From Butyricicoccus faecihominis (GTDB lineage Bacteria; Bacillota; Clostridia; Oscillospirales; Butyricicoccaceae), in NCBI RefSeq assembly GCF_024462775.1, contig NZ_JANGCE010000002.1, positions 203,122 to 267,121 on the forward strand: a stretch of DNA of 64,000 nucleotides. The letters are read 5' to 3'. Position 1 is the first letter of the stretch. Every line of letters begins with the position of its first letter. A program made the position numbers and the translations under genes. Under the pieces are notes generated by a model. The model did not search any database and was not told where the DNA came from. It worked only from the letters and a program-made list of their open reading frames with translations. Below, in pieces: positions 1 through 64,000 of the stretch.

Positions 1-534
1 CAGACACACCGCGGAGGATAGGAAACTCGCCGCGTAGCGCTCCGAGATTGAGAAGCCGATCCGCGCGGGCGGATTTTCCGGGAAGCCGGTAAAGTGCATC
101 ACGCCGCTTTTGGCCTGCGCGATCAGATCGTACTGCGGTGTGTTCGCCCCTTCGCCGGTCGAACCGTATGCCGAAATGCGTCCATATACGAGGGATGGTT
201 TGATAGCTGATAATTCTTCATATCCCAGACCAAGCGCCTGCATCGTGCCGGCAGGAAAGTTCTCCAAAACAACATCGGCCGTGGCCGCCAGCTTTTTGAA
301 TATCTCTTTGCCCTCGGGATGATTCAGATCGAGCGTAATGCTCTTCTTGCCGCGATCACGGAAGCTATGATGAATACTGGCGCCATTTTTTAATGGCGCC
401 AGCATTCTCAGCGGATCCCCGGTCTCCGGAGCTTCAACTTTTATAACTTCCGCTCCGTAATCAGCCAGTTCCATCCCGCAGTAACCGGAAAGTGTCATCA
501 AATCGAGTACTTTGATTCCTTCTAAAGGATACAT
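1..534 (-). CDS. Family III CoA-transferase (CaiB/BaiF type), 5' part only
   Basis: The first 178 codons of a minus-strand gene that runs off the left edge. The start ATG follows a strong AGGAGGT ribosome site. The N-terminus MYPLEGIKVLDL, the following AEVIKVEAPETGDPLR and the later YDLIAQAKSGVMHFTG are typical of family III CoA-transferases, which move CoA between carboxylic acids. The catalytic-aspartate region lies beyond the window, so activity cannot be judged. It sits 49 bp downstream of the acyl-CoA dehydrogenase and is probably co-transcribed, which suggests it activates the acid that the dehydrogenase oxidises or reduces. The substrate is unknown. Confidence 0.9.
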   Translation of the reverse strand, partial: MYPLEGIKVLDLMTLSGYCGMELADYGAEVIKVEAPETGDPLRMLAPLKNGASIHHSFRDRGKKSITLDLNHPEGKEIFKKLAATADVVLENFPAGTMQALGLGYEELSAIKPSLVYGRISAYGSTGEGANTPQYDLIAQAKSGVMHFTGFPENPPARIGFSISERYAASFLSSAVCL

Positions 535-583
535 AGTGACCTCCTATTACTGTGAGAAGAAAGCCTCACGGGTTTGTTTTTAA

Positions 584-1762
584 TTACTCCTCGTAAGCCC
601 AGCCAGTGTACAGCTCTACGCCGCGCTTCTTGATCTGACCGCCGATGACGTTGCGCTGGATCTCGGAGGTACCCTCCCAGATGCGGTCAACGCGCTGGTC
701 GCGCCACAGACGCTCGACAGCGTTCTCACGCATGTAGCCGCGGCCGCCAAGGATCTGAACAGCCTTATCGGTTACGTGGTTAACCATTTCAGAGCACCAC
801 AGCTTGATGGCGGATGCACGGGCATGCTTCAGCTTGCGGTCCATATCGCCGGAAATCTCCCAGCATACGCGGTACAGCAGGCTCTTAGCGGCCATGATCT
901 CCATGGTCATGTCAACCAGCATGTGCTCGATTACCTGATAGTCGCGGATCACGCGATCGCCCTGAACGCGGTTGGCCGCAAAGTCGTTGGCTTCCTTCAG
1001 CACGCGCTCCGCGCCGCCTACACAGCGAGCCGCAATGCCCAGACGAGCTTCTACGAACCAGTCCTTGGTCATGTTGAAGCCTTCGCCGATGCCCTTCAGG
1101 ATCTTGGATTCGTCAACAACGACGTCCTCGAACAGGAATTCGGGGTGTTTGAACGCGAAGTGATGCGTAAACTCGGGGGTGCGCTTAACGCTTACGCCCG
1201 GCGCGTCCTTCTCAACGAAGAATACGGTGGCCTTGTTTGCATCGCCGTCGATGTGGGTATGTACCAGCAAGAAGTCGGCAATATTACCAACGGTTACGTA
1301 CCACTTTTCGCCGTTGATCTTGTAGCCGCCGTCGCACTTAACAGCAGTGGTCTGGCACATGGTCGGGTCGGAACCGGCGTCAGCTTCCGTGATGGCGTAT
1401 GCATCGCGGCGCTTGCACTGGTTACTGGGGATCAGGTACTCGTCGATCTGCTCCTTGGTGCCGAACTTCATCGGGAAGGACGGCTGCGGAACCGCATCCC
1501 AGATCGCGCCGGTGGACATGCCGAACTGCTCGCTGCAGAGCATCTGCTCGAACAACGTCATGCCCTGACCGCCGTGCTCCTTGGAATGGTTGGTGGCGTT
1601 GAAGCCCCACTCCATAACCTGCTCCGTGATATATTTGTGCGTTTCGGGAGAGATGCCGTTATTCTCCTCGCACTCCATCTCGTACGGGAACAGTACCTGC
1701 TCGGTAAATTCTCTTGCCTTCTCCTGAAGTGCGCGATGCTCCTTGCTCAGTTTGAAATCCAT
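584..1762 (-). CDS. Acyl-CoA dehydrogenase
   Basis: A 392-residue flavoprotein of normal family length. It has the FAD-contact signature AITEADAGSDPT in the middle domain and RIWEGTSEIQRNVIG near the C-terminus, where Glu of the WEGT motif is the expected catalytic base. A longer reading from 1780 exists, but AAGGAAG lies just upstream of the ATG at 1762, so the inner start (MDFKLSKEHRALQ) is preferred. It would catalyse alpha,beta-dehydrogenation of an acyl-CoA or the reverse, with electrons going to ETF or another carrier not seen here. It is the first gene of a probable operon with the CoA-transferase. Confidence 0.95.
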   Translation of the reverse strand: MDFKLSKEHRALQEKAREFTEQVLFPYEMECEENNGISPETHKYITEQVMEWGFNATNHSKEHGGQGMTLFEQMLCSEQFGMSTGAIWDAVPQPSFPMKFGTKEQIDEYLIPSNQCKRRDAYAITEADAGSDPTMCQTTAVKCDGGYKINGEKWYVTVGNIADFLLVHTHIDGDANKATVFFVEKDAPGVSVKRTPEFTHHFAFKHPEFLFEDVVVDESKILKGIGEGFNMTKDWFVEARLGIAARCVGGAERVLKEANDFAANRVQGDRVIRDYQVIEHMLVDMTMEIMAAKSLLYRVCWEISGDMDRKLKHARASAIKLWCSEMVNHVTDKAVQILGGRGYMRENAVERLWRDQRVDRIWEGTSEIQRNVIGGQIKKRGVELYTGWAYEE

Positions 1763-1800
1763 ACTAACGCTTCCTTTCATAAAAAGAGATTTTAGTTAGA

Positions 1801-1856
1801 CCGATGTCGGTTTGTCTGTTATTTGTTTGTCTGTTCTCGGTTTGTCCGGCATCGGA
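1801..1856. repeat. Repeats in the leader of the acyl-CoA dehydrogenase operon
   Basis: GTTTGTCTGTT occurs at 1810-1820 and 1825-1835, with a partial copy (GGTTTGTCCGG) at 1839-1849. The outer decamers CCGATGTCGG (1801-1810) and CCGGCATCGG (1847-1856) form an imperfect inverted repeat. All of this lies between the predicted transcription start (~1864) and the gene start at 1762, so it would be in the 5' UTR. The rest of the 400-bp gap to the MarR gene holds the two divergent promoters and no ORF I would call a gene. Confidence 0.5.
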
Positions 1857-1870
1857 TAATTTATGGTTTT

Positions 1871-1898
1871 ATTATATGTCATCTGCCCAAAAAGTCAA
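1871..1898 (-). promoter_or_regulatory. Sigma-A-type promoter for acyl-CoA dehydrogenase operon
   Basis: On the minus strand, -35 TTGACT (1893-1898), a 16-bp spacer and -10 TATAAT (1871-1876). It would give a leader of about 100 nt containing the GTTTGTCTGTT repeats. Confidence 0.75.
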
Positions 1899-2092
1899 TA
1901 GCATTCTCTTCATTTTTGTTCGATTTGTATGTTTCCACAGAAAAGCCCGTCCAACTTTGTGCAGTACGAGGAATCCGAACTGCCGTGGGCATAATTGACG
2001 GACCGCCGTCATACCGGGCGCGTGCTACGTCCCCTTTTGTTTCTTAAAGCAGAATGATTGTGTGATTTTATGTCATTTGGCATATAAAACCA

Positions 2093-2122
2093 TTGACGCG
2101 CAGGCTGTATATGGCATATAAT
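2093..2122 (+). promoter_or_regulatory. Promoter with overlapping palindromic operator for the MarR gene
   Basis: -35 TTGACG (2093-2098), an 18-bp spacer and -10 TATAAT (2117-2122). A perfect 13-bp palindrome, TATATG-G-CATATA (2108-2120), covers the -10 element. TGGCATATAA occurs at 2078-2087 just upstream of the -35 and again at 2112-2121. This is a good candidate for MarR autorepression, and by position it could also influence the divergent operon. Confidence 0.7.
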
Positions 2123-2162
2123 ATATAGAATTATAATTGTATGGACTAAGGGGGAAATGACC

Positions 2163-2606
2163 ATGCAACATCAGTTCAATGAACTATTTGACCGTTATTA
2201 TAAAAGTTGGCGCGGGATAGAGTCTGCGTATGATAAAATCGCAGCCAACCATGGCGTCACCTCAAATATCATGAATATTCTCACGCTGCTCTATAAGCAG
2301 CGCGCGCCCATGACACAGAATGAACTGAGCAAGGAACTTAACCTATCCAGACAGACCGTGACAAGCGTGGTAGACAGTCTGGAGGCGCGCGGTCTGGTCA
2401 CGCGCAGCATAGCCGAGGGCGACCGGCGCAGCCGTGTGATCAGCTTAACCGAGCAGGGACGGGCGTCCGGCCGCGAGATGGGCCGTGCGATGCGCCGCAT
2501 CGAGTTATCCGCGTTTGAGGCGCTTTCCGGTGAGGACCAAATCGCCTTTGTGGACAATATGGAAAAGCTGTGGCACGGCTTGGCTCACGCCTTGGGGGAA
2601 GAATAA
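2163..2606 (+). CDS. MarR-family transcriptional regulator
   Basis: A 147-residue winged-helix regulator. The HTH appears as MTQNELSKELNLSRQTVTSVVDSLEARGLVTR, with the wing sequence EGDRRSRVISLTEQG after it, as in classic MarR proteins. An ATG at 2157 lies almost on the AAGGGGG ribosome site, whereas the ATG at 2163 has 8-nt spacing and is chosen. It is divergent from the acyl-CoA dehydrogenase operon, so control of CoA-thioester genes is likely. Such proteins often respond to acyl-CoA or aromatic-acid ligands; the ligand here is unknown. Confidence 0.93.
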   Translation: MQHQFNELFDRYYKSWRGIESAYDKIAANHGVTSNIMNILTLLYKQRAPMTQNELSKELNLSRQTVTSVVDSLEARGLVTRSIAEGDRRSRVISLTEQGRASGREMGRAMRRIELSAFEALSGEDQIAFVDNMEKLWHGLAHALGEE

Positions 2607-2643
2607 AAAACAGCAGGGATTATACCCCCCTGAAAAGCAAAAG

Positions 2644-2676
2644 AATCGGCGGCTCGTTTTATACGGGCCGCCGATT
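2644..2676. terminator. Bidirectional terminator between convergent genes
   Basis: A 13-bp stem (AATCGGCGGCTCG / CGGGCCGCCGATT, one G-U pair) with a 7-nt loop, between the MarR gene and the convergent MaoC gene. Confidence 0.75.
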
Positions 2677-2728
2677 TCTGTTTCTGCGTTCCATATTTGT
2701 TTTTATCCCAAGCGGGACCGCCTCTCTC

Positions 2729-3571
2729 CTATTCGATCCGCGCGGTGCAGAAGTTGAGGACCGCGTCGCCGGTCGTCAGGTCGATCAGCCGGAACACGAT
2801 TTGCCGGTCATCCATCTTCCAGATCTGCGTCTGCACCGGGCGGTTAGGCTCCAGCGCCGAGGTAAAGCGAACGGACAGAGAACAGATCGCCTCCGGCCGC
2901 CCCGGGCAGACCGCCTTGATCAGCGCGCGGCAGGCATAGCCGGCCGTACACATCCCCATGAGGATAGGCCGGTCGAAACCGCCAAGAGCGGCAAAGTCCG
3001 GATCGATATGCAGGATATTCGGATCGTTATCAATGCGGTAAAGCGCCGCCTGATTCGGGCCGATATGGTCGTCCACCACGAAGTCGGGCGCGCGTTTGGG
3101 ATACTCCACCGTCACATTGGGCGGCTTTTTGCCACCGAAACCACCGGTGGACATATCGATATCCTTGGTCAGCAATGTGAACGCCTTGTCTCCCTGTTCG
3201 TCAAACGCTTCGGCTTGAATGAACGCCAAACTGCCGCGCCCTAAGCCACGGTCATAAATATCCAGCAGCTCAACAGAATAGCCGATCCTGCCTTCGATGT
3301 TGGTGATCGGCTTGTGATATTCGATCTCAAAACCGTAGTGCAGCGTATCGGGCAGGCTCTGTCCGTATTCGTAGGCATCGGTAAACGTCTTAAAACCGAG
3401 GATCGCCGCCCAATAGGTGGGAATGATCTTCATATTTTTCTCGTATACATATTCCAGCTCGCCATCGACATTCGCACCGACACTGAGCGCGTAAAGAGCC
3501 AGCTTGCGCCAATCGTAGCGCAGCTCCATCGGCGCGCTTTTCCGGCCGATTACTTCAAATTTCAGCGCCAC
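2729..3571 (-). CDS. MaoC-like (hydratase 2 type) enoyl-CoA hydratase
   Basis: A double hot-dog protein of about 280 residues. The hydratase-2 signature appears as YRIDNDPNILHIDPDFA; the Asp and His five residues apart (DPNILH) are the expected catalytic pair. An upstream reading from 3718 is unlikely because a promoter lies at 3609-3638. A GTG at 3569-3571, preceded by AAAGGGG, is the best start and gives MALKFEVIGRKSAPMEL. It would hydrate a trans-2-enoyl-CoA, matching the nearby acyl-CoA dehydrogenase and CoA-transferase. The product resembles the sterol-side-chain or multifunctional-enzyme branch of the family, but the substrate cannot be told. Confidence 0.85.
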   Translation of the reverse strand: MALKFEVIGRKSAPMELRYDWRKLALYALSVGANVDGELEYVYEKNMKIIPTYWAAILGFKTFTDAYEYGQSLPDTLHYGFEIEYHKPITNIEGRIGYSVELLDIYDRGLGRGSLAFIQAEAFDEQGDKAFTLLTKDIDMSTGGFGGKKPPNVTVEYPKRAPDFVVDDHIGPNQAALYRIDNDPNILHIDPDFAALGGFDRPILMGMCTAGYACRALIKAVCPGRPEAICSLSVRFTSALEPNRPVQTQIWKMDDRQIVFRLIDLTTGDAVLNFCTARIE

Positions 3572-3608
3572 CCTGACCGTTCGCCCCTTTCGTTTGCATT
3601 GTTTTTCC

Positions 3609-3638
3609 ATTATATCACAGGCGCCGGACTGATTGCAA
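3609..3638 (-). promoter_or_regulatory. Promoter of the MaoC-like gene
   Basis: Minus strand: -35 TTGCAA (3633-3638), an 18-bp spacer and -10 TATAAT (3609-3614). It gives a leader of about 30 nt before the GTG start and argues against longer N-terminal readings. Confidence 0.7.
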
Positions 3639-3711
3639 GCAGCAGCGGTTTTGCTTTCATGCACTTCATTCCTGCACGTGAAACCGCCAGCCGCCCCCTG
3701 ATCTTTCACGG

Positions 3712-3855
3712 TTACCATTGCATGGCGTATTGCGCATAGGTATCCGCGTTAATTTCTTCCAACGCCACACCGTCCATTTGTTTAAAAAGCGTACTGATTA
3801 CTTTGCTGACGCTCCACGGCGGTTTTACTTTTTGCATTACCAAGCCGTTCTGCAT
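3712..3855 (-). CDS. 47-residue ORF behind the phosphoesterase-NTPase-HD gene
   Basis: An ATG-initiated ORF (MQNGLVMQKVKPPWSV... to ...DTYAQYAMQW). It starts 8 nt after the stop of the 1207-residue gene, and GGAGTGA, overlapping that stop, could serve as its ribosome site. I do not recognise a family; there is no membrane segment or signal peptide. The tight coupling suggests a companion peptide, but at this length it could also be a gene remnant or chance. Not resolved. Confidence 0.4.
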   Translation of the reverse strand: MQNGLVMQKVKPPWSVSKVISTLFKQMDGVALEEINADTYAQYAMQW

Positions 3856-3863
3856 ATAGAATA

Positions 3864-6800
3864 TCACTCCAACTCAAACTTTTGCAGCGGTACATCATAC
3901 TCTTGCGCGGTTTCTGTAAACGCCCTATTGTTCGCGATGATAACGTTAAATATTTTCTTTCCCTCATCGGTACGGATCGTGTTGACCGCCTTCCAAAAGT
4001 CTAAAAAGCGTGCCCGGGTCAAATGCAATTCTCTTTTATGCAAAAGCGTGAGCAGCTTATAAAGCATTTGCAGTTTATCGATATCTTTTGCTATTTTTAT
4101 ATTATAATCCGTGATCGTTTGATCATCCCAGCTAAACCATAGCTTCAGATATTCCGTCAAATCTGCTACATCGCGGTGCGTGCCAGATAAGAACACCTTC
4201 TCGCAGTAATTGCTTTCCAGCTCTTTCATCCCCTCATATTGCACGCAGCATGGCGGGTAATCGCCCGTATAGGCCTCGCCCATATCATGTATCAGCAGCA
4301 TATTGAGAATTTTTTGCTTATCATAATCACTATGGGTATAGCTTTTGCTTGGCAGGAACAGCAATCCGATCAAATACGCTTCAAACACATGCTCGAGCGT
4401 GGTTTCATGCTGCTCGCCGTTCTGAACGATTCGTAAATAATCCGCTTTGCTTAAGCTGTCTTGTTTATCCGGGATGCACCAGCCAGTCTTTTTTACCCGT
4501 TCCAACTGAGACAATTCTTCCAAAAGCGCACCGGGATCAAAGAGATCGTCCGGACGCAGAGCATCCCCCGAACGCATTCTTTCTTTACACGTTTCAAAAG
4601 CAGTCTTTTGATGAATAAGATACTGGATAAAAAGTTCCTTCCTGTTCGTTTTTTGAAACCGTCTGACATAGATATCGATTATTTCAATCAGTGATGATAA
4701 AATATTAATTGCCATAGGGTCGTCATATGTATTATATTTACTGTTGTAAAAAAAGGAACGGATTTTCTTTTCGCTGTTTTTTCTCAGTGCAAGGGGCGAA
4801 TCAATACGAACCTGCACCAGATCGCATAGGGTGAAAAGTTCCAGCCGCAGCAAGGGATAGTGCTTATTTGCACCGATCCGCGTTTTCAAACGGCTCGCTA
4901 AAAGATGATACGTATTGTAAATATCAAACCCTTCGTATACGACATCCTCTCTGATCGAAATGTCTTCCGCCTTCCGATCGCCGTAAAATTGCAGGTAAAA
5001 ATCGCGATTGACCTTTCTCTCCCATTTATCGGACAGCAACCGGTCGATGTACGCGTCAATCATTTCATCTTGGTTGTTAGAATTTGCAATTCTGCTTAAA
5101 CAGATCGACCGCTTCGCAACAGAAAACTCATAAAAATCCGCACTTGCAATCGTTCCTGCTTGCGCCAGCTGATCCAAACTTTGTTCCTGCTCTGCCAAAA
5201 GTTGAAGAATTGTATCGTTATCTCCCCGCGTGCGGCCCAGCAGGTGCGAAATCGTTGATTTCCCAGTATACGATAGCTTGTCATATTGTAACTGCGCAAA
5301 CGAGATCATTTCCGCATGCAGATTCAATTTGTCTACAAAGCCCCGGATATAAGAACAAATTTCGTGTCCATATAGCTGATCCAGACCTGAATGTGGCGAT
5401 ATTTCCGTGATGGCTTTCACGTTTTGCGCGCTAAGTACATAGTTCGCTGCAAGCAAATACCTTGCAATCAGCTTTTGGGTTCGGATTACTTCAAAATCCT
5501 GATTGCTGATCTGCTTGACATGCTCACGGATCCAAGTATAATTCTTTTGCGGTTTCCCCATGTACAGGTGATAGCTCATTTCTGCCGCTTTTGCTATATT
5601 GGCGTTCCCCAGTTTAGATCTAACAAAGTCATCTAACATATCAAAGAAGGTGTGTGTATTTCGCTTGCACAGGTATTCTCCAAAAACAACCAGTATGTTC
5701 AGGTCGATCTCTAGAATCTGCATTCTATTGATATTTTCCATGATACAGTCATACGTATCGTCTTCATAGCTGTTCAAATCGCAAAACGCCCTGATAAAGT
5801 TTTCATATTTGATCGTAGAATTGACCTTATGTGTTCGGATCCGGTTGAAATAAATTAAATATTCGGCATCGCGCGCGATTTGCTGCGGCGTAAACTCAAG
5901 ATTGAGATCCTCATCCGTATCGATCCCATAAATAAAGTGTGCATATGGCTGAAACTCTTTGCTATTGATCGTTTGGTCGATCATTTTCTCAATGCGTGCG
6001 TTATGATAAAATACATGCTGGCTCAGTCCATCTATCATGCAGCACGGCCGGCAGTTGTATTTCTTCGACAGATCTAGTCCCCGTCTGAGTATATCTTCTA
6101 CCTTCCGTTTTATTTTATTGACATAGGCTGCCGAATCCTTATTCTCATTCTGTCGGGAATGCGTATGAATAATCTCTTCCAGATTGATATAGATCGGCAA
6201 AAAATCAAAGGTACCGCTGCCAAACTTATAAAGCAAATTTAAATAGGTGATTGACATAAAAAGGCTTTTCCCTAGTCTGGCTTCGCCCCTTAATGTTACG
6301 CTTACCCGTTTTTCAGATTTCTGGATCAATTGTGATAGTGTATTGATCAAACCATCCTTCGCACTGATTACGTTGCCTGCCATGCCCGCTTGCGGCTGCT
6401 GCAGGGTTGCAAAGGAACGGAAAAGAATGTCGATCAATCTCCATTCTGGTCCGGAACGAACCGCCTCAAAGCTCTTGACCCGTTCCGCCAGATTGTGCAC
6501 CTCTTTTGTACCGAACAAATACCGTAACGCTTGCCGTTTGAGCGACGATTCACTCAGCTCCAAAATCCGCTCGATGTCATTGAGAGAACCGACAATTTGC
6601 CATTTCTCATCCTTGTACACGATCGTACGGTGATAATACTGATTGGTATCGCTGAATTGGTGCAAGCCGCATGTGATATGGTCGCTATCCAAGGGCGCGC
6701 CGACAATATAGTCATAATTATGCGCGCTATCCGTATGCTTATCGCCATATAGCTGCAAACCGAACAGTGTTTCTATTTGGTCAAGAACAGCGGTGTATTC

Positions 6801-7487
6801 GTTTTCCGGGTAGGTCAACAAGGCGTGCTCACAATAATCCGTTCTCGGCGCATGAGCCACCAATACATTGTGCTGCTTGCTTAAATTGTTTTTCGTTTTA
6901 ATCAACGCATCTTTGTTTTTCTCTATGTTTTTTTCAATCGAATCGCAATCCACGCAAAGCTTCTGCGTACCTTTATCAATCCAATGGCTGTTTAGAACCA
7001 GAAAATTAATTCCTTCAATTTTCCTGAAATGTGTTTCATAGGTGTTTTTCTTCATGATCATTTTATCAATGAACCGGCTGATCAAGGAAAATCTCCTATC
7101 GCCATATTCCACATTATGCAATTCGCAAACCACCTTGTTATTTCCGGCAGCGAACATATTGACATCATGATTACCGCAGCATATGATCATTCTGTTATTC
7201 GCAATATCAAGTTCCCGCATCAGATAGGCAAAGTACTTTTCGGCCAATGCAAAGGCTGTGCTGGCTTCCTTTTCCCATAGCGCCGCCTTTTCTTCCGCCG
7301 AAGAGGATTCTGGAATACGCCGTCCGATACATTTGCTATCAATTACATCCCCGTTATATACCAAAATAATATTCGATAGGTTGAGCCCCTTGATAAAATC
7401 CACCATTGTGCAAAAAACAACATTGTCCTCCGGCTCCCCCATTGTCGCTTTGATATGAAAATCTGACAGCTGAAGGATCGTTTTCAT
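3864..7487 (-). CDS. Metallophosphoesterase / P-loop NTPase / HD-domain fusion protein (putative defence protein)
   Basis: A 1207-residue, apparently cytosolic protein with three parts. Residues 1-300 form a calcineurin-like phosphoesterase: QLSDFH (D9, H11), NGDVID (D47), CGNHD (N106, H107, D108), VAHAP (H212) and YGDKH (H251; the usual GHxH has Asp for the first His). Residues ~390-500 hold a Walker A, GEARLGKS (401-408), and a Walker-B-like PCCMIDG (D486). About 500 mainly helical residues follow, as in STAND sensors. Residues ~1000-1160 form an HD domain of YfbR/HDDC2 5'-deoxynucleotidase type: LEHVFEA (H1033), LIHDMGEAYTGDYP (H1067, D1068) and AKDIDKLQML (D1135). The start follows AAAGGTG. 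The gene is clearly AT-richer than its neighbours, which suggests transfer. Domain calls are from motifs; a nucleotide-attacking, infection-sensing role is inference. Confidence 0.85.
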   Translation of the reverse strand: MKTILQLSDFHIKATMGEPEDNVVFCTMVDFIKGLNLSNIILVYNGDVIDSKCIGRRIPESSSAEEKAALWEKEASTAFALAEKYFAYLMRELDIANNRMIICCGNHDVNMFAAGNNKVVCELHNVEYGDRRFSLISRFIDKMIMKKNTYETHFRKIEGINFLVLNSHWIDKGTQKLCVDCDSIEKNIEKNKDALIKTKNNLSKQHNVLVAHAPRTDYCEHALLTYPENEYTAVLDQIETLFGLQLYGDKHTDSAHNYDYIVGAPLDSDHITCGLHQFSDTNQYYHRTIVYKDEKWQIVGSLNDIERILELSESSLKRQALRYLFGTKEVHNLAERVKSFEAVRSGPEWRLIDILFRSFATLQQPQAGMAGNVISAKDGLINTLSQLIQKSEKRVSVTLRGEARLGKSLFMSITYLNLLYKFGSGTFDFLPIYINLEEIIHTHSRQNENKDSAAYVNKIKRKVEDILRRGLDLSKKYNCRPCCMIDGLSQHVFYHNARIEKMIDQTINSKEFQPYAHFIYGIDTDEDLNLEFTPQQIARDAEYLIYFNRIRTHKVNSTIKYENFIRAFCDLNSYEDDTYDCIMENINRMQILEIDLNILVVFGEYLCKRNTHTFFDMLDDFVRSKLGNANIAKAAEMSYHLYMGKPQKNYTWIREHVKQISNQDFEVIRTQKLIARYLLAANYVLSAQNVKAITEISPHSGLDQLYGHEICSYIRGFVDKLNLHAEMISFAQLQYDKLSYTGKSTISHLLGRTRGDNDTILQLLAEQEQSLDQLAQAGTIASADFYEFSVAKRSICLSRIANSNNQDEMIDAYIDRLLSDKWERKVNRDFYLQFYGDRKAEDISIREDVVYEGFDIYNTYHLLASRLKTRIGANKHYPLLRLELFTLCDLVQVRIDSPLALRKNSEKKIRSFFYNSKYNTYDDPMAINILSSLIEIIDIYVRRFQKTNRKELFIQYLIHQKTAFETCKERMRSGDALRPDDLFDPGALLEELSQLERVKKTGWCIPDKQDSLSKADYLRIVQNGEQHETTLEHVFEAYLIGLLFLPSKSYTHSDYDKQKILNMLLIHDMGEAYTGDYPPCCVQYEGMKELESNYCEKVFLSGTHRDVADLTEYLKLWFSWDDQTITDYNIKIAKDIDKLQMLYKLLTLLHKRELHLTRARFLDFWKAVNTIRTDEGKKIFNVIIANNRAFTETAQEYDVPLQKFELE

Positions 7488-7848
7488 AGTATCACCTTTT
7501 ACCTATTCCGTTCATTTGTAGCTTCAGTCAGTACAGTACTCAGTAACAGCAGGCGGCAGGCTGCTGATCGTTGCTCGCAGAGTATTGCATAGGAGTTTAC
7601 GGCAAATTGGATTCGTCATAACGACCACACTCCCCTTGCCGCCGCCCACTTGTTTTGTATATATTATATCATACTATTTCAGAATTTCCACCTTATCCTT
7701 GGTCATTTTGGGACATTTTAGAAGTTTTGTTTGTTTTGAATATCAAAGCAAATAACGCGGAACAGTCTATTACGAGTGTAGTCGAAGTCGGTGCATAAGA
7801 GAGGCCACTTATATCGTCGCATCTAAAAAGTTTATAAAAATCGCAAAA
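7488..7848 (-). other. Leader and promoter region of the phosphoesterase-NTPase-HD gene
   Basis: No gene seen in this stretch. On the minus strand a possible promoter has -10 TATAAT (7663-7668) and a weak -35 TGGAAA (7685-7690, 16-bp spacer). It would give a leader of about 170 nt, long for this window. The leader contains inverted repeats, including CAGCAG / CTGCTG at about 7547-7566 and GTACAGTAC near 7531-7539. Either a structured 5' UTR or an unrelated spacer would fit. Confidence 0.35.
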
Positions 7849-7888
7849 AGACCGCCCAACACATCATTTCTAACGTGTTGGGCGGTCT
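7849..7888 (-). terminator. Intrinsic terminator of tRNA-Pro
   Basis: A perfect 14-bp stem (AGACCGCCCAACAC / GTGTTGGGCGGTCT) with a 12-nt loop and a T-run on the minus strand, just downstream of the tRNA 3' end. Confidence 0.88.
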
Positions 7889-7895
7889 AAAAATA

Positions 7896-7972
7896 TGGTC
7901 GAGGTGACAGGATTTGAACCTGCGGCCTCTTCGTCCCGAACGAAGCGCTCTACCAAGCTGAGCCACACCTCG
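7896..7972 (-). tRNA. tRNA-Pro(CGG)
   Basis: A full cloverleaf of 77 nt with an encoded CCA end. The acceptor is CGAGGTG / CACCTCG, the D-arm stem GCTC / GAGC, and the anticodon stem CTTCG / CGAAG around the loop TTCGGGA (anticodon CGG). The T-loop is TTCAAAT. A consensus promoter lies upstream and a strong terminator downstream. Confidence 0.97.
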
Positions 7973-8005
7973 ATTATGCTGTCTTTTTCCTGTGACAGCT
8001 TTATT

Positions 8006-8034
8006 ATTATATCGAATTTATGAGGTGTTGTCAA
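8006..8034 (-). promoter_or_regulatory. Consensus promoter of tRNA-Pro
   Basis: Minus strand: TTGACA (8029-8034), a 17-bp spacer and TATAAT (8006-8011), a perfect sigma-A consensus about 33 bp upstream of the tRNA 5' end. Confidence 0.9.
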
Positions 8035-8059
8035 CTATTTCTTCACTCAATTTTTAATT

Positions 8060-8875
8060 TTATATATGGGAGATCAGCGCGAGGATGAACGAACGGAACA
8101 CGGGGCCGCGCGCGGCGGCGATTTCGTTTACCTCCGCGCCGGATAACGGCTGCATCAGAACGCCGGAAGCCATATTGGTGATCATCGCCACGGCGGCAAC
8201 CGGCAGGCCGCAATGCGCGGCGGCGATCGCCTCGTACACGGTCGACATGCCGACGGCATCCGCGCCGAGCGCGCGGAACGCGCGAATTTCGGCGGGCGTT
8301 TCAAACTGCGGGCCGTTCACACCGCAATAAACACCGTGGCGCAGCGCAATACCGCAATCCGCGGCAGCCTGATTGGCCAGTTCACGCAGAGCGGGCGCAT
8401 AGGCAAACGTCATATCCGGAAAGCGCGTACCCAGCGCCGCATCGTTTGGACCGGTGAGCGGGCTCTTGCCGGTCATATTGATATGATCCTCGATCAGCAT
8501 CAGGTCGCCGACCGAAAAGTCCGTATTGATACCGCCCGACGCATTGGTCAGCACCAGCGCGCGCACGCCGAGCGCCTGCATGACATAAACCGGAAAAGCG
8601 ATGTCCGCGGGCTCGTAACCCTCATAGCCGTGCAGGCGCCCCTGCATGCACAAAACGGTTTTGCCCGCCAGCTTGCCGCAAACGAACCGGCCCACGTGGT
8701 CGGGCGCGGTAGAGGTTTTAAAGTGTGGAATCTCCCCATAGGGCACAAAGACCGCGTCCCCAATCTCATCGGCGATCGGGCCCAGCCCGGAGCCGAGCAC
8801 TAGACCGATTTCCGGCTTTTGCGATAGCCGCTTCGCGACGGCTTCCGCCGCCTGCCGTACCTGCTGATGATCCAT
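8060..8875 (-). CDS. punA: Purine nucleoside phosphorylase (PNP class I, trimeric type)
   Basis: 271 residues, normal length. It shows VLGSGLGPIADEI (phosphate loop), MQGRLHGYEGY, LTNASGGIN, GVNGPQFETPAEIRAF and the base-recognition stretch DAVGMSTVYEAIAA with MITNMASG. The enzyme splits inosine and guanosine (and deoxy forms) with phosphate to free base and (deoxy)ribose-1-phosphate. The ATG follows GGAAGGAG. It lies 18 bp downstream of the amidohydrolase gene, so the two probably form a purine-nucleoside salvage operon. Confidence 0.95.
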   Translation of the reverse strand: MDHQQVRQAAEAVAKRLSQKPEIGLVLGSGLGPIADEIGDAVFVPYGEIPHFKTSTAPDHVGRFVCGKLAGKTVLCMQGRLHGYEGYEPADIAFPVYVMQALGVRALVLTNASGGINTDFSVGDLMLIEDHINMTGKSPLTGPNDAALGTRFPDMTFAYAPALRELANQAAADCGIALRHGVYCGVNGPQFETPAEIRAFRALGADAVGMSTVYEAIAAAHCGLPVAAVAMITNMASGVLMQPLSGAEVNEIAAARGPVFRSFILALISHI

Positions 8876-8893
8876 GAGCGTCTCCTTCCCTTT

Positions 8894-10180
8894 TTACAGG
8901 CCCGCCAGAATGCGGTCTGTTTTGCGTTGCGCTTCCGCCTTGACCCGCTCGATGTCGAGCGTCAGGAACGCGCCGTCGCGATAAAGCACCTTACCGTCCA
9001 CCATGGTTAGTCTGACATCGCTGCCGCCGGCGGCGTAGACCACATTGCAGGCGGCGTTCGTCATCGGGGTAAACTGCGGCGAATCGGTATCGATCACACA
9101 CAGATCGGCCCGACCGCCCACCTTGATTGCGCCGCTGTCCTCCCGGCCTTGGCTGTGCGCACCCGCGCGCGTCAGCGCGTACAGCGCTTCCTTAGGCGTA
9201 ATGAGCGTGGAATCATGGTAGTAACCCTTGTAGGCTGTGGCGAACAGATACAGATCCTGCAAGATATTCAGGTTGTTGTTGGAAGCCGCGCCGTCCGTGC
9301 CGATCGCCACGGAGATACCGCGCCGCATCAGCTCCGGCACGTTGGCATAGCCCGAAGCCAGCTTCAGGTTGCTGGCCGGACAACAGGCCACGGTAACGCC
9401 GTGAGAACGAAGAATTTCAAAATCCTCCCCTTCCAGCCAGACGCAGTGCGCCGCCGTTGTGGGCACATCAAAAATGCCGTGCGCCTGCATATAAGCGGCG
9501 GGCGTCATGCCGTGCCGCAGCTTGCAGCCCTTGTGTTCGGACTCGGTCTCGGACAGGTGGATGTGCATGCGCGTGCCCCGCTCTTTCGCCTGCGCGGCCA
9601 CGGCTTCCACCACCGCCGGAGAGGAGGTATATTCCCCATGAATGCACAGGTCGATCGTAAGCCGCCCATCGCCCGCGCCCTGATAATCGCGCAGCAGCTC
9701 CTCATTGTCGCGGTACGCCTGAATCTGCTCGTAAGCGCTGCCGTCGAATACGGTCAGGCCCCGGCTGAGATTGCACTTGATGCCGCTTTCCAAAACGGCC
9801 TTCGCCATCGCTTGGCATTCAAAATACATATCGGTAAAGGATACCGTACCGCACTGCACCATTTCGGCAATGGCCAGCTGCGTGGCCCAGTACACATCCT
9901 CATCCGTCAGGCAGTCCTCAAACGGGAACACCTTTTCATTCAGCCACCTGTCCAGCGGCAGGTTTTCCGCATAGCCGCGCAGCAGCACCATGGGCGCGTG
10001 ACTGTGCACATTGTAAAAGCCAGGCAGCAGCAGGCGGCGGCGGCCGTCATAGCGTTCGCCGTAATCCTCCTGCGGCGCGGTTTCGCCGATATAGGCGATA
10101 CGGCCGTTTTTTACGCCGACATACCGGTCCCGTTCCAGTTCCAGTTGTTCGTTTAACAGATCAATATTGCAAAATAACAT
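8894..10180 (-). CDS. mtaD: Amidohydrolase, MTA/SAH-deaminase-like
   Basis: About 428 residues of the TIM-barrel amidohydrolase superfamily. Metal-binding motifs are LPGFYNVHSHAPM, HIHLSETESEH, AAHCVWL and AIGTDGAASNNNLNILQDL. This pattern is shared by 5'-methylthioadenosine/S-adenosylhomocysteine deaminases and related chlorohydrolases; the precise substrate is not proven. A GTG at 10189 is possible, but the ATG at 10180 is better spaced from AGGTG. Position beside purine nucleoside phosphorylase favours a purine-nucleoside deaminase. It starts 42 bp after the truncated sigG. Confidence 0.85.
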   Translation of the reverse strand: MLFCNIDLLNEQLELERDRYVGVKNGRIAYIGETAPQEDYGERYDGRRRLLLPGFYNVHSHAPMVLLRGYAENLPLDRWLNEKVFPFEDCLTDEDVYWATQLAIAEMVQCGTVSFTDMYFECQAMAKAVLESGIKCNLSRGLTVFDGSAYEQIQAYRDNEELLRDYQGAGDGRLTIDLCIHGEYTSSPAVVEAVAAQAKERGTRMHIHLSETESEHKGCKLRHGMTPAAYMQAHGIFDVPTTAAHCVWLEGEDFEILRSHGVTVACCPASNLKLASGYANVPELMRRGISVAIGTDGAASNNNLNILQDLYLFATAYKGYYHDSTLITPKEALYALTRAGAHSQGREDSGAIKVGGRADLCVIDTDSPQFTPMTNAACNVVYAAGGSDVRLTMVDGKVLYRDGAFLTLDIERVKAEAQRKTDRILAGL

Positions 10181-10222
10181 GATTTTCACCTGTCCTTTGG
10201 GTGTATGTATGGGTTTGGCGGC

Positions 10223-10552
10223 TTAACTACAAATATTGTGGAGGCGTTTTCCCCAAATAACGTTCATCGGCACGGCATAGGTAGAAAAACGCACGCCCAG
10301 ATCGATATTAAAATGATCGATCGATTTCATCAGTCCAATGCAGCCGACCTGAAACAGATCGTCCGGCGATTCGCCGCGCCCGTGAAACCGCTGGATGACC
10401 GAAAGCACCAGCCGCAGATTGCCGCGGATTAGCTCGTCCCGCGCCTGTTTATCCCCATCCTTAACGCGACGCAGCAGCGCGTCGGTCTCCTTCGCGGTCA
10501 ATACGGTGAGCCCGGCCGTATTGACCCCGCATATCTCTACCTTTGTTTGCAC
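10223..10552 (-). pseudogene. sigG: Truncated RNA polymerase sigma-G (SpoIIIG)
   Basis: The GTG start, AGGAGG ribosome site and first ~95 residues are good sigma-G: VEICGVNTAGLTVLT, then GNLRLVLSVIQRFHGRGESP, DDLFQVGCIGLMKSIDHF and VRFSTYAVPM. Normal SigG continues with IIGEIRRYLRDNNPIRVSRS and about 160 further residues (rest of region 2, regions 3 and 4). Here the reading departs into NVIWGKRLHNICS and stops at 109 residues. The amidohydrolase begins 42 bp later, so the missing part is not next door. Without region 4 it cannot recognise a -35 element. In B. subtilis spoIIGA, sigE and sigG are adjacent, so this is the expected sigG locus. Confidence 0.85.
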
Positions 10553-10702
10553 GAAAAAACCTCCTGTCCCTGATCCAAAGAGCAAGTGTTCAACATGAGG
10601 ATTTTCCCCTGCGCACCAAATGAATATACTGCCGAAATTTTTTGCCAGCCGACTTTTTTCGACTGGATTTTGCCCGGGTTTGTGCTTATACCGGCAAACG
10701 CC

Positions 10703-11614
10703 TTACAGACTGTCGCCCGCGCTTTCCATTTTGTTCTTTTTTAATTTTGCGGGCAGGTTCAGCAGCACGATCGCGCTGAGGACGAGCAGAATGCCGCAAA
10801 GCTTATCCCACGATACCGCTTCGTGTAGCAGCGTTACGCCGAGAACAGTGGCGACGACCGGCTCCGCCGTGGAAAGGATGGCGGCTTGTCCGGCGGGCAC
10901 CTTAGCCAGTCCCGCCGTGTATAACAGATACGCCACGACCGTGCACACCAGCGCGCAGCCAAGCGCGTTTCGCAAAACCGCAGGACTGCGGCACAGCCCC
11001 AAAAGCCGTACCGGCTGCGACAGCGGGATTGTCGCCAATGCGGCAAATACCGCTGTATAGGCGGTAATGGTCTCCGGCTTGTAATGAACAAGCGCAAACT
11101 TGCCGAAAATACTATATAACGCGTAGCCAAAGCCAGAGCCGAGCCCCCAGAGAAGCGCCACAGGCGTGAGCCGTACCCCGCCCGCGGTAAATACGCCCGC
11201 CACGAACACACAGCCCAATACCGTGAGCGCCAACGCGGTCACGCTGCGCGCGGAAAGCTTTTCATGAAACAGTACGGCGGAAAGCACCATGACAAAAACC
11301 GGCGCGGTATACAGCAGCAGCGCCGCCACCGCGACGCCCGCATATTTGATGCAGGTGATATAGCAAAAATTAAAGAAGGCCAAGCTGCACACGCCCGTGC
11401 CGATAAAGTAGAGCAAATGCCGCGGCCGTTTGATGCGCAGCGCCGCCGGATCGCGCACCGCGAGATACACCACATATCCCACCGCGGCGAGTGCAAACCG
11501 CATGGTAATCGTCTGCATGCTCGTCAGACCCTCGGCAGATAGCCCGCTGTAAAACACCGGGATCGCGCCCCAGCACACCGCAGCCGCAACGATGAGTAAA
11601 TACGCTTTTTTCAT
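10703..11614 (-). CDS. EamA/DMT-superfamily transporter
   Basis: 303 residues, about ten membrane segments in two EamA repeats; the N-terminal repeat begins MKKAYLLIVAAAVCWGAIPV and the second near VALLWGLGSGFGYALYSIFG. The ATG at 11614 follows GGGGGAAA and lies about 20 bp below a good promoter, so it is preferred to a reading from 11671. The family exports or imports small metabolites in the drug/metabolite transporter class; the substrate is unknown. It is transcribed separately, placed between sigE and the broken sigG. Confidence 0.88.
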   Translation of the reverse strand: MKKAYLLIVAAAVCWGAIPVFYSGLSAEGLTSMQTITMRFALAAVGYVVYLAVRDPAALRIKRPRHLLYFIGTGVCSLAFFNFCYITCIKYAGVAVAALLLYTAPVFVMVLSAVLFHEKLSARSVTALALTVLGCVFVAGVFTAGGVRLTPVALLWGLGSGFGYALYSIFGKFALVHYKPETITAYTAVFAALATIPLSQPVRLLGLCRSPAVLRNALGCALVCTVVAYLLYTAGLAKVPAGQAAILSTAEPVVATVLGVTLLHEAVSWDKLCGILLVLSAIVLLNLPAKLKKNKMESAGDSL

Positions 11615-11642
11615 TTTATTGGTTTCCCCCAGACACGTTTTT

Positions 11643-11671
11643 ATTCTACCGCATTTTTCCGCTCCATGCAA
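11643..11671 (-). promoter_or_regulatory. Promoter of the DMT transporter
   Basis: Minus strand: -35 TTGCAT (11666-11671), a 17-bp spacer and -10 TAGAAT (11643-11648), directly downstream of the sigE terminator. Confidence 0.7.
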
Positions 11672-11695
11672 GTTTTACAGCACGGTGCAGCCGGT

Positions 11696-11726
11696 AAAAA
11701 AACGCCGCGGCAAAAGCCGCGGCGTT
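11696..11726 (-). terminator. Terminator of spoIIGA-sigE
   Basis: An 11-bp GC-rich perfect stem (AACGCCGCGGC / GCCGCGGCGTT, AAAA loop) followed by a T-run on the minus strand, 18 bp after the sigE stop. Confidence 0.9.
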
Positions 11727-11744
11727 TCAGTGCGGGAACCACAC

Positions 11745-12443
11745 TCATACCCACTTCAGAATGTCCTTGCGCATGCGCGCGATGATGCGCTTTTCCAAAC
11801 GGGAGATGTAACTTTGCGAAATGCCGAGCAGATCGGCTACCTCCTTCTGCGTCATGGCTTCGGCCATGCCGATGCCGAAGCGCAGCGAGATAATGCGCTT
11901 CTCCCGCTCGGGCAAGCGGTCTAGCGCGCGCAGCAAAAGCGCCCGATCCACATCGTCCTCCAGTGGACGCAGCACGCTGTCGGCCTCTGTACCCAATATA
12001 TCGGAAAGCAGCAGCTCGTTGCCGTCCCAATCCGAGGAAAGCGGTTCGTCAAAAGAAATTTCCGTGCGCTGGTTGCCGATCTTGCGCAGATGCATTAGAA
12101 TCTCATTTTCGATACAGCGCGAGGCATAGGTGGCAAGCTTCACGTTTTTATCGCTTTTATAAGTACCCACGGCCTTGATCAGCCCAATCGTGCCGATCGA
12201 GATCAGATCCTCCGTGCCAACGCCGCTCGATTCAAATTTACGCGCCAAAAAAACGACCAAGCGCAGGTTGTGCTCGATCAGCGTATTGCGCGCGGCTTCG
12301 CTTCCCGCCTGACAGGCGGCGACCTGCTGCGCCTCCTCCACGGCGGAAAGCGGCGGCGGCAGCACCTCGCTGCCGCCGATATAATAGACGCGCCCGCGCC
12401 GTTTCAGCAAGTTCAGTAATTTTCCCAGCCATTTTTTCAGCAT
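11745..12443 (-). CDS. sigE: RNA polymerase sporulation sigma factor sigma-E
   Basis: 232 residues, full length. The N-terminal pro-sequence ends in [15 protein letters not shown], which matches the known SpoIIGA cleavage region of pro-sigma-E. Region 2 ([15 protein letters not shown], then [14 protein letters not shown] and [18 protein letters not shown]) and region 4 ([16 protein letters not shown], then [15 protein letters not shown]) are complete. It directs mother-cell transcription in early sporulation. The ATG follows AAGGGAG, 13 bp after the spoIIGA stop, the usual operon order. Confidence 0.97.
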
Positions 12444-12456
12444 GATGCTCTCCCTT

Positions 12457-13299
12457 TCACACGCCCAGCAAGCCTTCGTAACCGCCCTGATCCATTCGTT
12501 CCGTTCCAATCGCCAATACACAATCTATTTTTTTGCCGGCGGCGTCCCATACCCCGTCCGGCCTGAAAAACAACAGCAGGCCGTTCGCCGTGCCGACCGC
12601 CTGATACGGCAGCAGCCCCGCGCGCCGCGCCAGCTCGGGCGGCAGGGCGGCAAAGCAGGCGGCGGCGTTCCCCGCCGTCAGCCCTTGCAGCGCGGCAAAC
12701 CGTTCGCCCAGCAGCCGCGCAGCGGCGCTTTGCCCCAGAATAAGCGCCGGTTTTCCGGAAGCGGGCTCGGCCAGCTCATTGCCTGTGTCGCGCAGCACAT
12801 TCACCTGTATGCGCCTATCAAACAACGAGACCGTGACCGTACCGATCTGCCGCCGTACCGCGCCGTGAGCCGCGTCGCCCCGGAGCAGCACGCCGCTTAC
12901 CGCGTATCCCACGGCGGCGGCCAGCAGCAGCAAGCGCAGCGGCACCGCGAGGTAATAGCCCGCGCCGAACAGCAGCCGTTTCCCGGTCGCCGCGCCGAGC
13001 GCCAGCGCCACACCCGCGAACGCGGCCGATACCAGCAGATAAAGCGCGCAGACACGCACGAACGGCCCTTTGCCATAGTACGCCGCGGCGCAAATCCCCA
13101 CGCCCGCTGCAAGCCGCAGCGGCAGGGCTCCCAGTACCGGCATTACGGCGCCCAGCACCGCATAAGCGCCGCCCAGCAGCGCCGCGAGGGCGATGCGCCC
13201 TCTTCCGCTATGTATACCGCCCAGCCGGGCCGCGGCCAGCAGGGTCGCGTAATCCATCAGTGCGTTCACCGCGAACAGCACATCCACATAGACCGTCAT
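12457..13299 (-). CDS. spoIIGA: Sigma-E processing peptidase SpoIIGA
   Basis: 280 residues. The N-terminal half has about five membrane helices, starting [17 protein letters not shown]. The C-terminal aspartic-protease domain carries the signature [19 protein letters not shown], with the catalytic Asp in DTGN. It sits in the septal membrane and activates pro-sigma-E, whose gene follows directly. The ATG follows GGAGGG; a longer reading to 13371 would cross the putative promoter. Confidence 0.93.
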
Positions 13300-13324
13300 A
13301 CGCGCCCTCCCTCCGCCGATTGCT

Positions 13325-13358
13325 ATCATATCACTTTGCGGCCGAGCTTTTTGACGAA
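13325..13358 (-). promoter_or_regulatory. Putative Spo0A-controlled spoIIG promoter
   Basis: Minus strand -10 TATGAT (13325-13330). About 22 bp upstream is TGACGAA (13352-13358, plus strand), one mismatch from the Spo0A box TGTCGAA. In B. subtilis the spoIIG promoter has Spo0A boxes beside an unusually spaced -35, so the layout fits, but the evidence is short motifs only. Confidence 0.45.
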
Positions 13359-13383
13359 AGGACACAAGCAAAAAAATAGGAGA

Positions 13384-13516
13384 TAGGAAGTAATGAGAAA
13401 TTAGTAATTAGTAGTTAGGAATTGTGGTATCGCGCAAAGCGCGATGATTGAATATCCGGCTTTGCCGGAACTCCACCATTACTAATTACTAATTTCTAAT
13501 TACTACTTCCTAACCC
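13384..13516. mobile_element. Palindromic MITE-like element, family A copy 1
   Basis: About 130 bp with long AT-rich inverted arms made of TAATTAGTA-type units (left TAGGAAGTAATGAGAAATTA; right the near-complement ending TACTTCCTA). The GC-rich centre holds the hairpin ATCGCGC / GCGCGAT. AATTGTGGTATCGCGC (13420-13435) is identical in copy 2 at 24115-24130. It lies between spoIIGA and the M42 genes and encodes nothing. Confidence 0.75.
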
Positions 13517-13528
13517 CTACTTTAAAAA

Positions 13529-14524
13529 TTAAAACGTATGGCAAACGGCGTGTGCGAGCAGCGCGGCCGCGGCGGCGACGTCGCTTTCGGCGCACATTTC
13601 GCTTGGGGAGTGGATATACCGCGTCGGGATGGACACCGCGCCGGACAAAACGCCCGTGCGCGTCTTTTGCAGGGCGGCCGTATCCGTGCCGCCAAACTGC
13701 AATATCTCGCGCTGGAGCGGCAGGCCGAGCGCTTCGCCCGCCTGCGTCAGCCCCGCGACGACCTGCGGCGCGCAAATGACCGAGCGATCCATGACCTTGA
13801 TCGCGGGGCCGCCGCCGAGCGATACCGCCATGGGGCTTTTGCGCTCGGGCAGGTCGCCGGTATCGGTCACATCGACCGCGAGCGCCAGATCAGGCTCAAC
13901 CGCGAACGCGGCGGCGCCCGCGCCCCGCAGGCCGACCTCCTCCTGCGAGGTAAACACAAAGTATAGGTCGTTATCCGTTTCGGCGAGCTGCTCCATCGCG
14001 AGCAGCAGCGTCACGCAGCCGATGCGGTTATCCAGATAGGGGCCGCACAGCACGCCGTTCTGTGAAAAGCTCGGCGCGGCAAACACGGCGAAATCACCCA
14101 CCTGAACCTGCCGCTCCGCCTCTGCGCGGTCTTTCGCGCCGATGTCGATAAACAGGTTGTCGAGCGTCAGCTCCTTAAAGGGCGTTTTTTCCTCATAGGA
14201 GATCACGCCGCGCGTGCCGTTTGCAAACCGCACCTGAATATTGATCAGATCGCCCTTAAATAGGCCGCCGACCGGCGAAAAGCGCAGAAAGCCGTTATCG
14301 TCGATATACGTGGCGACCACACCGATCGTATCCATATGCGCGGCCAGCAAGATCTTTTTGCCGCCGCCTTTTTTCCGGCAGATCAGGCTGCCGAGCGCGT
14401 CCGTCGTCATATCGTCCACATAGTCTGCGGCGAGGGCGGCAATGGTCTCGCGCACCCCCTGCTCGCGGCCGGACGGCCCGAACGCACCGCCCACCTTCTG
14501 GTAAAGGTCAAATATTTTACTCAT
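13529..14524 (-). CDS. M42-family metallo-aminopeptidase (third of three)
   Basis: 331 residues with the M42 di-metal set: AAHMDTIGVVATYID (His/Asp), YLDNRIGCVTLL (bridging Asp), FTSQEEVGLRGAGAAA (general base and metal Glu), DVTDTGD and a C-terminal YIHSPSE His. Homologues (glutamyl aminopeptidase, deblocking or TET peptidases) form large dodecamers that trim peptides in the cytosol. Its start overlaps the end of the preceding paralogue by 8 bp, so the three are one operon. Confidence 0.92.
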   Translation of the reverse strand: MSKIFDLYQKVGGAFGPSGREQGVRETIAALAADYVDDMTTDALGSLICRKKGGGKKILLAAHMDTIGVVATYIDDNGFLRFSPVGGLFKGDLINIQVRFANGTRGVISYEEKTPFKELTLDNLFIDIGAKDRAEAERQVQVGDFAVFAAPSFSQNGVLCGPYLDNRIGCVTLLLAMEQLAETDNDLYFVFTSQEEVGLRGAGAAAFAVEPDLALAVDVTDTGDLPERKSPMAVSLGGGPAIKVMDRSVICAPQVVAGLTQAGEALGLPLQREILQFGGTDTAALQKTRTGVLSGAVSIPTRYIHSPSEMCAESDVAAAAALLAHAVCHTF

Positions 14525-15542
14525 CGTCGTTCCCTCCGAGTTCCTCTAAAAATGCGCGGCAGAGCGCCAAAACAGCCTCACAGTCCGCCGTGGCCGCGAC
14601 GCTTGCGGGCGAGTGGATATAGCGCACCGGCGCGGCGACCGCGCACACGCGCACGCCCGCGCGGCTCTTGTGGATGCGGCCCGCGTCCGTGCCGCCGGAA
14701 ACGCGGCTTTTGGTCTGCCACGGAATATGGCGCGTAGCCGCGGCGTCCCGCAGCAGCTCGAACAGCGCGGCGTCGTAGATCGTCGAACCGTCCATGAACG
14801 GAATGACCGCGCCGCCGCGCAGGCGGCAGACAGCCTTGCCATCCTTTACATCGTACAGGTCCGCCGCGGTCGTGCCCTCAATCACCAGACAAAAGCCGGG
14901 GTCGAGCGCATACGCCATGGTCGCGGATCCGCGCAGGCCGGTTTCCTCCTGCACGGTGAAGCAAAACCACGTATCAACCGGCGGCTTGTCCTTCAGCATC
15001 GTCAAAAGCACGGCGCAGCCGATCCGGTCGTCGATCGCGCGGGCCTTTAAAAAGCCATCGCCAAACAAAACGGGCGGGGAATCAAACACGCCGTAATCGC
15101 CGGGCGCGACAAGCGCCTCCGCCGCAGCACGGTTCTCCGCGCCGATATCGATATACAGGTCGCGCGTCTTTGGCATGTGTTTTCGTTCCGCCGCCGTGGT
15201 CAGGTGTACGGCCTTAATGCCGATCACGCCCACCGTTTTGCCGAAGCGCACGCGCCGTCCGATGACGACGCGGGGATCGACCCCGCCGACAAAGCCAAAT
15301 TTCAGCATGCCGTCCTCGGTCGCGCGCTTTACAATCACGCCGACCTCGTCCATGTGCGCGGCCAGCACGACCGGGCGCTCGGGCGCTTTTTCGCCCCGGC
15401 GCAATACCATCAGGTTGCCGATCGCATCCTCGCGTATTTCGTCGGCAAAGGGTTCGGCCTGTCCACGGATAAAGTCCCGTACCGCGTCCTCACAGCCCGA
15501 GGGGCCGGGCAGCGCGCACAGGGTTTTCAGCAGCTCGATCAT
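14517..15542 (-). CDS. M42-family metallo-aminopeptidase (second of three)
   Basis: 341 residues. Motifs: LAAHMDEVGVIVKR, AIDDRIGCAVLL, FTVQEETGLRGSATMA, VIEGTTAADL and RYIHSPAS. All expected metal ligands are visible. It is about as different from its neighbours as usual M42 paralogues are from one another, so this is not a recent duplication. It overlaps both neighbours (4 bp upstream, 8 bp downstream). Paralogues may have different side-chain preferences and could mix in one particle; this is inference from archaeal TET peptidases. Confidence 0.92.
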   Translation of the reverse strand: MIELLKTLCALPGPSGCEDAVRDFIRGQAEPFADEIREDAIGNLMVLRRGEKAPERPVVLAAHMDEVGVIVKRATEDGMLKFGFVGGVDPRVVIGRRVRFGKTVGVIGIKAVHLTTAAERKHMPKTRDLYIDIGAENRAAAEALVAPGDYGVFDSPPVLFGDGFLKARAIDDRIGCAVLLTMLKDKPPVDTWFCFTVQEETGLRGSATMAYALDPGFCLVIEGTTAADLYDVKDGKAVCRLRGGAVIPFMDGSTIYDAALFELLRDAAATRHIPWQTKSRVSGGTDAGRIHKSRAGVRVCAVAAPVRYIHSPASVAATADCEAVLALCRAFLEELGGNDDE

Positions 15543-16582
15543 GCGCCCACCTCCCCATCGAATTTGCGGACAAACTGGTAGATCAGATCAGCCGTGTCCG
15601 TCAGATCGGACAGACGGATCGCTTCGATCGGCGTGTGCATGTAGCGCAGCGGAATGGAGAGCAGCGCGGTCGCCACGCCGTGCGCGACGATCTGCATCGT
15701 CCAAGCGTTGGTGCCGGTATTCCCTTCCATCACCTCGGTTTGATAATGGATATCCTCCGCCTTGGCGGTCTTCTGAATAGCCGTCGTCAGCCCCCGGTGC
15801 AGGTTGGGGCCCACGCCGATAAGCGGGCCGCCGCCGTATTCAAACACGCCCTCCGCCGGTGCGTCCGGCGTTTTGGCATGGCTGACATCCACCGCGATCG
15901 CAAACGAAGGCTGCACCGCAAACGTACCCGTGGCCGCGCCGAGGCCGGTCACTTCCTCCTGCGCGCTGATCAATACGGCCACATCGCATCGCAGCGATTT
16001 TTCACCCGCAAGCCGCTCCATCGCGCTGAGGATGGCGGCAATGCCCGCGCGGTCATCCAAGCTTTTGCCCGAAACGCAGTCGCCCGCGAGCCTCACCGGC
16101 TCGCCCGCGAACACGATCGGCGTGCCGATCGTGATTTTCTCCTTCGCGTTCAAAAGACCGGTGTCGATCAGCATTTCGTCGACCGGTACGGCATTGTCCT
16201 GCTCGCCCGCCTTCAGCAGATGCGGCGGCAGGCAGGATACCACGCCGAACAACAGCTCTTCCGCTAGGATGGTCACCTCTCCCGCCAGCAGCATACGCGG
16301 GTCAACCCCGCCCACCGGCGCAAAACGCAAGAAGCCGCCCTCCAGCACATCGGTCACCAGAAAACCGATCTGATCCAGATGCGCGTCCAGCAGGATGGTG
16401 GGGGCGTCCGGCTTGCCGCAGCTTTTGCGCGCCAGCACATTGCCGTGCACATCGACCGAGACTTCGCTGCAATAGGGCCGCAGCATATCCGCTACCGTTT
16501 CCGCGGCCTTTGGCTCAAACCCACTCACCGCCGGCAGGGCGCACAGCGTTTTTAGGGTCTCAAATATCTCCAAAACATTCAT
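15539..16582 (-). CDS. M42-family metallo-aminopeptidase (first of three)
   Basis: 347 residues, the promoter-proximal member. Motifs: LLDAHLDQIGFLVTD, KSLDDRAGIAAIL, ISAQEEVTGLGAATG, AVDVSHAKTPDAP and RYMHTPIEAI. The usual late GGTDA motif reads GNTGTNAWTMQ here, the most divergent of the three. The ATG at 16582 lies close to GGGAGG; a TTG nine bases further in is an alternative start. Confidence 0.9.
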   Translation of the reverse strand: MNVLEIFETLKTLCALPAVSGFEPKAAETVADMLRPYCSEVSVDVHGNVLARKSCGKPDAPTILLDAHLDQIGFLVTDVLEGGFLRFAPVGGVDPRMLLAGEVTILAEELLFGVVSCLPPHLLKAGEQDNAVPVDEMLIDTGLLNAKEKITIGTPIVFAGEPVRLAGDCVSGKSLDDRAGIAAILSAMERLAGEKSLRCDVAVLISAQEEVTGLGAATGTFAVQPSFAIAVDVSHAKTPDAPAEGVFEYGGGPLIGVGPNLHRGLTTAIQKTAKAEDIHYQTEVMEGNTGTNAWTMQIVAHGVATALLSIPLRYMHTPIEAIRLSDLTDTADLIYQFVRKFDGEVGA

Positions 16583-16615
16583 TCCTCCCTTTCCTGATTT
16601 GTTTTGTCAAGGAAT

Positions 16616-16644
16616 ATTATACCCTTTGGGCCCTCCCATTACAA
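16616..16644 (-). promoter_or_regulatory. Promoter of the M42 operon
   Basis: Minus strand: -35 TTGTAA (16639-16644), a 17-bp spacer and -10 TATAAT (16616-16621), about 35 bp before the first M42 start. Confidence 0.75.
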
Positions 16645-16694
16645 TAAAATCTGATTGCTTTGCCGCTATAATTCCCTTTTCTGTTGATTCTCAC

Positions 16695-16723
16695 TTGACG
16701 GCCTTGCCACGCGGTGGTATATT
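16695..16723 (+). promoter_or_regulatory. Promoter of the orphan gene at 16780
   Basis: -35 TTGACG (16695-16700), a 17-bp spacer and -10 TATATT (16718-16723), divergent from the M42 promoter. Confidence 0.75.
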
Positions 16724-16779
16724 GTTGTTATAGCAAAACGTAAATATTATTTACCTTTTTGAAAATGGAGGGATCGAAC

Positions 16780-17763
16780 ATGACCGAGCTCACCCTTGCC
16801 GCGCGTTTTGCGCTGCTTTCTCTCAATGCACAGGATAGCCTGCATATGACAGTTGCCAAGCGCATGGCGCTGCGCTGCACGGCTGCCGCCGCTGTTTGTG
16901 AAGTACAGCTTGATCGCGGCTTTCCGCTGGATAGCGCTTTTCTCACCGCGCCGGGCGATCCTTCTCTGTCGCTTTACCAACAGGCGGCGCTTGAAGCGCT
17001 GGACCCCCAGCCTGCAGACACGGCCATCGACCTGCTCGCGCGCACCGCGCATCTGCATGATAAGGCGCTCGCCGCCGTTGAGCGCGCGGTGACCGATCTG
17101 TTAAAAGGCCGAAATCTGCTGGACGAGGTTCAATCCCTGCTCGCGTGCGATATGGATTTTGACGTACAAAACATGGATTTGCTCGAATACCGCGCGGAGC
17201 GGGAGGCGTATCATTCCATCGCCGAAGCCCTCCACACCGAGATTTTGACGGACGACCAAATGGACGATGAAAACGTGCTGTTCTTTTTCCTGCTGCGCGA
17301 AAGCGGCTGCATCCACGACTTGTTTTCCGAAGGCGAGATGCCCACGGTCCATGTGCAGATGCAAAAAGCAAGCGCCTTTTCCCCACTCGCCAAAGTGCTG
17401 TTTCCGCTCGAGATCCATAAAAATATGGAGAAAAAGATCAAGGAATTTTTGGTGGGGAAAAAGAACATGTCCACCGCAGACTGCGGGGTCGGCCTGAACT
17501 TTCTTTTCCCTGTTTTTCAGCGCAATCAATCAGTCTTTATCGATGTGGAAAAGCTGTACGAATCGAACGAGGACTTTTTGGCTCATGTTTTGGAGCGTCT
17601 TAAAAACCACGAAGTCGAGGTGCTGCGAACCGGCAAGGTACCGCTTTTGCGGATCGATAATGTTCTGTACGAGGCCGTGCCCAGCGCCGTACCCGTCGGC
17701 GGCGTAGGTTTACGCGTACCCGTTTACGGCGCGCGCCTGCGGCTCTATCCAATGTTTCAGTAA
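16780..17763 (+). CDS. Hypothetical protein, possibly GPP34/GOLPH3-like N-terminus
   Basis: 327 residues from an ATG with a strong GGAGGG site (7-nt spacing). There is no signal peptide and no clear membrane segment. The start (ELTLAARFALLSLNAQDSLH, then MTVAKRMALRCTAAAA) recalls the helical N-terminus of GPP34-domain proteins, which bind phosphoinositides in eukaryotes. This is a weak resemblance by eye, and the rest (LEIHKNMEKKIKEFLVGKK, then LYEAVPSAVPVGGVGLRVPV) gives no motif I know. It is monocistronic with its own promoter and followed by the hairpin series. Confidence 0.85.
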   Translation: MTELTLAARFALLSLNAQDSLHMTVAKRMALRCTAAAAVCEVQLDRGFPLDSAFLTAPGDPSLSLYQQAALEALDPQPADTAIDLLARTAHLHDKALAAVERAVTDLLKGRNLLDEVQSLLACDMDFDVQNMDLLEYRAEREAYHSIAEALHTEILTDDQMDDENVLFFFLLRESGCIHDLFSEGEMPTVHVQMQKASAFSPLAKVLFPLEIHKNMEKKIKEFLVGKKNMSTADCGVGLNFLFPVFQRNQSVFIDVEKLYESNEDFLAHVLERLKNHEVEVLRTGKVPLLRIDNVLYEAVPSAVPVGGVGLRVPVYGARLRLYPMFQ

Positions 17764-18025
17764 AGACGCGGCAAGCTACCGCAGCTCTCCCCCATGGTGG
17801 ACAAAACGGCGGCGTGTGGTCACGCCGCAGCGCGCATAGAATGGAAAATGGAGCGAAGCGACGTAAAATCTGTTTTTTCGGGGGCGTGTACCTCGAAAAA
17901 ACACCTCGACCCGCGCCACCGGGCGCGTAACCCGGGGGTATCGAGACCGGTTTCTCCGAAACTGGTCGAGTGTCTAGGGGGCACCCCGTGCCCCCTAGAC
18001 AGCGTGTCGACTTTGTCGACACGCT
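17764..18025. other. Gene-free stretch ending in consecutive strong hairpins
   Basis: No convincing ORF. Three adjacent inverted repeats are seen: 17945-17967 (GACCGGTTTC / GAAACTGGTC), 17972-18000 (GTCTAGGGGGCAC / GTGCCCCCTAGAC, 3-nt loop) and 18001-18025 (AGCGTGTCGAC / GTCGACACGCT, 3-nt loop). They run straight into the terminator at 18026. Upstream is GCGGCGTG / CACGCCGC near 17811-17828. The series could be the 3' UTR of the orphan gene, an independent RNA, or a decayed repeat element. Confidence 0.6.
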
Positions 18026-18069
18026 AAAAAGGAGGAGGGACAACCAAACGGTTGTCCCTCCTCCTTTTT
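18026..18069. terminator. 20-bp bidirectional terminator
   Basis: A perfect 20-bp stem from AAAAAGGAGGAGGGACAACC to its complement with a 4-nt loop, so T-runs lie on both strands. It begins one base after the carbonic anhydrase stop codon and closes the convergent pair. Confidence 0.9.
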
Positions 18070-18070
18070 A

Positions 18071-18679
18071 TCATGCTTTTGAGTTTTCCGGCTCATTCAC
18101 CTGTAAAAGCGTGACCTCGCCGGTTTGGGTATTGTACTTGGCGGCGGCAAAGGTCAAATCGGGCACGCTTGCCAGCACGGGGTCTGCCCGAAGCAGGGCA
18201 AGGCTGCTTAAAATATTGAAATTCTCCGCTTGTTCGGCCACCTGCTCGGGCAAGGCCGCTTGTCGGATCGCCTGTTCGACCGAGGGGGCGATATGACTCA
18301 GCACCCGCTTCATGCAGCCGTTTCCCTTGCCTTGCAGCGCGCCCGCCACAGCGCCGCAGCCCGAATGGCCCATCACCAGCACCAGCCGCGCGCCCAGATC
18401 GGCGACCGCGTATTCCACGCTGCCGCGTTCAAAATCCGAAACCACGTTTCCAGCTGTGCGGATCGAAAAAATCTGCCCCAGCCCTTGGCAAAAAACCAGC
18501 TCCGGCGTGACGCGGGAATCCGAACAGCACAGCACCGCCGCCCGCGGCCGCTGCCCTTCGTTGCAGAGGCGGGCAATCTCCGTCCGGTCCGCGATGGCGG
18601 GGCCTTGCCCTTCGCGAAAGGCGCGGTTGCCCTCCAGCAGGCTTTCCAGCACCGCCCGGCCTTGCCCGCTTTGCTTCAT
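18071..18679 (-). CDS. Beta-class carbonic anhydrase
   Basis: About 202 residues. Zinc ligands are seen in VLCCSDSRVTPELVF (Cys and the Asp-Arg dyad) and VMGHSGCGAVAGAL (His and Cys). It interconverts CO2 and bicarbonate in the cytosol. The ATG at 18679 follows AAGGGG with 8-nt spacing and is preferred to a start at 18712, which would overlap gatB. It lies 19 bp downstream of gatB, possibly as read-through. Confidence 0.93.
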   Translation of the reverse strand: MKQSGQGRAVLESLLEGNRAFREGQGPAIADRTEIARLCNEGQRPRAAVLCCSDSRVTPELVFCQGLGQIFSIRTAGNVVSDFERGSVEYAVADLGARLVLVMGHSGCGAVAGALQGKGNGCMKRVLSHIAPSVEQAIRQAALPEQVAEQAENFNILSSLALLRADPVLASVPDLTFAAAKYNTQTGEVTLLQVNEPENSKA

Positions 18680-18698
18680 GCCATCGGCCCCTTCCCTG

Positions 18699-20129
18699 TT
18701 ACAGCTTTGCAAGCTCCTCCGCGATCAGCTTATTGATGATCTGCGGATTGCCCTGTCCCTTGGAGGCCTTCATGCACTGGCCCACAAGGAAGCCGGTGAC
18801 GTTTTTACCGGCCTTGAAGTCGGAAACGGCCTTTTCATTGTTTGCCAGCACGTCCTGCACGATCGCGCGAATCGCGCCCTCATCGGACACCTGCTTGAGG
18901 CCCATGCGTTCGACGATCGCCTCGACCGCTTCGTCGGTCTCAAACATGGCGGGCAGCACCTTTTTGCCTGCCGCGCCCGAAATCGTGCCCTGATCGATCA
19001 GCACGATCAGATCGATCAGCTTATCGGCGTTCAGCCTCGTGCTTTCCAACTCGACCGCCTTGTCGTTCAGATACTTGGAAATATCCGAAAGAATCCAGTT
19101 GGCGGCCGCCTTGGGTTTTACCTTGCCGGATTTCGCGCAACGGTCGAGCAGCTCCGCCTTGGCGAAGTTCTCCGAGATCAGGCGCGCTTCCATCGCGGTC
19201 ATGCCGTACTCGTTCAGATAGCGCTCGTAGCGGCTGATCGGCAGCTCAGGGATCTCGCTTTCGATCCGGCGCATCCACTCGTCGTCGATCTCGACCGGAA
19301 TCAGGTCGGGATCGGGGAAATAACGGTAGTCCTGCGCGTCCTCTTTGGTGCGCATGACGGTGTTTTTCAGCTTCACATCATCCCAGCGGCGCGTTTCCTG
19401 CTGTACCTCACCGCCGTGCTCTACCAGATCGATCTGGCGCGCGATCTCGTAATCAATGGCGCGCACCGCGCCCGAGAAGGTGTTGACGTTCTTCATTTCC
19501 ACGCGCGTACCCAGCGTATCCGATCCTTCCGGGCGGATGGACACGTTCACGTCGCAGCGGATCGAGCCTTCCTCCATCTTGCAATCCGAGATATCGAGGT
19601 AGCCGAGCGTGGTCTTGATCATTTCGAGAAATTCCTTGGCCTCCGCAGAGGAACGCAGGTCGGGCCGCGTGACCATTTCGATCAGCGGCACGCCGCAGCG
19701 GTTAAAGTCGACGACCGTGCCGTCGATCTCGTCATGCAACAGCTTGCCCGCGTCCTCCTCAAAATGGATGCGCTCCAACCGGCAGGACTTTTTTTCGCCG
19801 TCCACATAGAAGAACACCTCGCCGTTTTCGCAAATCGGCACATCGAACTGCGAAATTTGGTAGGCCTTGGGCAGGTCAGGGTAAAAATAATTCTTACGGT
19901 CGGCCTTGCACAGCCGGTTTACCGTGCAACCGGTGGCCTTGCCCATCTTGGCGGCATAGTGCACGACCTCGCGGTTCAATACGGGCAGCGCGCCCGGCAT
20001 GCCCGTGCAGACCGGGCAGGTATGGGTGTTGATCGGCGCACCGAATCCGGTCGAACACGAGCAGTAGATCTTGCTCTTCGTCGATAGCTCCGCGTGCACC
20101 TCAAGGCCGATGACAGCTTCGTATTTCAT
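18699..20129 (-). CDS. gatB: Asp-tRNA(Asn)/Glu-tRNA(Gln) amidotransferase subunit B
   Basis: 476 residues, full length. The N-terminus YEAVIGLEVHAELSTKSKIY and the zinc/tRNA region CSTGFGAPINTHTCPVCTGM are diagnostic; FNRCGVPLIEMVTRPDL and the C-terminal YqeY-like helical tail are also seen. GatB phosphorylates mischarged Glu-tRNA(Gln) or Asp-tRNA(Asn) and, with GatA and GatC, amidates it. Separated from gatA by 113 bp that contain a palindromic repeat; still the same operon direction. Confidence 0.97.
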   Translation of the reverse strand: MKYEAVIGLEVHAELSTKSKIYCSCSTGFGAPINTHTCPVCTGMPGALPVLNREVVHYAAKMGKATGCTVNRLCKADRKNYFYPDLPKAYQISQFDVPICENGEVFFYVDGEKKSCRLERIHFEEDAGKLLHDEIDGTVVDFNRCGVPLIEMVTRPDLRSSAEAKEFLEMIKTTLGYLDISDCKMEEGSIRCDVNVSIRPEGSDTLGTRVEMKNVNTFSGAVRAIDYEIARQIDLVEHGGEVQQETRRWDDVKLKNTVMRTKEDAQDYRYFPDPDLIPVEIDDEWMRRIESEIPELPISRYERYLNEYGMTAMEARLISENFAKAELLDRCAKSGKVKPKAAANWILSDISKYLNDKAVELESTRLNADKLIDLIVLIDQGTISGAAGKKVLPAMFETDEAVEAIVERMGLKQVSDEGAIRAIVQDVLANNEKAVSDFKAGKNVTGFLVGQCMKASKGQGNPQIINKLIAEELAKL

Positions 20130-20159
20130 TTAAATGTATTCACTCCTTAAACCTATCTG

Positions 20160-20235
20160 TCATTCTGATGAGCGGAGCGAGGAAGAATCCCGCGCGTACG
20201 CGCGAGTTCCTTCGCTGCGCTCAGGAAGACGATGC
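20160..20235. repeat. REP-like palindrome, family B (short form)
   Basis: CATTCTGATGAGCGGAGCGA then GGAAGAATCCCGCGCG, followed by the near-inverted CGCGCGAGTTCCTTCGCTGCGCTCA. It shares the sequence CATTCTGAnGAGCG(A/G)AGCGA...GAAGAATC with the interior of the two MITE-like elements at 48.5 and 54.2 kb. It lies between gatA and gatB. Confidence 0.65.
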
Positions 20236-20242
20236 GGGTAAC

Positions 20243-21709
20243 TTACAGTGCCGCGATAATATTCTTGAGACCGGACGCCTGCTCAAACGCAAGGCCGGCG
20301 TTTAAAAGCTTTTGCTCGCCAAAGCGCGGGCCGATCAGCTGCATGCCGACGGGCAGGCCCGCCGCGTCATAGCCGCAGGGTTGCACCAAACCGGGCAGGC
20401 CCGCGATGTTGACCGATACCGTGCAGATATCGCCCGCGTACATCTCGATCGGGCTGGCGGTCTTGGAGCCCAGCTCGTACGCCGTCGTCGGCGCGACCGG
20501 GGTTAGAATCACATCGCACTTCCGGAACGCTTCGGCAAACTCCTCTTTGATCTTGCGCTGCGCGGCGCGCGCCTTTTTGTAGTAAGCATCATAATAGCCG
20601 GAGGACAGCACATAGGTGCCCAGCATAATGCGGCGCTGCACCTCGGCCCCAAAGCCCTCCGAACGGCTTTTAACATACAGGTCGATCAGATCCTCAAAGC
20701 CTTCGGCGCGGTAGCCGTACTTGACGCCGTCGAACCGCGCGAGGTTGGAGGACGCTTCCGCCGACGACAAAATGTAATAAACCGGCAGCGCATACTCCAC
20801 AAGCGGCAGAGAGATCTCGAATACCTCGGCGCCTAGGCTTTTATAGGTCTCGGCGGCCTTCATCACGTTTTCGCGAACCTCATCCGAAACGCCCGCGCCG
20901 AAATACTCCTTCGGCAGGCCGATCTTCATGCCCTTGACGTCCGCGTTCAGGTTTTGGCGGACCGAGCCCTCAAACGGCGTCTTGACCGAGGTCGAATCGT
21001 GCAGCGGGTCGTGGCCGGTGATCGCGTCCAGCAGCATGGCCGCGTCCTCGATCGAACGGGCGAACGGGCCGATCTGATCCAGCGAGGATGCAAACGCGAT
21101 CAGGCCATAGCGGGACACCGCGCCGTACGTCGGCTTGAGGCCGACCACGCCGCAGAACGACGCGGGCTGGCGGATTGATCCGCCGGTGTCGGAGCCGAGC
21201 GAAAGCGGCGCTTCGCCCGCGGCCACGATCGCGGCCGAGCCGCCGGAGGAGCCGCCCGGCACGCGGTCCAGCCCGTGCGGGTTATGCGTCGGATGCACGG
21301 CTGAATTTTCACAGGAAGAGCCCATGGCGAACTCGTCCATATTGGCCTTGCCGGTGATGACCGCGCCGTGCGCGGCCAGCTTTTCCACGACCGTCGCGTT
21401 ATACGGCGGCTTAAAGTTATAAAGCATTTTGGAAGCGCAGGTGGTCAGCGTTCCCTTGGTGCAAATATTATCCTTCACGGCGACCGGAATGCCCGCAAGC
21501 GGCGAAAGCGCTTCGCCCGCGGCGCGCTTATCATCCACCGCCTTCGCGGCGGCAAGCGCCGCGTCCTCGGTCACGGTCACATAGCCCTGTACCTTGTCCT
21601 CCACGGCCTTGGTGCGCGCCAGCACGTCTTGCGCCAGCTCGACGGCGGAGATCTCCTTATTGCGGAGCTTATCGGACAGTTCCGCTGCTGTCTGCTTAAA
21701 AAGTTCCAT
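20243..21709 (-). CDS. gatA: Asp-tRNA(Asn)/Glu-tRNA(Gln) amidotransferase subunit A
   Basis: 488 residues. The amidase-signature triad is present: [12 protein letters not shown] (Lys), then [19 protein letters not shown] and [17 protein letters not shown] (cis-Ser and nucleophile Ser). It releases ammonia from glutamine for transfer by GatB. It follows gatC by 18 bp; order ligA-gatC-gatA-gatB on the minus strand. Confidence 0.97.
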
Positions 21710-21727
21710 TCTGCTGCTGTCCCTCCC

Positions 21728-22015
21728 TTATTCGACGACGCGCGGCACGGCCACGCCGCCCGCCTGAAAGTCCGGCGCGTTCGGCGCGACCAGCTCGTCC
21801 GGTGTAAATTCCTGAATCACTTCGTCCTCATGGAACGCGTTCTTGCGTTCGGTGTCGATCACATCGGTGATATCGCCCAGATCAAGGTCGGCCAGCTTGT
21901 CCACCATGCCGACGATGCCCTGCATATCCTCCGCCAGCCGGTCGAACACGCCGCCATTGGAATCGAGTCGCGCCAAAACGGCGATGTGCTCGATCTCACC
22001 CCGCGAAATTGCCAT
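21728..22015 (-). CDS. gatC: Asp-tRNA(Asn)/Glu-tRNA(Gln) amidotransferase subunit C
   Basis: 95 residues, starting MAISRGEIEHIAVLARLDSN with the typical later MVDKLADLDLGDI...FHEDEV and the C-terminal GGVAVPRVVE. It is the small bridging subunit that stabilises GatA-GatB. It begins one base after the ligA stop. Confidence 0.95.
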   Translation of the reverse strand: MAISRGEIEHIAVLARLDSNGGVFDRLAEDMQGIVGMVDKLADLDLGDITDVIDTERKNAFHEDEVIQEFTPDELVAPNAPDFQAGGVAVPRVVE

Positions 22016-22016
22016 A

Positions 22017-24041
<2,025 letters not shown>

Positions 24042-24087
24042 TTATTATACCAAATTTTCTCGCCCACTGAAAGAGGGAATTTAATTA

Positions 24088-24209
24088 ATTAGGAATTAGT
24101 AATGAGTAGTTAGTAATTGTGGTATCGCGCGGGGCGCGATCATCAAATCAATCGGCCCGCGGCCATTCCTTGTTTTTAATTCCTAATTCCTAACTACTAA
24201 TTCCTAATT
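24088..24209. mobile_element. Palindromic MITE-like element, family A copy 2
   Basis: About 120 bp with inverted AT-rich arms (left AATTAGGAATTAGTAATGAG, right ending ACTACTAATTCCTAATT) and the same core AATTGTGGTATCGCGC (24115-24130) as copy 1 at 13.4 kb. The right arm supplies the TAG stop codon of yunB (24204-24206), so the element is inserted exactly at, or has replaced, the end of that gene. Confidence 0.75.
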
Positions 24210-24887
24210 GGTTTCCGCGTAATCGTTGATTTTTCCCAGCAGACCGTCCCTCGTATCGTCGATATAGGTATACTGCTCGGGTACGGTGCCGATGATCACG
24301 GTATCCGTCACCGGATAGGAAGTCTTCACCTCTTTATACGTCACGCCGAACGGGGTCAGGATGCGGAAGCCCGCCCGCACCTCGATCAGGATGTTATGCC
24401 GTGTTTGGTTGATGCCGGCGGAGGAAAACGCGCTGACGAACTCGGCGGACATCTGCGATAGCGCGGTCATGCCGACATCCACCGTCGGCCCCATGCCGCT
24501 GAACAGCGAGGGCGCGAACACCGAGCCGAGCGGCACCTCTACCGTTGTCTGCTCCAGATCCTCCAGCCGTTCAAATAGGCCGTTGACGAGCGCGGCCTTG
24601 ATCTGGCCGATCGCGATTACATCGGTTTTCAGCGCGGTGACATGGTTTTCGTCGTCTCTTTCCAGTACGACCAGATTTTCATAGGTTTCTCGGTCTGCGT
24701 ATATTTTATCCTGCAAAACGTTGTTGATCTCTTGCAAGGCGCTGTCTTCGCATAAATTCACTGCATATTCCATAAAAACCGGCCGAAACCGCAACGTGAT
24801 CACAGCGGCGAGCGCCAATACAACCAGCGCGCAAACGACCAGCCACCGCGCGCCCCGCCCTCTTCTCCGGTACCTTCTTCGCCGCAT
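24204..24887 (-). CDS. yunB: Sporulation protein YunB
   Basis: 227 residues. A basic N-terminus (MRRRRYRRRGRG) leads to one membrane anchor (LVVCALVVLALAAVITL), then a conserved extracytoplasmic part: SALQEINNVLQDKI, VEVPLGSVFAPSLFSGMGP and the C-terminal FGVTYKEVKTSYPVTDTVIIG. It is a sigma-E-dependent membrane protein in Bacillus, needed for normal spore formation. The stop codon lies in the repeat element, so the last residues (AETN) may differ from orthologues. Start after AAGGGG. Confidence 0.9.
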   Translation of the reverse strand: MRRRRYRRRGRGARWLVVCALVVLALAAVITLRFRPVFMEYAVNLCEDSALQEINNVLQDKIYADRETYENLVVLERDDENHVTALKTDVIAIGQIKAALVNGLFERLEDLEQTTVEVPLGSVFAPSLFSGMGPTVDVGMTALSQMSAEFVSAFSSAGINQTRHNILIEVRAGFRILTPFGVTYKEVKTSYPVTDTVIIGTVPEQYTYIDDTRDGLLGKINDYAETN

Positions 24888-25017
24888 TCACACCAACCCC
24901 TTCAGGGTCAGTATACGCGGAACACGCAGTCTGGTATCACAAAGATTGAACGCGGCACCCCGCCTGCTGTTTTCTATTTTGTGCCCGCCGCCGCATGATG
25001 GACGTTTTCTAAAGACA

Positions 25018-25048
25018 AAAAGGCCCGCTGCAGCATGCAGCGGGCCTT
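25018..25048 (-). terminator. Terminator after ispH-rpsA
   Basis: A 12-bp stem (AAAGGCCCGCTG / CAGCGGGCCTTT, 7-nt loop) with a T-run on the minus strand, 16 bp after the stop. Confidence 0.88.
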
Positions 25049-25064
25049 TGAACGCATTTGAAAC

Positions 25065-26999
25065 TTATTCGTCGTCGTACTCGTCGTCATCGACAAGCAG
25101 AGCGCGGATGGAAAGGGATACCTTCTTCTTCTCATCGTTGATGTCGATGATCTTGGCATCCACCTGCTGGCCGGCGGTCAGCGCATCCTCGGGCTTGGCG
25201 ATGCGGTGATCGGCGATCTGCGAAATGTGGATCAGGCCGTCCACGCCCGGTACGATCTCAGCGAACGCGCCGAAGGGCATGAACTTGAGGATCTTGACTT
25301 CCGCTACGTCGCCCACAGCGTAGTTGGACTTAAATACGTTCCACGGATTGTCCTCCTCGCGCTTGTAGCCGAGAGAGATCTTCTTGTTTTCCTTGTCCAG
25401 ACCGATTACAAACACCTTGATCTGATCGCCGACAGCGACGACCTCGCTCGGGTGCTTGATGCGGCCCCAAGACAGCTCGGAGATATGGACCATGCCGTCC
25501 ACGCCGCCGATGTCTACGAACGCGCCGTAGCTCGTCAGGGACTTTACGGTGCCGTCGTACTCGTTGCCGACCTCGATGGTCTCCCAGATCTTTTCAGCGG
25601 CAACCTTGCGGGCTTCCTGCTGGATCTGGCGGATCGAACCGACCACGCGCTTGCGCTGGCGGTTGATCTCGGTAATATAGAAGGACTGCTTGGTCTTAAC
25701 CAGCTGGCTCATCGGCTGATCCTTGGGCACGCCGGTCTGGCTGGCGGGCACAAACACACGCACGCCGAACGCCGTGGCGACAACGCCGCCGCGGTTCTCT
25801 TCGACGATAATGCCTTCGACGACCGCGTGGTCCTCAAACGCCTTCTCGATGGTCTCCCAACCCTTGAGCTGATCGACGCGCTTCTTGGACAGGGTAACGG
25901 TACCCTCGCCGTCGTTGACACGAACGACAACGGCTTCGATCTCATCGCCGGGGTGGATATTGGCGTTTACGTCGTAGGACGGGTCGTCGGACAGCTCGCT
26001 CAGCGGGATGTAAGCGGTATGCTTAACGCCTAAATCGACCTGCACATCGGTCGAGGAAATCGCTACTACCGTACCGGTGACTTTCTCTCCTGTATTTAAA
26101 GTTTTGAAGGACTCTTCGAGCATCGCCGCAAAGTCTTCACCATTTTCAATTTTCGTTTCTTCGCTCATCATGTTACTGACCTCCTTAATTATCCATGCCG
26201 GTGTGGATGCTCCCGCCGTGATCCCGACCCTGCGGCCGTGCCCGCGCTCCTGTGCCTGAAGCTCCTCGGCGTCCTCGATGAGCAGGACGTTTCCGCACAG
26301 CGAGCGGCTGATCTCGTACAGCCGTTTGGTGTTGGAACTTTTTTTATCACCGATTACGATCATCTCATCCGACGCACCGGCAAGCAGACGAGCCTCCGAC
26401 TGGCGCTCATCCGTCGCTTTACATATTGTATCAAAAATTTTGAGGTTTGTACACCTTTTTTTTAGTAAGCCGATAGATTTATTCCAAAGCGTTCGGTTTA
26501 CTGTCGTCTGCGCGACGACAGAGATCGGCCGCCGGCAAAAGGCGGGGTCTTCCACGGCGCGCGCGGTCTCCGTTTCGCTTGCCAGAACGACCGATTCCCC
26601 GCACCAGCCCTGTATGCCCACCACCTCTGGATGGCCCGGGCTGCCGAAGATGACGACGAGCCGCCCGTCGGCCGATTGCTCGTCTGCTATTTTATGGATC
26701 TTATGCACAAAGGGGCAAGTCGCGTCGAATATCTCGCAGCGCTTTTCGGCCAGCTGCCTCAGTGCCGCGCGGGGCACGCCGTGCGCGCGGATCAAAACGG
26801 GCGCGCCGTCCGGAATCAGCGCGATCTCCCCCGCGGTCTGCACGCCCTTTTCGGTGAGCCGGTCTATCTCATGCTGGTTATGGATGATCTCGCCGTAAGC
26901 GTAAATGCGACCGCGTTTTTCAGCTTCCGCCTCTGCCAGCTCGACCGCGCGGCGCACGCCGAAACAGAACCCGGCGGTTTTGGCGACGGTCACACTCAT
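25065..26999 (-). CDS. ispH-rpsA: IspH (HMB-PP reductase) fused to ribosomal protein S1
   Basis: 644 residues. The N-terminal ~275 residues are IspH, with the three [4Fe-4S] cysteines in KTAGFCFGVRRA, FDATCPFVHKIHK and FDTICKATDERQ; it makes IPP and DMAPP in the last step of the MEP pathway. The C-terminal half has four S1 RNA-binding repeats (for example GTVKSLTSYGAFVDIGGVDG and KILKFMPFGAFAEIVPGVDG) and an acidic tail. This fusion is known in Clostridia, so it is not a frame error. The ATG overlaps the plsC stop (ATGA); a longer 754-residue reading is out-of-frame plsC sequence. Confidence 0.95.
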   Translation of the reverse strand: MSVTVAKTAGFCFGVRRAVELAEAEAEKRGRIYAYGEIIHNQHEIDRLTEKGVQTAGEIALIPDGAPVLIRAHGVPRAALRQLAEKRCEIFDATCPFVHKIHKIADEQSADGRLVVIFGSPGHPEVVGIQGWCGESVVLASETETARAVEDPAFCRRPISVVAQTTVNRTLWNKSIGLLKKRCTNLKIFDTICKATDERQSEARLLAGASDEMIVIGDKKSSNTKRLYEISRSLCGNVLLIEDAEELQAQERGHGRRVGITAGASTPAWIIKEVSNMMSEETKIENGEDFAAMLEESFKTLNTGEKVTGTVVAISSTDVQVDLGVKHTAYIPLSELSDDPSYDVNANIHPGDEIEAVVVRVNDGEGTVTLSKKRVDQLKGWETIEKAFEDHAVVEGIIVEENRGGVVATAFGVRVFVPASQTGVPKDQPMSQLVKTKQSFYITEINRQRKRVVGSIRQIQQEARKVAAEKIWETIEVGNEYDGTVKSLTSYGAFVDIGGVDGMVHISELSWGRIKHPSEVVAVGDQIKVFVIGLDKENKKISLGYKREEDNPWNVFKSNYAVGDVAEVKILKFMPFGAFAEIVPGVDGLIHISQIADHRIAKPEDALTAGQQVDAKIIDINDEKKKVSLSIRALLVDDDEYDDE

Positions 27000-27580
27000 A
27001 TGGTATCCTTCAGCGCATAAATGCGGCGCAGGATATCGTCCGCGATCACCGCGTAATCCTTTTCCTTGGAATCTGGCAGGAACGGCTTGCCGATCACGAC
27101 CGTGGCATGGCAGCGGCGGCCCTTGCCCTCTGAAATGTACATGGGCAGAATCGGCGCGCGGGTCTTGACCGCGAGCATCGCCGCGCCCTTTTTCGTCTCC
27201 CCCTCGGCCGCGTCGCGCGTGCCCTGCGGGAAGATGATGAGTTTTTGCCCTTGCTTTACCGTATTCAGCGCCGTTTTGATCGCGGTGATATCCGCGCCGC
27301 CCCGGTCGATCGGGAACGCGCCCAGCCAAGTGATCAGCGGACCGAGCAAGCCCTTCTGGAACAGCTCCTTTTTCGCCATCAGCCGCAGCGGCACCTTGCC
27401 GCCGAGCGCGGACGCGGCCAGCGGCGGATCGGACAGCTGGCAGTGGTTGGGACAGACGACGCAGCCGCCCGCCGGGATGTTTTCCCGCCCTTTTACCGTA
27501 AAGCCATAATAGATATGATAGGCCAGCGCCACGAACGGGATCGCGATGCGCTGAAACCAGCGATGATATTTACTTTTCAT
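26996..27580 (-). CDS. plsC: 1-acyl-sn-glycerol-3-phosphate acyltransferase
   Basis: 194 residues. It has the acyltransferase motif PNHCQLSDPPLAA (NHx4D type, with His and Asp present), the KELFQKGLLGPLITWLGAFP segment and IIFPQGTRD. It acylates lysophosphatidic acid to phosphatidic acid at the membrane. It overlaps cmk and ispH by 4 bp each. Confidence 0.93.
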   Translation of the reverse strand: MKSKYHRWFQRIAIPFVALAYHIYYGFTVKGRENIPAGGCVVCPNHCQLSDPPLAASALGGKVPLRLMAKKELFQKGLLGPLITWLGAFPIDRGGADITAIKTALNTVKQGQKLIIFPQGTRDAAEGETKKGAAMLAVKTRAPILPMYISEGKGRRCHATVVIGKPFLPDSKEKDYAVIADDILRRIYALKDTI

Positions 27581-28257
27581 GCTGTCTCCTCCTTTTCCCG
27601 AATGATGCGTACGACCGCTGCTATGCTCTCCGCGAGCGTCAAATCGCTCGTATCGAGCTTAATAGCATCCTCCGCTTGGCGAAGCGGGGCGATAGCGCGC
27701 GTCATATCCTGCCGGTCGCGCCTTTCGATATCTTGCGCAACGCTTTGCAGCGTTACGGTAAGTCCCTTTTCGCAAAGCTCGTCGTACCGGCGCTTGGCCC
27801 TGCACGCGACCGAGGCGGTCAAAAAGATCTTCACCTGCGCGTCCGGCAGAATGACCGTGCCGATATCGCGCCCATCCATAATGACGTTGTTCTCTCGGGC
27901 CATGCCGCGCTGTAAATCGAGCAAGAACCGCCGTACCTCGGGCACGGCTGAAACCTTGGAGGCGTACTGCGCGATCTGCGGCGTGCGAATGGCCGCCGAA
28001 ACGTCCTCGCCGCCCAGCAACACGTGCTGCACGCCGTCTTCGTATCGCAGCGAAACACGCAGGCCGTCAAGGGCCGCAATAATACCCGCCGTATCCTCTT
28101 CCGCCACGCCGCGGCGGCAAACGCAAAGGCCGATCGCGCGATACATCGCGCCCGTATCCACATAGATGAAGCCGAGCTGCGCCGCCGCCGCCCGCGCCAC
28201 TGTCGATTTGCCCGCGCCCGAAGGCCCGTCAATCGCAACCGCAAGATATCCCATCAT
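27577..28257 (-). CDS. cmk: Cytidylate kinase
   Basis: About 226 residues. P-loop AIDGPSGAGKSTVARAAA; YVDTGAMYRAIGL; VIMDGRDIGTVILPDAQVKI; ERRDRQDMTRAIAPL. It phosphorylates CMP and dCMP. Two adjacent ATGs (28257, 28254) follow GGGAGG; either may be used. A 290-residue reading runs back into the flavoprotein gene and is rejected. Confidence 0.96.
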   Translation of the reverse strand: MMGYLAVAIDGPSGAGKSTVARAAAAQLGFIYVDTGAMYRAIGLCVCRRGVAEEDTAGIIAALDGLRVSLRYEDGVQHVLLGGEDVSAAIRTPQIAQYASKVSAVPEVRRFLLDLQRGMARENNVIMDGRDIGTVILPDAQVKIFLTASVACRAKRRYDELCEKGLTVTLQSVAQDIERRDRQDMTRAIAPLRQAEDAIKLDTSDLTLAESIAAVVRIIREKEETA

Positions 28258-28267
28258 AGCTTCCTCC

Positions 28268-29491
28268 CTATGCGTGCGCCGCGGAAAGCCCGGCAAGCCT
28301 TCCGGTCGACCACGCGATCTGTAAATTGAACCCGCCGGTATAGCCGTCCACGTCGAGCACCTCGCCCGCGAAATACAGGCCGGGCGTTTTTTTCGATTCC
28401 ATCGTCTTGGGGCTGACCTCCTTGACGGATACGCCGCCCGTGGTGACAATCGCTTCCTCCACCGGACGCTTGCCCGACAGGGCGACCGGAAACGCGCGCA
28501 GCGTGTGCAGCAGCTTCCGCCGTTCCTCCTTGGTGATGGAATGCACCTTGGCGCGCGGATCGATCCCGGCCGCCAATATCACGGCGGGGATCATCTTACG
28601 CGGCAACAGCTCGCCCAAGGCGTTAACAAAATCGCTATTTTTATGCTTTTCAAAGTCGCTCAGCAATCGCTTGTCAAGCGTTTTTTCATCCAGCGCGGGC
28701 TTAAGGTCGATCTCCGCGCGGTAAGTTTTGCTACCAAAATGCCGCATGTGCGCCGAAGCGGACAGCACCAGCGGACCGGATAGGCCGAAATGCGTAAACA
28801 GCATTTCGCCAAAATCCTCATAAATCTTTTTATCGTTTTCCAGAATGCTGAGCCTCACGTTGCGCAGGCTCAACCCCATCAGCTCGCCGCACACGTTCCC
28901 CGCTTCGGTCAGCGGCACGAGCGAGCCGTTCGGCGGCACGATCTTGTGCCCCAGCGCCTTAGCGAAGCGGTAGCCGTCGCCGGTCGAGCCGGTCTGCGGA
29001 TAGGACACGCCGCCGGTGGCCAAGATCACAGCGTCCGCCTCGTAGGTCTTGCCGCCCGCGCGCGCGCCGGTCACGCGGCCATCCGCCGCGGTGAGCTCCT
29101 CCACGGCTTCGTTTACAATCGTAACACCCGATTGTTTGTTCCATGTAAAAAGCGCGTCAATAATATCGGCGGATCGATCGGAAACCGGAAAAACACGGTT
29201 TCCCCGCTCGGTCTTGAGCGGCACGCCGCGCGCCTCAAAGAAATCCTTTACATCCTGCGCGGAAAAACAGCCCAGCGCGGAATACAGAAAGCGCGGATTG
29301 ACCGGTACATTCTGCAAAACGGTTTCGTTATCGCAATCATTGCACACATTGCAGCGGCCCTTGCCGGTGATGAAAAGCTTGCGCCCCACCTTTTCATTCT
29401 TTTCAAACAGAGTGACGCGCGCGCCCTGCTCCGCGGCCGTGCCCGCCGCCATCAGTCCGGCGGCGCCGCCGCCAACGACTAAAATATTCAA
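28268..29491 (-). CDS. HI0933/YhiN-family FAD-dependent oxidoreductase
   Basis: 407 residues. N-terminal dinucleotide fold ILVVGGGAAGLMAAG, then KVGRKLFITGKGRCNVCND, ILATGGVSYPQTGSTGDGYR and the C-terminal FAGEVLDVDGYTGGFNLQIA. This is a widespread flavoprotein family of unknown reaction. It starts 4 bp inside the preceding regulator gene and lies 10 bp before cmk, the common clostridial order. Confidence 0.93.
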   Translation of the reverse strand: MNILVVGGGAAGLMAAGTAAEQGARVTLFEKNEKVGRKLFITGKGRCNVCNDCDNETVLQNVPVNPRFLYSALGCFSAQDVKDFFEARGVPLKTERGNRVFPVSDRSADIIDALFTWNKQSGVTIVNEAVEELTAADGRVTGARAGGKTYEADAVILATGGVSYPQTGSTGDGYRFAKALGHKIVPPNGSLVPLTEAGNVCGELMGLSLRNVRLSILENDKKIYEDFGEMLFTHFGLSGPLVLSASAHMRHFGSKTYRAEIDLKPALDEKTLDKRLLSDFEKHKNSDFVNALGELLPRKMIPAVILAAGIDPRAKVHSITKEERRKLLHTLRAFPVALSGKRPVEEAIVTTGGVSVKEVSPKTMESKKTPGLYFAGEVLDVDGYTGGFNLQIAWSTGRLAGLSAAHA

Positions 29492-30357
29492 GTGGTCTCG
29501 TCCTCCGGCTTCTCATATACGTCATATTCCTCCCAGATGCTCTCTAAGGAGTTAAAGGTGGCTTCAATCTCTTTTTTATGCTCCATACCGACCGCAACGA
29601 TCAGCGCGTTGATGACGGAAAGCGGCGCGATCAGCGAATCGACAAAGCTGGCCATGTCGCTTTTGGCGATCAGCGTATGATCGGCCACGCGGGCCAGCGG
29701 AGACAGGTGCGAATCCGTCAGCGCGATCACGCGCGCGCCGCGGTCCTTCGAGTAACGCATGGCGGAAAGCGTGCGCTTGGAATAGCGCGGAAAGCTGATG
29801 CCGAGGAACACATCCCCCTCGCCGATGCGCAGCACCTGCTCGAAAATCTCGCTGATGCTATTGGTGTGCACCAAATGCACGTTATCGAACAGCAGGTTAA
29901 AGTAAAAGCCCATGAAGCTCGCCAGCGCGCCCGAGGAACGCACGCCGAGAATGTACACGCGGCGGGCATGCAGCAGCGCGTCCACCGCGCCCTGAAAGGC
30001 GTCCCGGTCGATCTCGTCCAGCGTCATGCGGATCATATCCATATCCGCGTGCAGAACGGTCTGCAAAACGTCCCGGCCGCCCATCCGGTCGGAGGATACC
30101 TCCATACGCTGCACCGAGGTAAGCTTGTTGCGGATCATTTCCTGCAGCGCGCGCTGTAAATGCGGGTAGCCCTCGTAGCCAAGTTCGGTCGCAAAGCGAA
30201 CGACGGTCGATTCACTGACACCGACCGTCGTTCCGAGCCGGCTGGCAGTCATAAACGCCGCTTTATCATAATGCTCTAAGATAAAGCGCGCGATCTGTTT
30301 CTGACCCTTGGAAAAGCCGGGCAATTCATTTTGTATTTTTCCGATCAAATCGTTCAT
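29488..30357 (-). CDS. MurR/RpiR-family transcriptional regulator
   Basis: 289 residues. N-terminal RpiR-type HTH (MTASRLGTTVGVSESTVVRF, then ELGYEGYPHLQ) and a C-terminal SIS sugar-phosphate domain (RRVYILGVRSSGALASFMGF). Such regulators sense phosphosugars. Overlap with the flavoprotein suggests co-transcription with cmk and ispH; no sugar gene is adjacent, so the target is unknown. Confidence 0.92.
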   Translation of the reverse strand: MNDLIGKIQNELPGFSKGQKQIARFILEHYDKAAFMTASRLGTTVGVSESTVVRFATELGYEGYPHLQRALQEMIRNKLTSVQRMEVSSDRMGGRDVLQTVLHADMDMIRMTLDEIDRDAFQGAVDALLHARRVYILGVRSSGALASFMGFYFNLLFDNVHLVHTNSISEIFEQVLRIGEGDVFLGISFPRYSKRTLSAMRYSKDRGARVIALTDSHLSPLARVADHTLIAKSDMASFVDSLIAPLSVINALIVAVGMEHKKEIEATFNSLESIWEEYDVYEKPEDETT

Positions 30358-30435
30358 TCCTTAACACTCCTGCTGCCGCTTAGGTTTCGGCCAATTTCAT
30401 TCTAAGCGGTTTACAGCAAAAATGCAAGAAGTATT

Positions 30436-31164
30436 TCACCCTTCCTGCATATTTGCAGCAAGGCCCTGCAAATACGCAAGCTCCTTTTCGGTCAGCTCAC
30501 GCCATGAGCCGGGCGTTAAACGCGGGTCGAGCATCAATTTTCCAATGGCGATACGTTTTAAACGGCGCACCTCCAGCCCGCACTGCTCGCACATTTTGCG
30601 GATCTGGCGGTTGCGCCCTTCGTGTATTCCCAGACGCAGTTTCACGCTTTCGTCGTCATGCTCCAAAATGTCCACCGTGGCGGGCGCGATCTGATAGCCG
30701 TCAATTTCCATGGGTTCGGACAGGCGCATAGCCTGATCGACGCGGCCGCGCACGCGTACCTCGTAATACTTGGGCACCTCATGGCGCGGATGGGTGAGCG
30801 CATAGGTCAGCGCGCCGTCGTTAGTGAGCAGCAGCAGCCCCTCGGAGGTATAATCCAACCGGCCGACCGGCACCACGCGCGCGCCGCAGTTCGCTGTGAG
30901 CGCGGCCACGGTTTTGCGCCCGTGCTCATCCTGCATGGTGGAGACCACGCCGCGCGGCTTGTTAAGCATCAGATAGCGCTTTTGCTCGTTTCCGCCGATC
31001 GGCTTGCCATCCACGCAGACGCGCTCCTTTTGCGCGTCCGCCTGATCGCCGAGCGAAGCGCGGCGGCCATTCACCGTCACGCGACCGGCTTCGATCCAGC
31101 TTTCCGCCGTACGGCGCGAGCACAGGCCCGCCTGCGCGAGTATTTTCTGTAACCGTTCTTTCAA
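30436..31164 (-). CDS. rluB: rRNA large-subunit pseudouridine synthase B family
   Basis: About 242 residues. S4 RNA-binding domain (RLQKILAQAGLCSRRTAESW) then the RsuA/RluB catalytic domain with VPVGRLDYTSEGLLLLTNDG (catalytic Asp) and GIHEGRNRQIRKMCEQ. The start is probably TTG at 31164, 8 nt after GGAGG; an earlier TTG at 31188 has no site. It is expected to modify 23S rRNA; RluB versus RluE/RsuA is by overall likeness. Downstream of the DD-carboxypeptidase, a common Firmicutes pairing. Confidence 0.9.
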   Translation of the reverse strand: MKERLQKILAQAGLCSRRTAESWIEAGRVTVNGRRASLGDQADAQKERVCVDGKPIGGNEQKRYLMLNKPRGVVSTMQDEHGRKTVAALTANCGARVVPVGRLDYTSEGLLLLTNDGALTYALTHPRHEVPKYYEVRVRGRVDQAMRLSEPMEIDGYQIAPATVDILEHDDESVKLRLGIHEGRNRQIRKMCEQCGLEVRRLKRIAIGKLMLDPRLTPGSWRELTEKELAYLQGLAANMQEG

Positions 31165-31205
31165 GATGTCATCCTCCGTTTTGTCCAATGCCTATCGTCT
31201 TGTCT

Positions 31206-32285
31206 TTAGGAAAACAGGCGCTCCCAAAGGCGCGCGGGCAGGCTTTTCTGCTCCGGCGTTAAAAGCGACGCTTCGCCGTACAGCACGTTATCCTCAGCGA
31301 GCACCGCGCCTCCCAGCCGGTATTCCATACGCCCCGCGCGCGCCGTTTTGACAACGGGCGCGTAGCAGATGGTATCACCGTAGCGGACCGCCTGTATTTT
31401 TTCCTTTTCCTCTGGCGTTAAATACGCCGTTACCGTGTGCTGCGCGATCAGCGGTACTTCGTCCGCGTCGCCGCCGAACACATGCTGGGTGCCCACCTGA
31501 TCGCCCGCGTGGTGCAGCGTCACTTCTTCGTAGCGGGAAAAGCCGTTGTCCAGCATGGCCATATGATCGTTCCAATCGTCCGGCGCGTTCAGCGTCACGG
31601 CGACGAGCGTGCGGCCATTTCGCTCGGCGGCGGAAACCAAGCAGCGGCCGCTGCGCTTGGTAAAGCCGGTCTTGATGCCGATCGCGTCGTTATAAAGCGT
31701 CAATAGCCGGTTGTGGTTGCTCATCACGCGCTCGCCCGCGCGGTAGTTTTTCGTGCCGACGATCTGCCGGAACGTGGGGTCCTGCATTCCGGCGGCCGCG
31801 ATTTTGGCAAGCTCTAGCGCGGTGGTATAATGCGTTTCGCTGTCGAGCCCGTTCGGGTTGTCGAAATGAGTGTTCGTCAAGCCGAGTTCCTTCGCCTTTG
31901 CGTTCATTTTTTCGATAAACGCGTCATAGCCGCCGCACTCTCCCGCGATGGCGACCGCGGCGTCGTTGCCGGATTCCAGCAGCAGGCCGTACAGCGTGTC
32001 GCGCACGGTAAGCGTTTCGCCCTCGCGCAGGTACATGGACGAACCCTCCACCTGTGTATACGCCTTTTTCACCTGATAGGTGCGGTCGAGGTCGCCCTCC
32101 GAGATCGCGACCAGCGCGGTCATGATCTTGGTTGTGGAGGCCATCGGCAGGCGCGTATCGGCGTTTTGCTCGAACACCGTTTCGCCCGTGTCCGCGTCCA
32201 GCACAGCGGCGGCGGCGGCGTTCACCGCGCCCGCCCGACCGGGCAGAAACAGGCAAAGCGCCAAAAGGCAGGCTATTTTTTTCAT
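31206..32285 (-). CDS. D-alanyl-D-alanine carboxypeptidase (DacF/DacB-like)
   Basis: 359 residues. Signal peptide MKKIACLLALCLFLPGRAGA. Serine penicillin-binding motifs: MASTTKIMTA (SxxK), LESGNDAAVAIAG (SxN) and IGIKTGFTKRSGRCLV (KTG), plus a C-terminal PBP5-type domain. It trims the terminal D-Ala of peptidoglycan stem peptides; in spore-formers paralogues act in cortex formation. The ATG at 32285 follows GGGAG. Confidence 0.94.
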   Translation of the reverse strand: MKKIACLLALCLFLPGRAGAVNAAAAAVLDADTGETVFEQNADTRLPMASTTKIMTALVAISEGDLDRTYQVKKAYTQVEGSSMYLREGETLTVRDTLYGLLLESGNDAAVAIAGECGGYDAFIEKMNAKAKELGLTNTHFDNPNGLDSETHYTTALELAKIAAAGMQDPTFRQIVGTKNYRAGERVMSNHNRLLTLYNDAIGIKTGFTKRSGRCLVSAAERNGRTLVAVTLNAPDDWNDHMAMLDNGFSRYEEVTLHHAGDQVGTQHVFGGDADEVPLIAQHTVTAYLTPEEKEKIQAVRYGDTICYAPVVKTARAGRMEYRLGGAVLAEDNVLYGEASLLTPEQKSLPARLWERLFS

Positions 32286-32306
32286 ATCCACATCTCCCTG
32301 TATAAC

Positions 32307-32340
32307 AAAACCTACTCATAAAAATACTATGAGTAGGTTT
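32307..32340 (-). terminator. Terminator after ytfJ
   Basis: A stem of about 13 bp (AAACCTACTCATA / TATGAGTAGGTTT, 7-nt loop) ending in T residues on the minus strand, between ytfJ and the carboxypeptidase gene. Confidence 0.8.
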
Positions 32341-32357
32341 TGCGGGGAGCGGGCCTC

Positions 32358-32780
32358 TTATTCCGCGTCTTCTCCGGTTTCGTCTGCCATTTTTCCGTGG
32401 CGGCCGTTCATAAAGCCGGATACCTTGGAGATCGCGCCGGGGATCATTTCAACCAGACGGTCGACCGTGGTGGACGCCTGCGCGTTGACGCCTAGGATCT
32501 GCGCGTCCCCGCTTGGCGAAAGGATCAAAAAGCAAACAGGCGAAACCGTAACGCCCGCGCCGCCGCCGCCGCCAAAAGCGAGGGGCGCGCCGCTTTGCGC
32601 GTGGCGGGGCAAGAAATCGCTGCCGCCCGATGCAAAACCAAAGGTCACCTTGGAGACCGGGATGACCGTCGTGCCGTCCACCGTGTGGATCGGCGTGCCG
32701 ATGATGGTGTTGACATCCACCATTTCCTTGATTTTAGCCATGGTTTCGGTCATCAGGTTGCTGATGGGATGCTCACTCAT
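32358..32780 (-). CDS. ytfJ: Sporulation protein YtfJ (GerW family)
   Basis: 140 residues. Starts MSEHPISNLMTETMAKIKEM, with GTPIHTVDGTTVIPVSKVTF and the glycine-rich LAFGGGGGAGVTVSPVCFL that mark the family. YtfJ/GerW is a forespore protein linked to germination in Bacillus. Its start overlaps the DUF2953 gene by 8 bp, the usual pair. Confidence 0.94.
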   Translation of the reverse strand: MSEHPISNLMTETMAKIKEMVDVNTIIGTPIHTVDGTTVIPVSKVTFGFASGGSDFLPRHAQSGAPLAFGGGGGAGVTVSPVCFLILSPSGDAQILGVNAQASTTVDRLVEMIPGAISKVSGFMNGRHGKMADETGEDAE

Positions 32781-33408
32781 TTTCTATCGCCTCTTCTTTC
32801 TTTGTCAGGTTTTTATACATCCTATAAAGCTTTTTGCCGTGCCGCAGCAGAATCAGCGCCAGCCGCAGCGGACGGATCGAACAAAACACCGTGAACGCCC
32901 ATTCGGTATGTTCCGCATCAAAATCCGCGTCCGCGCTCACGTGATAGTCCTTCATTTCAAAAGTATTCTCCAAAAACGGCGTTACCATGCCGCAAAGAGT
33001 AGAAAAATAACCGAGATACAAACCCGTTTTCGCCGCGTCGTCCGTGCCGAATAGCACGCGCACGCGCAGTTTGGATATCCGAAGGGAATCGCTCGCCTCA
33101 CCCAGCAGGGTAAACAGCAGATCGATTGCCTGCTCCAGTTCGATTTCGCGCAGGTTCAGGCCTTTTTTTTTCGGCGCCGGCGGCTTTTCCGCGGCGGGCG
33201 GCGGCGGTTTTTCCTCCCTTTTTTTACGGTGGGGCGGCGGATAAAGAGGAATGCGCACAATGCCGTAGCGCAGATCAATGGTGATATCTCCGTTTACCCC
33301 GGCGGCCTCCACGCCGGTGCGGACCGTGAGCAGCAGCAGGGCAAGTACGAGCACCGCGAGAAGCACGATCAGCACCACGCGCAGCAGAATCAGAAGGATG
33401 CCAGCCAT
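32773..33408 (-). CDS. DUF2953 membrane-anchored protein (YtfI-like)
   Basis: 211 residues. One very hydrophobic N-terminal helix (LILLRVVLIVLLAVLVLALL), a Pro/Lys-rich linker (PPPHRKKREEKPPPP) and a conserved domain ending near FTVFCSIRPLRLALILLRHG. This matches DUF2953 proteins that sit next to ytfJ. Function unknown; sporulation is suggested by context only. Confidence 0.85.
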   Translation of the reverse strand: MAGILLILLRVVLIVLLAVLVLALLLLTVRTGVEAAGVNGDITIDLRYGIVRIPLYPPPHRKKREEKPPPPAAEKPPAPKKKGLNLREIELEQAIDLLFTLLGEASDSLRISKLRVRVLFGTDDAAKTGLYLGYFSTLCGMVTPFLENTFEMKDYHVSADADFDAEHTEWAFTVFCSIRPLRLALILLRHGKKLYRMYKNLTKKEEAIENE

Positions 33409-33415
33409 CCGTTAT

Positions 33416-34030
33416 TCACTCCGTTTCGTCCGTCCCGGCGGACGGCTGCTCCAGACCGATCTGCCCGTCCACCTCTTGTTCGGGCGCCGCTTCTTCCAGC
33501 CTTAGCTCCATTTGCTCGTTTTCCTCCAAAGAGGGCAGCGCGGGCAATTCGGACAGGCTGGTGAGCGAAAAGGTGCGTAAAAAGATATCGGTCGTGCGGT
33601 ACAGGATCGGGCGGCCGGGCACATCCATGCGCCCCGCTTCCTCGATCAGCCCCTTTTCGACAAGGCCCGCGACCGTGCCGCCCGAATCAACGCCGCGCAG
33701 CTGGTCGATGAACGCGCGCGTCACCGGCTGGCGGTAAGCCACGATGGTGAGCACTTCGAGCGCCGCGGGGGAAAGCGAGGGCGGGCGTCGGCTTTCGGTC
33801 ACGCGGCGGGCGGCGTCCGCATAAAGGGGGCGGCTGCAAAGCTGCAGCTTGTCCTCCATGCGCAGCAGCATGATGCCGCGCTGTTCAAAATCATAGGCGT
33901 TCGCAAGCTCCTGCGCCGCCTCCAGCAGTCGTTCCCGTGTGGTTTCCAGGGCGGCGGCCAGCCGGTCGACCGGCACGGCGTCGCCCGCGGCGAAAAGCAC
34001 GGCCTCCAGACCGGCCTCCAGCTCTGTCAT
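33416..34030 (-). CDS. scpB: Segregation and condensation protein B
   Basis: 204 residues. Two winged-helix domains; ALEVLTIVAYRQPVTRAFID and RGVDSGGTVAGLVEKGLIEE are typical, with an acidic C-terminal tail. It is the SMC-ScpAB kite subunit for chromosome organisation. It overlaps scpA by 4 bp. Confidence 0.95.
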   Translation of the reverse strand: MTELEAGLEAVLFAAGDAVPVDRLAAALETTRERLLEAAQELANAYDFEQRGIMLLRMEDKLQLCSRPLYADAARRVTESRRPPSLSPAALEVLTIVAYRQPVTRAFIDQLRGVDSGGTVAGLVEKGLIEEAGRMDVPGRPILYRTTDIFLRTFSLTSLSELPALPSLEENEQMELRLEEAAPEQEVDGQIGLEQPSAGTDETE

Positions 34031-34749
34031 ACAGTTTCCTTCTCCTTATCTGTGGCGAGCGTCAGCTCCAAGTCTTCCCCGTCGCCCTCCAGCAAGACGC
34101 GCTTGGTTTTGGACAGCTCCAATACAGCCAAAAATGTCGCGACGATCTCCGAGCGGTTCTTTGCATCGTCGAACAGGCGCTGGAATCGCACCCGCGCCGA
34201 CCCAAAAAAGCGCTTTAAGATAGCGGTGATCCGCGTGGATACCGGCACCGGCTCGTGGCCGACGATGCCGCTGAACGCGTTCGCCGAAGGCGGCATGCGC
34301 CGTTCGGCTTTTTGCAGCATGCGGTTTGCCGCGCGCATCAGATCGCTCACCGAATGGCGATATTCGCGCACGGGCGCGCCGGGCAGCGTTTCCGGGGATT
34401 TGACAAAAATATCGCGCCCAAATTCGCTTTTGGACTTTAAGACCGGCGCGATCTCTTTCATGCGCTGATATTCGAGCAGCATTTCGACCAGACCGGCGCG
34501 CGGGTCCTCTTCCTCTTCTTCCTCGTGCTTTGGCAGCAGCATTTTGGATTTGATATACACGAGCTGCGCCGCCATCGCAACGAAATCACCCGCCACATCC
34601 ATGTCCATGGCGTGCGCATCGTGCAGCACGGCAAGGTACTGGTCCAGAATTTCGGCGATCGGGATATCGTAGATGCTCACCTTGTTTTTCGCGATCAGGT
34701 GCAGCAGCAGGTCGAGCGGCCCGTCGAAATTTTCTAAATGAAAATCCAT
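34027..34749 (-). CDS. scpA: Segregation and condensation protein A
   Basis: 240 residues. N-terminal kleisin motif NFDGPLDLLLHLIAKNKVSI, then IPIAEILDQYLAVL and AAQLVYIKSKMLLPKHEEEE; C-terminal winged helix near FLAVLELSKTKRVLLEG. It bridges SMC heads with ScpB. The start lies 4 bp after the M50 protease stop. Confidence 0.96.
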   Translation of the reverse strand: MDFHLENFDGPLDLLLHLIAKNKVSIYDIPIAEILDQYLAVLHDAHAMDMDVAGDFVAMAAQLVYIKSKMLLPKHEEEEEEDPRAGLVEMLLEYQRMKEIAPVLKSKSEFGRDIFVKSPETLPGAPVREYRHSVSDLMRAANRMLQKAERRMPPSANAFSGIVGHEPVPVSTRITAILKRFFGSARVRFQRLFDDAKNRSEIVATFLAVLELSKTKRVLLEGDGEDLELTLATDKEKETV

Positions 34750-34753
34750 GTTT

Positions 34754-35413
34754 TCACCCGATCAAGACGCTCATCAAATTCCAAGCAAGGTTCTGCACCC
34801 ACAGATTGACCCCGCCGATGAGGAAATCGAGCCAGCCGAACCAAAGCGCGGCAATGAACACGATCAGGATGATGGACTGATATTTTTGCAGCTTGAGCGA
34901 CCAAGAGAACGGCAAAAACGCATCGACCACGCGCGAACCGTCCAGCGGGTGGATCGGGATCAGGTTGAACACGCCCAGACCGACCGACATGCTGGCAACG
35001 ATACGGCAAAACAGCAAAATGGCGATTTGAAGCGCGCCCAGCTGCATTGTCCCCAGCCAGAGGTACAGGCAATAGAACACAAACGCAGTCAGCAAATTCG
35101 ACGCCGGGCCGGCCAGCGCGGTCGCCGCCATGCCGAAGCGGCGGTTTTTAAAGTTTGAAATATTGACCGGCACCGGGCGCGCCCAGCCGAAGCCAAATAA
35201 GATCAGGCACAAAAAACCGAACGGGTCGATATGCGCCAAGGGGGAAAGCGTCAACCGGCCCGCGGCCTTGGCGGTACGGTCGCCCAAAAGGCTCGCCATG
35301 CCGCCATGCGCGGCTTCGTGCACGGTCAGACACAGCACAACGGCCGGCAGCGACAGCGCCAAATAGATCAGCGCCGTGCGCAAATCGCCGATACGCAAAG
35401 CATTCCAAAGCAA
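34754..35413 (-). CDS. Site-2 protease (M50) family membrane metalloprotease
   Basis: About 219 residues, mainly membrane helices. Zinc motif LTVHEAAHGGMA (HExxH) and the second-metal motif LIPIHPLDGSRV with its Asp; also LAGPASNLLTAFV. It belongs to the short, PDZ-less S2P group next to scpA in many Firmicutes; the substrate is unknown. The best start is a TTG at 35413, 8 nt after GGAGG; the longer reading from 35527 crosses the promoter. Confidence 0.9.
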   Translation of the reverse strand: MLWNALRIGDLRTALIYLALSLPAVVLCLTVHEAAHGGMASLLGDRTAKAAGRLTLSPLAHIDPFGFLCLILFGFGWARPVPVNISNFKNRRFGMAATALAGPASNLLTAFVFYCLYLWLGTMQLGALQIAILLFCRIVASMSVGLGVFNLIPIHPLDGSRVVDAFLPFSWSLKLQKYQSIILIVFIAALWFGWLDFLIGGVNLWVQNLAWNLMSVLIG

Positions 35414-35447
35414 AATAGGTTCCTCCAACGATAATAATACAACATAT

Positions 35448-35476
35448 AGTATACCTGCTTTTGCCCATAAAAACAA
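35448..35476 (-). promoter_or_regulatory. Promoter of the M50-scpA-scpB operon
   Basis: Minus strand: -35 TTGTTT (35471-35476), a 17-bp spacer and -10 TATACT (35448-35453), leader about 30 nt to the TTG start. Confidence 0.65.
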
Positions 35477-35535
35477 GCATTTCCTAGGGTCCGCCCAAAA
35501 CTTTGGCAATCCATGACAAGCTTGCAAAACTTCTC

Positions 35536-35590
35536 TTGCGCCGCTGGTGAGATTGTGATAGAATTAATTAAACCGACAGTTCAATTAATT
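35536..35590 (+). promoter_or_regulatory. Promoter and probable operator of the TetR gene
   Basis: -35 TTGCGC (35536-35541), a 17-bp spacer and -10 TAGAAT (35559-35564). Two self-complementary AATTAATT octamers (35562-35569 and 35583-35590) flank AAACCGACAGTTC, so the first overlaps the -10. This is a plausible TetR operator. Confidence 0.6.
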
Positions 35591-35885
35591 TACAGTGCGT
35601 CAAAGAACCCCTCGCGCCGCAGCGCGCAATAAAATTGAAAGTTGAAGCTTTGCTTCAATTTGACCAAAAACCGGGAGCAGAAGGTGAATTGGCCGCAGGC
35701 CAAGAGAGGCCGGCCTGGGCCGTGTATCTCGGTTTGCTCTCATTTAATCGCCGCACGGCGGCGGAAAATGGATAGAGGCCTATGGGCTGAACAAACCGGC
35801 GGCGAAGTGTGCCCAAAGGGCGCGCGCCAGAGCCGGAATTCTCGATCGAAATGGGGCTTTGTTTCGATCGACATTTAATTAATTC
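35591..35885 (+). other. Long structured leader before the TetR gene
   Basis: About 300 nt without a credible gene. Hairpin arms are seen at TTGAAGC / GCTTCAA (35642-35658), GGCCGC / GCGGCC-type repeats near 35690-35710, and TCGATCGAAA / TTTCGATCGA (35842-35872). One 78-codon ORF crosses it but has no ribosome site and odd composition. It may be a regulatory leader or a decayed palindromic repeat. Confidence 0.45.
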
Positions 35886-35896
35886 AGGAGGAGCGC

Positions 35897-36535
35897 ATGG
35901 GCCGAAGAAAGAAGGAACCGGAAAGCGTGCACCGCGACAACATCGCCGCGGCCGCGGAACGCCTGTTTGCCGCTAAAGGCATAACCGCAACCACCATGGA
36001 CGATATCGCGAAACAGGCCGGGTACAGCAAGGCTACCTTATATGTGTATTTTACAAACAAGGAAGAGATTGTTGGGCTGCTGGTGCTGAAAAGCATGAAA
36101 ATGCTTCGCGCCGTTCTGCACGAGGCCGTATCCGCACCGGCCGCGACCAAGGAAAAGTATGAGCGGCTCTGTCACGCCTTGGCGCAATATCAGGCGCAAT
36201 ACCCGCTTTACTTTTCGCTTGCATTGGGAGAGATCAATATTGATTTTGAAAAGGATCACCTCCCCGTAGAGAGAGAAACGTTCGAGGTCGGCGAGCAGAT
36301 CAACGCCGAAATCGTTCAGTTTCTCCGGTCCGGCATAGAAGCGGGGGCGCTTTTGCCGGATATTCCGGTTTTGCCTACGGTTTTTCTATTTTGGGCTTCT
36401 TTGTCCGGTGTTATACAAATGGCGGCGCATAAGAGGGCCTATATTGAACAAGCAATGGGCCAAACGAAGGAACAATTTCTAACATACGGCTTCGACAGGC
36501 TCTACCGGCTGATCGCAAGGGAGGACAAAGAATGA
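35897..36535 (+). CDS. TetR/AcrR-family regulator
   Basis: 212 residues. N-terminal HTH: ATTMDDIAKQAGYSKATLYV then YFTNKEEIVGLL. The C-terminal ligand domain is undefined. Strong AGGAGG site. It overlaps the next gene by 4 bp (ATGA), so it likely controls its own operon with the flavin reductase. Confidence 0.93.
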   Translation: MGRRKKEPESVHRDNIAAAAERLFAAKGITATTMDDIAKQAGYSKATLYVYFTNKEEIVGLLVLKSMKMLRAVLHEAVSAPAATKEKYERLCHALAQYQAQYPLYFSLALGEINIDFEKDHLPVERETFEVGEQINAEIVQFLRSGIEAGALLPDIPVLPTVFLFWASLSGVIQMAAHKRAYIEQAMGQTKEQFLTYGFDRLYRLIAREDKE

Positions 36536-37101
36536 GAAAAAAGCTGCTTGCGCTCTTGGGCAGCCCGCATGATCACGGCTCGACGGCGGCCATGCTGGAT
36601 CGCGCCGTACACGCCGCTGCCGCGCACGGGTGGGAAGTCACCACCGTGCGGCTGTACCAAAAACAGCTCGCCTATTGTAAGGGCTGCCGGGTCTGCGCCC
36701 AAACCAGATCCTGTGTCATAGACGATGATATCCAAGAGATCGCCGCGCTGCTGCGAACCTGCAACCGGGTCGTATTGGCCGCGCCCACCTATTGGGCAAA
36801 CGTACCGGCTAACGTAAAAAACCTGTTTGACCGGCTGCTTGGCACGGCGATGGAGGAGACCGCAACCTTCCCCCGCCCGCGCCTATCCGCGGAACAAGAA
36901 TACTTGCTCTTGACCGCTTGCAATACCCCCTTCCCCTTTTCGTGGCTGTGCGGGCAAAGCAGCGGCGCTTTACGCGCCATGCATGAATTTTTCAAAACCG
37001 CGGGCATGAAGCGTATAGGAAGCGCCGTTTTCTCGGGCGCGAAAGGCAGCGCCGCATTGCCGCGCAGAACCGAGAAAAAGATCGAACGGTTTTTCCGCTA
37101 A
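36532..37101 (+). CDS. NAD(P)H-dependent FMN reductase / flavodoxin-fold protein
   Basis: 189 residues. FMN phosphate loop LLGSPHDHGSTAAML, a cysteine motif CKGCRVCAQTRSCVIDDD as in iron-sulfur-flavoprotein-like reductases, and APTYWANVPANVKNLFDR. It probably transfers electrons from NAD(P)H through FMN to a quinone, drug or other acceptor; pairing with TetR suggests induction by a xenobiotic. Confidence 0.9.
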   Translation: MRKKLLALLGSPHDHGSTAAMLDRAVHAAAAHGWEVTTVRLYQKQLAYCKGCRVCAQTRSCVIDDDIQEIAALLRTCNRVVLAAPTYWANVPANVKNLFDRLLGTAMEETATFPRPRLSAEQEYLLLTACNTPFPFSWLCGQSSGALRAMHEFFKTAGMKRIGSAVFSGAKGSAALPRRTEKKIERFFR

Positions 37102-37120
37102 CTATCATAGAAGGCTAAAA

Positions 37121-37157
37121 ACGCGTACGCTTTCCGACTGGATGAAAGCGTACGCGT
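37121..37157. terminator. Bidirectional terminator between convergent genes
   Basis: A perfect 14-bp stem (ACGCGTACGCTTTC / GAAAGCGTACGCGT) with a 9-nt loop, between the flavin reductase and the Gfo/Idh gene. Confidence 0.85.
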
Positions 37158-37173
37158 TGCTTTTGCCGTGGAA

Positions 37174-38253
37174 TCAAAGCCTCGCGGGGCGGCGGCAGGC
37201 GGTCTCTAGGGTTACAAACCGCTCTTCCCCGGCGCTTGTCAGAAAAGCGTGCAGGATTTCTAGGGTGTGCAGCGCCAATTCCCCGCTTGCCCGGTGCGAG
37301 CGCCCCTCCCGGATTGCCTCCGCCATATCGATCAGGCCGATACCGCGGCAGTTTTCGGTATGTCCATAGGTCGGCGGCACTTCGCGAAAGACGCTTTCCC
37401 GCGCGCGCAGCAGACAGACCGGCCCGCCAAAGGTATCCGGATCAGGCACGCGCAGCGTGCCCTCGGTTCCATATATCTCAAGGAACGGCAGCCCATGCCC
37501 CCATACGTCAAAGCTATGCAGAACCGTCGCCAGCACGCCGTTTTGAAACCGGATCGTCCCGGTCACATGGGTAGGCGTTCCGACCGAAAACAACTCTCCC
37601 GCATGTGGCCCGGGGCAGGTGCAGGTGCGCGTGTCAAACCCCTTTGCCGTCATTGCGCAAACGGAGCGCGCGGGCCCCAGCAGATGGATCAGCGCCGTCA
37701 TATAGTAAGGCCCGTAGTCCAGCAGGGGGCCCGCACCGGGCTGATACAAAAACGCCGGGTTGGGGTGCTCGCGCTCCGGCCCGTGCCATGCCAAAAACGC
37801 ACAGGCTGCAAGGGGACGGCCGATCTCCCCCTGATCGAGCAGCTGGCGGCAGGTCTGCAAGCCGCCGCCCAGAAAGGTATCCGGCGCGCAGCCGATGCGC
37901 AGGTTCCGTTCCCGCGCGAGCCGCAACAGCTCCCGCGCCTGTTCCGGCGTTCCTCCAAGCGGTTTTTCCGAATATACATGCTTGCCCGCCAAAAGCGCGC
38001 GGCGGTTGATTATATCGTGCGCCGCCGGTGCGGTCAAATCGAGCACCAGATCGATCGACGGATCGGCCAACAGCTCGTCGATGGTCATCACCCTTGGGAT
38101 ATGGTGCTTTTCCGCCGCCGCGCGGGCCGCTTCGATATGCCGGTTCGCGCAGGCTGTCAGACAAACGGAATCCCGCTCCCCCGCAAGGTTTTTAAAATAA
38201 ATATCGCTGACGTCGCCGCAGCCGATCACGCCGACGTTTACCCGGTTAAGCAT
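37174..38253 (-). CDS. Gfo/Idh/MocA-family oxidoreductase
   Basis: 359 residues. Rossmann start VNVGVIGCGDVSDIYFKNL, the EKP motif HVYSEKPLGGTPEQA and the C-terminal Gfo/Idh fold with PLLDYGPYYMTALIHLLGPA. It is an NAD(P)-dependent sugar or cyclitol dehydrogenase; the substrate is unknown. The ATG at 38253 follows AAGGAG. A terminator-like hairpin precedes it, so its level may be uncoupled from the upstream ABC and dehydrogenase genes. Confidence 0.9.
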   Translation of the reverse strand: MLNRVNVGVIGCGDVSDIYFKNLAGERDSVCLTACANRHIEAARAAAEKHHIPRVMTIDELLADPSIDLVLDLTAPAAHDIINRRALLAGKHVYSEKPLGGTPEQARELLRLARERNLRIGCAPDTFLGGGLQTCRQLLDQGEIGRPLAACAFLAWHGPEREHPNPAFLYQPGAGPLLDYGPYYMTALIHLLGPARSVCAMTAKGFDTRTCTCPGPHAGELFSVGTPTHVTGTIRFQNGVLATVLHSFDVWGHGLPFLEIYGTEGTLRVPDPDTFGGPVCLLRARESVFREVPPTYGHTENCRGIGLIDMAEAIREGRSHRASGELALHTLEILHAFLTSAGEERFVTLETACRRPARL

Positions 38254-38275
38254 TCTCCCGCTCCTTTCCAAAAGA

Positions 38276-38308
38276 GGACCGGCCCGGTGTGAAGAAGCCG
38301 GGCCGGCC
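38276..38308 (-). terminator. Terminator or attenuator before the Gfo/Idh gene
   Basis: A GC-rich stem (GGACCGGCCCGG / CCGGGCCGGCC, 10-nt loop) followed on the minus strand by TCTTTT, located between the alcohol dehydrogenase stop and the Gfo/Idh ribosome site. Confidence 0.65.
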
Positions 38309-38317
38309 GAAAGTTTT

Positions 38318-39328
38318 TTATTTTACTTCGATCACGGTTTTAACCGATTTAGCCGCGGCCATCTGGTCGATGCCGTACTTGGTTTGCTCGAGCGGAACGC
38401 GCAGCGTGACCAGTTTCTCCACGGGGATCCTGTGATTTTCAATGATGTCGACCGCCTGCGGGAAGGTGCCCTTGGTGATATAGGCGCCGACGATCTGCAG
38501 CTCCTTAAAGACGATCTCCACCTGATGTACCGTGGGCTGTGCAACGGTATTGATGCCGAACAGCACGATCGTGCCGCCCTTTTTCGCGGCCAAGATCGCG
38601 GTATCCAGCAGTACGCCCACCGCGTCCACCACGATGTCCGCGCCAATCCCGGTCTTCTCCATCAGAAATGCCGGCACATCCTGCTTCATCGGGTTTACCG
38701 TGTAGGTCGCGCCCAGTTCCGCGGCAAAGCGCAAGCGCTCCTCGTTGGTGTCGCTCACGCAAACGTCCGCGCCCATGGCCTGATACAGCATCATATACAG
38801 CATGCCGATCGGTCCCGCGCCCAGAATGAGCACGGTCTCGCCCGGATGCGCGCGCGCCTTGTTGGTGCCGTTGAGCACGCAGGCCAGCGGTTCGGCTATG
38901 GCGGCGATATGCGCGGGCACCTCGTCCGAGATCTTGTACACCATCCGTTCCGGGATACAGGCAAACTCAGCCATTACGCCGTCGATGCTGTCGCCGATGT
39001 GCTGAAAATTCTCACAGAGGTTGATGTGGCCCGTCCTGCAGTAGTGACACTTGCCGCACCAGATATTCGGATGAATGACCACATGATCGCCCACCGCGAC
39101 GCCCGTGACGTCCGAACCGACCCCGACGACCTTGCCCGTGCCCTCATGGCCCAGAATCAGTCCCTTTTTAAACTCGTAGAGCGGCGGGACCGCGAGCGCC
39201 CGGATATCGGTGCCGCACACGCCGATGGCGTGGATTTCAATCAATACGTCGTCCGGATTTTTCACCTCGGGCTTTGGTACGTCCTTTACCTCGAGACAGC
39301 CGGGGCCTTGGAACAGAGCAGCCTTCAT
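38318..39328 (-). CDS. Zinc-dependent alcohol/polyol dehydrogenase (MDR family)
   Basis: 336 residues. Catalytic zinc region GVCGTDIRAL and GHEGTGKVVGVGSDV; structural zinc cysteines CGKCHYCRTGHINLC; Rossmann motif LILGAGPIGMLYMM. The nearest relatives by feel are sorbitol, galactitol-phosphate or threonine dehydrogenases. With the sugar ABC importer upstream and Gfo/Idh downstream, it probably oxidises an imported polyol or sugar. AAGGAGG site. Confidence 0.92.
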   Translation of the reverse strand: MKAALFQGPGCLEVKDVPKPEVKNPDDVLIEIHAIGVCGTDIRALAVPPLYEFKKGLILGHEGTGKVVGVGSDVTGVAVGDHVVIHPNIWCGKCHYCRTGHINLCENFQHIGDSIDGVMAEFACIPERMVYKISDEVPAHIAAIAEPLACVLNGTNKARAHPGETVLILGAGPIGMLYMMLYQAMGADVCVSDTNEERLRFAAELGATYTVNPMKQDVPAFLMEKTGIGADIVVDAVGVLLDTAILAAKKGGTIVLFGINTVAQPTVHQVEIVFKELQIVGAYITKGTFPQAVDIIENHRIPVEKLVTLRVPLEQTKYGIDQMAAAKSVKTVIEVK

Positions 39329-39367
39329 AACTGATAAGCCTCCTTCTTGGTTTCAGCATCTTGCGCC

Positions 39368-40474
39368 TTACGCGCCCTTCTTGTTTTTAAACTGCGTATC
39401 GACGATCACGGCGACCAGAATGATAAGCCCCTTGAAAATATTCTGGAAGTCCGAAGAAACGTTGAGCAGCGACAGCAGATTTGCCAGCACGCCGATGAGC
39501 AGCACGCCGATGATGGTGCCGCCGATGTTGCCGATGCCGCCCGACAGGCTGGTACCGCCGATGACGGTGGCGGCAATCGCGTCCATCTCCGCGCTTTGGC
39601 CCGCGGTGGGCACGCCGCTCTTGAGCTTGGCCGCGATCAGCAGGCCGCCGAGCACCGCGCAGAAGCAGGCGCACGCATGGCCCTGCATAATGGTGCGGTC
39701 CACGTTGATGCCGGCCATTTTGGCCACGTCCTTATTGCCGCCGACCGCGTAAATGCGGCGGCCGAACGCCGTATGGTTGAGCAGGAAATAGGTCAGCAGC
39801 AGCATGACGCCTAAGTACAGGATCTGGCAGTTCATAAAGCCCGTCGATATGACCAGATAGGCCATGTACGCCTCAATGATGAGGTACAGTGCGGCAAACA
39901 GCACGGCGTTCGCCGTCGACGTTTTCTGCTGGCGAATCTTTTTCAGGCAGGAAAGCACGATAAAAACCGCGATTACCGCCAAAAGGGCGAGCACGACCTG
40001 ATACGGCACCCTGCCGGAACCGAAGATATCCAAAAAGCCCTGCTGGCTGATGGGCAGGTTGGCCGCGCCGGTAATGGCGAGCGCCGCACCGCGAAAGCCG
40101 GTCAGACCGGCCAGCGTGGCGATAAAGGCGGGGATTTGAAATTTTGCAATGATCGCGCCAATGCCGTAGCCGAGCGCCGCCGCGCCGACCAAAAGGATCA
40201 GCACCGCGAAATACCACGGCATGTGCTGCATCAAAACCGCGGCCAACACGCCCGTCAGGCCGAAGAGCGAGCCGACCGTCAGGTCGATACCGCCCAAAAG
40301 GATCGCAAACATCGCGCCGCAGGAAGCCACGCCGTTGGTGCAGATCTGCCGAAGCACATTAAGGATATTGACCGGTTTTAGGAACGTGCCGCTGAGGATG
40401 GCCGAGATCACGATCAGAACGACCAATGCAATCAGCGAGGTAAACTTGGATACATCGATATTTCGTTTCCTCAT
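39368..40474 (-). CDS. Sugar ABC transporter permease (CUT2, MglC/RbsC-like)
   Basis: 368 residues, 8-10 membrane helices. Family motif MFAILLGGIDLTVGSLFGLTG and the EAA-like GGTSLSGGIGNIGGTIIGVL. An extra loop (CLKKIRQQKTSTANAVLFAA) is as in galactoside-type permeases. It lies 2 bp downstream of the ATPase gene. Confidence 0.93.
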   Translation of the reverse strand: MRKRNIDVSKFTSLIALVVLIVISAILSGTFLKPVNILNVLRQICTNGVASCGAMFAILLGGIDLTVGSLFGLTGVLAAVLMQHMPWYFAVLILLVGAAALGYGIGAIIAKFQIPAFIATLAGLTGFRGAALAITGAANLPISQQGFLDIFGSGRVPYQVVLALLAVIAVFIVLSCLKKIRQQKTSTANAVLFAALYLIIEAYMAYLVISTGFMNCQILYLGVMLLLTYFLLNHTAFGRRIYAVGGNKDVAKMAGINVDRTIMQGHACACFCAVLGGLLIAAKLKSGVPTAGQSAEMDAIAATVIGGTSLSGGIGNIGGTIIGVLLIGVLANLLSLLNVSSDFQNIFKGLIILVAVIVDTQFKNKKGA

Positions 40475-40476
40475 GT

Positions 40477-42000
40477 TTATTCTCTCCCTATAGCAATTCT
40501 GAACAGTGACTCTTCCGTTATCGCATCGCCGATCATTTCGCCGGCATTACAGCCGCCGCGCACCACGATCACGCGGTCACAGTTGCCGATGGTCTCCGGC
40601 AGCTCGGAGCTGACGATCAAGATCGCGATGCCCTGCTCGGCGAGTTTTCTCAGCTTTTTGTAGATCTCCGCTTTGGTGCCTACGTCGATGCCCTTGGTGG
40701 GCTCGTCCAGAATCAGCACCTTCGGATCGGTTAGCAGCCACTTGCCCACAACGACCTTTTGTTGGTTGCCGCCGGATAGGCTGCTCGCGGTCTGCCGCTT
40801 TGTGCTGATGCGCACCTCCATCTGTTTGATCATCGCGTCGTTTCGTTTTGCCTCTTCTTCAAAATCCAGTACGCCGAACTTTTTGGTCAGCGTGGGCAGA
40901 GACGGCGCGGTCAGGTTATCGTTGATCGAATGGTTCAAAACCAAACCGTTGCCCTTTCGATCCTCCGTTATCAGCGCAATGCCGTGCTTTACCGCGTCCG
41001 AGGTCGATCTGATCTCGATCTTCTGCCCATGCAGATAGACCTCGCCAGAGGTAAATTTGTTAACGCCTTCAAAAATAGAATTGACCAGTTCGGTGCGCCC
41101 CGCGCCTACCAGACCGTAAAATCCCAGAATCTCGCCCTGCTTGATCTGGAAACTGAAATTATCGATGATTTTGCGTTCGGGCAGGTGCGCGTCGAACAGG
41201 TTCCAATTTTTCACCTCGAACACCACGGGCGCGTCGGCCTGATACGTCGGCTTTTGCGGATACATATTTTTCAGATCGCGGCCGATCATCAGCTGCACCA
41301 CATCGTCCTTGTTGATCGTCTTGATATCAATGCCCGCCTGAATGAGTTTTCCATCCTTTAAAACCGTGACCGTGTCGCAGATCTGGAAGATCTCATCGAG
41401 CTTATGCGTGACAAAGATACAGGTGACGCCCTTCTTTTTTAAGGCGCGCACGATCTCGAAAAATCCATCGATCTCCTTATTGGTCAGCGAGCTGGTGGAT
41501 TCGTCGAAAATCACGATTTCGCCCTGCTCGGAAAGAGCCTTGGCGATCTCGACCATCTGCTGCATCGCGACCGTAAGCGAACGAATCTTTACCTGCGGGT
41601 CGATATCGAGACCGACCTCCGTGAGACATTCCTTCGCTTTTTCGTTCATGGTCTTTTTATCCAAAACGCCGAATTTGGTCGGATAATGGCTGAGAAAGAT
41701 ATTTTCCGCCACCGTCATATCCTGTAAAAGCGCCAGCTCCTGATGCACCAGAAAAATGCCCTTGCGCTCCGCGTCGACGGATAGACGGTTTTCGAGTTCC
41801 TCGCCCTTGAAGATGACCTGTCCTTCGTATGATCTTTTGGGGTTTACACCGGCCAAAATCTTGGCCAGCGTCGATTTCCCCGCCCCGTTTTCGCCGCAAA
41901 GAGCCATGACCTCGCCTTTTTCGATCCCAAAGGAGACGCCGTCCAACGCTCGCACACCGGGAAACTGGATGGATACGTTTTTAAATTCTACCAGTGCCAT
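40477..42000 (-). CDS. Sugar ABC transporter ATP-binding protein (CUT2, MglA/RbsA-like)
   Basis: 507 residues with two ABC cassettes. First: ALCGENGAGKSTLAKILAG and VAMQQMVEIAKALSEQGEIV then IFDESTSSLT. Second: FYGLVGAGRTELVNSIF and SLSGGNQQKVVVGKWLL then ILDEPTKGIDVG. The second Walker A is degenerate (GLVGAGRTE), as usual for this family. It powers import through the permease below. Confidence 0.95.
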   Translation of the reverse strand: MALVEFKNVSIQFPGVRALDGVSFGIEKGEVMALCGENGAGKSTLAKILAGVNPKRSYEGQVIFKGEELENRLSVDAERKGIFLVHQELALLQDMTVAENIFLSHYPTKFGVLDKKTMNEKAKECLTEVGLDIDPQVKIRSLTVAMQQMVEIAKALSEQGEIVIFDESTSSLTNKEIDGFFEIVRALKKKGVTCIFVTHKLDEIFQICDTVTVLKDGKLIQAGIDIKTINKDDVVQLMIGRDLKNMYPQKPTYQADAPVVFEVKNWNLFDAHLPERKIIDNFSFQIKQGEILGFYGLVGAGRTELVNSIFEGVNKFTSGEVYLHGQKIEIRSTSDAVKHGIALITEDRKGNGLVLNHSINDNLTAPSLPTLTKKFGVLDFEEEAKRNDAMIKQMEVRISTKRQTASSLSGGNQQKVVVGKWLLTDPKVLILDEPTKGIDVGTKAEIYKKLRKLAEQGIAILIVSSELPETIGNCDRVIVVRGGCNAGEMIGDAITEESLFRIAIGRE

Positions 42001-42091
42001 GTTTCACCTTTCCAATCTTTCGTAAAGGTTTTGCTGCAAAAGCCGGCGGAAAACGCACACCGGCTTTTGCAGCAACGCGTGCAGATTGCGT

Positions 42092-43150
42092 TTACTCGAA
42101 CAGATGCGGATACATTTCCTTGCCGACGGTCAGATCGTCGCAGCTGTTCCAGCGCAGATCGATCAGCGACATCTTAACGCCCGCGTCATTGATCTTGTCG
42201 TAAGCGGGCTCTTCGCCGTTCGCCAGCGAGATTGCCGCGTCGATCACCTTGGTGCCGTACAGCTTGGAGTTCTTATCAACGCTATAATACTTGATGCCCT
42301 TTTGCATCAGCATGACGGCGTCCTCGTCGTCATCCATCGAAACGAAGATCACATCCTTCTCAATGCCGATCTCCTCACAGGCGTTATACGCGCCAACGCC
42401 CATCGCGTCGTTCGCACTGATTACGCCCTGAATATCCGTGGTCTTGGCAAGCACGTTCTGCATGGTGGTCATGGCGAAATCGCGCGCCCAATCCGGGCAC
42501 CATTCCTGATGCACCACGGTAATCTGCGGATAGTTTTTCAGCTGGTCCACGGCGCCGTTGTGCACAGCGGTGGCAACGGAATCGCCCAGCGTGCCGTCCA
42601 TCAGCACGATGTTGGCCGGGCCGTCGCCAAAAACTTCGACGAATTTATCGACCTTGGCCTGTCCAATACCATAGAAATCGCCGGAAACAAGGATATCGGG
42701 CATATTTTCGCCTTCAAAATCAACTTCAAGCGAGATAAAGGGAACGCCCGCGTCGACGCAGGCCTGCGCCATCTCTACCGAGACCGTGCCGTTGACCGGC
42801 TCGATCGCGATAACATCGAAGCCACGGGTGATGTAGTTGTGGATGATATCGAGCTCCTTGGAAGCGTCCAGATCGCAGGGCTGCCACTCCATGTAAACGC
42901 CCTTTTCAATCGCCCGCTCCTCGGCGCCCGCCATCATATCACGGTAGGTCTTTTCCTTCATGGTCTGGCTGGTGATGCCGATCTTGATCGAAGCTTCCTC
43001 TTCACTGATCATGCCCGCCGACTGGGGGGCGTCCGTGCCCTGCGTATCCTCGGGCGTATCTGCCGCCGGTGTGTCCGTACCGGTGCCGCCACAAGCCGTA
43101 AATCCGAAAACCATGATAACCGCAAGCAACATCGCAGCGATTTTTTTCAT
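42092..43150 (-). CDS. Sugar-binding lipoprotein of CUT2 ABC importer
   Basis: 352 residues. Lipoprotein signal MKKIAAMLLAVIMVFGFTAC with the lipobox Cys, then an acidic linker and a periplasmic-binding type 1 fold (KIGITSQTMKEKTYRDMMAG; GFDVIAIEPVNGTVS; GVISANDAMGVGAYNACEE). It delivers the sugar to the permease; the ligand is not evident. AGGAGG site. First gene of the transporter set, 225 bp after the SDR gene. Confidence 0.92.
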   Translation of the reverse strand: MKKIAAMLLAVIMVFGFTACGGTGTDTPAADTPEDTQGTDAPQSAGMISEEEASIKIGITSQTMKEKTYRDMMAGAEERAIEKGVYMEWQPCDLDASKELDIIHNYITRGFDVIAIEPVNGTVSVEMAQACVDAGVPFISLEVDFEGENMPDILVSGDFYGIGQAKVDKFVEVFGDGPANIVLMDGTLGDSVATAVHNGAVDQLKNYPQITVVHQEWCPDWARDFAMTTMQNVLAKTTDIQGVISANDAMGVGAYNACEEIGIEKDVIFVSMDDDEDAVMLMQKGIKYYSVDKNSKLYGTKVIDAAISLANGEEPAYDKINDAGVKMSLIDLRWNSCDDLTVGKEMYPHLFE

Positions 43151-43273
43151 TTTTATTTCCTCCTCAGGTAGGTAAACATTGTCGTTTTCATTCTATCTGT
43201 GTTTTACTAGGAGTTCCGGTGTTTTAAGGTGGCGCCTATCATACAGATATTGCGCGGGCAATAAATCATATAT

Positions 43274-43283
43274 TAATATATTA
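43274..43283. promoter_or_regulatory. Palindrome TAATATATTA upstream of the sugar-binding gene
   Basis: TAATATATTA at 43274-43283 overlaps a minus-strand -10 candidate TATAAT (43280-43285) and lies 7 bp from GTAAAC. The same palindrome beside GTTTAC occurs in the SDR promoter at 44323-44332. It is a candidate shared operator for this cluster. Confidence 0.45.
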
Positions 43284-43375
43284 TATATCGTAAACAGATA
43301 CGCTTCTTCCTCTCCTGTGACGGGATACCACCTTTGCTTTTTCTGGAGTTTACTTTTTTGCCGAGGAACTGATTC

Positions 43376-44164
43376 TTAGTGCATTTCTTGGCCGCCGCTT
43401 ACATTGACCGCCTGCCCCGTCATGTAGCCGCTCAGCTCGGTCGCCAGAAATACGGCGACGCGCGCGATCTCGACAGGGTCCGCATAATGTCCTAGGGGGA
43501 TAGCGCTTTCCCACTCGCGCAGAATAGTTTCGGCGTCCCTTCCTTGGATCTCAGAAGCCCAAACCGATTCCCGAAGCGTCATATCCGTCATCACAGAGCC
43601 CGGGCAGAAGCAGTTGACGCGGATATTGTCTTGTGCCAGTTCAAGCGCCAAGCCCTTGGTAAAACCGATTACGGCGGCCTTGGTGGCGCAATAGTGGGTC
43701 AGCAGCGCGGCGCCTGTTTTGCCGCATTGGGACGCGGTATTGACAATCCGCCCGCCGCCCTGCTTTTTCATGTAGGGTATGACGGCGCGCGAGCATAGGA
43801 ACACGCCCCTGCAATTCACCGCGAAGATTTCCTCCCAATCCGCCAAGGGCAAATTTTCGATGGTGGACATGCTGATCGTGCCCGCGTTGTTATACAGCAG
43901 ATCGATCTTTCCAAAGTACGCCTCCGCGGTCTTTGCCATTTCCGCCGCGTCCGCTTCGCTTTTCACATCCATTTGAAACGCAATGCTTTTGCGGCCCATT
44001 TTTTGAATCTCTTGCACGACTTCGTTAGCCCGCTCTTCGTTACGGCCGCATACCATCACATCCGCACCGCATTCGGCCAGCCCCAGTGCGATCGCGCGGC
44101 CGATGCCCGCTGTTGCGCCGGTGACGATCGCCGATTTTCCGGTCAGATCAATGGTGTAGTTCAT
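43376..44164 (-). CDS. Short-chain dehydrogenase/reductase
   Basis: 262 residues, classical SDR. Cofactor motif VTGATAGIGRAIALGLAE, DLLYNNAGTIS, Ser in IVNTASQCGKTG, catalytic Tyr/Lys in HYCATKAAVIGFTKGLA and the NVSGGQ end. NAD(P)-linked oxidation or reduction of a sugar, polyol or ketone is expected. Upstream of the ABC importer in the same direction, it probably opens the catabolic operon. Confidence 0.93.
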   Translation of the reverse strand: MNYTIDLTGKSAIVTGATAGIGRAIALGLAECGADVMVCGRNEERANEVVQEIQKMGRKSIAFQMDVKSEADAAEMAKTAEAYFGKIDLLYNNAGTISMSTIENLPLADWEEIFAVNCRGVFLCSRAVIPYMKKQGGGRIVNTASQCGKTGAALLTHYCATKAAVIGFTKGLALELAQDNIRVNCFCPGSVMTDMTLRESVWASEIQGRDAETILREWESAIPLGHYADPVEIARVAVFLATELSGYMTGQAVNVSGGQEMH

Positions 44165-44322
44165 TTTTCATTCCTCCCCATCGTTTCGTGCTGTAGCTTG
44201 CGTACTGTACTTGCTTGAGGCCTGTCTACCTCCCTTCGTTTCATTTTTCAAATTATGATACAGGAAGGTCTCCCTCCTTGAATCCTCTCAACCTCGATTG
44301 CTGTGTCCGCTTTATTGTTTAC

Positions 44323-44355
44323 TAATATATTAATACTTTTGTTAGAGAGTGTCAA
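44323..44355 (-). promoter_or_regulatory. Promoter/operator of the SDR gene
   Basis: Minus strand: -35 TTGACA (44350-44355), a 17-bp spacer and -10 TAATAT (44327-44332) that overlaps the palindrome TAATATATTA (44323-44332), preceded by GTTTAC. The remaining bases between 44165 and 44500 hold a leader of about 155 nt and nothing else I can identify. Confidence 0.65.
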
Positions 44356-44500
44356 TCACTTTCTCACAAAAACACCACAAAATCAGGTGTCTATTTTCGG
44401 TTATTCTTAACGAAAACCAACCCTATTTCTACCTTTTTACCCACTTAACCGGTTTTCTCAGCATGTGCGAACGCCGCGCTGTTTTCCCGATCTATACGAA

Positions 44501-44540
44501 AAAGCGCACTGCAAGCCCTATCGGTTTTGCAGTGCGCTTT
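44501..44540 (-). terminator. Terminator of the HIT gene
   Basis: A perfect 14-bp stem (AAAGCGCACTGCAA / TTGCAGTGCGCTTT) with a 12-nt loop and T-run on the minus strand. Confidence 0.88.
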
Positions 44541-44567
44541 TTTCGTTTCACGGCATACGCCGGGTTC

Positions 44568-44990
44568 TTACATGCCGAGTTCCTTTTTGAGCGCAGCAAT
44601 CATTTCCTGATACTCTTCATCCCTCAGGAAAACCGGCTGATCGTTGCCGATGGCAAAGCTGCCGCCAAACTCAAAGCCGCCCTCGTACTTCGGGACGATG
44701 TGGAAATGCAGGTGCGGGTTGGTGTCGCCATAGGAGCCCAGATTGATCTTGGTGCAGCCCCACAGCTTCTTGACGGCGCCGGAAGCGGCGGCCAGATCGT
44801 CGGCAAAGTCGTGGCGCTCCTGCTCGGTGCACTCGCACAGTTCCTTCTTATGCGTGCCCAGCGCCAGCGCGCAGCGGCCCTTATGCGCCTGATCCTTAAA
44901 CAGGTACAGCGTGCCGGCCTTCATCTTGCCGACCTCGAACATCAGCGCCTCGCGGCCCTCATGGTGTTCGTCACAGTAAAAACATCCCAT
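44568..44990 (-). CDS. HIT-family nucleotide hydrolase/transferase
   Basis: 140 residues. Histidine triad NPHLHFHIVPKYEGG; N-terminal FYCDEHHEGREA with a possible zinc Cys pair. HIT enzymes cleave nucleoside phosphoramidates or AMP conjugates. The ATG follows GGGAGAG. Monocistronic between a promoter and a terminator. Confidence 0.92.
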   Translation of the reverse strand: MGCFYCDEHHEGREALMFEVGKMKAGTLYLFKDQAHKGRCALALGTHKKELCECTEQERHDFADDLAAASGAVKKLWGCTKINLGSYGDTNPHLHFHIVPKYEGGFEFGGSFAIGNDQPVFLRDEEYQEMIAALKKELGM

Positions 44991-45028
44991 TGTTATTCTC
45001 TCCCTTATGTTCAGAATTTAGCATATCT

Positions 45029-45057
45029 ATTATACCGCGTTTTGCCGCTGATTTCCA
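45029..45057 (-). promoter_or_regulatory. Promoter of the HIT gene
   Basis: Minus strand: -35 TGGAAA (45052-45057), a 17-bp spacer and -10 TATAAT (45029-45034). Confidence 0.6.
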
Positions 45058-45064
45058 GCCCTAT

Positions 45065-46138
45065 TTACCGCGCCGCTGCATATAAGTTCGTATCCCACGC
45101 GGGCACATAGGGGTGATGCCGCAGATACAGCCGGTACGCAGGATTCATTTCATGGATGAGCAGCGGCAGCTCAAAAAAGTCCGCGCTGGTGTGATAGGCC
45201 GCGATATTCAAGGCAGGGCCAAAGCGCCGGATCGTTTCCCGCGCACCCGCGATCGCTTGCCGTTCTGCCCCTTCCACATCCATTTTTAAATAGGTGCAGG
45301 GCGCGCCGTTCAGCACGCTGTCCAGCGCGCGCATTTCGGTTTTCACACCATCGCGCGCCACACGGCTTTGCCGCCCGGCCTTAGCCGCGAAGGTAAGCGT
45401 GGTATCCTCCCGCCATGCGCCCGCCTGCACCAGATGAATTTCCCCCGTGAGATTTTCCGCCGCATAGGCCGAAAGCTTGCGAAAGCTTCGCGCATCCGGC
45501 TCTAACGCGGTGATGGAAGCGTAGCGGCCCTTCGTATGATGCAGAAATTCGCGGACCGTATCGCCGGTATACGCGCCCAGATCGGCAAAATGTTCGTTTT
45601 CTCCCAGACAAAGCAGGTTTTCAAATGCTTCGGCCTTTTCCGTTTCACATCCAAACAGATACCGCAGGCGGCCCGAAAGCTTAAAGCGCACCGTGTCCAA
45701 AAACACCTGCCGCGAACGCTCGTCCGCCAGCAGTTCATACGCGCGGGCCATGGCGGCCTGATTTTGCCGGGCGAAAGCCGCATCGAACACCGGCCCGGGC
45801 ACCACGGGCACATCGGGCGCAAACACGTCGTACCGCGCGTCCAGATCGGTAAAGCGCCGAAGCAGCTCGGGCCGCTGGCTGGCAAAGCAGATGACGATCA
45901 CGATATTCTCCGACAGCCGTTCGGTCACGCCGGAGAGCGTTTCCACCGGGAAGCCCCGAAAGGAATGGCCGCGCACGAAGCCGTCGCTTGCAAACACGGC
46001 GGCCGCGCGTATGCCGCGCGCTTCAAATTCGTTTAAGACCTTATCCGCTCCATCGCCCATGCCATAAAGCGCGATCGGGCGCTTTTCATCCCGCAGTACA
46101 TTCCACACGGATCGTTCCAACCGGTCAAAGTCCATCAT
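45065..46138 (-). CDS. FkbM-family SAM methyltransferase
   Basis: 357 residues. The N-terminal ~150 residues resemble a nucleotide-binding domain (KRPIALYGMGDGADKVLNEF). The C-terminal FkbM domain has FADLGAYTGDTVREF (SAM loop), ALEPDARSFRKL and YLKMDVEGAERQAIAGA. FkbM enzymes methylate sugar or polyketide hydroxyls. It is divergent from the small-protein/glycosyltransferase pair, so a role in modifying the same glycan is possible. Confidence 0.9.
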   Translation of the reverse strand: MMDFDRLERSVWNVLRDEKRPIALYGMGDGADKVLNEFEARGIRAAAVFASDGFVRGHSFRGFPVETLSGVTERLSENIVIVICFASQRPELLRRFTDLDARYDVFAPDVPVVPGPVFDAAFARQNQAAMARAYELLADERSRQVFLDTVRFKLSGRLRYLFGCETEKAEAFENLLCLGENEHFADLGAYTGDTVREFLHHTKGRYASITALEPDARSFRKLSAYAAENLTGEIHLVQAGAWREDTTLTFAAKAGRQSRVARDGVKTEMRALDSVLNGAPCTYLKMDVEGAERQAIAGARETIRRFGPALNIAAYHTSADFFELPLLIHEMNPAYRLYLRHHPYVPAWDTNLYAAAR

Positions 46139-46170
46139 TCTTTCCTCCTGCCCGCCCTATCAAAACAAGC

Positions 46171-46403
46171 GGTATACTAGCCGTTTCGCGGTTAGTATAC
46201 CACAGCGGCAAGCAATTCCGAAGAGTCAAAACACACCTAAGAGCCGCTGATGGTATAATTAATTCAATCCGGGTATAATAAGCGTTTTGCGGCTATTATA
46301 CCACAGCGGCATGCGCAAATAAAGCTATCAGCATTCGCTAAGCGCCGCTGATGGTATAATTAATTTAATCCGGGTATAATAGCCGTTTTGCGGCTATTAT
46401 ACC
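46171..46403. repeat. Tandem ~101-bp palindromic repeats (three hairpins)
   Basis: Three 31-bp hairpins at exact 101-bp steps: 46171-46201, 46272-46302 and 46373-46403. The third is perfect apart from the loop (GGTATAATAGCCG / CGGCTATTATACC). Spacers start CACAGCGGC and end GCCGCTGATGGTATAATTAATT, so each also folds on itself, while its centre has diverged. The array fills the gap between FkbM and the small-protein gene. Not CRISPR: repeats are longer than the spacers and palindromic. Confidence 0.8.
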
Positions 46404-46473
46404 ATATTTTCGCACCGGTTGCAAAGTGACCGGTCCCCAACGAAAAATAACCGCGCAAACGACCAAATTCTCG

Positions 46474-46502
46474 TTGCGGTTTTCCTCCCCTTCCAGTATA
46501 AT
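46474..46502 (+). promoter_or_regulatory. Promoter of the small-protein/glycosyltransferase operon
   Basis: -35 TTGCGG (46474-46479), a 17-bp spacer and -10 TATAAT (46497-46502). Confidence 0.7.
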
Positions 46503-46540
46503 TTAAATATACGAAATTATTGGAGGGGGAGGTGCGGCCC

Positions 46541-46993
46541 ATGGCTTTGTCAAACGGCATCCTTGCCATGAACCCGGACAAGTACCGTGAAATGGACGGT
46601 GTAGTGTTCGACCTGAACAGCTATGCCCGCCATTGCCAACCTTCCGAGCCCGAAGTCCCCGCGGAAGAGCCCGCCGTTCCGGCCGCTGCCGCGCCCGCGC
46701 CGGTGTTCGCGGTCGATCCGTTCCACGCGGGCTGGTACGAAGCGGAGGAGGGACAGGCCCCCGTGCCCATCATGGGCGGCTTCCTGCCGCCGGATGAGAC
46801 CTGCGCTGTTACCGAGGGCGCGATCACCGTGACGCGCACCGTGTTTGTACGCCCCGGTTCCGGCTCCGGTTCGTCCTACACGACCTCATACACCACTTCT
46901 TACCGCATATCCTATCTGGGCTCCGGTTCGGGCTCCTATGTCTTCGGCTCGTGCGTCTATCTGGCGGGCGGTTACGGATTGGAGCTGATCTGA
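46541..46993 (+). CDS. Ser/Gly/Tyr-rich small protein of unknown function
   Basis: 150 residues from the ATG at 46541 after GGGGGAGG. The N-terminal third (LAMNPDKYREMDGVVFDLNS) is followed by a Pro/Ala/Glu linker (EVPAEEPAVPAAAAPAPV), a short conserved-looking part (DPFHAGWYEAEEG) and a low-complexity tail rich in Ser, Gly, Tyr and Thr (SGSGSSYTTSYTTSYRISYL, then GSGSGSYVFG). No signal peptide or membrane segment. The stop overlaps the next start (TGATG). The tail is a plausible glycosylation or modification target for the neighbours; I do not recognise the family. Confidence 0.8.
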   Translation: MALSNGILAMNPDKYREMDGVVFDLNSYARHCQPSEPEVPAEEPAVPAAAAPAPVFAVDPFHAGWYEAEEGQAPVPIMGGFLPPDETCAVTEGAITVTRTVFVRPGSGSGSSYTTSYTTSYRISYLGSGSGSYVFGSCVYLAGGYGLELI

Positions 46994-47844
46994 TGCATGC
47001 TTTTCACTCCAACTGGACGCGGCCCTTCTTTGCCCGTAACCCGGGCGGCGACTACGCAGTAGAACCGTTCGAGCTGCTCACCACCGCGCTCTCCGCGCTT
47101 CAGTGGCAGCGCGAAAACGGCGCCATTTCCATGCTGTGCGACACTGTGGCCGCGCGCTACTACGAAGCGCTCGGCCTTTTCTTTTTATGGAACGGCGGGG
47201 TCTATCCCCTGCTGGACGATATCCCGGCGGACGTCAACCCCATCGCCTTTTGGGCGGCGGGCAAGCTGTACGCGCTCGCGGCCCTGCGCGCGCCCTGCGT
47301 CATGATCGATACGGATTTTATCGTGTGGAAGCCAATCGCTCCGCTGCTGAACGAGCTGGACGCCGCCGCCATCCACCGGGAGGACATCTCCCCCGGCATC
47401 TATCCCGGCCCCGAAGCCTTTGGCCGTTCGCAGGGATTTGACTTGTCTGCGCTCGATTGGACCGTGCGGCCGCTCAACACCGCGCTCGCGTACTTTGGAA
47501 GCGACGCTTTCCGCCGGTTTTATACCGATACCGCGATTAGCTTTATACGCTCCGCGCCCGAGGCGGACGATGTGCTCACCTATATGGTCTTTGCCGAACA
47601 GCGTATGCTCGCCATGTGCGCGGCGGGCTACGGCGCGCACGTTGCCGCCCTGTCCGATCTACCCGGCCTATTTGGCGGTCAGGCGTATTACACCCATGTC
47701 TGGGGCTTCAAACAGCAAATGCGCGATAACAGCGAACTTTACAGTGATTTTTGCCGCCGCTGTGCCGCCCGCCTGTGCCGCGATTTTCCCGAAGCGGCGG
47801 AGCAGATCGCCAAGGTCCCCTCGCTCGCGCCTTACTTTGCATAA
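46993..47844 (+). CDS. Putative glycosyltransferase (DUF6734-like)
   Basis: 283 residues. Contains a GT-A-style metal motif, APCVMIDTDFIVWKPI (DxD), in the right sequence setting, and conserved aromatic stretches (QAYYTHVWGFKQQMR). Resemblance to DUF6734 proteins is from memory; donor and acceptor are unknown. Translationally coupled to the Ser/Gly/Tyr-rich protein, which suggests that protein is its substrate or partner. Confidence 0.75.
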   Translation: MHAFHSNWTRPFFARNPGGDYAVEPFELLTTALSALQWQRENGAISMLCDTVAARYYEALGLFFLWNGGVYPLLDDIPADVNPIAFWAAGKLYALAALRAPCVMIDTDFIVWKPIAPLLNELDAAAIHREDISPGIYPGPEAFGRSQGFDLSALDWTVRPLNTALAYFGSDAFRRFYTDTAISFIRSAPEADDVLTYMVFAEQRMLAMCAAGYGAHVAALSDLPGLFGGQAYYTHVWGFKQQMRDNSELYSDFCRRCAARLCRDFPEAAEQIAKVPSLAPYFA

Positions 47845-47882
47845 CGACAGGCGTTTGGCAAGAAAACAGTGCATTGAAAAAC

Positions 47883-47921
47883 GGGTCTGACTCGGAAGGA
47901 TTTTCGAGTCAGGCCCTTTTT
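47883..47921 (+). terminator. Terminator of the small-protein/glycosyltransferase operon
   Basis: A 12-bp stem (GGGTCTGACTCG / CGAGTCAGGCCC, one G-U pair, 10-nt loop) followed by TTTTTA. The following ~220 bp up to 48144 hold a GC-rich inverted repeat (AGCGGCG / GCCGCT near 48015-48048) and an open C-terminal-like reading (YPEGIRQAIYHLKDEK) without a start codon, possibly a gene remnant. Confidence 0.85.
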
Positions 47922-48144
47922 ATATACACAAAGCGACATAAGCAAAAGGAAAAACATCAATTATCCAGAAGGGATTCGTCAAGCGATCTACCATCTAAAA
48001 GACGAAAAATAAGAGAGCGGCGTCCAGTCGTCAAACAAGCCGCCGCTCCCCAGATGCACAACCGTCCAAAAGGACAGAGCGCATAAATATTATACACTAT
48101 ACGCCCTCCCTCTTTCAAGCGGTTGTAAAAGAAAGAGTGACATT

Positions 48145-48432
48145 ATGGAAAACGGATACCATTCATTTGCAACAAACTTTAAGGATTGCTGCGCCCGCTC
48201 CTGTACCCGCTTGGCGTACGAAAAGGAGAAAACAGATCCAGACTTTATCACTGCATCGCAGGAGTGCAGTGAGCTTTATCAATCAATACAGGCAAAGTTG
48301 TCTGGCGACGCACTCCTGCTCAACAGATTTGACGCTGCAAAAAATAACGAAAATGCGATCAGCGTCGAGTTTGTGTATCAACAAGGCTTTCAGGACTGTA
48401 TTTACCTCCTGCGTTGGTTAGGGCTGCTATAG
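48145..48432 (+). CDS. Small hypothetical protein
   Basis: 95 residues, MENGYHSFATNFKDCC... ending QQGFQDCIYLLRWLGLL. Mostly helical, five cysteines, AT-richer than its surroundings. The C-terminal 'whole-helix' pattern recalls small clostridial proteins such as DUF6809, but this is by eye. Weak ribosome site (AAAGAGTG). Function unknown. Confidence 0.6.
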   Translation: MENGYHSFATNFKDCCARSCTRLAYEKEKTDPDFITASQECSELYQSIQAKLSGDALLLNRFDAAKNNENAISVEFVYQQGFQDCIYLLRWLGLL

Positions 48433-48442
48433 AATAATAAAG

Positions 48443-48654
48443 GGGCTGTAAAATAAGTTCTCACAAATGAATAGAAAACAGTTGCAAAGCGAAAAATGCT
48501 ACCAATTCTGTCATTCTGAGGAGCGAAGCGACGAAGAATCTCGCGCGAACGCGCGGAATTTACACTGGGAACGCGCGTTTGCGCGAGATTCTTCACTTCG
48601 TTCAGAATGACATTTGGGTACTCTTCTATTTTGCAACAGTTTTTTTACAGTCCC
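48443..48654. mobile_element. ~211-bp MITE-like element, family B copy 1
   Basis: Terminal inverted repeats GGGCTGTAAAA / TTTTACAGTCCC with inner arms containing ...CAGTTGCAAAGCGAAAAATG and, reversed, CTATTTTGCAACAG. The centre is a REP-like palindrome (CATTCTGAGGAGCGAAGCGA ... TCAGAATG, 48512-48611). It encodes nothing. The same element in opposite orientation lies at 54110-54320. The rest of 48433-48732 shows nothing else. Confidence 0.75.
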
Positions 48655-48732
48655 TTCCATTCTTTTTAGATTAATAACCAGCAGTGAAGGCCGGGTATTT
48701 AATAAAAATTCTTTTCCCTGCACTGTTATGTA

Positions 48733-49698
48733 TCATACTTCCGGGTACGCCTTTTGCAGCTCTTCCAGCGTTGCCATGACCGCGCCTTTTTGCTGCACGG
48801 TAAGCGACGCATAGCGGGCGGAAAAGCGCAGGTAAGAGGAGAGCGTTTCCTCTGTCAGCTTTGCCAGACCGTCCGCCGTGACGCCGTCGCGAATGAGCTG
48901 ATAGAGAAACGAGCCGATGAACGAATCGCCCGCGCCCGTCGTATCGGCGACCGGCACCGCGATCGGCTCGCAGGCAGCCGAAGCGCCCTGTGTGTATACT
49001 GCCGAGCCCGCCGGCCCCTTGGTCACCAGCAGCAAACGGCAGCCGCCGGCAAAAAGCTGCTTCGCGGCTTCCCGCTCGTCCGAAACGCCGGTGACAAACG
49101 CGATCTCATCATCCGACAGCTTGACCAGATCGGCATAGGGCAGAAATTCACGGATGGCGGCGCGGCATTCTTCGGGCGAATCCCACAGCGGCAAGCGCAC
49201 ATTGGGGTCGAACGAAATGAGTGCGCCCGCCTGACGCGCCGACTCGATCGCGCGCCTGTGCGCCTGCTTTACCGGCCAATCCACCAAATCGACCGAACAG
49301 AAGTGCAGCGCGGCGCAGCCCGTAAACATCGCGGGCGTGATCTGTTCAGGCCCAAGGAAGAGATCCGCCGAGGGATTGCGGAAAAAAGAAAACTCGCGGT
49401 TGCCCGCCGCATCGAGCGAAACAAAGGCAAGGCCGGTATTTGCGCGCCCGGTGCGGAACACATACGAGGTATCCACGCCGTTGCTTTGCAGCACCTCCAG
49501 AATATGATCGCCGAACGCGTCCTCGCCCACCTGTGAGATCATGTCCGCGTCGCCTCCAAGGCGGCTGACCGCCGCGGCCACATTGGCCGGCGCGCCGCCC
49601 GCGACGCGCTCAAAATGCGTCACCTCGCGCAGCGCGCAGCCCTTTTCCTGCGGCACAAAATCGATCAGCAGCTCGCCGATCGCCACCATACGCTTCAT
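48733..49698 (-). CDS. scrK: Fructokinase, PfkB family
   Basis: 321 residues. N-terminal GELLIDFVPQEKG, substrate region GGAPANVAAAVSRLGGDADM and the catalytic DTTGAGDSFIGSFLYQLI (anion hole and base Asp). It phosphorylates the fructose freed by ScrB to fructose-6-phosphate. Last gene of the sucrose operon, 3 bp after the HAD gene. Confidence 0.92.
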   Translation of the reverse strand: MKRMVAIGELLIDFVPQEKGCALREVTHFERVAGGAPANVAAAVSRLGGDADMISQVGEDAFGDHILEVLQSNGVDTSYVFRTGRANTGLAFVSLDAAGNREFSFFRNPSADLFLGPEQITPAMFTGCAALHFCSVDLVDWPVKQAHRRAIESARQAGALISFDPNVRLPLWDSPEECRAAIREFLPYADLVKLSDDEIAFVTGVSDEREAAKQLFAGGCRLLLVTKGPAGSAVYTQGASAACEPIAVPVADTTGAGDSFIGSFLYQLIRDGVTADGLAKLTEETLSSYLRFSARYASLTVQQKGAVMATLEELQKAYPEV

Positions 49699-49701
49699 CT
49701 G

Positions 49702-50571
49702 CTACATCCCCTTCAGCACATATTTTTCGATCGCCCGCGCGACGCCGCACGCAAGGTTGGACGCGGTTACAGCGTCCGCCGCCGCGCGCACGGACGGCAA
49801 AGCGTTCTCCATCGCCACACCGAGGCCCGCCATGCGCAGCATGCTCAAATCGTTATCGCTGTCGCCCAGCGCGAGCACGCCCTCCATGCCGCAGCCCAGC
49901 CGCCCGGCGAGCGCTTCAAGCCCCCGCCCCTTGTGTACGCCCCGGCTGTTTACCTCCACATTTTTCAGCTTGCCGCCATACATGACCGATGGAGCGGTCT
50001 CAAACAGGCCCGTCCGATCGAGCGCGGCGGTCATTTCGTCCACAACCGCGGTATCGCCATGGTACAAAATGGCCTTGGTGATCCGTCCCCGCTCGCACCG
50101 CAATACCTCGCGCCATGCGTCCTCGGTCTGCACAAAGATCAGGTTTTCCCTTTGTTGTCCGCCGAAAATGTCGTGCCCGTAGGTCTCGCGCAGCGTGCGG
50201 ACAAACTTTTCAAATTCCCAGCCATAATACATATGGGTCGCGGTATACAAACACGGGTCAGTGCCAAAGGCGGCGCAAACCGCTTGTAAAGCGGCAAGCG
50301 CGGCGTCATCCAATCCCGCAAACAAAACCGGCTCTCCCTGCGGCAACGGCCGTACATCGGCGCCATTGGCCGTGACCGCCCAATCCGCGGGCGCGAGCAG
50401 CTGTTCGCTGTACCAGCCGGCGTCCAGATAGTTGCGGCCGGTGCACAGAGCGACCTGCGCGCCGTTAAGCTGCGCCTGACGGATCGCGCGCGCGTTTTCC
50501 GGCGGCACGCGGCTGTTTTCATCCAGCAGCGTACCGTCCAAATCGATCGCTATCAGCCGGTACTGCGGCAT
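49702..50571 (-). CDS. Cof-type HAD phosphatase
   Basis: 289 residues. Motif I IAIDLDGTLLDENSRV, motif III Lys region and motif IV LALGDSDNDLSMLRMAG, with a C2-type cap. These act on phosphosugars or cofactors such as FMN. Within the sucrose operon it may relieve sugar-phosphate stress; that is inference. Confidence 0.92.
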   Translation of the reverse strand: MPQYRLIAIDLDGTLLDENSRVPPENARAIRQAQLNGAQVALCTGRNYLDAGWYSEQLLAPADWAVTANGADVRPLPQGEPVLFAGLDDAALAALQAVCAAFGTDPCLYTATHMYYGWEFEKFVRTLRETYGHDIFGGQQRENLIFVQTEDAWREVLRCERGRITKAILYHGDTAVVDEMTAALDRTGLFETAPSVMYGGKLKNVEVNSRGVHKGRGLEALAGRLGCGMEGVLALGDSDNDLSMLRMAGLGVAMENALPSVRAAADAVTASNLACGVARAIEKYVLKGM

Positions 50572-50594
50572 TGACGCGTCTCCCCTTTCCTGAT

Positions 50595-51986
50595 TCAGCG
50601 TTTAATCGTGAGCGAGCCCATTTCCCAAAGACGCACCTCGCCCTTTCCGGTTAAGCGCACGCCCCGCGCGTCCGGCCGCGGGTAGTAGCGCGTAGTGAGC
50701 ACGCTTTCCCCGTGATTGACGAAAATTTCAAGCGACGAGGTATCGGCCAGAATGCGTAGCGCGCACACCTCGCCCACCTTGGCATGGCGCACGGTGCGGC
50801 CCGCGCCGCCGCCGGTGAACGAAAGGGTCATTTCTCCCTGTCCCCATTCTAACACAGCGCTATCCCGGATGACAAGACCGCCCTTCGCGCAATCCGTGAG
50901 TTCCAGATCGAACACCGCCGCGTCCCCAGCCTCGACCGGTCCCCGGCGAAGCGTTTGCAGCTCCGCAGCCGGATAGCGCAGCATACGGCCGTTTTGCCAA
51001 TCGCACCGGCAAGGCACGGTCATGGCGTGCTGCCAACCATAGGCCACGGTCAGATTTTCATACGGCGCGTCCGGCATGCCCATCCAGCCGATCAGCAGGC
51101 GGCGCTCCCCGTCCAAAAAGGTCTGCGGCGCGTAAAAATCAAACCCGGTATCCATCTCACGGTACGCGCCGAGCGTATAGGCCGAACGAAAATCGCCGTC
51201 CAGCGGGAAATATCCGCAGGAATACACGTTTTGAAACGTATCGCGCCCGTGCTCCACGCCCTGCGGCGAACAGACCGCGACCCATTGGCCATTCAGTTCA
51301 AACAGGTCGGGGCATTCCCACATATAGCCGAACGCGTCGGGCGTTGTGATCGTGTTGATATGCGTCCAATGCCGCTTGTCGCGTGATTCAAAGACGAGCA
51401 GCTCACCCCTGTTTTCCAGCGTGCGCGCGCCCTGCACCATATAATACGCCCCGTCGTACGCGAAAACCTTGGGATCGCGCACATGACAGGTCAGCCCGGC
51501 GGGATAGTCCCGGTTTTCCAAAAGCAGCTCGTTGGACTGGGCCGTCACGCCGTCCCGGCAAACGGCCAGCGCGGTGTTGTGTCCGCGCCCCTCGGTCACA
51601 TAGTCAAAATCGCCGGGGTGCTTGACGTTTCCGGTGTAATATAGGTACATCACACCGTCCTCCACCAGCGCGGAGCCCGAATATACGCCGTGCAGGTCCC
51701 ATGTCTGATCCGGATACAGCAGGGGCGGCAGCTGCTCCCACTGGACAAGGTCGCGGCTGCGGTAATGCCCCCAATGCTTGACCCCGCCGGTCGAATCGAA
51801 CGGGCCGTACTGATAAAACACATGGTACCAATCCCCGCAGCGGCATAAGCCGTTGGGATCGTTCATCCAGCCGACGGGCGGCATGAGATGAAAGCGGAGG
51901 CGGTAGGGGTCCTGCTCCGCGCGGGCAAGCCCCTGCCGCTCCGCCTCGGCGACAAGGCGGGCAAGGTCGCGGTGCAAAGCATTCAT
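50595..51986 (-). CDS. scrB: Sucrose-6-phosphate hydrolase (GH32)
   Basis: 463 residues. Nucleophile motif PPVGWMNDPNGLCR (Asp), RDPKVFAYDGAYYMVQGA (transition-state Asp) and acid/base Glu in YMWECPDLFELNGQW; C-terminal beta-sandwich. No signal peptide, so cytosolic, as needed to split PTS-made sucrose-6-phosphate to glucose-6-phosphate and fructose. 16 bp after scrA. Confidence 0.96.
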   Translation of the reverse strand: MNALHRDLARLVAEAERQGLARAEQDPYRLRFHLMPPVGWMNDPNGLCRCGDWYHVFYQYGPFDSTGGVKHWGHYRSRDLVQWEQLPPLLYPDQTWDLHGVYSGSALVEDGVMYLYYTGNVKHPGDFDYVTEGRGHNTALAVCRDGVTAQSNELLLENRDYPAGLTCHVRDPKVFAYDGAYYMVQGARTLENRGELLVFESRDKRHWTHINTITTPDAFGYMWECPDLFELNGQWVAVCSPQGVEHGRDTFQNVYSCGYFPLDGDFRSAYTLGAYREMDTGFDFYAPQTFLDGERRLLIGWMGMPDAPYENLTVAYGWQHAMTVPCRCDWQNGRMLRYPAAELQTLRRGPVEAGDAAVFDLELTDCAKGGLVIRDSAVLEWGQGEMTLSFTGGGAGRTVRHAKVGEVCALRILADTSSLEIFVNHGESVLTTRYYPRPDARGVRLTGKGEVRLWEMGSLTIKR

Positions 51987-52002
51987 ATCCGTTTTCCCTC
52001 CG

Positions 52003-53913
52003 TTATTTGGATAGCGTGAGCAGCGTGTCCTTGACCGCGCCGACCGCGCCTAACGTTTTCTGTACCGCCTGATAATCGTCCGAATTGGTGACGATGACGG
52101 GAATGATGGTCTTGTAGCCCTCGGCTTCTATCGCTTTCAGGTCGCATTCGAGCAGCAGGTCGCCCGCCTTAACATGCGCGCCTTCCTGCGCGTGGCCGGT
52201 AAAATGCTTGCCGTTTAAATTGACGGTGTCGATGCCCACATGGATCAGAAGCTCGGCCCCGTTATCGCAGGTCAGGCCGACCGCGTGTCCCATCACGGTC
52301 TCAACGGTCGCGTCGCAGGGGGCGAACACCTTGCCCTCCTCGGGTTGGACGGCCACGCCCTTGCCGAGCACCTCGGCGGCGAAGGCCTCATCCCCCGTTT
52401 CGGAGAGCGGTACCGCGCGGCCGGTCACGGGCGAGGCGATCGATACCGAAGCGGTCTGCGCGGCGGGAACGGATACCGGCGTTTGCTCTTCCGGTATTTG
52501 GAGCGGCGCTTCCGTCCGGTCTTCCTCGGGCGATTCTTCCTTAATGCCCATGATCCAAGACAGCGCGAAGGCCACGCCCGCCGCGATGACGACGGTGATC
52601 ACATATTGGACCGGACGGTGCAGGTGCAGCAGGATACCGAAAATACCGGTAACGCCCGTGCCGGTCGCGCCCAGATGGACGATGGAGGCGTACAGCGCGC
52701 CGCACGCGCCGCCGATTGATCCGGCGATGAACGGACGGAGATAGCGCAGGTTGACGCCGAAGATCGCGGGCTCCGTAATGCCAAGGAACGCGGAAAGCGA
52801 AGCGGGCAGCGCCATGGCCTTCAGCTTTTTATTGCGTGTTTTGAGCGCGACCGCGAGCGCCGCGCCGCCCTGCGCCACGTTGGCGGCCGAAGCCAGCGGC
52901 AGCCAGAAGGTCAGGCCGTATGCCGCGAGCTGTCCCAGATCGATGATGGTATACATGTGATGGATGCCGGAAACGACCGTAGTCGCGTACACGCCGCCCA
53001 TGAGGAACGAACCGATGCCAAACGGGATGGCGATCAGCCACTGCACGCCGGAAATGATGTTGTTTTCGATAAAGGTGAACACCGGGCCGATGGCCGCGAG
53101 CGTCATATAGCCGGTGACGAAAACGGATACCAGCGGTGTGACGAACAGATCGAGCATGGCGGGCACGATCTTATGCAGCCGTTTTTCGATAAAACACATA
53201 ACCCAAACCGCAATGATGACCGGAATGACATGCCCCTGATAACCGACGAGCGGCACCTCATACAGGCCGAAGAACACGGACTGCATGGTGTGTACGCCTT
53301 CGGTCGCCACCGTCCATGCGTTTTGCAGGTTGGGGTGCAGCATGATCATGCCGATGACCGCGCCCAAAAACGGGTTGCCGCCAAACACCTTGGCCGCGGA
53401 AAACGCGATCAGGATGGGCAGGAACACATAGGCGACGTTGGAAAAGAGCTGCGCGAACACATAGAACGAACCGCTGGTGTTCAGTTCGATAAAACCGTTA
53501 CCCACCATGAAGTTCAAAGACTCCATGATGCCCATCAGGAAGCCGGAGGCGACGATCGCGGGAATGATCGGCACGAAGATATCGCCCAGCGTTTTAATCG
53601 CGCGTTGGAACCAGTTGCCCTTTTTGGCGGCGGCGGCCTTTACCTCGTCCTTAGAGGCGGCGGACGCGCCGGACTGACGGATAAATTCGTCGTATACCTT
53701 ATTGACCGTGCCTGTGCCGAAGATGATCTGGAGTTGTCCCTGCGCCTCGAACACGCCCTGCACGCCTTCGGCGTTCTCCAGCTTTTTCTTTTGCACCTTA
53801 CCATTATCCGCAATGACCAGCCTGAGTCTGGTCGCGCAGTGCGCCGCGGATACGATGTTGTCTTTGCCGCCGATGCAGGCGAGCACTTCAGAAGCCGCTC
53901 TCTGATAATCCAT
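52003..53913 (-). CDS. scrA: Sucrose PTS transporter, EIIBCA
   Basis: 636 residues in the order B-C-A. EIIB phospho-Cys in VSAAHCATRLRLVI; EIIC membrane domain of the glucose-sucrose type (PIIPAIVASGFLMGIMESLN; TEPAIFGVNLRYLRPF); EIIA with LLIHVGIDTVNLNGKHFTGH (phospho-His). It imports and phosphorylates sucrose at the membrane. A sugar other than sucrose (e.g. trehalose) is excluded mainly by the neighbours scrB and scrK. Confidence 0.94.
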   Translation of the reverse strand: MDYQRAASEVLACIGGKDNIVSAAHCATRLRLVIADNGKVQKKKLENAEGVQGVFEAQGQLQIIFGTGTVNKVYDEFIRQSGASAASKDEVKAAAAKKGNWFQRAIKTLGDIFVPIIPAIVASGFLMGIMESLNFMVGNGFIELNTSGSFYVFAQLFSNVAYVFLPILIAFSAAKVFGGNPFLGAVIGMIMLHPNLQNAWTVATEGVHTMQSVFFGLYEVPLVGYQGHVIPVIIAVWVMCFIEKRLHKIVPAMLDLFVTPLVSVFVTGYMTLAAIGPVFTFIENNIISGVQWLIAIPFGIGSFLMGGVYATTVVSGIHHMYTIIDLGQLAAYGLTFWLPLASAANVAQGGAALAVALKTRNKKLKAMALPASLSAFLGITEPAIFGVNLRYLRPFIAGSIGGACGALYASIVHLGATGTGVTGIFGILLHLHRPVQYVITVVIAAGVAFALSWIMGIKEESPEEDRTEAPLQIPEEQTPVSVPAAQTASVSIASPVTGRAVPLSETGDEAFAAEVLGKGVAVQPEEGKVFAPCDATVETVMGHAVGLTCDNGAELLIHVGIDTVNLNGKHFTGHAQEGAHVKAGDLLLECDLKAIEAEGYKTIIPVIVTNSDDYQAVQKTLGAVGAVKDTLLTLSK

Positions 53914-53938
53914 GCCTTGTTCCGCCTTTCTCTTTTAT

Positions 53939-53954
53939 GTGAAATCGTTTTCAC
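53939..53954. promoter_or_regulatory. ScrR (LacI-type) operator
   Basis: A perfect 16-bp inverted repeat GTGAAATCGTTTTCAC with a central CG, the form recognised by LacI-family proteins. It covers roughly +5 to +20 of the scrA transcript, as a roadblock or repression site. Confidence 0.82.
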
Positions 53955-53965
53955 TTTATGATTTC

Positions 53966-53994
53966 ATTATAGGACCGTTGCCTCTGTTTGTAAA
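53966..53994 (-). promoter_or_regulatory. Promoter of the scrA-scrB-HAD-scrK operon
   Basis: Minus strand: -35 TTTACA (53989-53994), a 17-bp spacer and -10 TATAAT (53966-53971). Confidence 0.78.
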
Positions 53995-54109
53995 TCCGCA
54001 TTCTATCCAAATTTAGCGCTCTGTTTTTGCGCATTTCACCGAAAGCACAAGTTAGTTTTCCCCATCTTGAAAGAATCATCCTTTGGAATTCGGTTGCCAC
54101 AAAGCGAAA

Positions 54110-54320
54110 AGGCTGTAAAAAAACTGTTGCAAAATAGAAGAGTCCCCAAATGTCATTCTGAACGAAGTGAAGAATCCCGCGCGAACGCGCGTTTCCAGTG
54201 TAAATTCCGCGTGGTCGCGCGAGATTCTTCGTCGCTTCGCTCCTCAGAATGACAAATTCGGTAGCATTCTTCGCTTTGCAACAGTTTCCTATTCATTTTT
54301 GGGAACTTATTTTACAGCCT
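54110..54320. mobile_element. ~211-bp MITE-like element, family B copy 2 (inverted)
   Basis: Ends AGGCTGTAAAAAAACTG and TTATTTTACAGCCT; the interior is the reverse complement of copy 1 with scattered changes (REP-like core 54152-54252). It lies between the scrA promoter and the end of scrR. Both copies have nearly identical length. Confidence 0.75.
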
Positions 54321-54355
54321 CTTTTCGCGCAGCGATCTATTGTAAAAGCAAGATT

Positions 54356-55336
54356 TTACACCGTTTCGCCGCGAATAATCTCAAACCCAAGCATGAGCTG
54401 ACGCTTTTGGTCGGTGCCGCTGTCGATGATATGCAGCAGGTCGCGCGCGGCCTCCTCCCCGCTGGAAAAGTAATAATAGTGCGCGGTCGTCAGCCGGGGC
54501 CGCAGCAGCTCGGCCATTCTGGAATGTCCGATGCCCGCCACCGCGATATCCTCCGGCACACGGCGGCCAAGATCACGCAGCGTGTCGATCGCGCCGATCG
54601 CAATGGAATCGGTTGCACAAAAAACACCATCTATATCCGGTATGCGCTCGATCAGGCGGCGCGCTGCGGCGCGACCGCCTTCCACGGAAAAGTCACTTTG
54701 CTCGCACAGCGCGGGGTCCTCTTGCAGCCCGGCTTGCCCCAGCGCCGCAAAATAGCCTTCATAGCGCAAAACACCCGCCGCTTTATCGCGGCGCGTCACG
54801 CCGATGCAGCCGATGCGCCGCCGCCCGGACGCCGCCATCAGCGTCGTCAGCGCTTCGGCAGCGCTTTTATCATCATGATAGATGCAGCTGATGCCCGGCG
54901 CCTGCTGTCCGACCACAACGGCGGGCACGCCCGCCGCGCCGAGCGCCTTCTTGTGCGCCGTGGAAAGCACGGTCGCGACCAATATCACGCCGTCCACCAT
55001 GTTGCCCCGGAATACTTCGAGATATTCCAGTTCCTTTTCCGAACGGTTATCGGTATTGGCCAGCAGCAGACGGTAACCGCATTGCTCCAGCACGCGCGAA
55101 ATCCCGGCCACCACGCGGCTGATCGATTCGGAATCGATACGGGGCACGATCACGCCGATCATTTTTGTGCGGCCCGTGCGCAGCGTTTGCGCCTGCTGCG
55201 AGGGAACATAGCCGGTCTCCTCGATCACCCGGCGGATCGCCTCGCGTTTTTCCGAAGAAATATACCCGTTGTTCAGATAGCGCGAAACCGCCGCCTTGGA
55301 TACGCCCGCCCGCTGCGCGATCTCTGCAATGGTCAT
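54356..55336 (-). CDS. scrR: LacI-family sucrose operon repressor
   Basis: 326 residues. HTH MTIAEIAQRAGVSKAAVSRY then hinge NGYISSEKREAIRRVI; periplasmic-binding fold with IGVIVPRIDSESISRVVAG. The ATG at 55336 follows GGAGAG; a GTG at 55345 is possible. Adjacent to scrA and the matching operator, so control of sucrose uptake is likely. Confidence 0.93.
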   Translation of the reverse strand: MTIAEIAQRAGVSKAAVSRYLNNGYISSEKREAIRRVIEETGYVPSQQAQTLRTGRTKMIGVIVPRIDSESISRVVAGISRVLEQCGYRLLLANTDNRSEKELEYLEVFRGNMVDGVILVATVLSTAHKKALGAAGVPAVVVGQQAPGISCIYHDDKSAAEALTTLMAASGRRRIGCIGVTRRDKAAGVLRYEGYFAALGQAGLQEDPALCEQSDFSVEGGRAAARRLIERIPDIDGVFCATDSIAIGAIDTLRDLGRRVPEDIAVAGIGHSRMAELLRPRLTTAHYYYFSSGEEAARDLLHIIDSGTDQKRQLMLGFEIIRGETV

Positions 55337-55372
55337 TCTCTCCACGTCCTTTGCCCCAAACTTGCTGCGTAC

Positions 55373-55401
55373 ATTTTATCACGCCGCGCGGCGCGCGTCA
55401 A
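55373..55401 (-). promoter_or_regulatory. Promoter of scrR
   Basis: Minus strand: -35 TTGACG (55396-55401), a 17-bp spacer and -10 TAAAAT (55373-55378). The -35 lies against the stop of the YgjP-like gene. Confidence 0.72.
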
Positions 55402-55405
55402 ATGC

Positions 55406-55918
55406 TCAGCGCAGTAGGGCGCGGCGCGCCTTGTAATCGGGCAGCACGCTTTCGACCAACTGCCAAAATCTTGGGCCGTGATTTTTATGGACGATATGCG
55501 CCAACTCGTGCACAACCACATAGTCGATCGCTTGCTCCGGGTAATCCATCAAATACAGCGAAAAGCACAGACGGTTTTTCGCGCTGCATGAACCGAACCG
55601 CGTGCGCGCCGCCGTTATGCTGATCCCGGTGGGGCGCAGGTCCATTTTTTCCGCATAAGCGTTCACGCGCGCGGGCAGCTCTTGCTGGGCGCGCAAAATA
55701 AGCTGCCGCCGTTTTTCCTCATCCGGCTCCGGGTGCGCGTCCAGCCGTGCCTGCTGGCGGGCGAGCGCACGTTCGAGCCAATCCCCGTGCGCCCGCAAAA
55801 AGTCTTCGATCTGGGCCTGCGTCACGCGCTTGGGCGCGCGGACCAGCACCTTGCCTTCCCGCGTCACTTCTAGAGCAAGCGTGCGGCGCGCCGAACGAAT
55901 CAGTGTGTAGTTTTCCAA
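55406..55918 (-). CDS. YgjP-like metallopeptidase (M48-related, DUF45)
   Basis: About 170 residues. Zinc motif DYVVVHELAHIVHKNHGPRFW (HExxH, third ligand in HGPRFW) and GSCSAKNRLCFSLYLMDYP. The usual start is a TTG at 55918, nine bases after GGGAGG; the reading from 55942 begins with another TTG lacking a site. Cytosolic; WrpP/YgjP-type proteases have been tied to DNA repair, but the role here is unknown. Confidence 0.87.
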   Translation of the reverse strand: MENYTLIRSARRTLALEVTREGKVLVRAPKRVTQAQIEDFLRAHGDWLERALARQQARLDAHPEPDEEKRRQLILRAQQELPARVNAYAEKMDLRPTGISITAARTRFGSCSAKNRLCFSLYLMDYPEQAIDYVVVHELAHIVHKNHGPRFWQLVESVLPDYKARRALLR

Positions 55919-55947
55919 CTTGTGTTTCCTCCCTATGTCCAAAAAAC

Positions 55948-55980
55948 GACGGAGCGCGGCTTTTGCCGCGCTCCGCCGTC
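55948..55980 (-). terminator. Terminator of the signalling operon
   Basis: Stem GGAGCGCGGC / GCCGCGCTCC with TTTT loop, extended imperfectly, and a T-run on the minus strand; 26 bp after the HD-GYP gene stop. Confidence 0.8.
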
Positions 55981-56006
55981 TTTGAAACGTTTTTTTGTTT
56001 TGCCGC

Positions 56007-57584
56007 TCAGTTTTTCTGGGTCAGCGCCGCGTCGCTCTTGGCCGCGAGCTCTTGTAAGCGCGCAAGCTGCGTTTGCTCTTCGTGGATATCCACGAACTTG
56101 CCGATCGCGCCGACGACCTCGCCGCTGCTCTCATTCTCCCACAGCGGGCGCGCCACGGCCTTGAACCAGCGTTCCTGCCCGCCTACATGCAGCCGGTAGG
56201 AAGCTTTGGCGATCGGCCGGTCGGGCGTGGCGCTGCGCAGCCGGTCGCGCAGGTCCTGATAGTCGGCCTCGCGGAACACACGCCGCATCTCGGCGCTCTC
56301 CGCCGGATGCTCGATCAGCATGCTCAGTCCCAACTGCCGCGCGCCCCATTCAGACATCGTCAGCACGTCGGTATGGTAGTTGTACTCAAACTGAATTTCG
56401 TTGGACATCGAGGCAAAGAACTGATATTTCGTCCGCTCCTGCTCCAAAAGGGACAGCGTGCGGCTGGATATCTTCTTGCCCGTCAATATCTGGCTGGACA
56501 GCGCGCGGATATTTTCCTCGTTCACCTCGCCCTGCGAATGCAGGCGCAGTTCTTCCTTCAGGAAAGGCGCGACTTGCCGCAGGCAATCCATCAGCAGCGG
56601 GTTAAACGTACCGCACTCGCCGCCAAGGATCATGTTCAGCGCGGTCTCGTGCGAATACGCCGCCTTGTAAACGCGTTCGCTCGTCAGCGCATCGTACACA
56701 TCGGCCAGCGCGACCACCTGCGCTTCGATCGGGATATCGTCGCCTTTCAGACGGTCCGGATAGCCGCGCCCATCGTACCGCTCATGATGCCAGCGGCAAA
56801 TGCTGTAGGATACCTCGATCAGTTCCTCGTGGTGCCGGAGCATCGCGTCCTTCATAATCGCGGCGCCGATCTCGCTGTGCGTTTTCATGACCTCAAACTC
56901 CTCGGTCGTCAGCCGACCGGGCTTGTTGAGGATATTTTCCGGGATGGAGATCTTACCGATATCGTGCAGCGCGGAAGCGTTGACGATGAGCGCGATCTTA
57001 GCCGCGGAAAGCGGGTATCGGTCGGTCATTTCCTGCAGCTTGCGCAGGAATATCTCGGTCAGCGTGCGGATATGCAGCACATGCAGACCGCTTTCGCCAT
57101 TACGAAATTCCACGATATTGCTCAGGATTTCGACCATCAAAAAGTTATTCTTTTCCTTTTCCACGACCTGCTCGGCCACCATGCCCTCTAATTCCTTCTG
57201 TTTGGAATAGAGCATGATGATGTTATGGACGCGGCGCTTGACCGTCTTTTCGTCAAACGGACGGCTGATATATTCGCTCGCCCCCAGATCATACGCGTGA
57301 TCGATATAGGAGGAGGCGGTTTCGGAAGAGATCGTGATGACCGGAATGCGCGCGATCCAGTCGTTTTTGTTCATCATGGCCAGCACTTCAAACCCATCCA
57401 TTTCGGGCATAACAATATCAAGCAGAACCAGAGAGATCTCATCCTGCCTTCTTTTCAGTGCTTCGACCGCTTCCGCGCCGTTGGACGCTTCGATGATCTG
57501 ATAATCGTCCGCCAGCATATCGGCAAGCATCGCGCGGTTCATCTCGGTATCGTCCACGATCAGGATCGTGCCTTGCTTTTTCAT
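56007..57584 (-). CDS. Response regulator with HD-GYP c-di-GMP phosphodiesterase domain
   Basis: 525 residues. Receiver domain 1-125 (ILIVDDTEMNRAM; phospho-Asp D56 in VLLDIVMPEMDGF). HD-GYP domain about 150-370, with ALHDIGKISIPENILNKPG and ICRWHHERYDGRGYPDRLKG, GDDIPI. C-terminal PAS-like domain ending in a helix. HD-GYP enzymes degrade c-di-GMP to pGpG or GMP. Preceded by the Hpt gene (22 bp); it is the likely end of the relay. Confidence 0.95.
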   Translation of the reverse strand: MKKQGTILIVDDTEMNRAMLADMLADDYQIIEASNGAEAVEALKRRQDEISLVLLDIVMPEMDGFEVLAMMNKNDWIARIPVITISSETASSYIDHAYDLGASEYISRPFDEKTVKRRVHNIIMLYSKQKELEGMVAEQVVEKEKNNFLMVEILSNIVEFRNGESGLHVLHIRTLTEIFLRKLQEMTDRYPLSAAKIALIVNASALHDIGKISIPENILNKPGRLTTEEFEVMKTHSEIGAAIMKDAMLRHHEELIEVSYSICRWHHERYDGRGYPDRLKGDDIPIEAQVVALADVYDALTSERVYKAAYSHETALNMILGGECGTFNPLLMDCLRQVAPFLKEELRLHSQGEVNEENIRALSSQILTGKKISSRTLSLLEQERTKYQFFASMSNEIQFEYNYHTDVLTMSEWGARQLGLSMLIEHPAESAEMRRVFREADYQDLRDRLRSATPDRPIAKASYRLHVGGQERWFKAVARPLWENESSGEVVGAIGKFVDIHEEQTQLARLQELAAKSDAALTQKN

Positions 57585-57606
57585 TCGTGCTCTCTCTTTC
57601 TGACCG

Positions 57607-57963
57607 TCAGGCGTTCACGCAGCATGCAATGCACCGGATCGTTTCTTCATAGGTCTCCTTCGCCCGGTCGTAAAGGGTCTCCGCATCGGGTGTGATCAAG
57701 CCCCCGCGCAGCGCCTCGGTAAGCGCCGCGGCAGCGTTCTGCAGCTTTGTCAGCGACAGGTTCATGCAAATGCCCTTCAGCGAGTGGGCGGCGCGGAACG
57801 CTTCTTCCGCGTTGCCGCTCTGCATGGCGTCCGTCAGGGTTGCAAAACTCAAATCTCCCTTAAACATACGGAGAAAACGGGCGATCCGGTCATCGCTCAT
57901 CAGGCGGCGGCGCACGTCCTCGTAATCCGCGCCCATGCTTTCATAACATTCTTTTATCGTCAT
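57607..57963 (-). CDS. Histidine phosphotransfer (Hpt) protein
   Basis: 118 residues. Four-helix Hpt with the phosphorylated His60 in AFRAAHSLKGICMNLSL. It passes phosphate from the REC domain of a hybrid kinase to a response regulator; both kinds of partner are neighbours. Its start overlaps the EAL gene by 4 bp. Confidence 0.94.
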   Translation of the reverse strand: MTIKECYESMGADYEDVRRRLMSDDRIARFLRMFKGDLSFATLTDAMQSGNAEEAFRAAHSLKGICMNLSLTKLQNAAAALTEALRGGLITPDAETLYDRAKETYEETIRCIACCVNA

Positions 57964-59828
57964 TGTGCGTGATTCTCCTTGCTTTCTTTTATCAGAAGGC
58001 TCTCAAATTCCGGCTGCGGCATGGGGCGGTAAAATACATAGCCCTGCACATAATCGCAGCCGATCTCCGTTAGATATTTGACCTGATCCATTTCCTCGAT
58101 GCCCTCCGCCACGGTGTGGATATGGAACTTTTGCAGCAGCTCCACGATACCCTGCACCAGCGCCAGATCACGCGTGTGGTCGGCGCCGTCGGTGAAGAAA
58201 AAGCTGTCTATCTTGACCACATCCACCGGCAGGTCCTTGAGCAGGCTCAGTGAGGAATAGCCCTTGCCAAAATCATCGATCGAGCAGGAAAAGCCGTGCG
58301 CCTTCAAATCCTGCACGATGTTCAGCATCAGCCCGGCGTTATCAAATACGATCGATTCGGTAAATTCAATTTCCAGCAGCGCGGGCGGGATGCGGTACTT
58401 GTCCCGAATCTCCACATAGCGCCGTACAAAGTTTTGGTCATAAAACTGAATGCGCGAAACATTCACCGAAACCGGGCACACCGGCTTGCCTTCGTCCATC
58501 ATACGGCGCAGGCTGCGGCACACGTCTTCCAGCACATAGCGGTCCAGCTGGTCGATCATGAACTTTTGCTCGAATACCGGGATGAAGCGATCGGGCGGGA
58601 TGATACCGCCATCCTCCGTCCGCCAGCGCACCAGCGCTTCCGCGCACCCCACCCGTCTAGTCTTTAAATCGACCTTGGGCTGGTAATGAACCGTAAACTC
58701 GCGGCGTTCCAGCGCTTCCAGCATACGGTTTTCTATGTTCTTCTCTTCCCGCAGACGCTGCCGAATGCTTTCGTTGTAGTACACATAATTATGGTTGGTA
58801 CCGTTTTTAACCGTTTTGCGCGCAAAATTCGCGCGATCAAGCAGACCGTCGATGGTCAGCTTTTCGACCACGTCTTCGATGCAGCAAATGCCGCAGCAAG
58901 TCGGCAGCGACTGGCGGTAGTTCGAGGCGTGCATAAACTCGGTGATCAGATGGTCGACGCGGCGCTGTCTGACGGCGACCTCTTCCTTATTTTGATAATG
59001 CAGCAGCAGTACAAAATTATCCGCCGACACGCGGCCGCACAGTTCCCTCTCGTCCAGCTCGGCCAAAAGCATTTCGCTGTACCGCGACAGCACGCTGTCG
59101 CCGTAGGCATAGCCGAACACATCGTTTATGTATTTAAAATCCGCGAAATCGGTATAGACGATCGCGTATTTTACCAATTTTTCGCTGTCAATCAACTGCT
59201 GCGCCCGTTCCTTGAACGCACTGAGCACATATACGCCCGTCAGCGTGTCGCGGCGGGTCAAGTCGCTCAATTTGCGGTTGGTGTTTTCCAGCGTCAGCAG
59301 CTTTTGCGAGGAAGCCCAGAAAATAAACGCCCACGTGACCAACATGACCAGCAGCATCCCAACGCAGATGATCATCAGCTGCCGCGTCATTCTGGCTGAA
59401 TACGCCTCGGCTGCGAATACCGTATCGTTCGCCTGATCAAAATATGCTTCGCTCAGGGTCAGCAGTTCCTCGTGGGTCGCCGCGTCGCTGCGGTGCGCAT
59501 AGATTTCTCGTTTTACCTCGTCCCACATTGCGCTGAGCTTGGCGAGGTTTTGCTGGTAAGCGGCGTCGTCCGGCGTCGGCAGGCCGTATTCGCCCTGCGC
59601 TCCGTTCAGCTCGCGCAAGATATTGTCCAGATATTCCAGCGTATCGTCATTCGGCTGGCCCATCAGTTCCAGCTTGATCAGCCGCTGCGTCGCGCCGCGA
59701 ACGATACCGACGTAGTTGATCAGCCTGCCGTTCGACTGCATCCGCACGATGGCGCTCACCGTGATACTGCCGAGCAGGATGAGCGATAGGAATAAACTGA
59801 TCAGGCCCACCTTTAAGAACCGCTTCAA
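57960..59828 (-). CDS. Membrane GGDEF-EAL protein, degenerate GGDEF, probable c-di-GMP phosphodiesterase
   Basis: 622 residues. Two membrane helices (about 8-28 and 150-172) bracket an extracytoplasmic helical sensor. The GGDEF motif reads SADNF, so no cyclase activity is expected. The EAL domain is complete: CAEALVRWRTEDGG, SVNVSRIQFYDQNF, EIEFTESIVFDN, SIDDFGKGYSSLSLL, VDVVKIDSFF and VAEGIEEMDQ. The start seems to be TTG with an AAGGGCGG site. It probably hydrolyses c-di-GMP in response to an outside signal. Confidence 0.93.
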   Translation of the reverse strand: MKRFLKVGLISLFLSLILLGSITVSAIVRMQSNGRLINYVGIVRGATQRLIKLELMGQPNDDTLEYLDNILRELNGAQGEYGLPTPDDAAYQQNLAKLSAMWDEVKREIYAHRSDAATHEELLTLSEAYFDQANDTVFAAEAYSARMTRQLMIICVGMLLVMLVTWAFIFWASSQKLLTLENTNRKLSDLTRRDTLTGVYVLSAFKERAQQLIDSEKLVKYAIVYTDFADFKYINDVFGYAYGDSVLSRYSEMLLAELDERELCGRVSADNFVLLLHYQNKEEVAVRQRRVDHLITEFMHASNYRQSLPTCCGICCIEDVVEKLTIDGLLDRANFARKTVKNGTNHNYVYYNESIRQRLREEKNIENRMLEALERREFTVHYQPKVDLKTRRVGCAEALVRWRTEDGGIIPPDRFIPVFEQKFMIDQLDRYVLEDVCRSLRRMMDEGKPVCPVSVNVSRIQFYDQNFVRRYVEIRDKYRIPPALLEIEFTESIVFDNAGLMLNIVQDLKAHGFSCSIDDFGKGYSSLSLLKDLPVDVVKIDSFFFTDGADHTRDLALVQGIVELLQKFHIHTVAEGIEEMDQVKYLTEIGCDYVQGYVFYRPMPQPEFESLLIKESKENHAQ

Positions 59829-59962
59829 CCGCCCGTCACCGCCCTTTTATATAGACATTTTTACATAAACGCGCACGAATACATCACCCGCACGAAAAAC
59901 AGCACAATATTTAACGTACGTGTCCGCCCCCGGTTACCCGCGCCGCAGCATAATCTATACTT

Positions 59963-59990
59963 AATGTATATTGTACCTCATTTAGGTCAA
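59963..59990 (-). promoter_or_regulatory. Possible promoter of the EAL-Hpt-HD-GYP operon
   Basis: Minus strand: -35 TTGACC (59985-59990), a 16-bp spacer and -10-like TACATT (59963-59968). Moderate match; TATATA nearer the gene (59845-59855) is another option. Confidence 0.45.
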
Positions 59991-60032
59991 AGAAGCAAGC
60001 CGAAGTCGCCGCTCGTTTCCGATAAATACATG

Positions 60033-60073
60033 AAAACGGGCGGATCGGCCCGAAAGCACCGATCCGCCCGTTT
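60033..60073 (-). terminator. Terminator after the hybrid kinase
   Basis: A 15-bp perfect stem (AAACGGGCGGATCGG / CCGATCCGCCCGTTT, 10-nt loop), 18 bp after the kinase stop. Confidence 0.8.
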
Positions 60074-60091
60074 GATTCTTGCGCTTGCCGG

Positions 60092-63421
<3,330 letters not shown>

Positions 63422-63473
63422 TTTGCCCCAACCTTTCTCTTTCGCACATGCGAAAAACAACATTTTCACTTTA

Positions 63474-63502
63474 ATCATACCTGATTGCACGTAAAGCGTC
63501 AA
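63474..63502 (-). promoter_or_regulatory. Promoter of the hybrid kinase
   Basis: Minus strand: -35 TTGACG (63497-63502), a 17-bp spacer and -10 TATGAT (63474-63479), leader about 45 nt to the TTG start. Confidence 0.75.
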
Positions 63503-63529
63503 GAACAATGGTGGTGATTCAAAGAAAGA

Positions 63530-63558
63530 GGCGCGGATACCGCCACGATATCCGCGCC
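63530..63558. terminator. Terminator-like hairpin after the holin gene
   Basis: A 10-bp stem (GGCGCGGATA / TATCCGCGCC, 9-nt loop); TTTT follows on the plus strand and a pyrimidine-rich CTCTTTCTTT on the minus strand. It separates the holin gene from the kinase promoter. Confidence 0.6.
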
Positions 63559-63598
63559 TTTTATTCCAAACAGGTCATAGAAACAGTATCCGCCACGC

Positions 63599-63871
63599 TC
63601 AGCTCCTCGCCTGTGGCCGCTCCAGTTCCATCACCCTATGGCAATCCGCCATACCGGGAGTCGTTGGATCGTTCAGCGCGTTCCAAATATTCGATACGAT
63701 CACAAACAGGCAATAAGGGCTTTTCGCGGCACCGACGACAACACTCCATACATCCGCCCAAGTCACCATGCTGGCGGCGGTCAAGCCGCCATAGGCCAAC
63801 GCCGTCGCAAACGCGCCCAGCGTGATCTGAACCCAAACCACCGGGTTCCTCAGCCGCAGCTTCCAGTTCAT
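63599..63871 (-). CDS. Phage holin, phi-LC3-like
   Basis: 90 residues. Starts MNWKLRLRNPVVWVQITLGA, the usual phi-LC3 holin opening, with two hydrophobic helices and the late SNIWNALNDPTTPGMADCHR. In phages it makes the hole for the endolysin. No endolysin or tail gene is visible inside the window; upstream genes would lie beyond the right edge. GGAAGGGAG ribosome site. Confidence 0.85.
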   Translation of the reverse strand: MNWKLRLRNPVVWVQITLGAFATALAYGGLTAASMVTWADVWSVVVGAAKSPYCLFVIVSNIWNALNDPTTPGMADCHRVMELERPQARS

Positions 63872-63890
63872 CTATCGTTCTCCCTTCCAC

Positions 63891-64000
63891 CTATACATTT
63901 CCCGTTTTGCAGTATATGACTTCCAGCGCTATTTTGTTCCGTTTCGCGGGTCTGCTCCGATAACGAAGAAACACCCCGTCCGGCTTAGAAGTCTCGCCGT
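63891..64000 (-). CDS. C-terminal end of an unidentified ORF
   Basis: The minus strand reads open from the window edge for 35 codons (ends VFLRYRSRPAKRNKIALEVI then YCKTGNV) and stops at 63891, about 20 bp before the holin start. The close spacing suggests a phage-type operon, but the fragment is too short to identify and may be chance. Confidence 0.35.
   Translation of the reverse strand, partial: GETSKPDGVFLRYRSRPAKRNKIALEVIYCKTGNV

Follow-up and report, generated by a model that had tools for sequence, protein, structure and literature searches.

A candidate single-protein NLR-type receptor in Butyricicoccus faecihominis with a likely HD sensor and a likely metallophosphoesterase effector

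A 64,000-nucleotide stretch of Butyricicoccus faecihominis DNA (the window) carries a gene whose product joins a metallophosphoesterase, a predicted NACHT/STAND NTPase and an HD domain in one polypeptide. Which of these parts receives a signal, and which acts on it? A preliminary description of the gene had answered with a sensor driving two hydrolase effectors. We lean instead towards a single-protein NLR-type (NACHT/STAND) receptor in which the C-terminal HD domain is the likely sensor and the N-terminal metallophosphoesterase the likely effector. It is probably a bacterial immune receptor against phages, and its trigger may be a nucleotide.

The gene forms one open reading frame (Table 1), while the plus strand holds 33 stops across the same span. 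A chance frame or an assembly artefact was excluded: the gene is intact in two genomes of its species, the window's own assembly and G004, whose translated copies are identical at 1,205 of 1,208 positions (stop included), and it has 38 other near-full-length relatives. As first noted, it is AT-rich against its neighbors, with a GC content of 0.429 vs 0.578 in the remaining window and 0.424–0.442 across the four 1-kb windows between 4001 and 8000. A small open reading frame (47 aa, 3712–3855) lies downstream.

Table 1. Features of the gene and its flank, in window coordinates
Feature	Position	Strand	Evidence or remark
Whole gene, 1,207 aa, ATG to TGA	3864..7487	-	Relatives in protein search
Metallophosphoesterase domain, residues 1-300, likely effector	6588..7487	-	52 rows; fold match of P0018 model
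Predicted NACHT/STAND module and following helices, residues 320-780	5148..6530	-	AF2 model, Foldseek
Walker A GEARLGKS, residues 401-408	6264..6287	-	K407 in 52/52 rows
Walker-B-like D486-G487	6027..6032	-	D486 in 52/52 rows
Helical region, residues 781-980, motif NR-F-x-L-x-(F/Y)-Y-G-D (N827 to D837)	4548..5147	-	N827 in 110/110 rows
YfbR/HDDC2-type HD domain, residues about 981-1207, likely sensor	3867..4547	-	
tRNA-Pro(cgg), outside the system	7896..7972	-	a 43.6-kb island of G004 joins at its 3' end

A search of 5.8 billion proteins returned 45, the window copy included; only candidates with the most words in common were scored, and the list is non-exhaustive. Among them are 38 near-full-length relatives (34–54% identity) that all share the layout, two shorter relatives (P0010 and P0042), and four proteins in which a related C-terminal part follows a different N-terminus. 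The motif residues are unvarying among the 38, apart from two rows that start after H11. The three-part architecture proposed from this one gene therefore recurs in every near-full-length relative found and, judged at the level of sequence, is more than chance.

Two further searches were queried with the TIR relative P0045 (67 proteins, P0045 included) and the distant relative P0047 (17 proteins, its own copy included). The NACHT-helical-HD core is present in 127 of the proteins found, fragments included; this set derives from 129 by leaving out P0002 (a copy of P0001) and P0113 (a copy of P0047) and retains fragments, P0010, P0042, P0080, P0083 and P0088 among them. On this core the N-termini are exchanged among phosphoesterase, TIR, nucleoside phosphorylase (PNP) and winged-helix domains. 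Our own profiles labeled 53 rows as phosphoesterase and 51 as TIR, and Pfam added three PNP and one winged helix, the last being the OmpR-type DNA-binding N-terminus of P0043 (Trans_reg_C, 44.6 bits vs a cut-off of 26.2). The 19 rows without a label include fragments and three TIR proteins by Pfam.

A tree of the core built from 78 rows and 575 columns requires 11 changes of the N-terminal label, against a mean of 35.9 for shuffled labels, and a branch with support 100 separates the phosphoesterase rows from all others. This is a quick LG+G4 tree with long branches at P0046, P0109 and P0124 and a warned join of P0111 and P0046. Its columns span positions 395 to 1015 of P0001, taking in the first residues of the HD part and leaving out the HD catalytic residues; its rows were thinned at 62% identity and omit P0010, P0042, P0057, P0080, P0083, P0088 and P0093. 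Some labels were set by hand: P0098, P0127 and P0129 as TIR (Pfam), P0079 and P0093 as TIR (by eye), and seven rows as GNAT-TIR, with Acetyltransf_1 seen only in P0081 and below its cut-off.

We examined the N-terminal domain in a 52-row alignment that omits P0002, P0113 and the shorter P0010 and P0042. The putative active site comprises D9, H11, D47, D50, N106, H107, D108, H212 and the block G248-D249-K250-H251, and it does not vary in the 52 rows (two of which begin after H11). Cys121, Cys178, Cys181 and Cys219 are likewise invariant. The textbook motif of the last phosphoesterase block is GHxH, vs GDKH in the window protein, so the calcineurin-like motif set reported earlier is complete except for the departure in that block. 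The closest folds to the P0018 model of this domain are YydB and SMPDL3A; a literature search for the function of YydB returned nothing. The metal-site motifs and the predicted fold both place the domain in the calcineurin-like phosphoesterase class. In Pfam, PF00149 does not match the window protein at E <= 1; 9 of the 45 proteins from the first search have it listed, and it exceeds its cut-off in most rows of the distant relatives.

The middle of the protein was assigned from a predicted structure. Residues 320–780 gave an AF2 model with a pLDDT of 93.4 and a pTM of 0.91, and Foldseek matched it best to NLR NACHT modules: NOD2 at E 1.3e-8, with NOD2, NLRP3 and NLRP1 making up the best eight rows. 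The model thus contains an NTPase fold, in agreement with the STAND-type NTPase proposed earlier, and predicts a NACHT-type fold that extends beyond the P-loop core. By VIA Z, AAA+ proteins equal the NLRs, with a lower rmsd but over fewer residues. The Walker A and Walker-B-like motifs named in the preliminary description are both in place, and their lysine and aspartate are unvarying (Table 1). Pfam NACHT and STAND models do not match the window protein at E <= 1; NPHP3_N exceeds its cut-off in the relatives P0112, P0123 and P0125. Among bacterial defense proteins, AVAST5 is a weak Foldseek match to the full-length model (rank 31, E 0.047), and Avs structures lie outside the best 50 structural matches listed for the core model, which is not evidence of their absence.

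The C-terminal domain had been called a YfbR/HDDC2-type HD domain, and this identification stands, its fold being predicted by structural modeling. Pfam HD_3 scores 56.7 bits vs a cut-off of 22.5, and the histidine, HD, glutamate and aspartate residues are present as H1033, H1067, D1068, E1071 and D1137; YfbR-like PF12917 reaches 20.1 bits, under its cut-off of 25.9. Of the 127 rows, 111 have all five residues intact and 14 have an altered set; the residues are absent from two, P0125 and the fragment P0080. Eleven of the altered rows belong to a single clade of phosphoesterase proteins; the other three comprise two TIR proteins (P0109, P0110) and one PNP protein (P0111).

Within the altered clade, D1068 is replaced by E and E1071 by K in all 11 rows, D1137 by K in nine and N in two, and H1067 by S in eight and A in one, with H kept in two. 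All 11 rows nevertheless keep G1002, W1003, E1028, H1033, K1057, D1076, P1079, N1129 and Q1140, residues that are nearly unvarying in intact HD domains and that, by YfbR/HDDC2-type enzymes, presumably line the ligand pocket. W1120 does not vary in 40 intact rows and is missing from all 11. Mean pairwise identity in the clade is 45.2% for the HD domain, compared with 39.8% for the phosphoesterase, 38.2% for the NACHT module and 41.7% for the helical region. P0125 adjoins the clade on the tree and ends before the HD domain; P0124, farther away, has an intact HD domain. The 11 rows are one clade, and their altered HD domains probably go back to one event. As read from the alignment, HD catalysis can be lost while the fold and other residues remain constrained.

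These observations bear on the claim of two hydrolase effectors, in which a switched-on phosphoesterase and HD domain would both destroy nucleotides, the latter starving the phage as a dNMP/dNTP phosphohydrolase. The intact HD catalytic residues of 111 rows do speak for it, implying that HD catalysis matters to most members, and in the accessible text of a 2021 survey (PMC8195603) one potential C-terminal effector of the animal NCOA6 clade is an HD domain. Against it, the HD site is altered in a conserved manner in 11 rows and missing from P0125 while the phosphoesterase site is kept in all 52; altered HD domains also occur behind TIR (P0109, P0110) and PNP (P0111); and the HD domain is the common C-terminal module of a family whose N-termini are exchangeable. 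We consider two effectors unlikely, and that part of the preliminary description is not supported. An HD domain that stays constrained despite lost catalytic residues, next to an unvarying phosphoesterase site, is the pattern expected of a sensor and an effector. Sensing thus most likely falls to the HD domain and the effector role to the phosphoesterase.

A second alternative places the trigger elsewhere: the helical region would bind a phage protein in the manner of Avs-type receptors, and the HD domain would be an accessory, such as an off-switch or an assembly part, with no role in nucleotide sensing. The helical region and its unvarying motif, examined in a C-terminal alignment of 110 of 112 proteins (P0002 and P0080 left out), are kept in all three HD states, including HD-less P0125, and NACHT domains in defense are described as typically recognizing phage proteins, according to the available portion of PMC13092281. 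Yet the altered HD domain is as conserved as the rest of the protein and retains nine residues, more than a spacer needs, and we regard this alternative, too, as improbable.

Under the receptor reading with an HD sensor, the resting NACHT module would hold ADP. An infection signal would bind the HD/helical C-terminus, and binding would drive nucleotide exchange and oligomerization; the most likely signal is a deoxynucleotide or some other phosphorylated ligand. The assembled phosphoesterases would then cleave a nucleotide phosphoester, stopping the infection. Nucleotide sensing is suggested by the constrained altered HD domain together with sibling effectors that act on nucleotides or NAD; the loss of W1120 in the altered clade slightly lowers its odds. 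Because most members keep the HD catalytic residues, the HD domain may also hydrolyze its own ligand and so limit the signal.

A more specific form of this proposal is tentative, and we would not count on it: a bacterial NLR family that reads the nucleotide pool directly, with a dNMP-phosphohydrolase fold as the sensor of a NACHT switch and interchangeable effectors (phosphoesterase, TIR, nucleosidase, DNA-binding). The sensor would either be self-limiting, hydrolyzing its trigger, or, in one clade, be a pure pseudoenzyme with lysines at catalytic and metal-binding positions. Several points count against the receptor reading: the HD residues are intact in most rows, the 11 altered phosphoesterase rows are one clade that has lost W1120, AAA+ proteins tie with NLRs, the neighbor evidence comes from four loci, and the window protein matches no defense family. 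If true, that reading would define a branch of bacterial NLR-type immunity with a repurposed nucleotide-metabolizing enzyme as sensor. The trigger would be a small molecule whose level rises through phage action, such as deoxynucleotides released when host DNA is degraded, and not a phage protein, and DS-8 and DS-9 would no longer be the only metallophosphoesterase effectors of this kind. The natural series of intact, altered and missing HD domains on one effector offers a ready test of sensor vs effector.

The locus itself points to acquisition. The tRNA-Pro(cgg) gene lies upstream on the same strand, and the neighbor past it (8060–8875) is present in 23 of 25 genus genomes, with tRNA-Pro(cgg) at 22 of the 24 loci surrounding matches to that gene. 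The other side of the tRNA varies between species. Ten other species could be read over 9 kb there: six have a common gene set (by eye, a sugar-transport operon) and four have none of the listed genes in common with others; an eleventh, G001, offers 895 bases only. Two of the 25 genus genomes carry our gene, and both belong to its species. Between gene and tRNA, G004 has a 43.6-kb stretch that is missing from the window strain; the ends of this stretch overlap the last six bases of the tRNA gene, and it contains an open reading frame that resembles a tyrosine recombinase by eye. We infer that the gene was acquired at this tRNA-side site. No recombinase belonging to the gene itself was seen at the locus.

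The family is rare in whole genomes. At E <= 1e-20, the order has 3 matching genomes among 394, the class 1 among 391 and the phylum 1 among 398, with the window's own genome part of each count; two of the order matches are full-length, both from this species, and the third is confined to profile positions 14–170. Carriage on plasmids or phages was rejected: tblastn against 72,556 plasmid records and 50,697 phage records gave no match. Viral contigs gave no match to query A1 and one short match to query A3, over query residues 788–869 in the HD part. Four context loci were available, and five neighbor proteins were scanned with PADLOC. One neighbor at L003 matched PDC-S25 (E 7.5e-8) and, weakly, ThsA; one at L004 matched Avs2 (E 8e-21); the remaining three had no match, and the neighbors on the 3.9-kb contig of L006 stood outside the scan. 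With four loci and no control, we claim no enrichment of defense genes.

A regulator of metabolism or stress, sensing nucleotides and in turn adjusting them or transcription, would suit the DNA-binding N-terminus of P0043 and a window protein without a defense-family match, but it is the least probable of the alternatives, given the patchy occurrence within genus and order, the foreign base composition, and TIR and PNP siblings, which the available text of PMC8195603 counts among conflict-system effector domains. A receptor with anti-phage action is instead favored by those siblings, by the patchy, acquired nature of the gene and by the precedent of DS-8.

How does the protein compare with known systems? 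The animal NLRs that best match the core model share about 10–13% identity with it in the Foldseek alignments, and their sensor and effector domains differ; the sensor of NOD2, NLRP3 and NLRP1 consists of leucine-rich repeats. The deoxynucleotidases HDDC2, YGL101W and YfbR have the same HD fold and catalytic residues as the window protein. They are small stand-alone proteins (PDB chains of about 170–215 residues), whereas here a predicted NTPase receptor ends in the HD domain, which one clade has in altered form.

Among defense systems, the closest description is DS-8, which the accessible part of PMC13092281 presents as a single anti-phage protein in which an SMPDL3A-like metallophosphatase is joined to a NACHT domain and in which mutating either part abolishes defense. 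The window protein has this metallophosphatase-NACHT layout and adds an HD domain; "HD domain" is absent from the accessible main text on DS-8 (PMC13092281). The likeness was assessed by description and family model. The DS-8 model NF053861 (DS8_antiphage, cut-off 790 bits) does not list the window protein at E <= 1, and its sole match in the same genome lies on another contig (20.4 bits). DS-9A also has a metallophosphatase, reported there as required for defense (PMC13092281), and its model NF053862 matches residues 77–212 weakly (20.9 bits, far under the 420-bit cut-off); unlike the single-protein window gene, DS-9 consists of two genes and includes a HAD phosphatase. PADLOC-DB 2.0.0, which covers Avs and others, gave no family at E <= 1. 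Membership in DS-8, DS-9 or a PADLOC family was accordingly rejected.

An HD domain behind a bacterial STAND NTPase was not found described in the open-licence PubMed Central literature. The one paper there that mentions both terms, PMC8195603, concerns an HD domain of the animal NCOA6 clade as a potential effector; the accessible text of PMC3710099 names HD domains in HEPN-CBS proteins and not behind a STAND NTPase. The view that no described system has this architecture thus survives for the whole three-part protein and fails for its metallophosphatase-NACHT portion, known and tested as DS-8 (PMC13092281). The STAND proteins surveyed by Kaur, Burroughs and Aravind carry other C-terminal parts, such as the lectin-like FGS, in the available portion of that survey (PMC8195603). 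The same text describes TIR, PNPase and calcineurin-like domains at the N-terminus as effectors that take one another's place on STAND or TRADD-N proteins, and in this the window family is alike: exchangeable N-terminal effectors on a STAND core.

Four cysteines of the phosphoesterase domain (residues 121, 178, 181 and 219 of the window protein) are unvarying in all 52 rows of the alignment of phosphoesterase-type relatives. Because these positions are as unvarying as the catalytic residues, the alignment suggests that they hold a structural zinc.

Seven relatives with a TIR N-terminus on the shared NACHT-helical-HD core carry a further N-terminal domain, which may be a GNAT acetyltransferase. 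Among them, Acetyltransf_1 was matched in P0081 only, below the cut-off.

Flanking the phosphoesterase-NACHT-HD gene, a small ORF, which may be a gene or a remnant, starts about 10 bases past its stop codon. Upstream lies a sequence resembling a promoter of the extended -10 kind, matching at 10 of 12 positions in a scan that yields many such sites by chance. In the sister strain, the stretch at tRNA-Pro encodes long ORFs of 3,967, 3,078, 2,579 and 1,310 aa, together with a 284-aa recombinase-like ORF. At a separate context locus, L004, a relative of the gene is split across several frames and is followed by a transposase-like ORF, with a 763-aa Avs2-like NTPase farther along.

Features and related proteins
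Feature	Location or proteins	Strand	Size
Promoter-like site	window 7663-7690	-	
Small ORF	window 3712-3855	-	47 aa
Two genes upstream of the L003 relative	L003:5431-8798		
Broken relative	L004:9983-13446		
Sister-strain stretch (L051-L053)	G004:C1 ~2458391-2501975		43.6 kb
TIR-type relatives with extra N-terminal domain	P0081, P0082, P0084, P0087, P0090, P0091, P0092		1,207-1,227 aa

Upstream of the relative at L003, a 373-aa SIR2-like gene matches PADLOC PDC-S25 (E 7.5e-8), and the 749-aa gene that overlaps it has no PADLOC match. Together, the two genes possibly form a defence pair.
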